Shown in pieces: positions 1 through 64,000 of a DNA stretch of 64,000 nucleotides. Position 1 is the stretch's first letter. Every line of letters begins with the position of its first letter. The stretch spans positions 4,903,001-4,967,000 of the forward strand of contig CM060191.1 of NCBI GenBank assembly GCA_030549335.1. Direction: 5' to 3'. Made by a program: the position numbers and the translations under genes. Below the pieces are notes generated by a model. It saw only the letters and a program-made list of their open reading frames with translations, searched no databases and had not been told where the DNA came from. The stretch comes from Pontederia crassipes (taxonomy: Eukaryota; Streptophyta; Magnoliopsida; Commelinales; Pontederiaceae).

Positions 1-641
1 GAGCGCCCCTCAGCCAACTCCTCGGGGAGCTGGCAGAGGGGGTGCCGGCCTCCCTATTGCTCCTCTCCATGTGTGAAGACAAAAAAGGGGGGCTGGCACC
101 CCCCTCTGTCGACTCGACGCGCGAGCTAGTAGAGGTGAGCATCGGCCCCTCTTTTCTTTCTCGTGTGCGACGAGGAGCAAAAGGGGGGTCGGTGCTCTTT
201 GTCATTTTTTATTTTTATTATATTTTTTATTATGTCATGTCATCAAGTTAATTTTTTTATTATATTTCATTACGCCACGTCAACGAGGTAATAAGAAGAT
301 TGTCTATTACTGGTCAAATGGATGAATCGTGCAATAAAATCAAAGTTGATGGACATTCTAGTTACAAATTGAAGTTGATGGACCGTTTATAAATCAACTC
401 AAAGTTGGGGAACGATCCATGTAATTTACCCGATTTAGTAGCATTAAATGACGTGGATAAAAGAGAAATGACTCACGTGATGGTCACGTACGCAAGGCAA
501 TCGAAAAATCCACTATCACCGGTCAAGTGAACTAATCGTACAAAAAAATTAAAGATGAGGGATGTTCTAGTTACAAATTAAAATTGATGGATCAATTTGA
601 AATCGACTTAAAGTTGGAGGCCTAATCGTGTAATTTATCCC
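1..641. repeat. Right half of a long-inverted-repeat (fold-back type) DNA element
   Basis: The segment has the layout of the elements at 13806-14396 and 52322-53464: a GC-rich middle (about 1-200), an AT-rich spacer, then blocks that read as the right arm of such an element. Two similar right-arm units are visible in tandem, about 290-431 and 500-641. Each carries the phrase for 'agttacaaattgaagttgatgg' in shortened form and ends in a GTAATTTA-like terminus. The left arm lies outside the window. The superfamily is not certain (Mutator-like or fold-back). No coding sequence is seen. Confidence 0.5.
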
Positions 642-1230
642 TAGTTAGAGAGATCATTTTATTTCAAATTATATGTTAAGGAACTAGTTAGAGAGATAAT
701 ATATTTAATAGTATAATTATAAGTTAAGGAATTAAATAGTTATTCACCTTAGCAGAATATATCCATAAATCTATATTTTCTTTGACTAAACGATAAAATA
801 TATTTTCTTTGACTAAAGTGACTAACTCCAATAATCGAATTCAGAACAATTGGCAATTAATAAATCTCTAAGGTCCAATGTGACCGTGGTGCAATGTATT
901 TTTCTCCACCTTTTTCAATTAATTTGTGACTGGAAGGCTATTAATACTCCGAATCAGGGTAAGAATATAAATACTATTTTTTTCAAAAAAAGGATGATTC
1001 TAATAATCGAATCGAAAAGTATAGCACAATTCTACTAATCCATTGGGCAACTATTACTACGTTAAATGACGCAATATATGTTACGGATTCTTCAAATAAT
1101 TACATGCACAATTATTTTGGATCTTAAATATCAAATTATTTTCTTATCAACTCAAGATCCATGTATTAATTAGTCAATAGTACGGACCAATTTAATAAAA
1201 AAAATAAGGTAAATGTATTAATGTGTAAAG

Positions 1231-3290
1231 TGTTGGAATGCATGATCGTCGGAGTCTTCATTCAGGTGTCGTCGACAGGAGCTGTTGTAGATCGAAAGCA
1301 ATTGCAGAGTCTTTTTTTATGTTGTAGCAGTTGTTCATGTAACAACGATTTATAGTTTGATATGTCAGTTCTTTTAGTATAAATAAATGTCACGATGTAA
1401 TGGTTTGAGTAGGTTGTAGTTATCCTTTTCATTTTGAATAGAAAACCCCTTTTCTTCCACTACAACTTCACGCTCTCTCCTCCACCTCTCTCCTCTTCTC
1501 CTCCGGTGAGAATCTAACAAGATATCGGAGCTCGTTTCTTAACATGGTATCAGAGCTCAGGCCTTCCCGATCTAGTTGAGCTCCAGTCGTCTTGCCTCGC
1601 TGCCGTCAGCTAGAAGCGTCTCACTGATCACCCATGGCGCCTGAAAGTCCTGGGGGCGTACGAGGTGCTTCGTCAACACCAAGATCGGTGATTGCATTGT
1701 CGATCGTAGATGTTGTTCTACCTTCAACCTGCAAATCATCATTTCTTTCCCTGATCTTCTGCTCTTTTTGTTTTCAAGGTTCTTCCGGCATGGTCTTCCA
1801 ATTTTTTTCTTCCTTGTTTACGTAATCTTGTTGTTTTCCTCTCGGTTCTTGTTTACATGTACCGATTGTCTCATATTCATCGTTCTTCACTAGTTGATCA
1901 TTGCTTTCTTCACCTATTTCGATCTCTGTCATATTCTTCTCCGATCATGCTCTATTTTTTTCCTTCCAACTGCAGATCGGAGCTTGGTTCCTTTCTTTTT
2001 CTTTCTGATCTTTGTTTTTTTCTTTGGCGCATCATCTTTGGGGCTCATCGGCGAATCATCTTCTTGAATAGAATCTCTTCCTGCTTTTATCATTCCTTTG
2101 TTACTTCTCCATTCCTCTATTTCTTTTTCCAATTCTCCTCCGGTGACTACCGGTTAGTATTACTTCTTTTCCTCCTTCATCGCTTCTCGATGGTGTCGAA
2201 ATCACCATTTTCATACTATTTTTTCTTCTTCTCATAGTTTGCCTTTGTGCTATGCATCGTACGTGTCTTCATCTTCTAGCCTTCTTAGTTTTTGCAACTG
2301 CCCTGATTTCTACTGTGGTGTTCAGATCATGATGAATTTCGTCAACGATGGAAGCTCCGTTTAAAACGTTCCTCAGGTCGCCGACGATGGAATAGCAAAG
2401 AGTTCCTCAGGTCATTTCTCCGGTGATGGAACCATGTTAGAAGCATTCCTCAGGTCGTCTTTCATGGTGATGGATCGTGGCTACCTTCCATTGGGTGTTC
2501 GACGAATGCATCTGGCGTCCATAAGTTATTCCTAGCAACGACCAGCACCTGTTCAATGATTTGCCATGTCTTGACAGCCTCGACGACACCAAGCAAGGAC
2601 TTCAAGTTGTCGCTATCCAACTTCTTCCCGACGTCAACTTGAGGGGGTGTGTTAGAATGCATGGTCGTCGGAGTCTTCATTTAGGTGTCATCGACAGGAG
2701 CTGCTGTTGCAGACCGAAAGAAAAAACGAAAGCAATTGCAGAGTCTTTTTCTATGTTGTAGCAATTGTCCATGTAACAGCAATTTATAGTTTGATATGTC
2801 GATTCTTTTAGTATAAATAAATGTCACGATGTAATGGTTTGAGTAAGTTGTAGTTATCCTTTTCATTTTGAATAGAAAACCCCTTTTCTTCCTCTACAAC
2901 TTCACGCTCTCTCCTCCACCTCTCTCCTCCACCTCTCTCCTCTTCTCTTCCGGTGAGAATCCAGCGAGACATCGGAGCTCGTTTCTTAATATGTTAAATT
3001 TGATGTGTTGTCCAGTTTTCTTAAAAGCTTAAACCTTGAGGAAGAGCAACATCTATGATTTTATATTCGTAACACTCCCCGTCACGTGTAGGCTGCTGAC
3101 AACTTTTAGTCTAGTTTAAGCCCAACGCGTGGATAACTAAGGGAGGAAATTAATTTTTAATAAGAGCTTAACGATGTTGGAACCCTTGACCTCTAGCTCT
3201 GATACCATGTTAAATTTGATGTGCTGCTCAATTTTCTTAAAAGCTTAAGCCGTTAGTAAGAGCAATATTTATGATTTTATATTCTTGACA
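1231..3290 (+). mobile_element. Composite LTR element: non-autonomous LTR retrotransposon joined to a SMART-type mini element
   Basis: The direct LTR pair is 1231-1544 and 2648-2991. A primer-binding site of the tRNA-Met type (TGGTATCAGAGC, 1545-1556) follows the first LTR and a purine tract (2641-2647) precedes the second. The 1.1 kb interior has no recognisable gag or pol, so this is a small non-autonomous element, probably Copia-related. Abutting the second LTR is a second, very small element in minus orientation (2992-3290). The five-base duplication TAAAG flanks the whole composite (1226-1230 and 3291-3295). The same TAAAG occurs once at the empty site in the duplicate (7935-7939). It is a fossil without coding capacity. 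The LTRs are clearly alike but not identical, so it is not very recent. Confidence 0.85.
2992..3290 (-). mobile_element. SMART/TRIM-type miniature LTR element
   Basis: Two 83 bp direct repeats (2992-3074 and 3208-3290) enclose 133 bp. On the minus strand the repeat at 3208-3290 acts as 5' LTR and is followed by the primer-binding site TGGTATCAGAGC (plus-strand 3196-3207). A purine run (minus strand GACGGGGAG, at about 3075-3083) precedes the other repeat. A total of 299 bp with tiny LTRs and no coding sequence fits the SMART class of small LTR retrotransposons. No separate target duplication is seen around it; it shares the outer TAAAG of the larger composite. Confidence 0.8.
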
Positions 3291-3654
3291 TAAAGTGTAA
3301 ACGTACGGATCTAGCACAGGGAGATAGGGCTCCAATGGCAGCCATTAACATTAATGACAGGAGCATTAATCATCTATACTTCATGATTTCGTTGCTAAAA
3401 CGAATTAATTTGCCGCCTGATATATTTACATATACATCAATAATGATTACTTCAATAATGTAAATGTATACTTCTAATAACACGGTCTAAGGCTAAAAAT
3501 CTAATTTTTTTAACTAAAATGATTACTTCAATAATCAAATTGAAAACTAGTAGCACGACCACAATTCTACGGACAAATTTAATTAAAAAATAATGTAAAT
3601 GTATTAGTGTGCACAACTGTACTAAACGTACGGGTCATCAAAGACAGGAACATC

Positions 3655-3692
3655 ATATATATATATATATATCTATATATATATATATATAG
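3655..3692. repeat. TA microsatellite, first part
   Basis: An alternating TA tract that corresponds to the short TA tract at about 8270-8288 upstream of the intact YUCCA gene. Two MITEs lie inside or beside the TA DNA here. Confidence 0.9.
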
Positions 3693-3693
3693 G

Positions 3694-3867
3694 ATTAATG
3701 TACATACAAAGTACATTCCATTTTGTAGAGATGCTGAGCGCCTCTAATTGATATTTTTAAATCATGGAGTTTAATAATTTTTTATCAGATCCATTGATGA
3801 ATGGATCAACGGTTGAGATGCGCTTAACATTCCTACAAAGCGAAAGGTACTTTGTAGGTACATTAAT
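3694..3867. mobile_element. MITE 1 (174 bp) in a TA microsatellite
   Basis: The ends are long imperfect inverted repeats of about 48 bp: the left starts ATTAATGTACATACAAAG and the right, read in reverse, ATTAATGTACCTACAAAG. Flanks are TA repeats, so any TA target duplication is hidden. There is no coding capacity. The corresponding position of the duplicate copy (8270-8290) lacks it, so it inserted after the duplication. The superfamily cannot be assigned. Confidence 0.75.
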
Positions 3868-3884
3868 ATATATATATATATATA

Positions 3885-4231
3885 TGAGGAAAAATGAGTA
3901 CGTGAAGCACGTGTGAAACGACCTTAGACATATTTTTCTTTATTTTTTCAATATCTTTCTTTACTAATAGCTTAAATGATCATTCATGATAAGAAAAAAT
4001 AGTTTTATAAAATTAGAAGTTATATAAAATACTTATATCCATTATGATGGATAATAATATGCAGAAATTTGTCAAAATTAAAAAATGATAAAAAAAAATA
4101 TTGTTGATAATTTGAATCATATATTTATTATCCCTAATGATCTTTTAAATTGTCAATGAAGAAAAATGTCGAAAAAAATAAACATAAGTATGTCTAAAGT
4201 CATTTCACACGCGCTTCACACGCTCATTAAA

Positions 4232-4234
<3 letters not shown>
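3885..4234. mobile_element. MITE 2 (about 350 bp) in a TA microsatellite
   Basis: The terminal inverted repeats run about 75-80 bp. The left begins ATGAGTACGTGAAGCACG and the right, in reverse, ATGAGTTTAATGAGCGTG; both continue into GTGTGAAA..GAC.TTAGACATA. The middle is AT-rich and non-coding. It is flanked by TA tracts at 3868-3884 and 4235-4279 and is absent from the duplicate copy. Confidence 0.75.

Positions 4235-4279
<45 letters not shown>
4235..4279. repeat. TA microsatellite, last part; deletion junction
   Basis: A tract of about 20 TA repeats. To its left the sequence matches the YUCCA promoter of copy B; to its right it matches intron 2 of copy B. Both B positions (about 8270-8288 and 9653-9673) are themselves TA tracts. 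The junction therefore looks like a deletion by slippage or recombination between two TA tracts. Confidence 0.8.
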
Positions 4280-4281
<2 letters not shown>

Positions 4282-4311
4282 AATCGTGTTAAGTAATTAT
4301 TATGGTATAAG

Positions 4312-4754
4312 GTTGTGAAAGGTGTCTCTGAGTTCGAAGGCTGCCACGGGGTTGTATTTGATGATGGGAAGTCATCGTCATTTGATGTTGTAGTATTTGC
4401 CACTAAAGTATAAGAGCACGGTAAAGAACTGGTTAAAGGTTCGAGTGTATAATTGCTACTTGGTTAATTAGCAAATTCTTCACTATCTATATGTATGCAC
4501 TATTGTTAAATTTTTTGAAGCATTTTTTTACACTAATTATATATAAATATTTATTTATATAATTTCTTGACTGGGTGTAGGATGGTGATTCTCTATTCAA
4601 AGAAGATGGATTTCCAAAGGAAAAGTTCCCAAATCACTGGAAGGGGAATGATGGACTTTATTGTGCAGGATTCGCACGCAGAGGATTGGAGGGCATATCC
4701 AGAGATGCTCGTAATATTGCAGAAAATATTAAGATCATGATGCAGAATTTGTGA
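4312..4754 (+). pseudogene. Truncated YUCCA flavin monooxygenase copy (last two exons only)
   Basis: Exon-3-like 4312-4438 and exon-4-like 4581-4754 match exons 3 and 4 of the YUCCA gene at 8669-10200, and the intron is also alike. Exon 4 keeps its full 174 bp and its stop codon. Exon 3 has one extra base in the segment encoding the ATGY motif, which shifts the frame. Exons 1 and 2, with the FAD- and NADPH-binding motifs, are missing because the DNA between the promoter TA tract and the intron-2 TA tract was lost. It cannot make an active enzyme. Neighbours: two MITEs directly upstream and an LTR composite further up. Confidence 0.9.
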
Positions 4755-5075
4755 TGTAATTTCGTTGTTACAACATTAAATTAATTTCGTTGTGACAACA
4801 TTAAATTATGTACATATTCTAAGAGTTGTACATAAATAAATAAGTAATGCTATCAAATTTTATTTTTGTTACCGTTCTCCTATGCTTTTTAAATCATACA
4901 TATGTAGTATAGATCATGGGTCCAAGTTAAAAGTAGAGGTCCTGCCCACAAAATATTAAAAAAAAATAAATTTCCAAAATCTTAATTGATTGTGACATAA
5001 CATTTTGTCATCAACTTAATCAACTAAATAAAAAAAATACTGATTTTAAAATTAACCAAGAAAAAATAAATATAT

Positions 5076-6150
5076 TAGTTTAGCTACTATGTAGAATAAT
5101 AAATAGAACTATTTCATTTCTTCTAATAATTAATTAATGGTTATATATTATGTTTTCAAATAAACTAGGAAAAAAATATACCGTGAACCAAAAATTTATA
5201 TAGAATTTCCTTGAGTAAAATAAAAGTACATTGAACGATAAAATTTAATATTTAATTCAAGAATATTATTATTTCGATTAAATGAGTAGAAGGAAAAGTA
5301 GAGAAAATGTTGTGAATATATATATTAAATAAATTAAGATTATTTATAACAAGTAACATTAGACAGAAATATAAGTTTCATGAATTCACATATTTTCTGG
5401 CAGGAAATTTGTATATGAAAGTACATCACATATTAATAATTTATTTATGAATATGAAAGAAACAAGGAACAAATATATTGACCTATACAATTCTATATGA
5501 TTAATATAATTATTTAAATAATAATAAAAATAATCATTATAATAATTAATTTAAAATTCAATATATTTTCCTTATTATTCATCAATATTTTTTATGTAAT
5601 TGGGGTTGTGTTGAGGTAAAATTTAAGAGTTGAGTTTCATTATCGAAAAGCACTTCTATCTTTTAAAATATTTTTCAGGGTGTGTTTGGCTAGTGTACCC
5701 TCAAACCAATCCTAGTTCGCCCTGGTTTCTCAAATGTACTGATGTGGCTCGATTTCTAAGATAAAATCAGGGTCACGTGACACTGATTGCGTTGGTGGAA
5801 TCAATTGTTGGTTCTCTTTTTTTCTTGGCAAATGATGTGACCATTTTTTATTTTGCAAACACTACTGTTCTTTTAGTTTTTCTTATCTATAATAATTTAT
5901 TTATTATATGTAAAATATGAATAATAAATAATATAATATTTTTTATTTATTATTTCATTAAAATTTTCAATATTTCCTTAAATATAAATTATTAAAAAAT
6001 ATTTTATATATTTAAATAATATTTTTTAACTTTTTAGTAAAAAAATATACTTTATACTTTAATTTTTTATTTAATAACAATATTATATTTTCGGAAAAAA
6101 GAATATGCTGCTAGTTTATAAGATGTAATCTACAACTCTACGTTCAATTA
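5076..6150. other. AT-rich intergenic DNA, with a possible DNA-transposon end at 5684
   Basis: No gene is seen. At about 5684 a GGGTGTGTTTGGCTAG start is followed by about 140 bp of mixed sequence and then very AT-rich DNA. The layout resembles the block at 43688-44200 (GGTCCGTTTGGTAATGG start). Such GTGTTTGG starts are common at ends of plant non-autonomous DNA transposons, but I could not find a matching right end. Confidence 0.3.
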
Positions 6151-7560
6151 ATCTCGACCGTTTGTATGATTGACAGTCTTCTCCACCTTCTGTGCATCTT
6201 ATTCTTTTCATCCATCTACCTTGAGACGAGATCATTCGGACCAGCCGTCAAGCACACCCCTCCGGAGCATCATAGGACTAGCACAACCGACACTCCTAGC
6301 ATATGGATCACTCTCTAGAAGCCAGGATTCGGGATGGAAGAATACTATGAAAGTGGAGGTGCTCCTAGCGGCCAAAATGATGGCGCAGCTAGAGCAGGAG
6401 ACGAGGGCAACGCTTATTTGGAGGACTGAATTCGGGGTAGGGTTGGAGGGGCCGGGGAAGGGGCATATGCCGAGTCTAGAGCAAAGTTGGAGGCGGCTTC
6501 CTAGAGTGTGGCAGAGAGGAATTGCCACCGTCGGAAGAGAGAAGGGAAAAATGATTGTCCTTTGCCTGGGTTACCTCCTCCTCAGAAAGGCGAGCTCCTC
6601 CACTTGCAAATCATCATCGACTTCCTCTTGCTACATCTTTTTTCTCGTTCCTTCATCATTCTTCTTTCTATATTTTTCACATTGTGTTGACAGCGTGTGT
6701 TATAATGGTTCATATTGTTGCTACTTCATCTATTGACCTAATTAACATCCTTTCAGTTCTTTATTAAACATTACACAAGGGTAAAACAATTATTACACAT
6801 GATAATAATTAAAAATAAAATAACTTCTTCTATGTTCTATGATTCTGGGTCGGGTTATCAAACCCGAGCCGGTTCATGAGTAGACTCAGTCCGCGCTCAC
6901 CGATACTCGGGTCAGGTTCTCGGTGTTGCGTTCTCCTCTTCTTCCTAGCAGAATCCGGGGCGGGTCTGAGGTAGCTCGGGCCGGGTTCGTTGATCTCATT
7001 ATCCTCTACGATGATGTTCGTTTTTTTGGGTCGGGTATGAAGCCAACGCGGGCCGGGTCGTTCTGTTGTCGTCAGCTGAAAGGCCGAAGCGTGTCACGGC
7101 AAACCCGAGCCAATTGTCGGACGCCCGGGCCAAGCTTCTCCGAATCCAGATCGGGTTCGAAAAAGAACTCCGTCGGGTTTACGATTCCAGAACAAAACCC
7201 GAGACGGGTTCATGTTGCGCGGGCCGATTTCTAACTATTGGGATTCTGATGGTGTTTTTCCGAGACTTTGTCTTATCATAACTTTCGGTACACTACTTTG
7301 TTCAACATAAAACTTATATGAAATTATTCTTGGAATATAGAAAAACACATACCAATCTTAACTCATACATCATCTTAAGTATTTCATTAAGAAATCATAT
7401 CCAAAAGTAAATCCGAAATCTTACGTACCTGAATTGTTTCAGACTACCTGAAATCCGAAACTTGAGATGCAATTTTCGATGAGATTTGATGACGACTAAT
7501 TTGAAGACAGGATTATGAAATGAAATTTGATGGCCGGCCGAAACTTCTGCTCACGCACCT
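6151..7560. other. Unassigned sequence with GC-rich CGGGTCGGGT-type motifs
   Basis: No gene is recognised. An open frame of 188 codons on plus (6170-6736) has no recognisable domain and is probably chance. From about 6843 to 7235 the sequence is GC-rich and dotted with GGGTCGGGT, CCCGAGCC and GCGGGCCG words in both orientations, similar in style to the repeat at 55265-55790. Confidence 0.35.
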
Positions 7561-8668
7561 TTTTCAATGTGACCGCGGTGCAATGTGACTGCGGTGCAAT
7601 GTTTTTTTCTCCACCTTTTTCAGTTAATTTGTGACTGGGAGGCTATTAATACTCCGATTAAGGGTAGGAATATAAATACTATTTTTTTTTTAAAAAAAAG
7701 GAAGATGATTCTAATAATCGAATCGGAAAGTATAGCACAATTCCACTAATGGATGGGGCCAACTATTACTACGTTAAATGATGCAATATATGTTACGGAT
7801 TCTTCAAATAATTACATGCACAATTATTTTGGATCTTAAATATCAAATTATTTTCTTATCAACTCAAGATCCATGTATTAATTAGTCAATACTACGAACC
7901 AATTTAATAAAAAAAAGGGTAAATGTATTACTGTTAAAGTGTAAATGTACGGATCTAGTACAGGGAGAAAGGGCTCCAGTGGCGACCATTAATGACCGGA
8001 GCATTAATCATCTATACTTCATGATTTCGTTGCTAAAACGAATTAATTTGCCGCCTGATATATCTACATATACATCTATACTTCGAATAACACGGTCTAA
8101 GGCTAAAAATCTAATTTTTTTAACTAAAATGATTACTTCAATAATCGAATTGAAAACCAGTAGCACGACCACAATTCTACGGGCTAATTTCATTAAAAAA
8201 ATAATGTAAATGTATTAGTGTGCACAACTGTACTAAACGTACGTGTAATTAATGACAGGAACATCTTATACATATATATATATATATAATATGCGTTATC
8301 AAAATAATTGGAATACTCGTAAAACGTATTAATTATTTGAAATAATACTTACCGAAATAATACATATCCAAACGTTATAATAGTTAATATCAGAAACATG
8401 ATAATTATACAGAGTATGAACGCAGCCTTCATACTTCTCGCACATATATCGATCTGTTGGTTTATTCGATCCAAAACTACAATTACGATTTAGGAATTAA
8501 TTTGCCAGCTCACATACATACAAAAATACATCTAATTAATAATTAATTATATGCATCTCTTCCGCCCATAAGTATCCGAGATTCTTGGAGGCTGTCCGTA
8601 CTACCAGCAGTGATACCAGCGGCACACAGCCTGAAACTCTAACACACACTAAGTCGATTTATTTCGAT

Positions 8669-10200
8669 ATGGCGCCTGAGAATGCTGATGTCATCATCGT
8701 TGGCGCCGGGCCGGCGGGCCTCGCCGCCGCGGCGTGCTTGAGCAAGCTCTCCATCTCCAGCGTCATCCTCGAGAAGGAGGACGTCGCGGCCTCCCTCTGG
8801 AAGCGCAGGGCCTACGACCGCCTGAAGCTTCACCTGGCCAAGGAGTTCTGCGAGCTCCCCCACATGGCGTTCCCCAAGACAGCCCCCACGTTCGTCCCCA
8901 AGGACGGCTTCGTCAAGTACCTGGACGACTACGTCCAGCACTTCGAGCTGCGCCCCCGCTATTCCACCCTCGTCGAGTCGGCCTCCTACGACGGGACTAG
9001 CGGGGAGTGGCGGGTGACCGCTCGCAGCACCCACGCCGGCGATGGAGACGCCGTCAGGGAGTACGCCGCCAGGTTCCTGATCGTAGCGACCGGTGAGAAC
9101 GGCCAATGCTTGATCCCCGACCTGCCGGGGCTTCAGAACTTTGGAGGCGAGGTCGTCCACTCGTCGCAGTACAAGTCCGGCACGAGCTACGTCGGGAAGC
9201 GCGTGCTCGTCGTCGGCAGTGGCAACTCCGGCATGGAGATCGCGTACGACCTCGCCTCCCATGGCGCCAAGACCACCATTGCCATCAGAAGTCCGGTACG
9301 TACGTACTCACATGATATATACATATGCATTGCAGGCCTCGTGCACGCGCGATATGACTTGCATTTACGTTGACGACTCATATATTACGTGATATGATGA
9401 ACAGATGCACGTGATGACGAAGGAGATTATTCATCTCGGATTGACCCTGGCGAAGTACGTCTCCGTGGATGAAGTGGATGCTCTCCTTGTCATGTTGGCT
9501 AAGATCAGGTACGGAGATCTGTCCAAGTACGGCATTGTCAGACCCGACATGGGCCCTTTGCATCTCAAGGCCGCGACGGGTACATCCGCCGTCATCGACG
9601 TCGGCACTGTCAATAAGATCCAGAATGGAGAGATCACGGTACTAATTGTTACTATATATATATATATATATATAACTTTGCTTAATTCATCGATGAATAT
9701 ATACATATTATTTGTATCGTGTTAAGTAATTATGGTATTTATTATTATAAAGGTTGTGAAAGGTGTCTCTAAATTCGAAGGCCGCCACGGGGTTGTATTC
9801 GAGGATGGGGAGTCATCGTCATTTGATGTTGTAGTATTTGCCACTGGGTATAAGAGCATAGTGAACAATTGGCTAAAGGTTCGTGTGTTGTTACTTGGTT
9901 AATTAGCAAATTCTTCACTATTTAATTTTGTATTATATTTATGCACTATTGTAATTTTTTTTGAAGCATTTATTTACACTAATTATATATAAATATTTAT
10001 TTATATAATTTCTTGACTGGGTGTAGGATGGTGATTCTCTATTCAAAGAAGATGGATTTCCAAAAGAAAAGTTCCCAAATCACTGGAAGGGGAAGGATGG
10101 ACTTTATTGTGCAGGATTCGCACGCAGAGGATTGGAGGGCATATCCAGAGATGCTCGTAATATTGCAGAAAATATTAAGATCATGATGCAAAATTTGTGA
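8669..10200 (+). CDS. YUCCA-type flavin monooxygenase (indole-3-pyruvate monooxygenase), YUC10/11-like
   Basis: The enzyme converts indole-3-pyruvate to indole-3-acetic acid, the last step of the main auxin pathway, using FAD, NADPH and O2. Four exons, all with GT-AG introns in phase 0: 8669-9295, 9405-9638, 9753-9878 and 10027-10200. The product is 386 aa. Visible motifs: GAGPAGLA (FAD, near residue 14), the ATGENG linker, [14 protein letters not shown] (FMO-type motif), [13 protein letters not shown] (NADPH) and FATGYKS near the C-terminus. The wording is closest to the short YUC10/YUC11 branch from memory. The ATG at 8669 fits that family; an open frame upstream to 8585 lacks an ATG. Exon 1 is very GC-rich and exons 3-4 are not. 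No key residue appears lost. A broken partial copy lies upstream at 4312-4754. Confidence 0.93.
9653..9673. repeat. TA microsatellite in YUCCA intron 2
   Basis: A short alternating TA tract. Its counterpart in the upstream copy is the right border of the deletion that removed exons 1 and 2. Confidence 0.85.
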
Positions 10201-10490
10201 TGTAATTTCGTTGTTACGACATTAAATTATGTATATATATTCTGAGAGTTGTACATAAATAAATAAGTAATGCTTTCAAATTTTAATTTTGTTACCGTTC
10301 TCCTTTGTTTTAAAAATCATACATATTTAGTATAGATCATAGGTACAAATTAAAAGCAGAGGTCCTGCCCACAAAATATTAAAAAATAAAATTTCCAAAA
10401 TCTTGATTAATTGTAACATGACATTTTATCATCAACTTAAACAACGAAATAAAAAAATATATTGATTTTAAAATAACCAAGAAAATAAAT

Positions 10491-11780
10491 ATTGATTTTA
10501 ATTGTAACATGACATTTTCCTATGAATGATGATGATTGTGATGAAAGGATATATCCTAAGGATGATGAATTATGAATATTGATGAAATGATTTTCCTTTT
10601 CGAATTGAAATATTGAATATTATATGAAAGAATTATGTCCCAATGATGATTGATAAAGAACAATGGAGAAATTATGATCTTTTTAAATGAAAGGTGAGTA
10701 CTCTTATGAAGAATAATGATGTAACGCCATCAAATCGACTCACGTCATGTGGTGAAGATCACTCTGGAGACGTTACGAATATCATGACATTAACCTCTTA
10801 TTGACTAAGTTTAGTTAAGAACCGAGATACATCAGCGGAAGAAAGACTAAAAATAAAGAAAAATAATATAAGTTGCGGAAGTTCAAGAGGGGCTACATTA
10901 TCTGTAAATGAATATCATAAGGTTTACATCGAATTCATAAATGCAGAAGAAAATAATTAACTAATAGGCTCTATAATTCTTGTGCTTTTTAGTCGCTTGA
11001 GTATCATCGTAGTACATCAACTCAACACCAACACTAACCTGGCCCGTGAAACTTAAACACAAGGGAGGTCCTTCCGTAAGTTTTATAACTTAGTGGGGAA
11101 CCACATAAATATACAATGCATAACTTGAATAAAGAAATCAGAAGTAAATCAGAGTACTTATCTTGACAAAATTTGGAACATGAGATCATCATAAATCATA
11201 ATGTGGATGATAAATAGACATCGATAACGAATACAATCACGTAATACTTGATAAACTTGGACTCGGGGACATGCTTGAGAATCATGACATAAGTACCGAT
11301 AATAACTTGACTTGAAATTCATGCTTGCTTTACTTATCCATACTTGAAACATGTTTGCTTTACTTATCCATGCTTCTTAATCTTAAATCATGCTTAGAAC
11401 AATCAATGTGACTTTATGTGCCTTTATATTCTTGAGGTATGCCGAGCAAACGATACAACCTTATGCGGGTCAATGGGTGATCAAATCATTACCAATGGAG
11501 CGACTCTTATCTTGTGGCACTTGGCTTGGACTGGCAACTCATTATTCATCTTCCATATTAACTTTTTAATCACTTTAGAAACTTGCTATTCTTTGTTCTT
11601 CATACAATTGGAGGCAATAATATCAGTAGTAAATTAGTAAAAGGATTAATGTCTTAATCAGGTATGGATCTCAGTGAGGACATGGCATTAACAATCAGTC
11701 ATAATCATGATTAATCATATGCTATACGATATTCAAATAAAAAATCAAATGAAGTAGATGAACGAATAAAAAGGGGGTTG
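10491..11780. other. Gene-free, repeat-like DNA
   Basis: No coding sequence is recognised. From about 10731 (TGTAACGCCATCAAATC) the text resembles the long terminal regions of plant Ty3/Gypsy elements in style (AACGCC start, 'agcggaag' words, 'agtggggaacca'). I could not find a second LTR, primer-binding site or coding region, so this stays a suspicion only. Confidence 0.25.
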
Positions 11781-11789
11781 TGCTATAGC

Positions 11790-12150
11790 TCGGCACGGCC
11801 GTGAAAACATAGTGGCACGACCGTGCCGATGAGAACGACATGGTCGGGTCTACTGGTATAGGCGTGCTGGAAGGGGGAGATGGCACGGGCGTTCCATAAG
11901 AGGGCATGATCGTGACAAAGTGCGAGAGAGGTCGACCGGTTCAAAAGGGTCGATCGACCGATCAGGGCACGGGCGTACCAAAGGGGTGGCACGACTATGA
12001 CGACTTGGAAGGTCGGTCGATAGATGCCGACCGACCTTTTACTTAGATTTGGTCGAGCGATGGCACGAGCATGCCCACATTGTGGCACGACCGTAACGGT
12101 GGCGGCATGGGCGTGCCCGACGAGTGGCACGGCCATGATGGTGGGGTTCC
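11790..12150. repeat. Cluster of degenerate GGCACGRSCGTGCC motifs
   Basis: About ten copies of a near-palindromic 14-mer of the form GGCACG-(A/G)(C/G)-CGTGCC lie in about 360 bp, at irregular spacing, mixed with GGTCGGTCGA / TCGACCGACC words. The surrounding DNA is AT-rich, so the block stands out by composition. No open frame is convincing. It may be part of an LTR element's non-coding region; this is inference. Confidence 0.55.
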
Positions 12151-12179
12151 AGGCCGATTTCAACTCGAAATTCACTTGA

Positions 12180-13640
12180 ATTATTAATAGAATTTCATCC
12201 TAGCATAATTCTTGAATCCTAACAATCATCGGGGAAATCCAATACAATAACAATCAATTTTACAACAAGAAATCAACCAAACAATCACAAAATCAAGAAG
12301 AACAGAGCAATACTATTCTTTTTGTGAGGCTTTCATAATCTTTCGTTCGTTTAACATGGGAAATTGATCTATCCAATTTATGCAAGGTGATTTCAATTCA
12401 CCCACCTTATTTCACGTTTGTTCCTTGCTTTGGATCATTGAAAATCCTATCGGTTGTGTTCTCCCTGCACCTGCTCTCTCTCTCTTCTTGGTGTCGGCCT
12501 CCTGAAATTCAATTAGGAACAATCAACAACCTTACTATGGATTGCGACACCAAGAGGCATGCATGAGAGAGGGAAGGAAGGAATCGATTGATCCTGTCGA
12601 CTTGCCTCTTGGATGTTGCCCAATGCCTCAACAAAATTCGGGGAAGAGTTCGCGAGTTTAAGGGGGAAGAGAGGCTTAACGAAAGGTTTGTTTTATCTAA
12701 TAATCATCATCTCTTGATTAAGTCTAATCCTATAAATGATATAATCTATATTCCTCTGTTGTTATCTCATTGTAAGAATAAACCTATGGTTTTATCTCTA
12801 CACCAAGCCATTTCTTTGTGATTTTTTTTGCTTTATCCCTTTTTTTTAGTTGTTACAAATGATGAAATGATCAATTAAAAAATGAAATGTGAACTTTTAC
12901 TTGATTAATGATGAAATAATTCTCTTCTAAATAAAAGATGAGCAGTCGCTCGATGATTATAATGGAATCAAGATATGATCTTTACTTGTGGTCAAAATAT
13001 TGATCCTTTAATTATTCCCATTCACATTTATGTTGTTGTTCAAGGATAGAATTAAAAACCTCACGGTTATATGATATGAATCATATTTCATTGTTCTTAT
13101 TATAGGTTGACTTTTTAATGAACTTTCTTTATCAATGCTCAAATGATCTATTTTATAACTTTCTTATGATGTTATCACATTAAGCTTTGTGCTTGTATAT
13201 AGGAGTTTGTCTTCCTTATGTGGATCCCACTAAATAAATGATTTTGTGTTTGGCCTATTGATGTGTGTATGCGATGACATGTGCACATAAATAGATGTTT
13301 TTTTTTGTTATTATATGTTGAATCTTGTGTTGAGACTATGGATTGCATTAAAGCTTCAAACTTGGGATGCTTATTACATGTGATATACTTAGAACGATGA
13401 TGTTGTTGATTCATACTACCGTAGCTTCCACATTTATGTACTCTTTTATTTCAACTTTTGCTTATGCTTTTAGAGATTTAATAATTTATTTTGTATAAGT
13501 CTTTTGCTAACATGTTGTCTCATTGACCACTTTGACAACAGAAGTGACAAGATGCACGGAAGCTTCATTAGAAAGTTGAAGTTTGGGACGTTATACCTCT
13601 TGTTTACCTTATGTTTGCACGAACAGGGGAGAAAGATTAT
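12180..13640. other. Gene-free AT-rich DNA
   Basis: Short open frames exist but none shows a domain, signal peptide or conserved motif. I see no RNA gene and no clear element ends. Confidence 0.5.
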
Positions 13641-13805
13641 TTAACTTTAACATTAGAGGACCGTTGAGGCCGTTAGTCAAGGAAGGAGGAAGGAGGGGCT
13701 AAGGAGGAGGAGATCAACACGTGGATCACACACGCAACCTCAAATGTAGGTGCAACTTTGGATCAACTTAAGGATACATTAATCTTCATAGGACAACTTT
13801 CTATA

Positions 13806-14396
13806 AAAAATTAAATCAAATGCCCTCCAACTTTGATCATTTTCCTAACTCTACCCTTCAACTTTAGTTTGTAATATAAATGCCCTCCATCTTATTATTT
13901 GTTTCACGAAATTCCGTTTTGACCAGGAATACCCAATTTTTTTATCACTGTACTGACGTGGTGACACTTTTTCTCCTCCATGTAAGCAAAAATCCAACAT
14001 GGCATCATAAAAAAATTAGAAAAATGCATTGCCCCTGCAAGCTCCGACGAAGATGGGGGCGCGGGGAAAGAGTGTGGGGGGGAGCGTGAGGCCCCCGCAC
14101 ATGCTGAAATTTTTTAATTATTATTATTTATTATATTATTATATTATTATTTTGTATTTTATATTTTTTATTAATTTGCTGGCGTGGAGTTTGTGTGACG
14201 GTACCATGACGGATGCTCTCATGCATGGCAGAAAGAGAGCATCGTTACGTCAACGGATCGACCGAGAAATCGGATATTCCCGGTCAGAAGGGCATTTCGT
14301 TAAACAAATGATAAGATTGAGGACATTCGTGTTACAAAGTGAAGTTGAAGGATATTGAGCAAACGTCAAAGTTAGGGAGCATTTAGTGTAATTTAC
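13806..14396. mobile_element. Long-TIR (fold-back type) DNA element, about 590 bp
   Basis: The left arm (from 13806, AAATGCCCTCCAACTTTG) and the right arm (ending about 14396, read in reverse AAATGCTCCCTAACTTTG) are inverted copies over roughly 150 bp. The middle is GC-rich (about 14030-14100) then AT-rich (14105-14180), as in the element at the left edge of the window. No target duplication is evident. It is non-coding and the superfamily is uncertain. Confidence 0.7.
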
Positions 14397-14896
14397 TCAT
14401 CTCATGTCTTAAGTGATTTATAAATCAAATTTGAGACTGTCTAAAATTATATCTTTTTTGGGGTACCCACTCAAGGTCTCACTAATTTAGAACTGAGGTA
14501 ACGACCAAATTTATACTCCTCTAACCAAGTGATGATTTTAGGAATTAAACTTGGAACTACTAATTCCTCTCGACCTTGAGACATAATCCTTCTAACCAAT
14601 TGTACAAATCAAACTTGTTAAAAACTATATATTTTGATGTGTGAGATATGTGATATGTGTTTATTATATCTTTTGATGTGTGAGATGTATGTATGTATGT
14701 CACTTAAAACAAAGTCCACATCATACGAGAATGTACCCTAACTTCAATGCCTAGGTTTGATATATAGAGAATTAAGATTCCATATCATAATCATTCTAAT
14801 TTTGTATACAATCTTGCATAATAGAATTATGACTTTGAACTCTTTTTTTTCTTCTAGTGACTTTGCATAAAGCTAGGATTTTATGTATATATATAC

Positions 14897-14940
<44 letters not shown>

Positions 14941-15238
14941 AACATGTATCGATGAACTAAAGCTTTTAATTTGAAAGACCAAAATAATTTTTATGAGAAC
15001 CGAGTTACCAAACTTGTACTTACAATCATGAAGGCAAGTTCACGATCATGAATTCCACTTGCACGATCGTGAAGGTGAGTTCATCTTAGCTCACATATGT
15101 GAATTATGTTCATTGTGAATTTCATGTTACCACCATGAACAAGATCTGTGCCATTTTAGATGGTTATGAAGTCCTAATTTCACCAAACCTACACAATATG
15201 CCCTTTTGTGTTTTTGAATATTCCCTTGATGGATTACC
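14397..15238. other. AT-rich intergenic DNA with a (TA)n(GT)n microsatellite
   Basis: A mixed TA then GT microsatellite lies at about 14884-14939. Nothing else recognisable; no gene seen. Confidence 0.6.
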
Positions 15239-15866
15239 CACTACAAGAAAAAGCCTGATTTCAGATGATTCTTTTTCGATGGGCTGAAATTCATCTGAAG
15301 TACAGACAGATTTTTCGACGGATTGAAATATCCGATGTAATTATCGTTAGAGAAATTTTCGACGGTTCTGGTTGTCTAAACTTACGACAGTTTAAAATTC
15401 GTCGCAATATCCGTCGAAATTTTTTATGCTCGTGACCGTTGAAAATAGTAAATCCGGGTGATTAGTTTTCCATGTGGACTTTCGACCGTCGAAAGTTTCG
15501 ACGATTCTTGTATCTGTCGAAACTTTCAGCAGTCTTAGCCGTCGAAAAATGTTGGTGTTAACAATACTTAATAGTTTATCTATATTTTTACTTTCGACGG
15601 TTCGAGCCATCGAAAGTTGAGAGGGTTTGAAGAACCGTCAAAACTTTCGACGATTAGAATCGTCAGAATTTGAACTCATTTTATATATAATTTAAAATTT
15701 TTCGACGATTTTGACTGTCAAAACGGAAGATATATAATTTATATTTCTATTTTACTTGATATATAATATTATATTATGCGACGGTTAGAACCGTCGAAAG
15801 TTTTGATGATCGTCTGAATTTGAATTAATATTTTATATTTTTTACCTACATGCGACGATAAAAAAT
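15239..15866 (+). mobile_element. CACTA transposon end with subterminal repeats
   Basis: It starts with the CACTA terminus CACTACAAGAAAAAG and continues with many short inverted words of the type TTCGACGGTT / AACCGTCGAAA, the subterminal repeats expected of CACTA elements. The same start and words occur in the complete small CACTA element at 57401-57867. The right end is not seen; a Mutator-like element begins at the right border, so the CACTA copy may have been interrupted or cut off. Confidence 0.75.
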
Positions 15867-16115
15867 GGATAAGAAAAGGATGTTGTGGGGAAAAAACTTC
15901 CCCGTATATATGGGGCATCCTTAGATTTCCATCCGAAGACGCACAAAAGAGCGCGGTTCAGAATTTAAAAAATGTCCTTCTAAGTGAATGTAAACCCGGT
16001 TCTTGTCATGTGTTGTTGGGTCCAAAAAAAAACCCGCATCAGCCCCCAAAACCCTCGTCTGCGAAGCTGAACCCCAATCCCCCTCCTGTGAGACGAATCC
16101 CTTCGCCCCCAAACG
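15867..16115 (+). repeat. MULE left terminal inverted repeat
   Basis: It pairs with 21257-21508. Similarity is high (about nine of ten bases by eye) and stops at CCCCCAAACG on both sides. Confidence 0.9.
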
Positions 16116-16719
16116 AGAGACACGTATTATTGCTTGCATTCTGGATGAACAAGGAGGTGGCCAGGCTGAGGGAGACGAGATGTGGGTGGAGGGATCCGAA
16201 CTCGTGGAAAGATGCAGTGGCGGAGGCTTCGACGTCGTTGCCGCTGGCATTGACAAGGACGATGAGGTTTCCAATAAAGTCGATATAGGCATTCTCACAT
16301 GTTCCGACGACGCCAGCGATTGAGGATGAGCAGCGGCGATATGGAGTGATTTGTCGACGGAAAAAAAGAGATCTGGAGCAATTTGGTGGCGAACATGAGA
16401 GAGCTTATCATGACGAGGAGTGGAGACAGATTTGTAAGATGTTGAGCATTAGAAAGTTTATGTTTTAAAGAGATTGAAAGCTTTTGAACTGGTAGTGAAG
16501 CTTTTTTTTATTACTCGCAGGCCATTCTAAGGGTACTCATCTATTGAAATGTGGAAGGGGAGGAAAGCCAAATTTTAGATAGGTGATGTAGCTTTTAATT
16601 GCATTAGTACATTAGCCACATAGTAACATTGTATGCAAACCATTTCCACTTCTGACTGTGCACATTATTATATCATTGTTACTTCAACTATGTAGCTTAT
16701 ATTCACGTCTTCTACTACC

Positions 16720-19230
16720 ATGGATGCAAATAATATACAACTACATGACGATGCCTTTGGATTATCGTTGACACAAAGGTATTTTGAATGCGTAATTTTT
16801 TTCAGCTTAATGTACTTAATTTTTTGTAGCCTAACTTATATAACATTTTCAGTCGTGATAAGGACATGGTAATGGATAATGAAGAGGGACACCATATAAT
16901 TGGGAAACATGATCATGGACATCTTGTTAACAAACCAATTGTAGGAATGGTCTTTGATTCCGAAAATGAGGCTGATACAATCTATATGCTAGAGTAGTGG
17001 GGTTTTCAGTGAGAAAATCTTATACCACAAAGTGTAAAAAAACTAGCAAAATCATCATTAGGTTGTTTGTATGCTCGAAGCAAGGACATAAGAATACTAG
17101 TGATGAAGAGTTAGGAAAGCAAATTAAAAGAAGAAAAAGAGAAGTAAGAGTTGATTGTGATGCTCATTTACAAGTGGTTGTGAGAAGTGATGGTAAATGG
17201 GAGGTGAGAAAGTTTGAAGAAAAGCACAAACATATTCTTGCTACTCCTACCAAAGTTGCTATGTTGCGGTCACACAATGAAGCACGTAAAAGTTCTGGAA
17301 AGGCCATAGATGCATTTCATGATGCGGGCATGGGCCCATCTTTGATTTCTAAAGTTCTCAACTTTTCAAGTGAGCCATCGATTACACCTCAAATGTGCAG
17401 TGATCATTTGAAGAAAACACATCAGCATAACTTAGGCGAAGAATGTATGGATGTAATTAGATATTTTTAAAAAAAATGACCACAGGCAAAGATTTTATCT
17501 TTAGTTGGAAAGTTGACAAGAATAAGGTTGCAAGGAGTGTCTTTTGGGCAGATTCTAGATCAAGAGACAGTTATGTGATGTTTGGAGACGTTGTCAGCTT
17601 TGATATAACCTACAGGACGAACAAACTATGCATGCCATTTGCACCATTTACTTGTGTCAACCACCATAGACAATCGATCTTGTTTGGTTGTGCATTATTA
17701 GCTGATGAAACAGAGGAGACATTCACTTGGTTATTCGAAACATGGTTAGAATGCATGCGTGACAAGCATCCTAAGTGTATTATTATTGATCAAGACATAG
17801 TTATGGGCAATGCTATTCGAATTCACTTGGTTATTCGAAACATGGTTAGAATGCATGCGTGACAAGCATCCTAAGTGTATTATTATTGATCAAGACATAG
17901 TTATGGGCAATGCTATTCGAAAGGTGTTTCCAAACACACATCACATGTATTGTATTTGGCATATTCAGAGAAATTCCATGGGTAACCTTCAAGATTTATA
18001 TGCTCGAGATAACTTCCAACAAGACTATGGCAAATGGATTCATGGCTCATCAAGTATTGAGGAATTTGAAAATACATGGACATTGTTAAAGGAAAAATAT
18101 GAAATTCATGATGGACACTGGCTTTTAGTTATGTATGAGAAACGACAACATTGGGTTTCGTTATATTTGAATGACGTGTTTGCTGCAGGCATGCAGACAA
18201 CCCAAAGATCAGAAAGCATGAATTCATTTTTCGATGGATTCGTAAATTCTAATACATCTTTAGCTGAGTTTGTAAAGTAGTACGACAAGGCTATTTTCTC
18301 TCGTCGTGAGGCCGAAAAATGTGAGGATTTCAAAAATATGAACTCCAAAGCTGATTTGATTACTAAAAATGCATTAGAGAAACATGCACGAGATGTCTAT
18401 ACATATTAAAATTTTATAATATTTCAAAAGAAATTTCTACATATGTTTGATTTCAACTCGAGCCGAATTGAACAAGATTCTTGCAAAGTTGTGTTTCATG
18501 TATTCATGGATGGGGACAAAAGAAATCATGTTGTGGAGTTGGAGCATCAACCAAGCATCTCCATCAAATGCTCGTGCAAAAGGTATGAGAGAAATGGCAT
18601 CTTTTGTGCTCATGCATTGTATATCCTTAAGATAGAAAATGTCACAAGATTATCTGAAAATACATTTTGCGTCGTTGGACAATGGAAGCGAGGTATTCGA
18701 TTAAACGCAAAGTGCATGACAGTGCATTCATGTGTAATAATGGGCAACACATTATAACTCATATTTCGGATTGGAATTTTAGACATAATATGAGGATTGC
18801 CACTGATATGAGCTTGCAATCACCCTATCATTTAGAAGTGTCGGCTTTGCTAGTTGATGAATTTATTGAAAAATTATCTTTGGTGCACGAGCATAATCCA
18901 ACTGATGTATTAACCGCCTCGAGAAGCAACTCCCAAGGGTTAAATGATATTGTTATACGTGATCCACCTCGTGTTAAATCAAAAGGGAGGTCAAAGAAAC
19001 TTACTAGGATAAAATCAGGTGTTGAGATTTCATTATCACAAAAGGAGAAAAAAAAAAGAGGACACGACGTAAGGTGGAGAAGAAAGAGGAGTACATGATT
19101 ATTGATTCATCAACTTTGGTAAGTTGTGTTTAAATGTTCATATCAACTTCTTTTATTATTATAGCTCTGATTAAATATGGGCAATACAGGTACAACAATG
19201 CAGCCAAGAGCCTATCGAGCCTAACACTCA
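16720..19230 (+). pseudogene. FAR1/FHY3-type MULE transposase, broken
   Basis: Recognisable parts in order: first exon 16720-16778, acidic start of exon 2 from 16853, FAR1 DNA-binding domain (about 16940-17250), MULE transposase core (17480-18280; aspartates in SFDITYR and IIIDQD, and the CIWHIQRN segment) and a SWIM zinc finger (C-S-C...C-A-H, about 18570-18615), then a lysine-rich tail. As a plain DNA transposon the breaks can be named: a frame change near 16980, a frame change at the A-run near 17470, an exact 100 bp tandem duplication (17721-17820 repeated 17821-17920), stop codons at 18278 and in the segment near 18405, and a frame change near 18655. Host FAR1-related genes share this architecture, but the flanking TIRs show this one belongs to the transposon. 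Confidence 0.9.
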
Positions 19231-20214
19231 AGTAATATTTTGACCTTTCAATCAGGTGTTATATGTGCATTTTTTTTCCGGATGATATGAGCATTTGCTT
19301 TTTTCATATGAAACCCAACAGGATTCAACAAGATTATAAGAAGTTGGAAAATGAAGACACAATGTATCTTCTTTAATTGCTATGTAAGACTTGAAAGGAT
19401 TTCATTTCTACGTAATTTCTTTCAACTGATTTTGACATTATTTTTCATATGAAACTTGGCAGGATTCATAAGGGTTACAAGGAAAAAGATATACACTTGG
19501 AAAATTCCTTTGAAGACTTGGACAATTTCTTACTAGTCTAATACATCATGTATTCTGAGCACTGCCACTGTTGTTAAGAATGTTTGCTCAAAAGTTTGTA
19601 AATTGAATTGTTGGATTAGTTTGTAATCTTTTGTTAGACGATTTCAACATTCTGCCTGGTGTAATGGATATGTGAGGAAAAGGACCGTGTGTTGATAGAA
19701 AGAATCTTGTTGGATCTGTAATGCTATCATATATTGTACAACGGAACTTCTCAATGACTTGTAAATCAATGGATGCTAATGTTGATTTTGTCAGTGTACT
19801 AGCTAATGAACACATTGTCTCTCGGATTCGATTAATGGATACAAGGCATTTGCTTGCATGGTTATGCAATGCTATTCTTATTCTACAAGGGAACTTCTCA
19901 ATGCATGTACACCAAGAGACTTGTAAATTGGTTGATCCATCTCCAACAACCAGGAACACAAGGACTTGTAAATAGCTAATAAACAAACATACTTATTAAT
20001 CGATACAAGGCATTTACAAACATACTCACACATTGCACATCTATAACATGAAGATTTGAATTCAGAAAGAACAGGTCCATGTGTCCATTGAGAATTTTAC
20101 AAATTTATAAGAGGAAAGAAGACTGATCGCATATTCTTTACATCAGAATCTCCCAAATACATAGCATAATATGGCACCTATCATTAACAATAGTAACTTC
20201 ATACAGCTCTTCTC
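19231..20214. other. MULE interior between the convergent genes
   Basis: Possible last transposase exons lie at about 19190-19340 (short frames behind AG acceptors). The rest is AT-rich without a recognised frame. Confidence 0.4.
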
Positions 20215-20629
20215 TCACTTGAGCCTTCGAATGGAATCTTCATGTGCCAAAACCTTATTAAGCAATCCTAAGAGAATGACTCGATACTTGTCCATGTTAT
20301 CTCTTTTGTTTTCACACATTTCCTTATTAGTTAACAATTCTATCAGGATAATCTTGTGTTGATCTTCCACAACAGAATCCATCCATTGGAAAAAACCACA
20401 ATCTAGATATTGAACTTGCAAAAAAAATTTCAGATAAATAGGAGTACATTAGACTAACATAATCATCTTATTTGTTCATTTACATACCCGAAAAATGAGG
20501 ACATCGCCTAAAGCGTCTTACTGGATTATTGGTTGTCCATGACGTGATTAGTCTCGTTTTCTCTCCGCATGCGCAGAATGGAGTATCAACGCCATATGAA
20601 GGATATGGAAAACAATTTGAAGATGACAT
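20215..20629 (-). CDS. Small GRF-type zinc-finger protein carried by the MULE
   Basis: Two exons on minus: 20629-20488 and 20414-20215, with a GT-AG intron (donor GTATGT, acceptor GCAAG). The reading frame is open for 113 codons. The protein begins MSSSNCFPYP and carries CACG at about residues 18-21, NPVRRFRRC at about 34-42 and LDCGFFQWMD at about 50-59. This is the C-x-C-G ... NPgR.f..C ... C.fF.W.D pattern of GRF zinc fingers, which bind nucleic acid and are often linked to plant transposons. The C-terminal half is charged and may be helical. The gene lies between the transposase 3' end and the right TIR and would be transcribed from the right TIR side. The frame is intact although the transposase is not. 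Its role is unknown: accessory protein (by position like mudrB) or captured host gene. Confidence 0.75.
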
Positions 20630-21256
20630 CTACTTGAAGGGAAAAAAAGTAGAACAACATGCACCAAAATTGTTAGTTCAGCTTACAGGAAAGGAAAGCT
20701 CAGGCATTTGTGAAACACATGTCCATATGCTTAGTATTTTAGCTTATAGCATGCATCAGATATGCATTGTTTAACTTACAGCGTGCACTCGATTGCCAAT
20801 GCTTGGCGAAGTGCAGCAAATTGCCAATGCAATTAAAGAAAAAGCTAGATGTATTTTTACACAACGCCACTGATATGGGAATAAGATAGAAAAAAGAGGA
20901 CCTAAGAAAACGAAACAGTTAATGTATCCTTCTGCTACTCTTGGCCAATGAAACTCTCGAGAACCACCAATGCGAACGTCTAAGTGCGACGCACCGGCGG
21001 ATGAGACAACAACAAAGGCGACGCACCGGCGGATCGGATGAGGAAGCACCTATGAGAGTAAGAACAAGATGAATCGACAGTTGTTGTAACGAGCGAGAAT
21101 AGGGTAGGAACCTGGCGGATTGGATGAGGCGACAGACAACACAACACTAGCGCCGATCGGATGAGGGTGGATCAGCAGTCCAGATCTCGGACCAGGCAAC
21201 AACGTCGGAGGTCGGGCTCGCCTTGGCTTTGACGGTGATCGATGGGGAGCTTTGTG
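20630..21256. other. MULE subterminal region upstream of the GRF gene
   Basis: It contains direct short repeats with GACGCACCGGCGGAT (about 20988-21034) and related GGCGGATYGGATGAGG words (to about 21175). It is likely the promoter and 5' untranslated part of the GRF gene. No open frame of note. Confidence 0.45.
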
Positions 21257-21508
21257 CGTTTGGGGGCGAAGGGATTCGGCTCACGGGAGGGGGATTGGGG
21301 CTTCAGCTTCGCAGACGAGGGTTTTGGGGGCTGATGCGGGTTTTTTTTGGACCCAAAAACACATGGCGAGAATCGGGTTTATATTCACTTAGAAGGACGT
21401 TTTTTAGATTCTGAACCGCGCCCTTTTGTGCGCCTGCGCCGTCAGATGGAAATATAAGGATGCCCCATATGTATGGGGAAGTTTTTTCCCCACAGGATCC
21501 TTCTCCCC
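21257..21508 (-). repeat. MULE right terminal inverted repeat
   Basis: Inverted partner of 15867-16115. The outer boundary is set by the limit of similarity just before ATATAAATA. Confidence 0.9.
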
Positions 21509-21880
21509 ATATAAATATCCGACCGCTCCGCTGTCACTATTTGGCTTTCCCTCCGACCGATCCCTATCTCTTGCGTGCCTCCGGCGGTCACCTCCCTCCC
21601 GATCTCCGGCTTCCCTCTGCAGTCCCGGCATCCGCGCTCCGCCGGCGCCTGTGAGACCCGCCGCCGCCGGCCTGCGCTCGCGACCCGCCGCCGCCTGAGC
21701 GAGCCGCCGTGCGCCGCCTGATCGACCCGCCGCCGCCTCTGCAACCGTTCGTCTCCGGCGCAGGTACGTCGTTCCCCCATCCTCCGGCTGCTCCTCTCCG
21801 CCCTTGCCCACGCCGCCGTTCGTTCCGGCGTTCTCCTCCGCCGGCCCTTGCCCACGCCGCGGCGGCAAGATCCCAAACAT
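21509..21880 (+). other. GC-rich, promoter- or leader-like block
   Basis: Directly outside the MULE, a TATA-like ATATAAATATCC (21509-21520) is followed by about 340 bp of very GC-rich DNA with many CCGCCGCC and CTCCGGC words, then AT-rich DNA. This looks like the promoter and GC-rich leader or first exon of a plant gene. No frame with a recognised domain follows, so no gene is called. Open frames on both strands here are by-products of the base composition. Confidence 0.35.
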
Positions 21881-22468
21881 ATGATATTCACCTTAAACAC
21901 ACATGTTTCGATCGATTCTTGGTTGGATATTCGAATGAATGAAGCTCTAATCTCGCCTTCCTCTCTCTCTTGCGTCGCCCGCGCCCGAAGGACCTGCCTA
22001 ATTTGATCTGCCATTTCCTGGCCGAGATCGAACCGTGGAGCAAATAAAACGAAAATAACAATGGCGAAAGTGAGAGACGAACAAGGAGAGGAAAATAGAA
22101 GAAAATCGAGTTTTTTATGGTCTCCACATATGAGGGCCTCCGCTCTTTAGAATTTCAGAGATCAATAGGGTAGGAGTTACAAATCTCGGTGAGTCACCGT
22201 GGAATTATGACAACAATCGAAATGGATCTTCCGATTCCTTTCTGTTCGTTGCACTTCCAAACGTTCGTCCGGTAGTGCGACGAGTAAGATCACCATAAGT
22301 CCGACGTCAGCAAGTAATAAAGTTTTAAATTTTTTACGAAATTTTGGTGTGCTACACAGAACATGAACGTAGATAAGCATAATGAGCATAATCAACTTCT
22401 TATCTCTTATTGGTGTGCAACGACAGAGCATCGGTTCAAGTTTGGATTAAGGATCATTAACATGTCCC

Positions 22469-23024
22469 TAGGGCTGAAAATGAGCCGAGCCATTCGCGAG
22501 CAACTCGTGGCTCGGCCTATTTTTAGCCTAGCTCGGCTCGGCTTATTATCAAAATAAGTCATACTAAAATATTAAATAAATCCTATTTTCTTAAAGAGGC
22601 TTAGCCTCTTAATAATTGGCCTAGCCTTATAGCTTATCAGGCCAAGATTTATTAATATATTATATTATATATATAATTTTTAATCCTTCATTTTTTAAAT
22701 CTTCAATTTTGAGTTCAATATTACTATTTTTATTATATGTTTAGAAGAAATATATTAGTGGTGTCTCTTTTATTTAGTTCATATATATTGTTTCTTTAGT
22801 AAATAAGATTTATTACATTTAATATAGTAGATCATCAAAAAATATATTTGCCTTAATAGGCTAATAAGTTAGGCCATGCATTAAAAGTTAATAAAACAAG
22901 GCAGACTAAGTTTATATTCATGGTTTGTTACTGGCTATAAGCCAGGCTTAAATATTTTTATTTTGCAACAGGCCTGGCCTATTTAAGCAGAAGCTTAGCT
23001 CGGCCTAGCTCGCGTCCAGCCTTG
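22469..23024. mobile_element. Non-autonomous hAT element (556 bp)
   Basis: A perfect 8 bp target duplication, CATGTCCC, lies at 22461-22468 and 23025-23032. The left end is TAGGGCTGAAAATGAGCC; the right end, in reverse, is CAAGGCTGGACGCGAGC. GCTCGGCT words follow inside both ends. An AT-rich middle is without coding sequence. An 8 bp duplication with (C/T)ARGGCTG ends fits hAT. Confidence 0.88.
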
Positions 23025-23039
23025 CATGTCCCCCTCCAT

Positions 23040-23720
<681 letters not shown>

Positions 23721-23724
23721 CTTC

Positions 23725-24185
<461 letters not shown>

Positions 24186-24207
24186 TTTTTGTTACTTGAC
24201 CAACCAT

Positions 24208-24390
24208 CAACAACAACAACAACAAAGCCTTATCCCACTAGGTGGGGTCGGCTACATGGATCATACGATGCCATATTCGTTGATCCATGTTCATGAGATT
24301 CGACAGGGTTTTACGCTGGCTGTCGGGGCCTAAGACAACCCTCCTCCTTTATCCGGACTTGGGACCGGCTATAAAACATAGGCGGAGTTG
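24208..24390 (-). mobile_element. SINE-like copy with RTE-type 3' tail (subfamily A)
   Basis: Read on minus: starts AACTCCGCCTATGTTTTATA, includes CCCAAGCCCGGATAAAGG and CGACAGCCAGCGTAAAACCC, and ends with the segment shared with the RTE LINE (CATGTAGCCGACCCCACCTA, GGATAAGGCTTTG) plus a TTG repeat tail. No coding sequence. A target duplication is not clear here. Confidence 0.8.
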
Positions 24391-24898
24391 CTCTAAAAAA
24401 AAAGTAACAATCAAAAGAATGTCAGCACGTGCCATACACTAGTGGAGTTCCATATTCTCCTCTTTGCCGAATATACATTGATGATACATGTGATCGGAGT
24501 TCAAACCTCGACAGTGGCAAGCTTCTCAAATCCCTCTTCTGAAGAATAAAGAATCCTAGAGACAATGCATCTGCTTGACCCGGGATAGAAGGTGAACCAT
24601 TAGGAGAAGCAAAATCAAGTGTGCTTGTCCCCCCCCCCCCCCCCATGGCAAGTCTTTGTGAAATAACTCTGATGGGAAGAAAAAAGAAGGCATTAAGAGA
24701 TCCTCCTGGCCCAACCCTAGACACTCTAAGATCCCCTTCTGGTTTGTTTCGAGAAAGATATCGTCCGACGGTGGGTCTGAAAATGTATCTAAAAGGGTGA
24801 AATTTAGATATTTGCACCCTGTCGAAGTAAGGAACCATGGTAATCCACTGTGACACGTTCACTTAAAAAAAACCACCTCGGATCGTTGGCGAGGAACA
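24391..24898. other. Organelle-like sequence, unassigned
   Basis: A continuous open frame on minus (24862-24422) has no recognised domain. The wording (GAATCCTAGAGACAATGCAT, TGACCCGGGATAGAAGG) reads like plant organelle DNA, possibly mitochondrial. I cannot place it. A 16-base C run lies at 24629-24644. Confidence 0.35.
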
Positions 24899-24901
24899 TT
24901 A

Positions 24902-25560
24902 CAACAACAACAACAAAGCCTTATCCCACTAGGTGGGGTCGGCTACATGGATCATACGACGTCATTCCGCTCTATTAGTAACCAAACCTTTCGGTATATT
25001 ATTCACCAATAGATCTTGCTCTATTAGTTCTCCAAGTGTCCGCCTTGGCCTCCCTTTCCCTCTTTTAATCGGACTCCAGATTATTTGATCTACTCTTCTT
25101 ACTGGCGCATCTAATGGTCTTCTCTGAACATGACCAAATCATCTCAAACGATTTTCTACCATTTTCTCACTAATAGGAGCCACTCCGACTCGTTCACGTA
25201 TATGGTCATATCTAATCTTGAATTATCACACATCCATCTCAACATCCTCATTTCGACTACCCCCACTTTACGTTCATGTTGTCCCTTCGTAGCCCAACAT
25301 TCACTATCATATAACACTGCCGGTCTTATAGCAGTACGATAGAATTTCCCTTTAACTTTATTGGATACTTTTCTATCACAAAGAACTCCAGTGCCTTTCC
25401 TCCACTTACACCAACCATCTTGAATTCTATGATTAACATCGTCATCAATCTCACCATCTTGTCTTACAATTGATCCTAAATATTTAAACTTTGTCACTTG
25501 AGAAATTATATCCTCTCCTAGCCTAACTTCCAAATCGTCTCTAAGTTGTTTCGAGATAAA
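24902..25560 (-). mobile_element. 5'-truncated RTE LINE copy
   Basis: On minus this is the last part of the reverse-transcriptase protein (open to 25156 from 25566) followed by the 3' end and a TTG tail. It matches the longer copy at 26137-28604. It corresponds to LINE sequence from about 27950 onward. The candidate target duplication GAACATTA sits at 24894-24901 and 25561-25568. The reading frame diverges near its end, so the copy is dead. Confidence 0.85.
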
Positions 25561-25568
25561 GAACATTA

Positions 25569-26136
25569 TGAAACAACTTTGCTGACAATTATAGATTTAT
25601 GGATTTTGTATCGAGATAAAACGAATCCGAATAATTCATTGGGTAGGATGGCGGAACAAAGGCGACGCTCTCATCCTTCCTCCGCTCGCCTCTCCTACTT
25701 GATCGACGCTTCCGCCCTTCGCCGCTCGTGACTCTCCCAATTCGCCTATCGTTCCCTCACTTGCTCGCTCCGACCTCCTTGGTTCGCCCTCTCTTCCTAG
25801 CTGTTGCCATATATTTCAGTTGGTGTGTTGCAGAAGGTTGGTACGAGTTTACTCACCCATGTCGTAGTAATTATTATTGATATTGGTGTTGTTTTTTGTG
25901 TTTATTCAATACCTCCGCATTTGTTCTTAGCGAGGCCATACGAAAATGAACAAATTTGTTGGCACAAGACCTGTCAAAGCCAAACCAATCTTGAATAATT
26001 AGGGACATGCAAATTGCATAAGATATGCCATTTTTCTCAAGTATCAGAAGCTCGTCGCTCGCCGGGACAGGAGCTCACCGCCGGGAAACTCGCGACCGTC
26101 GACCTTCCGGTATCAATTTTTTTTGTTTCATGTTTC
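25569..26136. other. Mixed sequence left of the RTE LINE
   Basis: 25570-25650 reads organelle-like. 25660-25800 and 26040-26110 are GC-rich leader-like stretches without a recognised frame. Part of 26055-26080 (GACAGGAGCTCACCGCC) recurs in inverted form near 28696-28722, beyond the LINE, so the LINE may sit inside an older repeat. Confidence 0.3.
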
Positions 26137-28604
26137 ATTGGGGGAGACCTTAATGGACATGTTGGTAATGAGGCAGGACCACATGCAAGGGTTCATGGTG
26201 GTTTTGGTTTTGGGGAGTTGAATGAGGTAGGACAAACTATTATTAATTTTTCTTTAGCATACGACCTTAAGATTATCAACACTTGTTTTAGGAAGAGAGG
26301 TACATTTAATCACATACAAAAGTGGAACTCATAGGTCTCAAATCGATTTTTTCTTGACAAGAAATACTGATAAAAGATGTTGTACTAATTGCAAAGTAAT
26401 TCCTGGGCATGGGGTGACTACACAACATAGATTGTTAATTCTTGATATGCAAATGAAATGTATAAAACCAAAATCTCGAACAGTTTTTTATCGAAAGATC
26501 AAGTGGTGGCAGTTAAAGGGGGAGAAGCGAGAGACTTTTAGAAGTAAGTTATTAGAGGAAAGTGTGTGGGAGTTAGAAGGAGATGCTAGTATCATGTGGG
26601 AGAATGTGGCAAAAAAGGTTGAAATGGTTGCTAAAGCCATTTTAGGAGAATCAAAAGGTTTTGGACCACGAGATAAGGAGACTTGGTGGTGAAATGAGGA
26701 GGTCCAAGAAAAGGTGCGTAATAAGAAGAATTGTTTCAAGGCGATACACTTGGACAATAGTTCTGACAATTGGGAAAAATATCGTTTGGCGAAAAGGGAG
26801 GCTAAGAAGGCAGTTAGTGATGCTCGTGCTAAAGCATATGAGGGGTTTTATAAGGAGCTAGGGACAAAGGCTGGTGAACAAAGGATTTACAAATTGTAAG
26901 GAATAAAGAGAAGGAGTCGAGAGATTTGGATCAAGTAAGATGCATAAAAAATGAAGTTGGCAAGGTTTTAATTACTGAATGAGATATTAAGAACAGATGG
27001 GAAGAGTATTTCTATAAGCTATTTAATGATGGATGTGAAGGTTCCCGTTGTGATTTGGAGGACTTGACAGTTAGCGAATGTGAGCTTAATAAGTCATTTT
27101 ATCGTAGAATTAGAGTATCGGAGGTTAGCGAAGCTCTTAAGAAAATGGAGAATGGTAAAGCCGTTGGACCGGATGGTATACCGATTGAAGTTTGGAAATG
27201 TTTAGGAGAAAAAGATGTGTTGTGATTATGTAAACTATTTAATGAGATTTTACGGTCGAAAAAGATGCCTGATGATTGGAGATTAAGTACATTAGTTCCT
27301 ATTTACAAAAATAAAGGGGATATTCAGAATTGTGCAAATTATAGAGGGATTAAACTTATGAGTCACACAATGAAATTATGGGAAAAAGTGATTGAGCATA
27401 GATTGAGAATGGAGACTAATATTTCTGAGAGACAATTTGGGTTCATGCCAGGAAGATCCACTACAGAGGTGATTTATTTATTAAGGGGGATGATGGAGAA
27501 GTATCGAAGTAGGAGAAGAGACTTACATATGGCTTTCATTGACTTAGAGAAGGCGTATGATCGGGTACCAAGGGATGTACTTTGGAAAGCCTTGCAAAAG
27601 AAGAGGGTGAGTGTTGCCTACATTAAGGTAATACAAGATATGTACGATGGGGCATTGACTAGGGTTAGGACACCCGGAGGTGAAACAAATGAATTTCCTA
27701 TAAGAATTGGCCTACATCAAGAATCAGCTTTAAGCCCGTATCTATTTAACTTAGTTATCGATGCTATAACCGAGAGTATCACAGAGGAGGTACCTAAGTG
27801 CATGCTATTTGCGGATGATATAGTACTTTTAACGGATTCAAGAGAAGAGATTAATACAAAATTGGAAATATGGAGAAATACGTTGGAGTCAAAGGGTTTT
27901 CCTTTAAGTAGGAATAAAACAGAATATATGCATAGCAATTTCACAAATAAACAACTTAGAGACGATTTGAAAGTTAGGCTAGGGGAGGATATAATTCCTC
28001 AAGGACAAAGTTTAAATATTTAGGATCAATTGTAAGACAAGATGGTGAGATTGACGACGATGTTAATAATAGAATTCAAGCTGGTTGGTGTAAGTGGAGG
28101 AAAGTCACTGGAGTTCTTTGTGATAGAAAAGTACCCAATAAAGTTAAAGGAAAATTCTATCGTACTGCTATAAGGCCAGCAGTGTTATATGGTAGTGAAT
28201 GTTGGGCTATGAAGGGATAACATGAACGTAAAGTGGGGGTAGCCGAAATGAGGATGTTGAGATGGATGTGTGGTCATACAGTATTAGATAAGATTAGGAA
28301 TGACCATATACACGAACGAGTCGGAGTGGCTCCTATTAGTGAGAAAATGGTAGAGAATCGTTTGAGATGGTTTGATCATGTTCAGAGAAGACCATTAGAT
28401 GCGCCAGTAAGAAGAGTAGATCAAATAATCTGGAGTCCGATTAAAAGAGGGAGAGGGAGGTCAAGGCGGACACTTGGCGAACTAATAGAGCAAGATCTAT
28501 TGGTGAATAATATACCGAAAGGTTTGGTTACTAATAGAGCGGAATGACGTCGTATGATCCATATAGCCGACCCCACCTAATGGGATAAGGCTTTGTTGTT
28601 GTTG
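26137..28604 (+). mobile_element. RTE-clade LINE, 5'-truncated, broken
   Basis: The order is endonuclease/exonuclease/phosphatase-type domain (GGDLNGHVG from 26146, QIDFFLTRN, TTQHRLL) with its first part missing, a linker, and reverse transcriptase (from about 27140; VGPDGIPIEVWK, YRGIKLMSHTMKLWEKV, LEKAYDRVPR, FADDIVLL at about 27808, then the GWCKWRK and RMLRWMCGH segments). The 3' end is CCGACCCCACCTAATGGG with a short TTG repeat. This is the plant RTE family. Stop codons (for example near 26331, 26691, 26897, 27224 and 28220) and frame changes (near 28010) break it. No target duplication was identified. Confidence 0.9.
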
Positions 28605-29351
28605 GATCATCAAAAGGTTGTACTTTTCCGTTTGGGTTAGTTGTGCCGTTTGTGTTAGTCAGTGAGGTTGGCGGTGATCGAGCAAGGGCGGCGAGGTCGC
28701 CGGTGAGTGAGCTCCTGTCCTAGGGCACAAAATGCAAAACACAAAATGCAGAGGGCGACGGAGGTCGACGGCTAGGTGGAGCGCGAAGCGACCACAGGTC
28801 GTGCGTGAGTGTTGGCAGCGAGGTCAGGCGAGACCGCGCCTGCTGACGAGGTGAACCGCTGGCCGTCGATCGACGGACGCCGACATAGATAGGGGCGTGG
28901 ACGCCCCTTAATCCTTCATGACACCAAGAATAATCTGAATATCTGATATTGGATATGCCCTTTTTTGTGTTTTAACTGACTTACTATTGGATATGTTTTT
29001 TGTTCTAGTCTTACCTTACTATTGGGACATGATCTTTTTCTTTTGTTGGTGTTAACTGACTTACTTTTGTATCCAACCTTTCTAATTTTTCCTCAAGAGT
29101 ATCCATTTGTTGCCCAGAAGGTAATCTCATGATTTATTTGTTCAAACACGAAGCTACTTTTCGTAAAAAGAAAAGTAAGCTGCTCAAACTTTTGTGGTTT
29201 TTTACTCTGATATTCTCTTGTTATAGGGTTTGTTATAGCCATCTCACCGAAGAATGATGTGCCAAGTTTGTGAACTATGAAATTGTAACCGTAGAACCAC
29301 GAGTGATGTGTCTACGACCTTGATGCACGAATCCTATCCTTGTCTGCTTCG
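28605..29351. promoter_or_regulatory. Upstream region of the ferredoxin reductase gene
   Basis: GC-rich from 28650 to 28910, then AT-rich up to the gene. No frame is recognised. The promoter and 5' leader of the gene at 29352 must lie here, but I cannot point to a specific TATA box. Confidence 0.3.
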
Positions 29352-32300
29352 ATGTCCAGGAGTCTGTTCACATCATCTCTTTCTGCTTCCGCTTCCGCAA
29401 CAAACAAAGGATCTATGAGTCGGTTGCTTGGTCTTCGCCTTTGGGGTAAGCTGATACGGCAAGATCTTTGTTTTCCAAGTCGCCGGATGCTTCATGTTTG
29501 CATTGTCGGTAGTGGACCTGCTGGATTCTACACTGCAGAAAAGGTGCCTTTCCTAGTCTTCTGGAATAAAAAAAATAGTTCTTATATTCTCAAGAAAAGC
29601 TACCAACTGCAGAGAGACCAAACTTGTATTTTGATTCTAACCATATCACTTTTAATAAACTTGTTCATATATTTTTTTGAGGGCAACTCGTTCATATATG
29701 GTGTCATGCTATATGGGTAGTAGGTTCCTCTTGTTGTTGCGTGCTATTTTTATGCACAAGTTTTCTTGTAAAAGAAAATTCTCAAAAACTGTGGATTCAT
29801 GTTCAGGTGTTGAAAGCTTGTGAAAAAGCTCAGGTTGATATCCTTGAACGCCTGCCGACGCCATTTGGATTGGTCCGTTCTGGGGTGGCACCTGATCATC
29901 CAGAAACAAAGGTAAGTTATGACCTTTAGTTCAAGTGGATATATTGATTTCATTGTTGCAATCATTGTGGACACTAAGATAAGATGTACACAGTAAGAGC
30001 TAAAGATCAAGTGGACACGAGGAGGTGGAGTCGAGCATGGATTATTATTTATTTTTTCCATGTCTAGAACTATCATATCTGTTCAAGGGTCATTCTTTTG
30101 GCAATCATTCAAAAGTTGCAGTATCTTTAAGAGTCAGTTCCATCGGAGGATATTATACAAAGGATTTAATATTCATGAGGAAGCAACTGACTGATTAGCT
30201 AATTTTCTGTGTTTAGAACTATGATATCTATTCAAGAATCATCTTTAGTGGGAAGTGAAAGTTGTGAATTCAAGCGTTCCATGAAATATAAAGCCAATTC
30301 GATTCATGGATGAGCAGTTATTCTTATAAGTTCTCGACATTTGAGATGCACATGAACACAATTTGCAACTATGACTTCCAGAAAAAAATTGCAAATATAG
30401 ATGCAAGATTAGATGGCACTCAGAATTATCAGTCTTATTGATCTCAATCAATACATGTGTGTTAAGGGCTATTCCTATAAGAATGTACTTAGAAATTAAC
30501 ATTTATGTCTTCAAATATTCGTTTTATAAGAATCTGAAATAGAAAATTAAAATATCTTTCCAGTTTCTAGAAGATCATCAGTAGAACATGCAATTCATCC
30601 TAAAAAAAACTAGGAATTGCATGCAGTTGTCTTAGTTACTGATAAAAAGTGTCAGGGGTCATCTATGTTTTGTAAAAACATAAATTCAGTTTACCCAATT
30701 TTTTTATTTCATTGTATGTGTCATCAATCGTTTGTTCTGCCCCTCAAAAAATCTTTTATTCTGTCAATATTTCAGTCATCCTTCACTTTGCAAAATCACT
30801 CCTCCGTACTTGTATGAACTCGAATGCAGGGGAGGCCCACCTCCCATAAGGGAATGCAAGGGCCAAAATAATCAAAATATCTTACAATTCAATAAGCATG
30901 GATCCCATTAACAATAATATGTTGATGAACAATAATTCATGATCATGCCGATTAAAAAACAATAGTATTAATCCACTTATAATGCCCAATTCAATTTCAT
31001 TAGTGACTTGAGCACCGATTAAATGGCAACCTTATGTCCAATTGACCTTTTGGCGCAGCGCTAGGATCTAACGAGAATAAAGAAGACAAAGGATACGAGG
31101 ATAGACTGAAGTACTATCCAAGATGACAACAAACAGAATTCTGGTGTTTGAAAACTAGCGAATCCACGCTATAAACAAATGTTAATTTTTGAAGTAAAGA
31201 TGAGATCTTCTTTTCTCTATTCATTGGCCTTTTTTTATTATTGACTATTACAACAGTCTCTACTTTAGGAAATAAAAAAAGTAAATACGAATTAAGGAAA
31301 CATGAAATATTAAAAATAACTAATGAGCTAATAAATCAGCCATCTGATTAATTCCAGCTGATTAGTGTCATTATTATGATATGACCTCCTAATCAGCTTC
31401 AGCCAAGATTGTGTTAGGATTTGATCATTATTATGATATCCAAGATTGTGTCAAGATTTGATCATGATTATGATATGATTTCCTATTAATCAGCAACAAC
31501 CAAAATTGTACCAAGATCCGTGGGACGTCCTACATCAGTCTCCCCTTCTTCAAAAGAGTTCGACCTCGAATTCTGAAAGTCAAATCCGAAGGATCATGTT
31601 TCACATCTGGCAATGGTCCTGTTTTCTTTCTCAACTTCACATACGAATCAATTAAACCAAGAAGATGGTAGAGTAGTATCAAATAATAGGATATTGTCCT
31701 TAAAACTTGATTTGAAAATGCAATCTGCTGAAAGATAAAACTTTTGGCATCGACGAAAACTTTCACGCATTTCATATCAACTTGAAGTATTTGAAGCAAA
31801 TCTCTTTTATTAGTTGACGAAGTTAACCACAACTTTTCATCCACCTCTTTAATACATTTGTCTTCTTTCTGCTTAGAAAGAAAGCCCACAGTTGCTAATT
31901 CTTCAAATTTTGGATTGAACATAATATCTTCAGCAATTTGATTTCACAAGCCACAACTTCATCCTCACAATCTAACACAGATTCTGATATCACAATCTTC
32001 ACATGACTTGGATATTTAACAATTTCTTCATCACAATCTTCTACATCATCATCAATTCCAGAAGAGATTTGATCAGCCTCATTAGTTTGAGTAAAATAAA
32101 TTGGAGATCGCTGTGGACATTCATTGGAATGATGACCTGCTTGGCGGCAACGATAACAAATCACTTTATGAGGTTTAGAATACCCAGAAGGCCTTCTTGT
32201 AGTTGTTGCTCCACTTGGTTTGTTGCTGGTGGCGGAAGAGGTGACTGAAATTTTGCAAGGAGCCGTGTTCTCTTGTGCAGGTTGTCGAACAAGTTTCAGG

Positions 32301-35300
32301 TCAGCAAGACGTGCAGACTCAGAACCTCGGTAGTTGGATCTAGAACCCCTATCAAGTTGACGTTCCACTTTCTCGGCAAGGGTGATAGTGTCCGACAACG
32401 TGTAAGTGGTACATGTCAACCCGATCACGAATTATAGGGCGTAATCCACCAATGAAACATACAATCTGTTGTGGTTCAGACTTCAGCAGATTATTTCTGG
32501 ATAGAAGCCTGTAACACTCAGTGGTATAGACGCTCACGGAACGACTACCTTGTCTGCAATCTTGCAGTTGATGGAATAAAATTTGCTCATAGTCAGGAAG
32601 AAGGTTTCGGGCTCGCAGCAATTTCTTCATTTTTGGCCAGGACTGCACAGGTTGTGTTGCCTCATGCGTGACAGTTGAATTTGTTCCCACCACGCAGAAG
32701 CACCTCCCTTCAGTCGATACGCAACAAGCTTTACTTGTTTGCATTCAGGGACCTCCATGTACTAAAAAAATCTCTCAACTTTAGGCAGTCAGTCGAGGAA
32801 GTCCTCGATGTGAAATTGGCCATTGAAGGATAGAAGGTCCATCCTCATTTTGAAATCTGGTTGGCGTGTTGCACGATGCTGAACGGGATCGTCAGCATCA
32901 TCGTCACTATCAGCGGGGCGTCGTCGAAGGGCTTGGGCCCGACGAGGGGGTCTTCGTTCTTCACGATCATGCAAGAGTAACTCGAGAGATTCATGGATGC
33001 ACTGTAGCATTTCCTTCATCTCCTTTAACACAGCACGAGTAGGTTTGTCTGCCATTATTCTCAATGCTCTGATACCAATTGGCACAGCACCAGGATCTAA
33101 CGAGAATAAAGAAGACAAAGGATACAAGGATAGACCGAAGTACTATCCAAGATGACACCGAACAGAATTCTGGTGTTTGCAAACTAGCGAATCCACGCTA
33201 TAAACAAATGTTAATTTCTGAAGCAAAGATGAGATCTTTTTTTCTCTATTCATTGTCCTCTTTTTATTGAGTATTACAACAATCTCTACTTTAGGAAATA
33301 AAAAAAGGAAACATGAATTAAGGAAACGGAAAATATTGAAAATAACTAATGAGCCAAGAAATCAGCCATCTGATTAATTCCATTGTCATTATTACGATAT
33401 GATCTCCTTCTAATCAGTTATTATGATATCCAAGATTGTGCCAGGATTTGATCATAATTATGATATGATTTCCTGTTAATCAATAACAATCAAAATTGTG
33501 CTAAGATCCGTGGGACGTCCTACATCACCTTTGTGTTCATATGTTCAAACCACTAATTTAGTTCAATTGAAGTTAAACTTTTAACTTCTTGTTCTTTTAG
33601 CAAACATTAGACAAACATTTTTAATGAACCTTTCCACTAATTGAGGTTCTTGGCTTGCCTTGACGTCGATTATGGCTGGCCAAGCCGGGTTGCACTTGTA
33701 CCCAATTAACATCAAATGACATCTACTTTGGCATGCCACATCATCCAATGTAAACACCTCATCACAATAAATATGTTATTATTTATTTGTGCGTCCTCTC
33801 TATCTCTCTCTCTTTGCTGGACCTAGCTTTTATGGGCTGCCTGCAAATGACTCAATCGCTCCTTAGAGGTAGCAGAGCAGGACAGAGTTCTGAGTACCAT
33901 TTTCTAGTTAAGACAGTGAGAACAGAAAAATTATAAACTCCAGCATAATAGCAGATAGTAAAAAAAAGAAACCTATGCAAATGTCATATGCATTTAAATC
34001 ATATGGTTTACAAATATGGATTTATAAATATGAAGTAATGACAATTGTAGACTTTTTACATCAACACACTTTTCTTGAAAAAGTTTCAATGAACAGAAGC
34101 ATAATTCTGCTTTCTATCACATAATATGATAGAAATAATCTTTTCCAGAGGATGCAGCTCTTGTGGTGTCCTGAAGATTGGAAAAGAGGGATTTCAAAGC
34201 ATGAATTTGATATGTTCATGCTTTATGATTTCTCCCGTAAACCATGATGACATCAGATTTGACGTTCATATGAGTTACACATTACTCTGCCGTGGAGATG
34301 CGGCTGGAGAGCCAATTGTGGGTTAGGACCTGAGTCTGCAATGCCGACAGCCAGAGGACTCCGAATGGAATCTCAGGTCCAGCATGCAGAGGAACCAGAG
34401 GTTGGCAACGGGGCTCGGAATGAGGCCGGCGATCAATTTTCCGATGAGGATGAGAAAGTGGAGGTTCAGCAGGAGAGCTCTGCAATGGTAGTGAGTTGTA
34501 CGAGGGAGTTAGTAGGACTACTGGAGATGGCAAAGAGTTGGAGGAGGATGAAGAGTAGGGATACCATGTAGATGAGGTATTTGAATTGGATGATGTGGCA
34601 TGCTGTGTTGATATCATTTGATTATATGAGTCAATTTAACAGAAGGATGACTAAAATATTGACATAATAAAATATTGATGACCCTTAAATAACAAACAAC
34701 AACAAAGCCTTATCCCACTAGATGGAGTCGGCTACATGGATCATACGACGCCATTCATTCGTTGATCCATGTTCATAAGATTCGACAGAATTTTACGCTG
34801 GCTGTCGGGGCTTAACACAACCCTCCTCCTTTATCCGGGCTTGGGACCGGCTATAAAATATAGGCGGAGTTATTGATGACCCTTAAAATTAAATAAAAAA
34901 TTGAGTGACCTGAATCATGTTTTTACAAAACTTGGATGGCCCCTAACACTTTTTATCCCATAGTTGCAGTAAATGTTTCTTATTGAGCTCAGTTTATCAG
35001 AAATTTGGCAACAGATTGTGGTGAACCAGTTCTCTCGGGTCGCTTCACATGAAAGGTGCTCTTTCTTTGGCAATGTATCACTAGGTTCCAGTGTCTCTTT
35101 AACTGAGCTTCGTGAGCTGTACAATGTGGTAAGTTTCTGAAAACTCAAGGATTTAAGATCCCTCTCGATCTTCCTACTTCCTAGTAATCTTTTTCCATGT
35201 CTAATATCCAGTAGGCTACTAGCATCTTATAATTCAGTTTGTAGTGAGGGGCATAAAGACTTAAATCTTTCCTGAAAGTATTGACTCTGAGATTTGATCT

Positions 35301-37092
35301 TAAGACTTTTTCTTTCCAACTCGATATTCAGTTGAATAAACCAATTGTTGATACTTTTCTGGCTAGTCATCATCTCCTAGTCTTTTTTGTTTGACAAATT
35401 ATGAGCAGGTTGTGCTGGCTTATGGTGCAGAAAGCGACAGATCTCTAGGCGTGCCTGGTGAAGTGAGTTGATTTCTCTCACTTAAATATGCAGAAAATTC
35501 ATCAATGTACCCGTTCCTAAAATTTCCCTTGATGTCTCAAGACAAATGACTATAAACCATTTGTCACAAAGTGAGTCAATACACTCAACACAAGCACCTG
35601 GTTGATTACACCTAAGCAATTGAAAACAATCTTGAGAATATCCTAGTTAATTTTTGTCTTTGGTTCATTCTGTCTAAAACATTTAGAAGACATACCTAAT
35701 AGCAACTGTCTAGAATAAGGGGGTGATCTCTACTCATTCCTTAGGTGTGTGTCATGATATAATGGGCCAAATAAATGAAAATAATGGTAGTACTTAAGGA
35801 TAACAACAACGACGACGACAAAGCCTTATCCCACTAGGTGGGGTCGGCTACATGGATCATACGACGCCATTCCACTCTATTAGTAACCAAACCTTTCGGT
35901 ATATTATTCACCAATAGATCTTGCTCTATTAGTTCGCCAAGTGTCCGCCTTGGCCTCCCTCTCCCTCTTTTAATCGGACCCCAGATTATTTGATCTAATG
36001 GTAGTACTTAAGGATGAAGAAGTAAATTTGCATTGCATGTGCCCTTTTTCCATATAATCATTTTATGAGATGAGATCATGCTGAAATCTTAAAACTCACA
36101 TTTTTCATGCTAACTTGCTGGAACCAACATTGCGACATAATTAAAGTTGTAAACGGTTGCATTACTTGCATCATGATGAAATAAAGTTCATGAAGGCTGT
36201 GTTTGTTTTGGTAAACAAAACTTCTGGAGGAAAATAAATTTGGAGAAAACTGTTCCAGGAAGATAGTTTCTTTTTGTTGTTTGGTTATGAAAAAAATATT
36301 TAAAAAAGTAAGTTAATTCTTTTTGTACTATACATGACAGACAATGTGTGACTGGAAATGTTCCCTTTCTTAAAATTGTGTGCAACTTTTTGGTCATAAA
36401 CAATCGTTGGCCAGGACTTCTCTGGTTGCTGAACTCAGAAAATGGGAAATATGTTTTCTTAAAACTGTTTTTGATGAAGCATAACACAACAACAACAACA
36501 AAGCCTTATCCCACTAGGTGGGGTCGGCTACATGGATCATACGACGCTTTGTTGATCCATGTTCATGAGATTCGACAGGGTTTTACGCTGGCTGTCGGGG
36601 CCTAACACAACCCTCCTCCTTTATCCGGGCTTGGGACTGGCTATAAAACATAGGCGGAGTTGAGTTCAGTATCTACATCATTTCCATTTTTTTGCATGGG
36701 GTCTGAAAGTTCCAACATGCATTCCTCCGATGTCCGTATTAGGTTGACTGCTTTAGCTGCCTCTTTATTAGTTTTGTTGCGTGGAGATCGTCTCAAAATA
36801 CCTTGGTTTATGGTTTTGGTTTTGGTTTTGGATAATCTGTTTCCTTGGTTCTCTTTTGCTCCACCTTGTTTCTTGTCAGTGGCTTCCGAAGCATCAACTG
36901 TAACCTTTCCGCTAGTTCTTGATTTTTGTGCTTCTTTTTCATCAGCTTCTTCCATGTGTCTTGCAGCTATATGCTTGTCTTTTTTAGCTTTGTTGCATTA
37001 TTTTTTAGCTTTGTTGATGAAGCATAACATTCCATTTTTTTTTTAGGAAGGGATGACTACTGAGGTTTGTAGGTTGTCATCCATGTGTGTGC

Positions 37093-37134
<42 letters not shown>

Positions 37135-40100
37135 ACATGAAATGATCGACAAGTATAATTGTAGCCTCTCGAGAAAAGAGTAAAAAAAAGGGAAATGTGA
37201 GTCCCTAACCAAATCTCCATTCCTGAAGAAGAAATGAGATGTGTACATTACTCCCCACCTGACATCGCTTCTCACAAAAGATAACCCGATTGCGCTGCTG
37301 TCAGATGGCTCAAATACTAGTCAAAAAGGTCTCTAATGATGCTCTCCAACTCTGTCTATGTCCAAAGGGACTGCCAGATGATGCTCTCCAACTCTGTCTA
37401 TGTCCAACAATTGCTCAAAGGGATTGCCAGATGTCTCTGACACTGATGGAAGTGTGCTCATAGTGGTCGTCTGTCACCAAACCTCTCGGGATACAGGGTA
37501 GTCAAAGAATAAGTGAGCAATGTCCTCCTTGTCCTTGCCACATTGCATGCAAGATGTGTCACTGTGGGGCGCCCATCTCGTCCTGTATACTCTAGTCATA
37601 ACGCATGAGCCAAGCAAAGAGCTTAACCTCTAATGGAACTAGGGAGCACCAAAGAAGTTTGCAATTCACCTTGAATGTGTTTGAGGATGTAGAGGTAGAG
37701 AATGTAAGCTGAAAAGGACTTTTATATTTACGCACAACCACCCGGCCTGGAGGGGTATGGGGGAATGGGGCAATCGCTGGTTTGACAGTGGGGGGCTGAA
37801 GCTTGGGGTCCAAGAGCCAGTGCCAAGGCCACTGGCTTCGCTTTCAACTAGGTCTCTGCCACCATCACGCCAGGATGTGCTGCCAGGGCCTATGCCGAGG
37901 GAACGCCGTTGCTAGCAGGCCCCAGGTAATCAGTCTTGCTGTCAAAATGGGAAGGTCTCTGAGGCCCCACGTGGCAGGATGTTCTTGGACCCCCAAGATA
38001 GGTCACACCCATAACAAGTAAAAAACATCGCATGCTACAAACTGTTCTCGGGCCCAATGATCAGCCCCATCCACCAGGCTAGGGGAGTCCAATTATAATG
38101 AAGGTATTGAATGTCCAATCCTCCCTATGAGGTGAGTTGATGTACGTTGTAGATGGACTCCTCGCCAGTAAAAATTGCGACCCTATGAAAAGAATTTGCT
38201 CTTCAAAGAATCTATCCGCCTCAAGACCTGGTTAGGAATCCGAATGATTGACATATAGTGGGTCGGGAGTACAGAGAAGACCGATCAGAGTAGGATGAGC
38301 CGGCCACCACGTAACAATGGTCTCGAACTCCACCCCTCTAGTATGTGCTCCAACTGCCCGATGACCGGGAGGTGATGTGGTGGTCGAAGACCCAAATATG
38401 TGAGCGTTAGGGTACTGGTCAGGGTGAAGCTCGTTCGTGCAGCAAGCTGCTTCATCAGTAACCATGCCACTGTTCAAATTTGTTGAATTGTGTTTCTCCT
38501 ATTTGCAGTATGTTCTAGTTATGAATTTTTACTACTAAATTTTCTATTTGCATCTGGCAAGTAAAAACTCATACATACTAGAGGAAAATAGGATTGTAGT
38601 GCACTGTGTACTGCACCAATTTTACTTCTAAAATCTACTTATTTTATGAGTTAAACAGTGTTTTTTTGTCATGATCACGGTTATTGGATAGTTCAGTAGT
38701 AACAAAAAAAACATTTTATTGAACTTGTTAATTGGATAATCACATCTCTCTGACCTTTTGCGTTTGAATTTTCCTCAAAAAAAACTTGTGATGGGTTTGA
38801 ATGTGATGCATCCCTGCCAAGTTAATTCAATGGCCAAAAGTAGTGTACTATTCGAGGTGTAATGCTAGGTGCATTACATTACCATTTTACTTATATTTTT
38901 TTCTTTATCATTTTATATTGTAGAATTTGAGAGGGATACACTCAGCTAGAGAATTTGTATGGTGGTATAATGGGCATCCTGACTGTTATAACATGTTACC
39001 TGACTTGAAGAGGTCAGATACTGCTGTGGTTCTTGGGCAGGTATGTTGCTTTGAAGTTGCAGCTGGATCTCATTGACCTAGTAACAAACTTGTGGACATT
39101 GTATAACAATTTAGTTCATAGAGTAGCATGCAGCAGATACATGTATATGCAATTGAATGTTCATTCTTTATCATCCATGTCTATGCAATTGAATGCTTAT
39201 TATGTATCATCCAAGTTTTCCCTTTTCCCTACTGATTAGTTCAAGGAAATTCCATCTCAAAAAATAATAAATAAATAGATAAATAATAAAAGATTTGTGT
39301 TACCCTAGTTGATAGCTATAAGTTGATCAATTTTTTGACGAAGTATAACATGATCATTTGTTACCTTATCTATCTTCTACAAATGTAATTACTATATTAA
39401 CTAAAATATTTCCTTTGAAAGATACTAATAACATCATTTTCAGGGTAATGTAGCTCTTGATGTTGCACGCATTCTTTTGCGGCCAGTTACTGAGTTGGAA
39501 ACAACTGATATTGCTGAACATGCTTTGGTTTCTCTGCGTGAGAGCACCATAAGGTTTGGTACTTGAATGGATTAAGGATTTATTTTCCTTTCAGTTGAAA
39601 TTTTGCATCAATGGCACTTGAATTTGGTGCTTATCGTGTCACCCACTTTTCAAAAGGAAGGTTTACTTGGTCGGAAGGCGAGGCCCAGTGCAGGCAGCTT
39701 GCACGGCCAAAGAACTGCGTGAAATTCTTGGTAAGAGTTTGTTTTATTGGATAAACACAAGATTGTGTTGTTGTCCTTTTACCTTTCAAACAAAGAGTTT
39801 GTTTTCTTGCTCAAATTTGATTGCATTTGCTGCTTGTTCCTATTAGAAAATTGTCTTTAATGTACTTTAACTGAAAAGTCTATCAGATTACCTATTTTGT
39901 GAATATTATGCACACAATGGATAACCTTTTGGAACATGTTCTAAATATTTCGTATTTTGAATCATCGTGATTGTTCACTCAGTTTACAATGTGAATGCAT
40001 TAAGGGAAATATTGGATTGTAAAAAAAAATATTTAACCTTCTTTACTGTTTATGCAGGTCTAAAAAATATTCAAGTGTGTGTTAAAGAATCTGACCTAAT

Positions 40101-43100
40101 TACGTCTCCAAGGGATGAGGTATATATCAGTTGTTTTGTAATTATCGACCTCTTCCATTTGGGCTTTCTTCATTAGCTTCCGTATATGAGGTGCTACCAG
40201 TAATTGGTTGGTTTATTTGGTTAGGTTTAACCCCGGAAAGAGGTCATAAGATCAAATTCCGGAAGTATTCATTGATGTCCTTACGTCAAACTAGATTAGT
40301 CAGGGCTCAATGGGCCTCTGGATATTAAGGTTAGCACCTAAAAAAAATAATGCGATGTTATACGTATTGGGCTTCTAATTTCTTTTATTAATTCAAAACA
40401 TATTCCCACACTTTATCCCATCTTAAAGTTCTGATTATGTCTTAAATTCAGAACATTTCTCCTTCCACTTCAAATGATGTGACTTTGGACATCTAATATC
40501 ATATGAATATATTATTTAGTACTTTCTCAAAAAAAAATTGTACTACCGTATGCTACAAATTTCCTAATGACGTCCACTAGTGACAATAAACAATAGGCTT
40601 CTGGTCTTGATGACAAAGTTAAATTCTTCGTAGCAATTATGCCAGTGGTCAAATGACATTTTCTATTATTTATCTCCATCGAGTGCCTTTCTAATTCTAT
40701 TTAGCATCTTAGCTGAAGAAATTATTTTCTTTGTAGGAGGAACTAAAAGGTAACAGAATACACAGACGAGTTTATGAGTTATTATGTAAAGCAGCAACTT
40801 CTAGTCGGGAAGACTACATTGCTGAACCTCGAGAACTCCAGTTCGCGTTCTTTAGGAGTCCTAATAGCTTTTTACCCTCTGATGATGGATGCAATGTTCG
40901 AGCTGTACGCTTCGAGGAGACTCAATTAAAAGGTTACACTTTTAAGTCATTCACACAATCACACTGTTATTTTCTTTTTGGGTTGTTCTGTTGGACATTA
41001 CCTAAGCACTCTTTGCATGCCCATTGCAAGATATCTGTGAAAACAAATGTTTTAGAATACTTTTATAATGATCCTGATTATGGATTAACATTCTTTTTCA
41101 CCAGAAGATGGTTCTGGAAAGCAAATTGCAATTGGGACTGGAAGGTTCGAGGACATTGAATGTGGGTATGTTTGTTCAGTGAGGTTACTAGAGATTTTCT
41201 TTGTTCAACCAAGTTTCCAAAACGTACTTTCTGGTGTTTAGGCTGGTGCTCAAGAGCATTGGTTACAAGTCACTGCCAGTTGAGGGATTGCCATTTGATG
41301 AGCATAGAGGTCAGTCACAAACTTAACCTTTTGTATCCTGTGAATGATCATATAAGTATGAAATATAGGTTGCATCAAAGTTAACCTATATTTTCACTCA
41401 GTTTTGGAAAAAAAAAAATTTTTGGCACTAAGTCACAAGTAACGTTAGTTACTTGTTTTGGAACTGATATGTTCTATGCAAAATGAAATTACTAGTTGCA
41501 ATTGAGATGTATGAATGATTGCAAAACTATGAGGTTCACTCACTAGCTAGGTAAATGGTTATCTTCTATCGAGCTGATTCTGGATTTTTGTTGCAACCCA
41601 GATCATAATTGGACTTCCATTATTTCTTTATTTGTTCGGAGCTTGGGCGTGGGTGGTTGGAGGTTTGAAGTGCATTAGGCCTATATTTTGCTGTAGTTTT
41701 TCTTTGGCCAATTTGATGTCAGCCCATCAATTCCAACTATGTGATCTCACTTACTTAAAACAAGCTGATATAACTGCAAGTGCTATAGTGGTTTCTTCTT
41801 TTGAGAGGGAAAACTATAGTGGGCTGTCTGGCCCAATTTAGTTGAGAGTCCTAAATCTAGTACACCTTTCAGCATCTGCTGAATCCTGCCTCCCCTTTTC
41901 TCAAGGTGAAATCCACAGTTGGAATTGCAATGAGTCTGCCTAGTTTAAGTTGTTGAATGACAAATTTCACCTGGGGATATCTACAAGTGAAGTCAGTGGG
42001 TTTCACTGCAAAAGATGCCATGACATATTTCAATTTATGTGTGCTATCAACTTTATCTGCCATATCGTCACACAATATATCGTTTCATCCGCAATGTGAT
42101 GTGTGAAAGGTTAATACATTTTTTCACTGCAAAAGATGCCATGACATATTTCCATTTAGGTGTACTATCAACTTTATCTGCCATATCGTCACACAAATAT
42201 ATCGTTTCATCCGCAATGTGATGTGTGAAAGGTTAATACATCTTGCATTTATTGCTCCACTTGTAATGTAAAGTAGAGAAAGTGAGCCTCAAGTACAACA
42301 AATAAATGGATGTATAATCTTGTGTTTTTGAACCTTTGGAAAAAAAAGGAAAAATGGTGGCTATGCAGCAAATTAATCACAACCAAACTTTAGATTCTTG
42401 TGAAAAAGAAACACTAAAGGTTTAATTTGCTTAGTTCTACATCGAAGCATATGCTTAGTTCTTATGACGATTCAGTCAAATTCTTTTGTTCGTTTGTATT
42501 ATTATGATTGATGTCTAGATTTCTCTGGTAGGTGTGCTGCCCAACATAAGAGGTAGAGTGCTCAGCGGTGATCGTCCAGAAAATGCCAATGTGGAGCAAA
42601 GGTTATATGTAGTTGGATGGTTGAAAAGAGGACCAACAGGAATAATTGGGACTAATCTCCATTGTGCTGAGGAAACTGTAAGTTCAATTAATACCATGTC
42701 ACATTCAAAAGTTAACCAATTTTATTAGTAAAGCATACATGAAGAGAACATCTTCATGGAGAACCAGAAATTTGGTAACACTTGATAACTTGCATCACAA
42801 ACAAAACTTTCCATCTGAGAAATAAGATCGTTGGCCTTATCAGACATCCTGTTGGGCATAACCAAGGTCTAGTTAAAAAAGTTTCTGCCATTCGGGGAAT
42901 CAGTATTCACATATTTATTTTAAAGTTCATGTAACTTACTAATATGAACACAAATCGTTGGCTGTTCCAGGCCATCATTAATTCATATGTTGCTGGAAAT
43001 GACAGGTATCCAGTATTCTGGAGGATCTTCAGAATGGATTGAACACTGTGACACCGAAACCAGGGAGACAAGGCCTTCTCCGAGTCCTAGAAGAAAAGAA

Positions 43101-43245
43101 CATCAGATTTGTGCCATTTAGTGATTGGGAAAAGATTGATTTCTGGGAGAAGACAGAAGGCCATCTGAGAAACAAACCAAGGCAAAAGCTAACAACATGG
43201 AACGAGCTCCTTACTGCTGCAACTGGATCAGGGGTACAAAGCTAG
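29352..43245 (+). CDS. NADPH:ferredoxin (adrenodoxin) oxidoreductase, mitochondrial
   Basis: The flavoenzyme passes electrons from NADPH to mitochondrial ferredoxin for Fe-S cluster assembly and related steps. Thirteen exons with consistent phases: 29352-29543, 29807-29911, 35015-35128, 35409-35462, 38924-39040, 39444-39553, 39657-39730, 40058-40119, 40737-40932, 41105-41165, 41242-41309, 42532-42677 and 43006-43245. They give 512 aa, a little longer than the Arabidopsis homologue. Residues 1-45 are Ser/Arg/Leu-rich like a mitochondrial presequence. Then come [13 protein letters not shown] (FAD), [59 protein letters not shown] (NADP), [23 protein letters not shown] and [22 protein letters not shown]. 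The ATG at 29352 is chosen; the frame opens earlier only with a non-ATG codon. Introns 2 and 4 are large and full of transposons. No exon is damaged, so I expect a working gene. Confidence 0.95.
31051..33527 (-). mobile_element. Small gag-only LTR retrotransposon in intron 2 of the ferredoxin reductase gene
   Basis: The LTRs are 31051-31537 and 33080-33527 (about 490 and 450 bp) with a perfect 5 bp target duplication CCTTT (31046-31050 and 33528-33532). On minus, the 5' LTR is the right one; the primer-binding site TGGTATCAGAGC follows it and a purine tract precedes the left LTR. Between them lies only a gag-like region (about 33127 to 31895) with a retrotransposon gag segment and a CCHC zinc knuckle. 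No protease, reverse transcriptase or integrase fits in the 1.5 kb. Family: Ty3/Gypsy-like gag, non-autonomous (TR-GAG style). It looks broken in a few places. The LTRs differ visibly, so it is moderately old. Confidence 0.88.
33533..34672. other. Intron 2 sequence without recognised features
   Basis: A short CT repeat lies at about 33796-33820. The open frames at 34282-34617 (minus) and 34341-34571 (plus) are without recognised domains. Nothing else supported. Confidence 0.5.
34690..34870 (-). mobile_element. SINE-like copy (subfamily A) in intron 2
   Basis: Same family as 24208-24390. A 17 bp target duplication TATTGATGACCCTTAAA flanks it (34673-34689 and 34871-34887). This proves insertion as a unit and fixes the 5' end at the AACTCCGCC start. 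Confidence 0.9.
35802..35995 (-). mobile_element. 5'-truncated RTE LINE 3' end in intron 4
   Basis: This is the last 194 bp of the RTE LINE with its TTG-type tail (some repeats changed to GAC), read on minus. A perfect 20 bp duplication beginning TAATGGTAGTAC flanks it (35782-35801 and 35996-36015), a textbook product of target-primed reverse transcription. Confidence 0.93.
36487..37013 (-). mobile_element. Chimeric retro-insertion: SINE fused to a foreign gene-like fragment, intron 4
   Basis: A single 16 bp duplication TTGATGAAGCATAACA (36471-36486 and 37014-37029) encloses both a SINE copy (36487-36661) and about 350 bp of other sequence (36662-37013). On minus, the extra sequence comes first and holds an open frame (from about 36955) rich in Lys, Glu and Asn, with an RRSPRNK motif, running into the SINE. 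It has the look of a cDNA piece of a nuclear protein gene. Since one duplication encloses both, they went in together. Confidence 0.85.
37088..37132. repeat. TA microsatellite in intron 4
   Basis: About 20 TA repeats preceded by a short GT run. Confidence 0.95.
37480..38470 (-). mobile_element. L1-type LINE remnant in intron 4
   Basis: On minus, 38470-38285 encodes a segment like the C-terminal part of plant L1 reverse transcriptases (TYLGL...[18 protein letters not shown]). 37690-37500 encodes a zinc-binding segment ([19 protein letters not shown], then a C-x2-C...H pattern) typical of the end of these proteins. The frame between is broken by stops. The 5' part is missing and no tail or target duplication was found. 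Confidence 0.7.
41999..42241. repeat. Tandem 121 bp duplication in intron 11
   Basis: Two copies (from about 42001 and 42122) beginning TTTCACTGCAAAAGATGCC and ending in GAAAGGTTAATACAT differ at a handful of bases. No effect on exons is seen. Confidence 0.9.
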
Positions 43246-45240
43246 TATAACTTTTGACCTTCATGTTTTTCTCCCCTCCCTATCCCGATAATAATCAAAC
43301 TTCATTAGGAGCTGTCATATCGACTTTTTCGAAATTTCTATCTTGATGTTTTGCTTTATCTTTTTTTTTCCCTTCAAGGGGCGCTTTATCTGTTTTTGCT
43401 TAAAATAAATTTATTGGCTCATATGAATCTATAATCACATCATTTCTCTACTATTTATTCCAACAATGCTTGAAGAAGCAACAATGTAGCCTATTAATGT
43501 AATTGCCGGGCGAGGTCTGAATAATTGTTTAACTCCTCTCAATTTTGTGAAAGATTGCTTAATTCCTATCTCAATCTTATGAATTTTTTTTTCTTGCTGA
43601 TGATTAATCTGCACATATAAATGTATCATCCTTGTTATTGGATTTGATTCCTGGTAGTAGGTATTGTCCATTTCAGTTAGATCACTAAGGTCCGTTTGGT
43701 AATGGAACCAAGGTGGAGCCCCACCCTTCGGCCGGTTCCATCTGATTCTGTCAAAAGCAGCCAGAGGAACTGCGAGTTGGAACTGAGGCCTCACGTGATT
43801 CAGGTTTCACCTTTTTGTTAGAACCGGAGCAAGTAGCAGGTGTCCACTTTTTTTTTTTTGCCATGAGGTGACTTTTTTTGTATTTGCTTTTTCTTTTTTT
43901 CTTTTCTGTTCTTATTTTCTCTCACTCACACTTTACCCTTACAAAATAGTTTATTATATATAAAATATTTATAATAAAATATTAATATAATATTATTTAT
44001 TCCTTATTATTTTATTAAGAAATTTAATATTTCGTTAATTATATTTAATTTTAAAAATGATTTTTTTAATTTGAATACTATATTTTTAGCAAAAATGTTT
44101 CCATAAAAAATTTAATTTATAATTTTATTTTCATTAATAAAATTATATTTTATAATTATAATAATTATTTTTAATTCAAAATTTATCAAATATTCATCCA
44201 TTACATCAATTTTTTTTCATCATATTAATTTTTTTAATTTTTCATCGTTACGTTTCATTTCATTCAAACATATCTTGAACTAATTTATGAATTCAACTAT
44301 TGCTCGAGAATTTAGGAAAAATAATGATTCCGTTTGTGAGTTCAGGTGGAATGCCTCTCGTATTAGCGTGACTTGAATTTTAAGCAATGCGGGTTATAGC
44401 CCCCTCAAAGCTTTCACACACCGAAGACAACAATGGCAAGTCACAAGACAAAAATATCGAAGGTTGGAGGCGAGAAGAAACTTTAAGTGTATTACTGAAA
44501 AGATATATAAAGTTTTGAAAGAAGTTGCAGTCTCACTGTCTCACTCCAACCTCTCGAATGTTAGTAGTCTCGAATGTTTGTGTACAGGGTTACTAATACT
44601 CGACTAATATCATGTTCAGCGGTTAATACGATGGATAAATTATGGCCACATGATAGACTCTGAAATTGAACATTCCTTAATACTTAGACCGGATTCCGTT
44701 TACTAGGAAGATATCAAAAGGATCAAACTAACATTAGGTCAAATCCATTTTAGAAAAAGAAAATCATTAATACCTCTTTCCAAATTGTTTTTCTACCTTC
44801 CTTCCTTGGAAATGTTTTTAACAAATATTGTTACATGGGGAGGAAAGGAATTCCACACACATGGAATTTATAAAGTCCATTCTTTGTTGGACTACGTCGA
44901 ACATGTTAGAGTCATTATTAGATAGGAGAATGAATGCAAATGAAGATACAATGATTTCTACTTAGACGCTTCTTATTCCGAACTCCTAATAAAACTGGCC
45001 CTTTTAATTATAAAATCCATTAAGTGTAGCTTAGGAATTGATAAATTTCTTTATTTGGAGCATGATTTGACACATTTATGAATAATTATCATTTAAGAAC
45101 TCCTATGTTTTTCAAGCTTTTTTTCGTTAATTTTGCTAATTAAAATGCTGAAAAAACATGCTGCATACATAACATTCCATGATGATTCGAGTAGCCATAA
45201 GAGATTTTTACGGTCGGGGAAAAGCTTTCCTTAATTTTTT
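43246..45240. other. Intergenic DNA with a possible DNA-transposon end at 43688
   Basis: At 43688 a GGTCCGTTTGGTAATGG start precedes about 180 bp of mixed and then very AT-rich sequence (43870-44260), similar in layout to 5684-6110. The right end is not identified. The remainder is AT-rich with no gene. Confidence 0.35.
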
Positions 45241-45262
45241 TTTAAATTGAGCTATAATCTGA

Positions 45263-45460
45263 TAACTCCGTCTATATTTTATAGTCGGACCCAAGCCCGG
45301 ATAAAGGAGGAGAGTTGTGTTAGGCCTCGACAGTCAGCGTAAAATCCTGTCGAATCTCATGAACATGGATCAACGAATATATTTGATTACTAATAAAGCG
45401 GAATGGCGTCGTATGATCTATGTAGCCGATTTCACCTAGTGTAATAAGGTTTTGGTGTTG
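45263..45460 (+). mobile_element. SINE-like copy (subfamily A), plus orientation
   Basis: Starts at AACTCCGTCTATATTTTATA and ends in the RTE-type tail. It carries the longer LINE-like segment TTACTAATAAAGCGGAATGG. The 16 bp target duplication TTGAGCTAT(A/C)ATCTGA has one mismatch (45247-45262 and 45461-45476). Confidence 0.85.
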
Positions 45461-45476
45461 TTGAGCTATCATCTGA

Positions 45477-47060
45477 GATTGATATTTTTTTTGTTATATA
45501 CATTTTTCTATGAAAACATGCAGTATTTTTTTTTCTTGAGTTTATCTCTAAATTTAAACATTTTAATTTAATCTTAATTACATTTTCACATACTCTAAAT
45601 GTCCTTTAACTAAATTATAGATTTTCTAAACTTGTTAACTTTATTTTCTAAAATTATTAATTTTCCTTTATATAATTTTAAGAAATGAAAAATAACAAAG
45701 AAATCGAATTGATAGTAAAAAACATAACTTTTTACGTAGCTAATTTTAGTAACGAATCATATTTAGCATTTTAATGGCCAAAATTATGTTCCACGTGGTT
45801 TTAATAAAATGATGTGATATCCTCATTAATCTCAAAAGTTTAATACATTTTCTTCAAATAGTTAGAAAAGTTAATCGTGTTGAATAAAAATGTTTATAAA
45901 GTAGAGAGGTGAACACAATTTGAAAGTCTAATCTTGGTCATCTAATTCATAGTTGGATAAATAAACCTAAAGACACAGTAGTAGGAAGCTGCACAAGAAA
46001 TCAGGCATATAAGATATATAATAAAATGCTTATTCTCCAATGTTCCACATTCCATGAAACTGAGAATCAACATGAGACATTGACAGTTTGCCGTTGCTGG
46101 CATGCTATTACACTTGAACCAGAGTCATGCATGTCCCTGTTTTTCAGGACTCAAGTTTTGTTATCATTACTTGGTGAATCAGCAAATGTGCCTGAAGATT
46201 CAACTGGATAATTCCATTTCTGAACTTACAAAGAAACAAGAAGGTTGAAATCATAAAGTTCATAATAGCTTCCAGTAATTCATAATTATGTCAAACAGAA
46301 TGCCTTATACCTACCTTTACCTGGTAGAGACAGCCTTCGATTTATACAGAGGAGTGCAACATTTGCTAATACCTCTGCAACAAGATGAAAGTGGTGATTT
46401 TTCCATAATGGAGGTCAGAAACAAATGTCCATGAGGAAAATAATCATAGATAGAAATTTTACATCACATTTTTGTACGATATTATTAACAATATAGTCTC
46501 AGGATAATTATTATTCCAGTAATTTATAGTTACTTGACTTCATACTTAACATAGAAGTTTGGATATTTCAGAAATTGTGACATACTGAGATTCCATTTGC
46601 ATGAGATGCATGTAAATTCACAGAAACATTAGAGGATACATAGATATGAAATGCAACACCTAAGTTATAATTGCTTAGTTTTGTTTCTTGAGAAGGCATA
46701 AATGTTTAATTAATCTGGATAAAGCAGAAATATTGTAGAATAATGAAAACAAATCAAGATGATAAGATTAGCAAAACATTAATAAGTTTGATTAATGATA
46801 GAGACTTTAAGCTTCTGAGAACTCCAACATACTGGAATTCAATAAACATAAGATAAACAACCATATTAGATACATTAGATGAACCTGAAGTTATGAAACA
46901 GAATTGTGAAAAGCGCTAATACATTAGATGAACCATATCTATACAATTCAATAAACATATTACATAAGTTTTAGGAAACAGAATTCTTAGTCTATAGCTG
47001 GCTAGCTAATAGTTTATGTAAAGAACTTATTGAAGAATTGTGAAAGGCTTTCCAAGAACA
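45477..47060. other. AT-rich intergenic DNA
   Basis: No gene, RNA gene or element ends recognised. Confidence 0.5.
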
Positions 47061-47061
47061 T

Positions 47062-47217
47062 ACAACAACAACAACAAAGCCTTATCCCACTAGGTGGAGT
47101 CGGCTAAAAAATCCATATTCATGAGATTCGACAGGGTTTTACGTTGGCTGTCGGGGCCTAACACAACCCTCCTCCTTTATCTGGGCTTGGGACCGGATAT
47201 AAAACATAGGCGAAGTT
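47062..47217 (-). mobile_element. SINE-like copy (subfamily B)
   Basis: Same family, but on minus the middle reads CATATTCATGAG reversed into GGATTTTTTAGCCGACTCC; that is, a segment present in subfamily A is missing. The copy at 61316-61417 has the same change, so the two form a subfamily. A clear target duplication was not found. A GC-rich block directly adjoins its 5' side. Confidence 0.8.
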
Positions 47218-47227
47218 ATTTTTTTCT

Positions 47228-47660
47228 CTCCGGAGCCGCCCGTGGAAGGTACCGCCACGCCGGAGCGCTTGATATCCACGTTCGCGGTCCCCATCGAAAC
47301 CCCCCGACGAGGCCGAGTCCGCCGGAAAGATCGCTGGAGAGGTCGCCGGACGGGCCGCCGGAGCGGTCGGCCCGACGCCCTCTACGGAGCCGCCTGTTTT
47401 GTTGTAGCCGCGTGGGCGAATCCCGCCTCGCCGGAAATGCGACGGAGCCGACTTCGCCGGAATCTCGCCGGAGCCGCCCGTGGAAGGTATCGCCACGCCG
47501 GAGCGCTTGATATCCACGTTTGCGGTCCCCGTCGAAATCCCGAGAAAGCCGACTTCGCCGGAAAGTTCGCCGGAGAGGTCGCCGGATGGGCCGCCGGAGC
47601 GGCCGGTCCGGCGCCCTCTCCGGCGCCGGCGATACCCGCCCGAGGTCCGTGGTCCGCATG
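47228..47660. repeat. GC-rich block with two copies of a 238 bp unit
   Basis: The phrase GGAGCCGCCCGTGGAAGGTA begins at 47232 and again at 47470, followed by the same text with few changes. The block is full of CCGGCGRR / TTCGCCGGA words and very GC-rich, flanked on both sides by AT-rich DNA. Open frames on both strands are by-products of composition and no domain is recognised. It lies on the 5' side of the SINE at 47062-47217. Confidence 0.75.
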
Positions 47661-48399
47661 TCGAGGGGTTGAGGCAGGCAAATCGACATTCTTTTCAGAA
47701 AATGATATCTGCAGCGGTTATCTGATTAGTTGAGTCAATATAGGTAACAAATGAGCAATTATGACAGCTTGTATAGTTTAAACTCAAGGCTTTATGTTTG
47801 TGTCATTCAATTAACACATACATTTTATAATTCAAACCCTAGTTTGATTGCTAGACAAGAGTTAGTGCAGTTGTTGTGTTTGATGGAGAGAGGACTCACA
47901 ACTCGAAATGCAAAGTTGCACTTTGTCATGCTACTTTTTAATTCCTTAACTAATACACTCAACATGTGCAATCATGGGGAACTGATGGCAACAGATTATC
48001 AAAATTTTAGAATGCCAAAGGAGAAGTTTTTTTTAGGGCTCACATGCCAAAGGTCTGCTTACATATGTAAGTACTATTGCTTGCAATAATTATCAGCAAC
48101 CAATGCACTTATCTGATTGCATGAAGGCCACTTTGATTTGTTTACACCTATTTGATTTTAGATTAAAGGCGAGTTCAAAGAAACCTGGTTTATTTGCATC
48201 TGAGTCTTTTCTGTCATATGCAAAGTGCACCAGAGGATAAATAATGGACTGTACTCAAAGAGGAAAAGGAAGGGCCAAAGTAAAATATGTATCAGATAAA
48301 TATTAGAACGAGATATATACTTAACAATCTATGGTTGGGCTGGTTTGAACATTAACTTATAACTGTATTCTTTAGAAAACTGAGAAACTAAATAGGACA
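47661..48399. other. Downstream flank of the PSK-receptor gene
   Basis: No gene recognised. The 3' untranslated part of the minus-strand receptor gene must fall in the right portion; no polyadenylation site can be fixed. Confidence 0.4.
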
Positions 48400-51300
48400 T
48401 CACCCATCAGACCCAACAGCATCAAGCCATGATACAATTTGGTCAATAGATGGCCGGAGTCTTGGATCTTGGGTTATGCATTTACATGCAATCTCAAGGA
48501 CCGCTAAAAGCTGCTTTTCGAAAGACTTATTCCAAATCAATGTATCAAATATCTGTTCCTCCTTCTCAGTTTTCATCTGCAGGACCCAAGACACCAAATC
48601 TCTGTTCCCTTTTGACTTGCACACATCTACAGGTCTTCTGCCAGTGAGGAGCTCCAATAAAACAACCCCAAAGCTAAAGACATCACCCCGCAAAGTTGCA
48701 GTTAAAGTCTGGCTGTACTCTGGTGGGATATATCCTAAGGTCCCAACCAGATCAGTGGTCACATGGGTGTCATAAGGACGAATGAGCCTCGATAGTCCAA
48801 AGTCTGCTAGATGTGCCTCAAATCTATCATCCAGGAGAATGTTGCTGGATTTCACATCCCGATGGACAATATTAGGCTCACAAATCTTGTGCAAGTAAGC
48901 TAACCCCCTAGCTGAACCCTGTGCTATCTTTAGCCGGATCTCCCACTTGAGCAAAGTTGGACCATCAACCCTCTCATGCAGCCAATAGTCCAGACTACCA
49001 TTCTCCATATAGGAGTATATTAGTAGTCTGTCATTGCCAAATTTGCAGTAGCCTATAAGGGACACAAGGTTCTTATGCTGAGCCCTCGAAAGGGCTTCTA
49101 CTTCTGCCTGGAATTCTCGTTCCATCTGTCCACATTCGCCTGAGAGCTTCTTGATTGCTGCTTTTGTTCCATCAGGAAGGTACGCCTTGTACACAAGGCC
49201 AAACCCTCCACATCCAATTATATTTGCTTGATCAAAATTGTTGGTCGACTTCAGGATGTCATTGATAGTTACATCATTGGCATCATTATTCTGGAAGAAA
49301 AGCACTAGCCTTGAACCTGAGTCGTAAGATCCACTTTGGCCATCTTCGAGATATTGTTCATCTAATGAATATCCAGCATTCCTTCTTGAGAGGTTAAGCA
49401 AAACAGCAGCTAAAAAGAACAGAATGCTCACACCTATACATATGGTTATCACAAGTATAACTCTTCTTCTGATCTTACTGCTCATGTTAGATGGGTGTTT
49501 GTCACCCAGACTGCCTACTGTTTTGGTACAGTTTGATCTGCATAAACCAGGATTACCTTCAAAACTGGAGTTTGGAAAACTGAAAAATTGCCCTCCACTA
49601 GGAACAGTTCCCTGCAAATGGTTGTGAGCAACACTGAACTTTGATAAGAAGCTCAGGCTACACAATGATTCAGGAATGGAACCAGTGAGTTCATTTAAAG
49701 ATAAATCCAACACCTCCAAGTTCGCCATCTCTGAAAGTTCACCAGGGATGCTGCCACTAATGCTGTTATTTCTCAGGTCCAAGACATGAAGTGCTTTCAA
49801 CCTACCAAATTCTGGCCAAATCGGTCCACTCAATCCATTATCATTTAGATACAAAGATGGTGGAAAATTTGAAAGCTGATTGTATTGTAAACCACTGCTC
49901 TGATTGCGCTTGACATATAATGGCATGCCAATCAAGCTGCTACCATTTGCTGAACAATTCCCTGAAATGAGACTTTTCAGCTTGGTCAAATTCTTCGGGA
50001 TTTCGCCTGTCAGAGAATTGTTCGAGATGTCCAAATAAATAAGGTTATCCAGCTGCCCAATCCATGCAGGGATTCTGCCACTCAACCTGTTCCATGAAAG
50101 ATCCAAGACCTGCAATTTCTTGCAGTCCAGAAGCCAGTGTGGAATGCTCCCTGTAAGTCCACAGTTTCCGACTGCAAGAACCTCCAAGTTCTCAAAACCG
50201 TCAGAAGAATCAGGAACCTCTTCTCCATGGAAGTTCCTGGTGAGGATAAGAGTGGTCAGATTCTTGCATCTTCGAAGAACTCTCAATGCTCCTGAGATAT
50301 TATGGAAGCTGTTATTAGACAATGAGAGCATGGAAAGGGAGACAAGGTCACCAAATTGGTCCGGAACTTGACCAGAAAAATTGTTCTTAGCCAGGCTCAG
50401 GGTCTTCAATTGTTGGCAACTAGAGAGACCAAAAGGAACTTGGCCACTGAAATTATTCGATGCGAGATCCAGAGAGCTCAGATATGGCAGGGCCGAGAAG
50501 TTCAGATCAATGGAACCTGTGAGCGAATTGTTTCGGAGGTCGAGAACTTTGAGCATTTTGCATTTGGCCAAGGACCGTGGCAACGCTCCAGAGAAGCGAT
50601 TGGACTGTGCAGTGAAGTGCTCGAGCTCGAGCAGGGCACCGAACACATCTGGGAGAGGCCCAGAGAAGCTGTTACCAGAAAGCATGAGCGTTCTAATGCT
50701 AGACAGCTCGCTCAACCTTTCGTCTAGGCGGCCGGAGAAGTTATTATCACAGAAGGAGAGCTTCTTCAGTGCTGTCAAACTAAAGAGAGAGGCCGGGAGA
50801 GCACCTGAGAACGAGTTGAAGCCAAGGTGGAGCTCTCGCAATGTGGCGTTGCAGCCGGCGAACACTTCGACAGGAAGCGACCCCGATAACCTGTTAGCCG
50901 ACAGGTCGATAGCCCTCAAGGCAGCGGTCCCAGCACAGACACCGCCGGCGACCGCGCCGGTCAGCAAGTTATTACTGACGTTGAAGAAGGCGAGGTTGGT
51001 CAATGCGGTGAGATCCGGGAGAGACCCGGAGAAATCGTTCGAGGACAGGTTCACAGCATGGAGCCCGGGTATTTGCTCGACCACGGAGACAGGCCCGGAC
51101 AGCGCGTTGCCGCTGAGATCAAGCAGCTGGAGGCGATCCAAGGAGGCGAGGGAGCGGGACAAGGTTCCCCGCAGGCCGCGGCCGGGGAGGAGCAGACCGA
51201 TGACGCGGCCGTCGGCGTTGGGGCTCCCGCCGCACAGGACTCCGTCCCATGTGCAGCAGAGTTCGGGGGACGTCCAGTTGGAGGTGACGGAGCCGGCGGT

Positions 51301-51423
51301 GAGGTTGCCGGCGAATTCGGCCAGGGCTCGGAGGTCAGCCGGGTGGCAGGACGATGCCGCCGCCGCCAGAGAGCGGAGGAGGAAGAGAAGGACCACGCAC
51401 CCAAAGCAGGTCCAGCAGCGCAT
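48400..51423 (-). CDS. Phytosulfokine receptor-type LRR receptor kinase
   Basis: A plasma-membrane receptor kinase that in this family senses the sulfated pentapeptide phytosulfokine. A single exon encodes 1007 aa, typical for PSKR genes. Residue ranges are approximate: signal peptide 1-24; N-terminal LRR cap with CCTWDGVLC near 56-64; about 20 leucine-rich repeats with an island domain near 490-525 ([19 protein letters not shown]), the hallmark of this subfamily; transmembrane helix 655-678; kinase from 736 ([13 protein letters not shown]), lysine in AAIKKL near 758, [10 protein letters not shown] near 852-861 (RD kinase), ADFGLSR near 873-879, and the [12 protein letters not shown] activation segment. 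The ATG at 51423 is chosen because it begins a good signal peptide; the open frame extends ten codons upstream without an ATG. All catalytic residues are present. Assignment to PSKR1 or PSKR2 was not attempted. Confidence 0.95.
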
Positions 51424-51602
51424 GATGGCAATGGAGGAGGAGAAAGGCGCCACCTTTATAATGGTGGTGCTGGTGGTTCAAGGAGAGATCAAGGTGAGAA
51501 GTGTTGTTTGATGCATGTGGAGCTGTGTGCACTCAAAAGGATCGGGAAGAGTAGATGGAGGTAGGGGATGATTCTTGCATTTCATGCATGCTCTGAGTGT
51601 GT

Positions 51603-51639
<37 letters not shown>

Positions 51640-52320
51640 ATGAAGCAAAGAAGGTCTCTGCTGTGCTGTATTGGTGCCTGTAACTTCATTTCTCTTGCTC
51701 TTGGTTCTCTCACTAAACCTTTTTTTTTTTGTTTGCTTGGAGTTCACCCTTCTTCTACCGGACAGAGGACGGATAGGCCACATCTATTACTGCCATTATT
51801 GCAGCTGACTTCTACCATGAATGAGTGAGGAGAGAGAAAGAGGGAGTTGGGAAATGTGGGATGGTTGGAGATGGGAGTCTCCGAGGGGTACAATAAATGA
51901 GGGATGAGGAGAGAGATGATCAGGGGTTTGTGGAGGCTGCACTGGAAGAAGCTTCAAAAAGTAGTCACAGAGTCCAACAGCAGAAAGGGGAGGGGGAAGA
52001 GAGAGAAAGGGAAAGAGAGCGGGGATGAAACTCTCGCTGCCTGGCTGCCTGCTTTTCTGGTCTGAGTTTTGGCTACTTGCTTTCTCTGTCTCCCACATGA
52101 GTAGCGTTCAGTGTGATTTTTTGGTAGTGTTTGTTGGGTGGAGGTGGCGGTAGTGGAGAGAGAAAGATAGGCAATTGAGTAGGGAAGGTGCTGACCAAGG
52201 GGAGAAGTGGTCTGTGCAGCTTGCATGCCTTTTACTCTTTGAGCTCTGCAAAATTCACAGATCTCTAGTGCTTTGTTTCTCTCTCCTTCTTCTCCTTTTT
52301 TTTCTTTTTTAATGTTCGAA
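51424..52320 (-). promoter_or_regulatory. Upstream region of the PSK-receptor gene with an (AG)n/(CT)n tract
   Basis: Contains a 30 bp AG repeat at about 51606-51635, which is (CT)n on the coding strand, common in plant 5' leaders. Further purine-rich runs lie at 51826-51840 and 51985-52020. No other gene seen. Confidence 0.5.
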
Positions 52321-52321
52321 T

Positions 52322-53464
52322 AAATTACGTTAAATACTCTCCAATTTTAAATTTTGCTCAGCGATATTCTTCAACTTCACTTTGTAACATAAATGTCCTT
52401 CATCTTTTAACGCGTTTCACCCGATGCCCTCTTTACCTATGATAGTCGATTTTTCGATTTTTCTTCGACGTGACGTCCACGTGGCCATCTCCTTTCTCCT
52501 TCACGCAAATAGTCGTCCGACGTGGCATGCTCCGACGTGACATATAAAATTACATCAATACCCTCCAACTTTAAGGTTTGCTCAGAGATACCCTCAAACT
52601 TTATTTTGTAACACAAATACCCTTCATCTTTCAATACGTTTCATCCGATGCCCTTTTTAATCTGAGAAACTCGATTTTTCGTCGACGTGGCGTCCACGTT
52701 GCCATCTCATTTCTTCTTCACGCAAATAGTCATCCGACGTGACATGCTCCGACGTGACACCACATATTAAACCATCTTACTTACCATAAGTTGACCCACT
52801 CACTATTAAATTATTTTCTTATTTCCCTCTTTATCATCGTTCGCGTGAAACCTCCTTCGCCGTTCGCACTCTTTCGTCGATCGCTCTCCTTTGTCGTTTG
52901 CCTCCTTTATCGTTCACCTTTCGCGTTCGTCGACCGTCATCTTTGTCCACATTAGTGTAATTTTATGTGCATTTGGTGAGCAAAGTTTAAAGTTGGAGGA
53001 CATTTGATGTAAGTTTATGTGTCATGTCGGAGCATGCCACGTCGGACGACTATTTGCGTGGAGGAGAGATGAGATGGTCATGTGGACGCCACGTTGACGA
53101 AAAATTGAGAAACCGTCTGTCCCAGGTAAAGAGGGCATCGGGTGAAACATATTAAAAGATGAAGGGTATTTGTGTTACAAAGTAAAGTTAGAGGGTATCG
53201 CTGAGCAAACCTTAAAGTTTGCGGGCATTGGTGTAATTTTATATGCCACGTCGGAATATGTCACGTCAGACAATTATTTGCGCGGAGGAGAGAGGAGATG
53301 GCCACGTGGACCCCACGTCGACGAAAAACTAGAAAACCGACTATCCCAGGTAAAGAGAGCATCGGGTGAAACACGTTAAAAAATAAAGGACATTTGTGTT
53401 ACAAAGTGAAGTTGAAGAGTATCTCTGAACAAACCTTAAAGTTGGAGGACATTTAATGTAATTT
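52322..53464. mobile_element. Fold-back type element with doubled inverted arms (1.14 kb)
   Basis: The left side has two tandem units (about 52322-52547 and 52548-52770). The right side has two inverted units (about 52975-53235 and 53236-53464). Each unit starts at AAATTACRTYAAATRCYCTCC and carries TTTGTAACAYAAATRYCCTTCATC, CACGTGGCCATCTC and CGTCCGACGTGGCATG-type words. The core between is about 200 bp with Cys/Arg-like CGTTCGC words. It belongs to the same family as 1-641 and 13806-14396. No transposase. Flanks show no clear duplication. Confidence 0.75.
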
Positions 53465-55225
53465 AAATGTCCCCTTCAGACAATTACTCACTCCTTGCTC
53501 TCTGTCTCAATTGGTTGTGTGCTCCTTTTCGTTTAATGAGAGGGTGCTGAATTAAATATGGGGGCTAGTTAAAGGGTGCCTGCAACAATTAGTATTATTA
53601 TTATTTGTATATTATATAAATTGGATTAATAAAGCTTCTAATTTCAAAAATATCATTTGAAAAAATATTTTATTATAATTCCTCAATTCGCGGATTCATA
53701 AAGTCATCTTTTCAAAATCCAAAAAATTGACGGGATTCCAGCATTCGATTCCTGGGACAAAGACTTGATACATACTTATTCTGGTTCCAACCTTACCATC
53801 CCTTATTGAGATGACAATCATCCAGATAATCTCACTTGAGTCTCACTTGAACAATTGAGAGCATTATTTTTATACAAAAAGACGCTCTAGATCTTGAAAT
53901 TCTTCTTCTGCCCCTCCACCTCCTACAATTAGGACTGATTGCACAGGCATCCTGATTTTAGTCAAGTTTATGAGGTGTTAATAGTCTTAACAAGCTCATT
54001 GAATAATATCCTCTGTTTTTTTAAATGCTATACAAATAAATTAAACTCCATGTTTAATTATGCTAGTTGGTGTTTCATTGAAATTTCGTTTTAAAAAAAT
54101 CATAATCGTGAAAAAAAACTGTGTTTTGGTCCAAAAGTAATTTTAGATATATCTATACATTAATTAGTAAGCACATTTGGAAAAACAAATCTTCTACAAA
54201 TTTTTGTCGAGGAATTTTTTCTTTGACCGAAATTGTACTTCTTGTCACAAAAAGAAAATAAGAAAATACGTATATATATAATTCCCATTTCATATTATTT
54301 GAAAACAATAATATAATCTTTAGTGCTAAAACTTGTGATGATGTTTTGGCCTCAATAAATATTAAATAATTTTCCGTGATATAAAAAAAAATTGGTTTGT
54401 GCAGAAATCCAAATCTCAAAGGAGGTATAAATTTGTATGATGAGTAATGATGAAGTGCCAATTATTACTGTTGTGAAAAATAATTGGGTCATATGATCCA
54501 TCATGTAACAAAAAATGACTTTTGTCAGGGAACTCAGTTCAAATTTAATACTCGATTGCAAACTTTTATTATGGCCAGACTTTGTCATCTGTCTTCGAAG
54601 ATATTATCGTTCCTTTATTTTTTATTTATATGAATTTTAATTTAATTTTGGACTGCATGGTCATATGATTTTTGTTATATTTACGGATATTTTTAATCAA
54701 TATAGGGTAATTCCTAAAACCTTTTTATATTCTTGTTTTTAAATTTTCAAAATAAGGTAATAATGCATGTATATGATTACATATTTGTATGATAAAAAAA
54801 AGTTCATAATTGTTTTCGATTGTCGCGTCATGTCTAATTATAACCAATGAAATAATTTCTACAAATAGGTTGATATAAAACTATTTAGTATTTTAATTGT
54901 GGACGCGAGAGCTCTGAAACTTGTGATCTTAAAATGTCAACCCGCTAAATAATTGAATCAATAAAATATAAACTTATTTCATATTAAATTATCTAAAGTA
55001 AGCTCATCCAGTGATTCACATGCACACTACAAATTAAGCTCTTTCATTGATTGTACATGTTAAGTAGGTGTTTTTATCTCCAATGTAGATCATGATTCAT
55101 GTGTGATGGTTATTAATAAGAGAGAGAGAGAGGGGGAGAGAGAGTGTGTGTGTGGCGACTTGAGCAAGCAAAGATGAAAAGTTTCAGTGAAGTTAGTTTC
55201 AGTGAAGTTTTCCTCACTCAGACCA
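53465..55225. other. AT-rich intergenic DNA
   Basis: No gene or complete element recognised. An AG/TG-rich run lies at about 55117-55155. Confidence 0.5.
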
Positions 55226-55800
55226 AAGTCCAAACTCTTGCTTCCTTTTAGAATAAAAACTAAGGGTGTTCATCGAGTCGGGTCGACCCAGTGAACTCGA
55301 AAATTCGACCCGATCCGACCCCACTCTTGCTTCTTTTTGGAACAAAAACTAGGAGCGTTCATCGGGTCGGATCGGTAGTCGGGTTCGGGTTGGAATTTTT
55401 CAACTCGAGTTGACCCGACCCGATCCGATGACTCGGTCTTTTTCTTCTTTTTAATTTTTAATTATTTTTTAGTTAAATGTATAGTTTTATATCATTTAAA
55501 ATCTAAAAAATATGAAATAAATTATTTTAAATATAGAAAAGTATATAAATATTTAAAACAATATTTTTTATATTAAAAAATACTTTATTTTGTATTAAAA
55601 ATAAAATAATAAATACTTTTTATATAAAAAATAAACAAAAAAATAAAAAAAGAAAGAAAAAGGGTGGTCGGACGACCACCCGACCCGACCCGACCCGGCC
55701 CGAGTCGGGTCGATTCGGGTCGCAGCCAAAAAAGCTGCGACCCGACTCGACCCGGCCAACCTTGGCCGGGTCGGGTCGAGTTTGTTCACGGATTTTGCTA
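55226..55800. repeat. CGGGTCGGGT-type repeat, partly duplicated
   Basis: A unit of about 90 bp (CTCTTGCTTCYTTTTRGAA, then ACTARGRGYGTTCATCGRGT) occurs twice, from about 55236 and 55323. It is followed by an AT-rich stretch (55440-55660) and a block of GACCCGACCCGGCCC words ending near 55790. The GTGTTCATCG start is seen at ends of plant hAT-like elements, but no inverted partner or 8 bp duplication was found. Confidence 0.5.
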
Positions 55801-55829
55801 ATGCATGTGAAACCCACTTCATCTTCTTT

Positions 55830-57395
55830 AACATTTTTTTCTCCAATCTCTTTGCTTACTGTTTCTCCTAATTCTTTATTGCGGCTTTGTGATTGGTCTT
55901 TGCATATTGTTCTTTTTGTTTTTTTTTTCTCTTTCTTTCCAAGGAAGACCAAGAGAAGAGAAAAAAAGATGAGAGAGAAAGAGTGATTATTCTATCAGGG
56001 AGGGCCTGTAGACAAGTGTCTTGACTCACATGGATCTCTCACTTGTCCCATGTGTGCTCATGTTCCTTTTATTTCTCTCTCATCTTTTGGCTCTCCATTG
56101 TTCGAATGAGCTGAAACAAAAAGTAAAGAAAAACATGGCCTTGTTTTGTTGACTGAGTGGAAATATATCTGCAGTAGGTGTGGCCTTTCTCTTCAAGGTT
56201 CATGTGTTAGTTAAACCAAATTTACATACCTAGTTCTCTTTATCCTGTAATAAAAAGATGTTAAACCAATTCTAAAAATTCCACCACTTTTATAGCAAAC
56301 TTAATCACATCAAGATCGTTCATAATTGTTTGGCAGGGATCAAAGGGGTGAATAAAGTGATGTTCCGCCAAACACAGCCATTAAAAACATAACAAAACAA
56401 AAGTGTGCAAATAAAATACGCTTCCCATTTTTTTTCTTTAAATCTTGTGAATACACTACAAAAGTAAAACCAACTTGAGTTGACTCAGTGGACAAACAAG
56501 CTGACAAACAACTCCAAAAGAACAATTGAGAACTGAGTTAATTAATTTTTCAATGCTCTACATTTTAAATCGAAATATAGTCAGATAATAACATCAGACA
56601 TGGATGCATCATAGCCACTTAAAACAATGTCAAATGTGCCAGGGATTGCTACTTTGACTAGCATTTCAAAGTGTGCCAAACAATTTGTAGCCTTTTTTAT
56701 ATATTTTATTTGTTTATCTTAAGTTGCAGAATGAGTCGACAGACAGGTTGGATGTTGGTCTACGTACTACTTAGCCGTGTAGGCCTACACGTTCTCTTTG
56801 TTTTCTATTGTTTCCTCAACTCCTCCAGTGCCAAGTGAAACAGCAGCAGCACAAACAAAAGCATGCCCCAAGTGTTGTTGCAACTAAAGCTAGTAAAATA
56901 TTCGTTTATAATATAGTAATAGTTGTATGGTGTCTCATGACATGAACCTACCAATCACCATTAATCCCTCTTGGTTTGTGAAGAACATGGAGATGCCACT
57001 TCAGAGTCCTCTTCCTCCCACAGCACTGCATTTAACTTTGCAATCATGATTCAGGGCCAGGGGAAGAAGAAAGAAGAAAGAAGAAAAAAAAAGATGACCC
57101 TGTCTGTCTCCTCATATTCTTGGATGCAATCTCAGAAACTTTGCTGAAATAATGTTTCACGGGCTCCCTGGGAACAGGAAATCTTTAAGCAGCACATGTT
57201 TGATGTTGCTGCCATGTTTAATTAGGCAGAGCTCACAACTTGAATGGGCTCACAGGTTCAGTGTCAAGTCAATGTTCACAAGATCTTCCTTCATTAGTTG
57301 GGTGAGCAAATCGGTTCTTATCAGAACACTATTTGAATTGATGTGCAAATGTTTTCATAATGCGCCAAATGTTTTTTTTTTCCTATTTTTTGGTG
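55830..57395. other. Gene-free DNA
   Basis: No coding or structural feature supported. Short purine-rich runs only. Confidence 0.5.
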
Positions 57396-57400
57396 AGTTT

Positions 57401-57867
57401 CACTACAAGAAAGAAGCAATTGACCGTCTGTAATTTGCTGAAAATCATCGAAAATTACGATTTTCGATGAATTTTTCGACGAAATCGATCCGACGAAAAA
57501 ATGATCGTATTTCGATGGATGGAAAAAATTCGTCGAAAGTTTCGACGGTTGTGACCATCCCAAAAGTCCGGCGGCCGCAACCGTCGAAACTTTCGGTAGT
57601 TGCAATCGTCGAAAGTTTTGACTTTCGGTGGTCATTACAACCATCGAAACTTTCGACGGTACCAATCGTCAAAACTTTCGACGGCCGTCACGATCATCGA
57701 AACTTTCGACGGTCGCAACCATCACAAAGAATTTTTATAATATAAAAATAGGCCCGCCGTCAACGGCCGGATTCGACAGCCAACGGCCCGAACCGACCGA
57801 CGCAAATTGCGACGGATTTTATTTCGTCGGAAACGGCCCTTCGAAAAATTCTCATTTTCTTATAGTG
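57401..57867 (+). mobile_element. Small complete CACTA element (467 bp)
   Basis: Starts CACTACAAGAAAGAAG and ends CATTTTCTTATAGTG, with the 3 bp target duplication TTT on both sides (57398-57400 and 57868-57870). Inside are about ten TTTCGACG / CGTCGAAA subterminal words. No coding sequence; it is non-autonomous and would depend on a related transposase. The CACTA end at 15239 shares its terminus and repeat words. Confidence 0.92.
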
Positions 57868-57989
57868 TTTCGGATCTACAAGAGGTGACTGATGTTCAAG
57901 ACTATTAGCATCTCATTAATTTGAAGTCAGGATAAGCGAACGGTAAATATGCATTCCCCTAATTAAAATAATGACTGCAAGGATCGAAC

Positions 57990-58874
57990 GCATGGTTATT
58001 AAAACCGGACCGGCCGGTTAAACTGATTCAACCACGAACCGGCTACTGGTCCGGTCTGAATTAATATGAAAAATGTGATTGAAGTTGAAATCGGTTCAAC
58101 CACTAAACCGGAAAAACCCGGTTCAACATATAAAGTGAAAAAAATTAGAAAATAAAAGTAAAAATAGGAAATAAAAAATTAGAAAGGAAGGTAAAAAATG
58201 AGAAAGTATTTGAATTAAGAATTGGTAAAAATGAAAAAGGAAATAAACGTGGGAAATCAATATGGAAGAGGAATTAATGGAAATAAAAATGGAAAGTATT
58301 AAAATAAAAATAAAGAAGAAAATAAAAGGAAGTAAGTGTGATGTATGGAAAATTAAATTAATTTATTATCATCACAAAATAGTATAAAATAATAAATATA
58401 GCATATCAATAATAATAACTTAAAGTTTTTTATGGATATAAAAAAGTTTAATATTTTTTATTATAAAAAAGTAAATAAATATGGGAATTAATGGGGAGAA
58501 AGGAATTAATCTAAATAAAAAATATTAAAATTAAAGGAAAGGAAAAAATAAACATGAGAGTGATATATGTCAAAATCAATTAATATATTATCACCCTAAA
58601 ATAGTATTGAAGAATAAAATAAAAGAATTAATATACTATATTAATAATAAAAATTCAAACTCTTTTTATGAATATTAATATTTAATTAAATATTTGTTTA
58701 TTATATTTTATTATGAATTATAAGCATTATATAATATTTATTAATATATATAATTATTTAAAATAATATTAATTTAATAAAATCCGGTTGAACCCGATTA
58801 AATCCGATCAAACTAGTCCAACCACGGCCCAATTGATCGTCCGGTCGGGTGGTCGGTCCGATTTTAATAACATT
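57990..58874. mobile_element. Non-autonomous hAT element (885 bp)
   Basis: An 8 bp target duplication GATCGAAC flanks it (57982-57989 and 58875-58882). The ends are inverted: GCATGGTTATTAAAACCGG at left and, in reverse, AATGTTATTAAAATCGG at right, followed by CGGACCGGCC-type words on both sides. The middle is AT-rich and non-coding. Confidence 0.85.
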
Positions 58875-58882
58875 GATCGAAC

Positions 58883-59166
58883 CTACTAGCACCCAATGAA
58901 TCATCAAAGACACTATCTCAATTGTGCCAATCAACCTTAATATTTTTTCCTCCTATTTAATTAGCATCTGGGACCATGAACATTGGCTAGGTACATGCAT
59001 AGAAAGTAAACACAATATTGGTGAAGGGAATATTTGGTTGGTAGAAGTTTGTAACTATTTTTTTATAGCAATAGGAACAAAATACTTCAAGAATTTCCAA
59101 TCATGATACAGATACATAGAAGAAAACTTGAACAGAAGAGAATGAACAGAGAACATTTAATCAAGC

Positions 59167-59198
<32 letters not shown>

Positions 59199-60150
59199 AT
59201 GTCATAATGAAATATAAAGTCTTATTTACATTAAAAGGAAAAAAATAGACATTGGAAAATGTGATATTTTAAGGCTAAAAAATGGGATGTAAATTGTAAT
59301 AGAAATCAATGAAATTTCTTCATGGTGGAATTTTTAAATTGGATGACATGGGATAATAAATAATGACAACAAATAACATGTATTTTATATTTTTGTATGC
59401 ATTCATAGATAATTTTATATATGAGAGCGTGCATTTATAAAGTTATGAAAGCATCGTACATATATGTGGCCCCCATAGTCTTTTTTTATGTGAAAGAATG
59501 CATCTACAATTTTGGGGATACCCCTTAAAATTATTTCATATATAAGGCATAAATATATGTGTGACGTCTTCGTCACCTTAATTCGTATGGATTAAATGTG
59601 TAAAGTATTCAACTTATGCAAAAATCATGCTTAGATTACTCAATTCGAATTTTCTTATTGTGGTTTTTTAAATTCCGTGCGATCAATATTAAAATCACTC
59701 GTATGTTAATTCATGGTGCCAAAGTATGTATATATATATATATATATATATGCATGTATGCTCAGAGAATTGGAAGGAAAAAAATGTGGTAAAATGACAA
59801 GATGAAAGACATTTTTTTAAAAGCAAATTAGAAATAAGATTATGATGTAAAATATAAATTTGTTTCCGTAGTATAATAAATTGTCAATGTGTAATCATTC
59901 ATAATGAGATTTTTAGCAAAGTTACTGTAAACTTAAGAAAATGATGTTTAATTATTTTGAATCAATTACGATTCAAATGTTCACTCAATTAGAGGTACAA
60001 GAATATATCTAAAAATGCCTTAAAAAAAAGAATATATCTAAAAACAAATTAACATGCCCACTTAGACGCCAATTGAAAATTTTTAATGACATATTATTTT
60101 AAAATACAAAGTAATAAAAAAATAATAATTGTATATATATTGGTAAGTAA
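58883..60150. other. AT-rich intergenic DNA with TA microsatellites
   Basis: TA tracts at about 59167-59193 and 59728-59750. No gene or RNA recognised. Confidence 0.6.
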
Positions 60151-60402
60151 AGATTGTAACGGTTATATAAGTTTATAACGATGTCATAGCGGTAGCCAAC
60201 ATCTCGTCCATTTACAAATCCTATGACGGAACTGCCGTGGAAGAGAATCCTATAACACTGTTATAATAAACGATCGCGACCGCTATAAACGCTCCGGCCT
60301 CATTTTGTAGAAACAGATCTCCCTCTTCGTTTGATCGCTGGGGACTCCGACGAATCGAAGAAACAGAGCTCGAGAAATATACCGCCGTGAAGGGGCGACA
60401 AA
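60150..60402 (+). promoter_or_regulatory. Probable promoter and 5' leader of the sigma-adaptin gene
   Basis: GC content rises from about 60180, with TATAAACGCTCC at 60284-60295 as a TATA-like word about 120 bp before the candidate ATG. Inference from position only. Confidence 0.4.
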
Positions 60403-61712
60403 ATGGTTCATCTCTATCCAAAATTCTCTTGCCATTCATGTTTTTAGCTCAATCTTCAGCAATTTTCTCGGAACTCTGATCCATTTCGTGTGGGTGATCT
60501 CCAATCTTCGATTGGTTGAGATCGCGCCTTTTTTTCCTTATATTTTCGATTTTTTTTCTCCATTGCTTGTGATCAGAAAGAATGCTTGAACTCTTTTAGG
60601 GATTCATTTGCGCTATAACATTCGAGATCGGCATCCATTGGATCTCGAGTTGATCTCCATGTGATTGCTGGTTCAGTTTGGTAGATATTTCATCTGTTAA
60701 TTTTGATTTACTTTGCATCGATACGTCGATATGTGTGACCTTGGAGAGCCCAATGTTGCATGGACTACTTTAATTCTGGCGAATAATTTTTTTTTTTTCG
60801 TGCAGTGGATTTAGGCTTTTCTAGTAAGTTCTGGAAATCTTAAGTTAGGTAGACAGAAATGCAGCTCTTAAAACTATCACTGTCTTTGTAGAAGGTTCAT
60901 ATTGGGAATTAGGTAACTTATGTTAAAAGTGGTTTGGTTGGGACAGAAAGAATGCACCCCCACCTTCACTTTGTTCGAATGCATAATTTAGATGTATAGA
61001 AATATGGGTGTAACAAATGCAGAAGTTCTAGGGTTCTATCACCATATTGGCATGTGTTATTGTAATAATATCTCTCCCCGCATTTCAAATCCCAAGTCTT
61101 TCATGTTGTTAATGATTACGTCTCAATGGCATCACATAGAGAAATGAATGCTTCACTTATAAGAATGATAGGTAACTTGATGTTGGAGTAGAAGATTGGT
61201 TGATTAAGGTTAGCCAAGCCTGCAAAGAAGAGATGAGGAAAAAATTGCCTGTTCAGTTGACAGGAGAATTCATTTTGCTTTTGAAAAAGAATTTAATTTT
61301 AATGTGTGGAGATGTTGTGTTAGGCCTCGACAGCCAGCGTAAAACCTTGTCGAATCTCATGAACATGGATTTTTTAGCCGACTCCACCTAGTGGGATAAG
61401 GCTTTGTTGTTGTTGTTTGTGTGGAGATGTGTAGCTTCATTTCAGCGCTGCCACTGCCATGATTTTTTTTAACGTTATATTACTTAATAGCTTTAATAGA
61501 TGCTGCTTAGCAAGTTTTGTAAATGGTATATCAAAATGTAACTGAGTCCTCTTGTTGTTGCTTGAAAAGAGAGATCATATTTTGTTCTTGGACTGGTGTC
61601 ATAACCTTATTCTGCTCTTATCCAGATCCAGTTTGTAATTCTTATTAGTAGACAAGGAAAGGTGAGGCTGACGAAATGGTATTCTCCATACCCACAAAAG
61701 GAGAGATCCAAG
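60403..61712 (+). CDS. AP-1 complex sigma-adaptin, 5' end (gene runs past the window)
   Basis: This small subunit of the clathrin adaptor AP-1 sorts cargo at the trans-Golgi and endosomes. Exon 61626-61712 (87 bp, phase 0) encodes 29 residues, IQFVILISRQGKVRLTKWYS followed by PYPQKERSK, which is the conserved start of AP-1 sigma after its methionine. AP-2 sigma reads differently here (NRQGKTRLAKYY). Exon 1 would supply only the ATG; the best candidate is 60403-60405 in ACAAAATG|GTTCAT, at the end of a moderately GC-rich leader (60150-60402). The donor GTTCAT is not a strong match, so the start is less sure than exon 2. The remaining exons are not found up to 64000 and probably lie beyond. Intron 1 contains a SINE (61316-61417). 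The following intron contains a Copia fossil. Confidence 0.8.
61316..61417 (+). mobile_element. 5'-truncated SINE-like copy (subfamily B) in intron 1 of sigma-adaptin
   Basis: Starts inside the family consensus at TGTTAGGCCTCGACAGCC and ends in GGCTTTG plus a TTG repeat. The 13 bp duplication TGTGTGGAGATGT flanks it (61303-61315 and 61418-61430). The middle carries the GGATTTTTTAGCCGACTCC form shared with 47062-47217. Confidence 0.9.
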
Positions 61713-62204
61713 GTAATACAAATATTAGGATAAAATATTTTCATTCGTTTTCCTAACCTTTTATCTTCATTTTTTTTCAATAATTACATTATTTGCTTCT
61801 TAGATGATGATTGAAGTTTCTTAAAAATTTAGATTCATACCAACAAGAAATATGATATTTGGATGGAACAGTTCCAGTCCTACATACAAGTTATTCCATT
61901 TTACTCCTAAAAAAAAAGTTATTCCATTTTGTTGTGGCCCAAAGCATGCAAGCATTTTACTAAGAAATCCTGGGTTACCTTTCAAAACATGACCTGGGCT
62001 AATTTTGAATAACAATAAACATCACGATGCGCAAAATTCCCATTTTCCAATAATGCCAGATTCAGGACTGTATTTGTGCAATGTACACTATCATATCAAG
62101 ATGTATTAGAATATAGAAGATACATCTAAAGCTTGCCAAGATGCTATCTCGCACAAATTTTTGCCAATATTTTTTTAGGGAAGTTTGTAAACTCCTGCCA
62201 AGAT

Positions 62205-62256
62205 GCTATTAGTAACCAAACCTTTCGGTATATTAGTAACCAAACCTTTCGGTACA
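62205..62256 (-). repeat. Small RTE-derived fragment, doubled
   Basis: ATTAGTAACCAAACCTTTCG occurs twice at a 26 bp spacing (62207 and 62233). It is identical to part of the minus-strand RTE LINE 3' region (as at 24977). No tail or target duplication is seen. Confidence 0.75.
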
Positions 62257-62329
62257 TGTAAACAACTTAAATACTAGGCTATTTTTGCTGAACATCATTG
62301 TTACTTTGAAGACATCCAGATGAGGCAAG

Positions 62330-63930
62330 AGATTAGTTGGGGGCTATAAGAAGAATGGACTCTACTATCTAGACATCCCTACTTTGTTAGCAGGCGCTGT
62401 TTCTATTTCTACCGAACCTATCTTGTGGCATCGTCACTTAGACCATCCTTCTGCCTCTATTCTGGTTTGGGACATTGTAATTGAAGCAAATCGTCCATCG
62501 ACACTACTCGCCTTTTCAAACATCCTACTAGCTTTTAGGTAGTCTACAAAGCTTGTTAAGTTGCGAAGCATCATCCTGCCTCCTTTCCTCAATGTCTTGA
62601 TCCTCACACTTCATTTATGTTTGCTTTAGTCCATTATGATATTTGGGGTCCTTGTCCTCTTAGATGCACAACTGGTTATCGTTGACTATAGTAATTTATT
62701 TTGGGTATTTTTAATGAAGAATCGTCCTGAGATTTGAGTATTGCCAAAAAAAATTCACTGAAATGTGAATTTCCAGTCATTGCTGAAGTGTTTAGATCTT
62801 ACAATGCTCTAGAGTTTATGTAGCATGATCTCCAATCATGACTATCTTCCAATGGGACTATTCATCAGACCACATGTGCCTACAACTCTCAGCATAATGA
62901 TGCTGCTGAGACCACATTTCTGGAGGAATGCCTATCCCTTTACCTGTTGTTCCCATTAATGCTCAAGATTCTGACTATCCCACTTTTCAATTCCTCGCTA
63001 CCACCTTGCCAGAGATAGCACCAGATCCTCCTTTGTACATAAGTGGACCAGCTGAAGATGATTGACAAATAGCCTTGCGAAAGCATGTAAGATCTTTTAC
63101 TCTTCATCATGTCTCAATACACCTTCGTTGATCAATTGAACCCAGAATTACACAGTTTCTCTTTGGTAACGAGTAATATTACCCCCAAGCATTATTTTGA
63201 GGTATGAAATGATACGGGATGGAAAAAGGCTATGGCTGATGAGATGGATACTTTTCTTTTGAGGAGGACATGTGATATGGGCTGATGACTGGCAAATAAA
63301 ACTTTAGTTGCTTGCAGATGGGTATATCCGTCAAATATCATTTTGACAGAATTATGAACAAGTTCAAGTGATGCTAAAAGCTTCACCCAAACATATGGGG
63401 TGGACTACTTTGAGACTTTTTCACCAGTTTCTCAAGTCTCAGTTCAGTTCGAATTCTCCCTTTATATTGCAGTTAACAAAAACTATCCTTTGTATTAACT
63501 TGATGTCAAGAATGTTTTTCTTTATGGTGGACCTAGAGAAGATGCATTCATGTCACAACCTCTTGGGTATGAGCTTGAGGGGGGAGCATGTGTCAAATCT
63601 CAACTTGGAGTCTTTAACCTCCTAAAACATGGTTTGACAAACTTTGTGGTGAAATTGCGATCCTCGTTGCAACAATGACCAATCTATCTTTGCTTGGAAG
63701 AAAATAATGGATCCGTGATACTTACTGTTTATGTGGATGACAAGATTCTAACCAGTGATGACAACACCAGGATTCAAGAAACAAGACTTTTTGAAAAGGA
63801 TCTTTTTAACAAAAGATAGTGGAAATTTTTGTTATTTTCTTGGGATTAAAGTTGCAAGAAACTCACATGGCATGATTCTTTCTCAAAGAAAATATTGATT
63901 CTTGAAGATGCATGCATACATATATATATA
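62330..63930 (+). mobile_element. Copia-type LTR retrotransposon fossil, pol region
   Basis: Degraded similarity in order to the pre-integrase, integrase and reverse-transcriptase parts of a Copia polyprotein; the reverse-transcriptase part (about 63210-63850) is the clearest and includes a YVDD-type motif. The copy is heavily broken (many interruptions). LTRs are not visible in the window and its right end may lie beyond it, so it looks old. It lies in what is probably intron 2 of the sigma-adaptin gene. Confidence 0.75.
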
Positions 63931-64000
63931 TATATATATATAATAGATTTTAATATGAGCATCAATCCCCCTAATACATACATATATATATATATATTAT
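63920..64000. repeat. TA microsatellites at the right edge
   Basis: Two TA tracts (about 63919-63942 and 63980-63998) close the window. Confidence 0.85.

Follow-up and report, generated by a model that had tools for sequence, protein, structure and literature searches.

How did a SINE and a piece of an unrelated gene come to lie together inside a single target-site duplication in an intron? We examined this question in a 64,000-nt stretch of contig C9 of Pontederia crassipes (4903001-4967000; the window), using a genome of 1.13 Gb for the searches. The initial annotation had described a minus-strand SINE preceded on its 5′ side by about 350 bp of foreign sequence, and had offered template switching or 5′ transduction as the origin.

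Structure of the insertion

The 16-bp direct repeat reported around the SINE and its 5′ sequence was confirmed as one target-site duplication with copies identical at 16 of 16 positions (Table 1). Along the minus strand from 37029 to 36471, read directly and by script, the duplication TGTTATGCTTCATCAA is followed by 13 nt, TA, the gene sequence (337 nt), the SINE (175 nt), and the second copy of the duplication. The SINE and the 352 nt on its 5′ side (37013-36662) are both enclosed, and the single copy expected at the empty site is TTGATGAAGCATAACA. As a chance control, 2550 wrong pairings of the 5′ and 3′ flanks of the sampled SINE copies, scored as pairs rather than individually inspected, gave displaced matches of at least 12 in 12 pairings (0.5%) and of at least 16 in 5, together with 20 displaced matches of 11 bp and 5 near matches of at least 9. 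Since matches of at least 16 occurred in only 5 of 2550 wrong pairs, a 16-bp match in the right pair is very unlikely to be due to chance. An earlier control (69 of 2162 pairs with displaced matches of at least 12) was dropped because it contained repeat-bearing flanks and kin. Among the candidates scored in a search with the right flank, none was a syntenic empty site; besides the window and its own TA repeat, only repeat-like matches of 64–89% were returned. This TA repeat (37094-37140) is close to the insertion and overlaps a weak Rfam match to mir-297 (37079-37141).

The annotated 350 bp proved foreign to the SINE as claimed, but they are not one clean fragment: the 352 nt are a composite of the gene piece, TA, and a repeat of the same piece at 37001-37013, which together with the CAA ending the duplication makes a 16-nt repeat (CAACAAAGCTAAAAAA). 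At the SINE-side junction, the sequence is GATACTGAACTC|AACTCCGCC, while the donor gene described below continues GAACTC|AAGG, and two bases (AA) are thus assignable to either the gene piece or the SINE. Five shared bases were also considered for this junction and rejected, since both AACTC copies are present and only AA is common. At the far junction, TA and the second CAACAAAGCTAAAAAA stand before the gene copy, whose first base corresponds to base 4101 of locus L009; the CAA of this second CAACAAAGCTAAAAAA is common to the duplication. Re-copying with extra bases fits a template-changing reverse transcriptase, or templated repair. The statement that every other complete SINE in the window begins with AACTCCGCC held for the copies at 24211-24389 and 34691-34871 and failed for those at 47063-47217 (AACTTCGCC) and 45264-45466 (AACTCCGTC).

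The insertion lies between matches to adrenodoxin reductase exons, all on the plus strand and one of them weak (E 0.03), which bears out the placement in an intron of another gene. It is antisense to this host gene, and an antisense self-cutting RNA would presumably not cut the host transcript. The frame 29307-29720, overlapping the first exon region, gave no match, and the exon region 40737-41159 had no Pfam match.

Table 1 Features of the insertion, its surroundings in the window, and the displaced duplications of sister insertions.
Feature	Position	Strand	Remarks
3′ copy of 16-bp target-site duplication (SINE sense)	36471..36486	-	direct reading and script
175-nt SINE	36487..36661	-	head resembling a twister; tail of (TTG)n; P4 strand of the ribozyme match has the CCAG variant
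SINE 3′ part common to TTG-tailed LINE 3′ end	36487..36546	-	100% to 24902-24961 over 60 nt
twister-P1 match (RF03160)	36607..36666	-	Rfam scan, 52.5 bits, E 7.6e-11, gathering score 67.2
Gene fragment, sense strand	36662..36998	-	copied from C3:6606100-6606439 with 1 substitution and simple-repeat differences of +3 and -6 nt
Two extra bases (TA)	36999..37000	-	separate gene fragment from re-copied stretch
Re-copied stretch CAAAGCTAAAAAA	37001..37013	-	16 nt of the fragment's own 5′ part, counting the duplication's last CAA
5′ copy of 16-bp target-site duplication (SINE sense)	37014..37029	-	direct reading and script
twister-P1 match, 5′-complete SINE	34817-34876		Rfam scan, 69.2 bits, above gathering score
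twister-P1 matches, three other 5′-complete SINEs	24335-24394, 47163-47222, 45259-45318		Rfam scan of window
LINE copy	26258..28604	+	RVT_1 in 27226-28023, E 6.9e-33; last frame ends 28547, then ~57-nt SINE-like 3′ end
Adrenodoxin reductase exon region	29681..29929	+	residues 24-59 of 1cjc_A, E 1.1e-6
Adrenodoxin reductase exon region	40737..41159	+	residues 240-305 of 1cjc_A, E 0.03, weak
Adrenodoxin reductase exon region	43003..43245	+	residues 390-455 of 1cjc_A, E 3.8e-8
Displaced duplication, window	352 nt upstream
Displaced duplication, L004/L059	728 nt upstream
Displaced duplication, L031/L058	235-236 nt upstream
Displaced duplication, L039/L066	395 nt upstream
Displaced duplication, L034/L061	231 nt upstream
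Displaced duplication, L052	462 nt upstream		11-bp match, weakest
Displaced duplication, L046	250 nt upstream		16-bp match on one of two inverted copies; no duplication of either class on the other

Donor of the gene fragment

A whole-genome search with the 352 nt (36662-37013) found six places: the insertion itself and copies of 97% (C3), 92% (C4), 81%, 72%, and 72%. With so few places, the 352 nt are indeed unrelated to the SINE, and the possibility that they belong to the consensus of a longer SINE or LINE family, which had been named as a ground for dismissing a captured gene piece, was rejected. The closest match, on C3, lies inside an exon-like open frame of 311 codons. Its exon limits, as we read them from a flanking AG and GT, would enclose the copied piece. 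The RRSPRNK motif noted in the Lys/Glu-rich frame of the insertion is present in the donor frame as well; a Pfam search of the latter gave no family. Gene sense and SINE sense coincide.

The donor on C3 runs uninterrupted through the point that matches the SINE junction and has no SINE there, and in this assembly the 92% copy on C4 likewise lacks one. The copied stretch falls within one open frame and spans no intron that could have been lost; that its template was RNA is therefore a presumption. Being frame-internal and free of poly(A), the piece differs from a processed pseudogene, which would have the 3′ end of an mRNA and poly(A).

A predicted ribozyme head and a LINE tail

Other copies of the SINE made up 42 of the 45 matches listed in a genome search, with up to 99% identity over the full length. 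The start of the SINE is covered by a match to the twister-P1 ribozyme model that scores below the gathering threshold and is absent from the initial annotation. Four P1 bases and one U of the model precede the SINE, and SINE base 1 (36661) directly follows the predicted U|A cleavage site; the predicted P1 thus lies in flanking DNA, outside the SINE. In all five 5′-complete copies of the window the match starts 5 nt before the SINE, and a match was found in 16 of 16 further loci, which had been chosen for holding the SINE. Among the scanned copies, only the one at 34817 in the window and L027 (67.2 bits, at the gathering score) reach this score. The SINE of the insertion carries a change at a conserved P4 position. 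In a review (PMC6154101), stem P1 of twister is called dispensable for cleavage, and reduced activity is reported for mutations in P1, P2, and P4.

An Rfam scan of 36400-37100 gave the twister and no tRNA, and 1996 and 1948 of 2000 shuffled sequences scored at least as well as the best matches to the Pol III A box and B box, respectively. Neither boxes beyond chance nor the tRNA-like head of a classical tRNA-headed SINE was thus found. Au SINE, whose 3′ end is a short run of T (PMC3747384), was rejected as an identity for the element, which has a (TTG)n tail instead and no tRNA-like head.

Over its last 57–61 nt, the SINE coincides with the 3′ ends of three LINE copies (at 24902, 28604, and 35807). 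The copy ending at 28604 has a reverse transcriptase domain; frames 26258-26692 and 25156-25596 had no Pfam match. A 3′ end shared with a putatively autonomous LINE, as in SIDEs, is therefore present, at 95–100% identity and beside an RVT_1 domain. Judging from the TTG tail, which is given for all seven plant RTE families listed in PMC3747384, the partner LINE is presumed to be of RTE type. With its predicted ribozyme and LINE tail, the SINE looks like an RTE-type, SIDE-like element comparable to the SIDEs of R2.

Sister insertions with displaced duplications

From the listed SINE matches and the copies in the retrieved loci, we collected 51 insertion events with at least 85% identity and 150 nt and with the 5′ end reached to within 8 nt. 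Rows that agreed in their 40 upstream bases or in the 3′ flank were collapsed, so that L039, L066, L067, and L068 form one row. Scoring by script placed the duplication at the SINE start in 34 events, upstream in 6, and in neither position in 11. Looser scans found near duplications in four of the last group (window 34871, L040, L025, and L064, the last 8 nt away). In the final split, the duplication lies at the SINE start or no more than 12 nt away in 38 events and 231–728 nt upstream in 7 (Table 1); the remaining 6 were assigned to neither class (window 24389, L062, L055, L050, L037 [685], and L038 [1552]). Accordingly, the layout claimed for the window, with a host-gene piece added 5′ of the SINE and enclosed in the same duplication, stands, and it recurs in other copies.

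Several loci of this sample showed further arrangements. In L046, the same SINE with its 250-nt addition is present at 1486-1660 and 2404-2578 in inverted orientation, apparently through an inverted duplication. L031, L032, and L033 (C4:51.23-51.28 Mb) represent one displaced insertion in three near-identical copies that lie within about 50 kb. Upstream of the SINEs at L062 4234 and L055 1498 lies sense exon-plus-intron-like sequence, with no duplication within 1000 nt; we read these two as long transductions or old insertions.

By our reading, the additions of L031, L039, L034, and L052 appear to start in open frames of sense orientation, after which come GT and sequence resembling an intron. 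In Pfam searches, the L052 addition resembled a PA domain (E 2.9e-9) and that of L039, below the cut-off of 26.9, a CRT-like transporter (E 0.042, 13.3 bits); the L031 peptide had no Pfam match, and no clear open frame was seen in the L004 and L046 additions.

For three of these loci, a second locus joined in the same way was found. In the source candidate for L039, C9:25171049 (L068), a sense-oriented SINE is flanked by a 14-bp duplication of its own; the C10 paralog of this locus (93%) has an empty site. A further locus, C9:46232963 (L067), equals C9:25171049 over 2075 nt (99.5%) up to the SINE tail and then continues in unrelated sequence, as a longer transduction would; no duplication around this copy was found in the DNA examined. 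At L039 1130, the carried piece starts at most 3 nt from an AG resembling the 3′ splice site of the donor exon, which may reflect either chance or a stop at the splice site. For L004, C6:21009679-21010578 matches the addition and the SINE in one piece, and a 94% copy on C5 has the addition without this SINE. For L034, C1:10347777-10348126 matches bases 57-406 and runs into the SINE; the first 56 bases are unmatched on C1 and hold a 27-nt repeat of the addition. The assignments for L004 and L034 consist of match positions, and which locus would be the source was deduced from the displaced duplication of the presumed daughter alone. These patterns fit a gain of 5′ sequence by 5′ transduction at L039, L004, and L034. 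The three apparent transductions in turn imply that the SINE may be transcribed within longer host transcripts.

The displaced copies were also considered as template switches throughout; this does not apply to L039 and is unlikely for L004 and L034, given their second loci. A non-U base at position −1 was rejected as the cause of failed cutting, since the seven displaced SINEs have no common base at that position (C, T, A, C, T, G, T). CCAG replaces CCGG at the conserved P4 position in 6 of the 51 events (window, L005, L037, L004, L031, and L064). Additions occur in 3 of these 6 and in 4 of the 45 others (Fisher p 0.028), or in 3 of 6 versus 4 of 39 when the events in neither class are left out (p 0.039). 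As the comparison was picked after inspection of the data, the 51 events were themselves selected by similarity to the CCAG copy of the window, and the CCAG copies may share one lineage, this excess is a hint.

Origin of the insertion in the window

The SINE and the gene piece are probably the product of one target-primed retrotransposition. An alternative in two events, namely an ordinary SINE insertion followed by entry of the gene piece between the duplication and SINE base 1, would require insertion at that exact position with no duplication of its own, as well as the same layout at six other events; with nothing specific in its favor, we consider it very improbable.

Within a single event, we favor, if with modest confidence, template switching in which the reverse transcriptase, on reaching the 5′ end of the SINE RNA, jumped to the gene transcript. 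The twister would free the SINE RNA from a longer transcript, and the enzyme of an RTE-type LINE would reverse-transcribe it from the TTG tail. At the 5′ end of the SINE RNA, the enzyme would jump to the transcript of the C3 gene at two shared bases (AA), copy about 337 nt of it, add two extra bases, and re-copy 16 nt, and the product would be joined to the target via three shared bases (CAA). As expected of template switching, one duplication encloses both parts on the same strand, and the donor is free of the element at C3 and C4 in this assembly. The re-copying with extra bases also fits a jumping enzyme. Against a jump, the two shared bases at the jump point are weak, L034 also has a repeat, of 27 nt, at its 5′ end, and the 16-nt re-copy could stem from end-joining repair. 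The ribozyme, moreover, is a prediction, and the window copy combines a score below the Rfam gathering threshold with the changed P4 position.

The same junction features were weighed for a patch at the DNA level, in which repair of the 5′ junction of an ordinary SINE insertion drew on genomic DNA or cDNA of the gene as filler. Although the 16-nt re-copy, the extra bases, and the CAA overlap resemble templated filler at an end-joining junction, 337 nt is in our judgement long for filler, and the piece is joined exactly to SINE base 1 in gene sense; the additions of L031, L039, L034, and L052 are in sense, too. We regard such a patch as improbable.

5′ transduction, a second route that may account for three other loci, is the more serious alternative. 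Here, an uncut copy would be transcribed together with upstream DNA and carry it along; in two of the three transduction-like loci (L039 and L034), the carried DNA looks like exon plus intron. Applied to the window, the SINE would once have stood in sense in the C3 exon, on another haplotype or a lost allele, and an uncut transcript would have been reverse-transcribed. As the three traceable displaced sisters all have a joined second locus, the base rate favors transduction for the window also, and the window SINE belongs to the CCAG class, in which additions appeared enriched in the comparison chosen after looking. In contrast, the assembly holds no such source: the donor is uninterrupted, the 352-nt query has no other close copy, and no locus with the element at the junction was found as it was for L039, L004, and L034. 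The source would also have been a sense insertion in an open frame, whereas the additions of L039 and L034 look like exon plus intron. We consider transduction rather unlikely for the window. The reverse transcriptase jump is preferred because the source needed for transduction would be an exon insertion missing from the assembly. With no SINE at this point of the donor, the window case resembles template switching more closely. Both origins first proposed thus remain the best candidates, with three sisters fitting transduction.

Relation to known systems

In Drosophila, ribozyme-headed R2 elements have 5′ ends with U12 snRNA or tRNA added by a template jump (PMC3414825). The R2 SIDEs of that report resemble the SINE studied here in having a LINE 3′ end as well as a 5′ self-cleaving ribozyme and dependence on co-transcription, the latter two being predicted here. 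In contrast, R2 and its SIDEs have an HDV-like ribozyme and an rDNA target, whereas a twister match, dispersed targets, and protein-gene cargo were found here. Truncated but competent twisters are described in a 2020 review (PMC7761336), as work in preparation, to be conserved at the 5′ ends of RTE elements; these share the twister position and the RTE-type tail with our element, which is, however, a 175-nt non-autonomous one.

Among chimeric insertions, mammalian LINE-1 chimeras include 17 mRNAs, with 15 of 17 gene loci free of intronic LINE-1 (PMC13174262). As in the window, the 5′ side of a retroelement is joined to a gene transcript in sense orientation; unlike it, mostly first exons are involved, many with splice signals, whereas the piece here is exon-internal and attached to a SINE through another enzyme type. 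The WEIRD/Mg-SINE/MGL chimeras of Magnaporthe (PMC2104539) also contain a SINE inside one duplication and include single and double template switches, but their partner is a non-coding RNA in a fungus instead of a gene piece. The nearest plant precedent found is that of the Sadhu chimeras of Arabidopsis (PMC2848041), in which a non-autonomous retroposon is likewise joined to extra non-element sequence ascribed to template switching or transduction; Sadhu differs in its poly(A) tracts and in extras of 19 and 150 bp, and no donor gene is named in the text available. In the accessible text of a 2026 review of gene capture in plants (PMC13317346), none of SINE, LINE, RTE, and non-LTR is present as a whole word in this singular form. 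Our literature search, which covered few subscription journals, found no report of the combination seen here.

Retroelement-borne gene fragments are usually described as isolated cases. Here, the duplication is displaced in 7 of the 51 events sampled for one common element, whose predicted ribozyme head provides an explanation that can be tested. We tentatively propose, as a possibility that we hold less firmly than the jump itself, a promoterless plant SINE family that lives off host transcripts: the twister frees it, and failure of cutting or a jump carries gene exons or introns along, so that ribozyme efficiency would set the rate of fragment shuffling. If this is true, more than one in ten young insertions carry extra host sequence, and the CCAG lineage with its weakened ribozyme would leak more. 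If ribozyme strength governs the carriage of upstream sequence, the natural variants within one genome would amount to an experiment on exon and intron shuffling, and they would also inform on the tolerance of sense self-cutting copies in introns.
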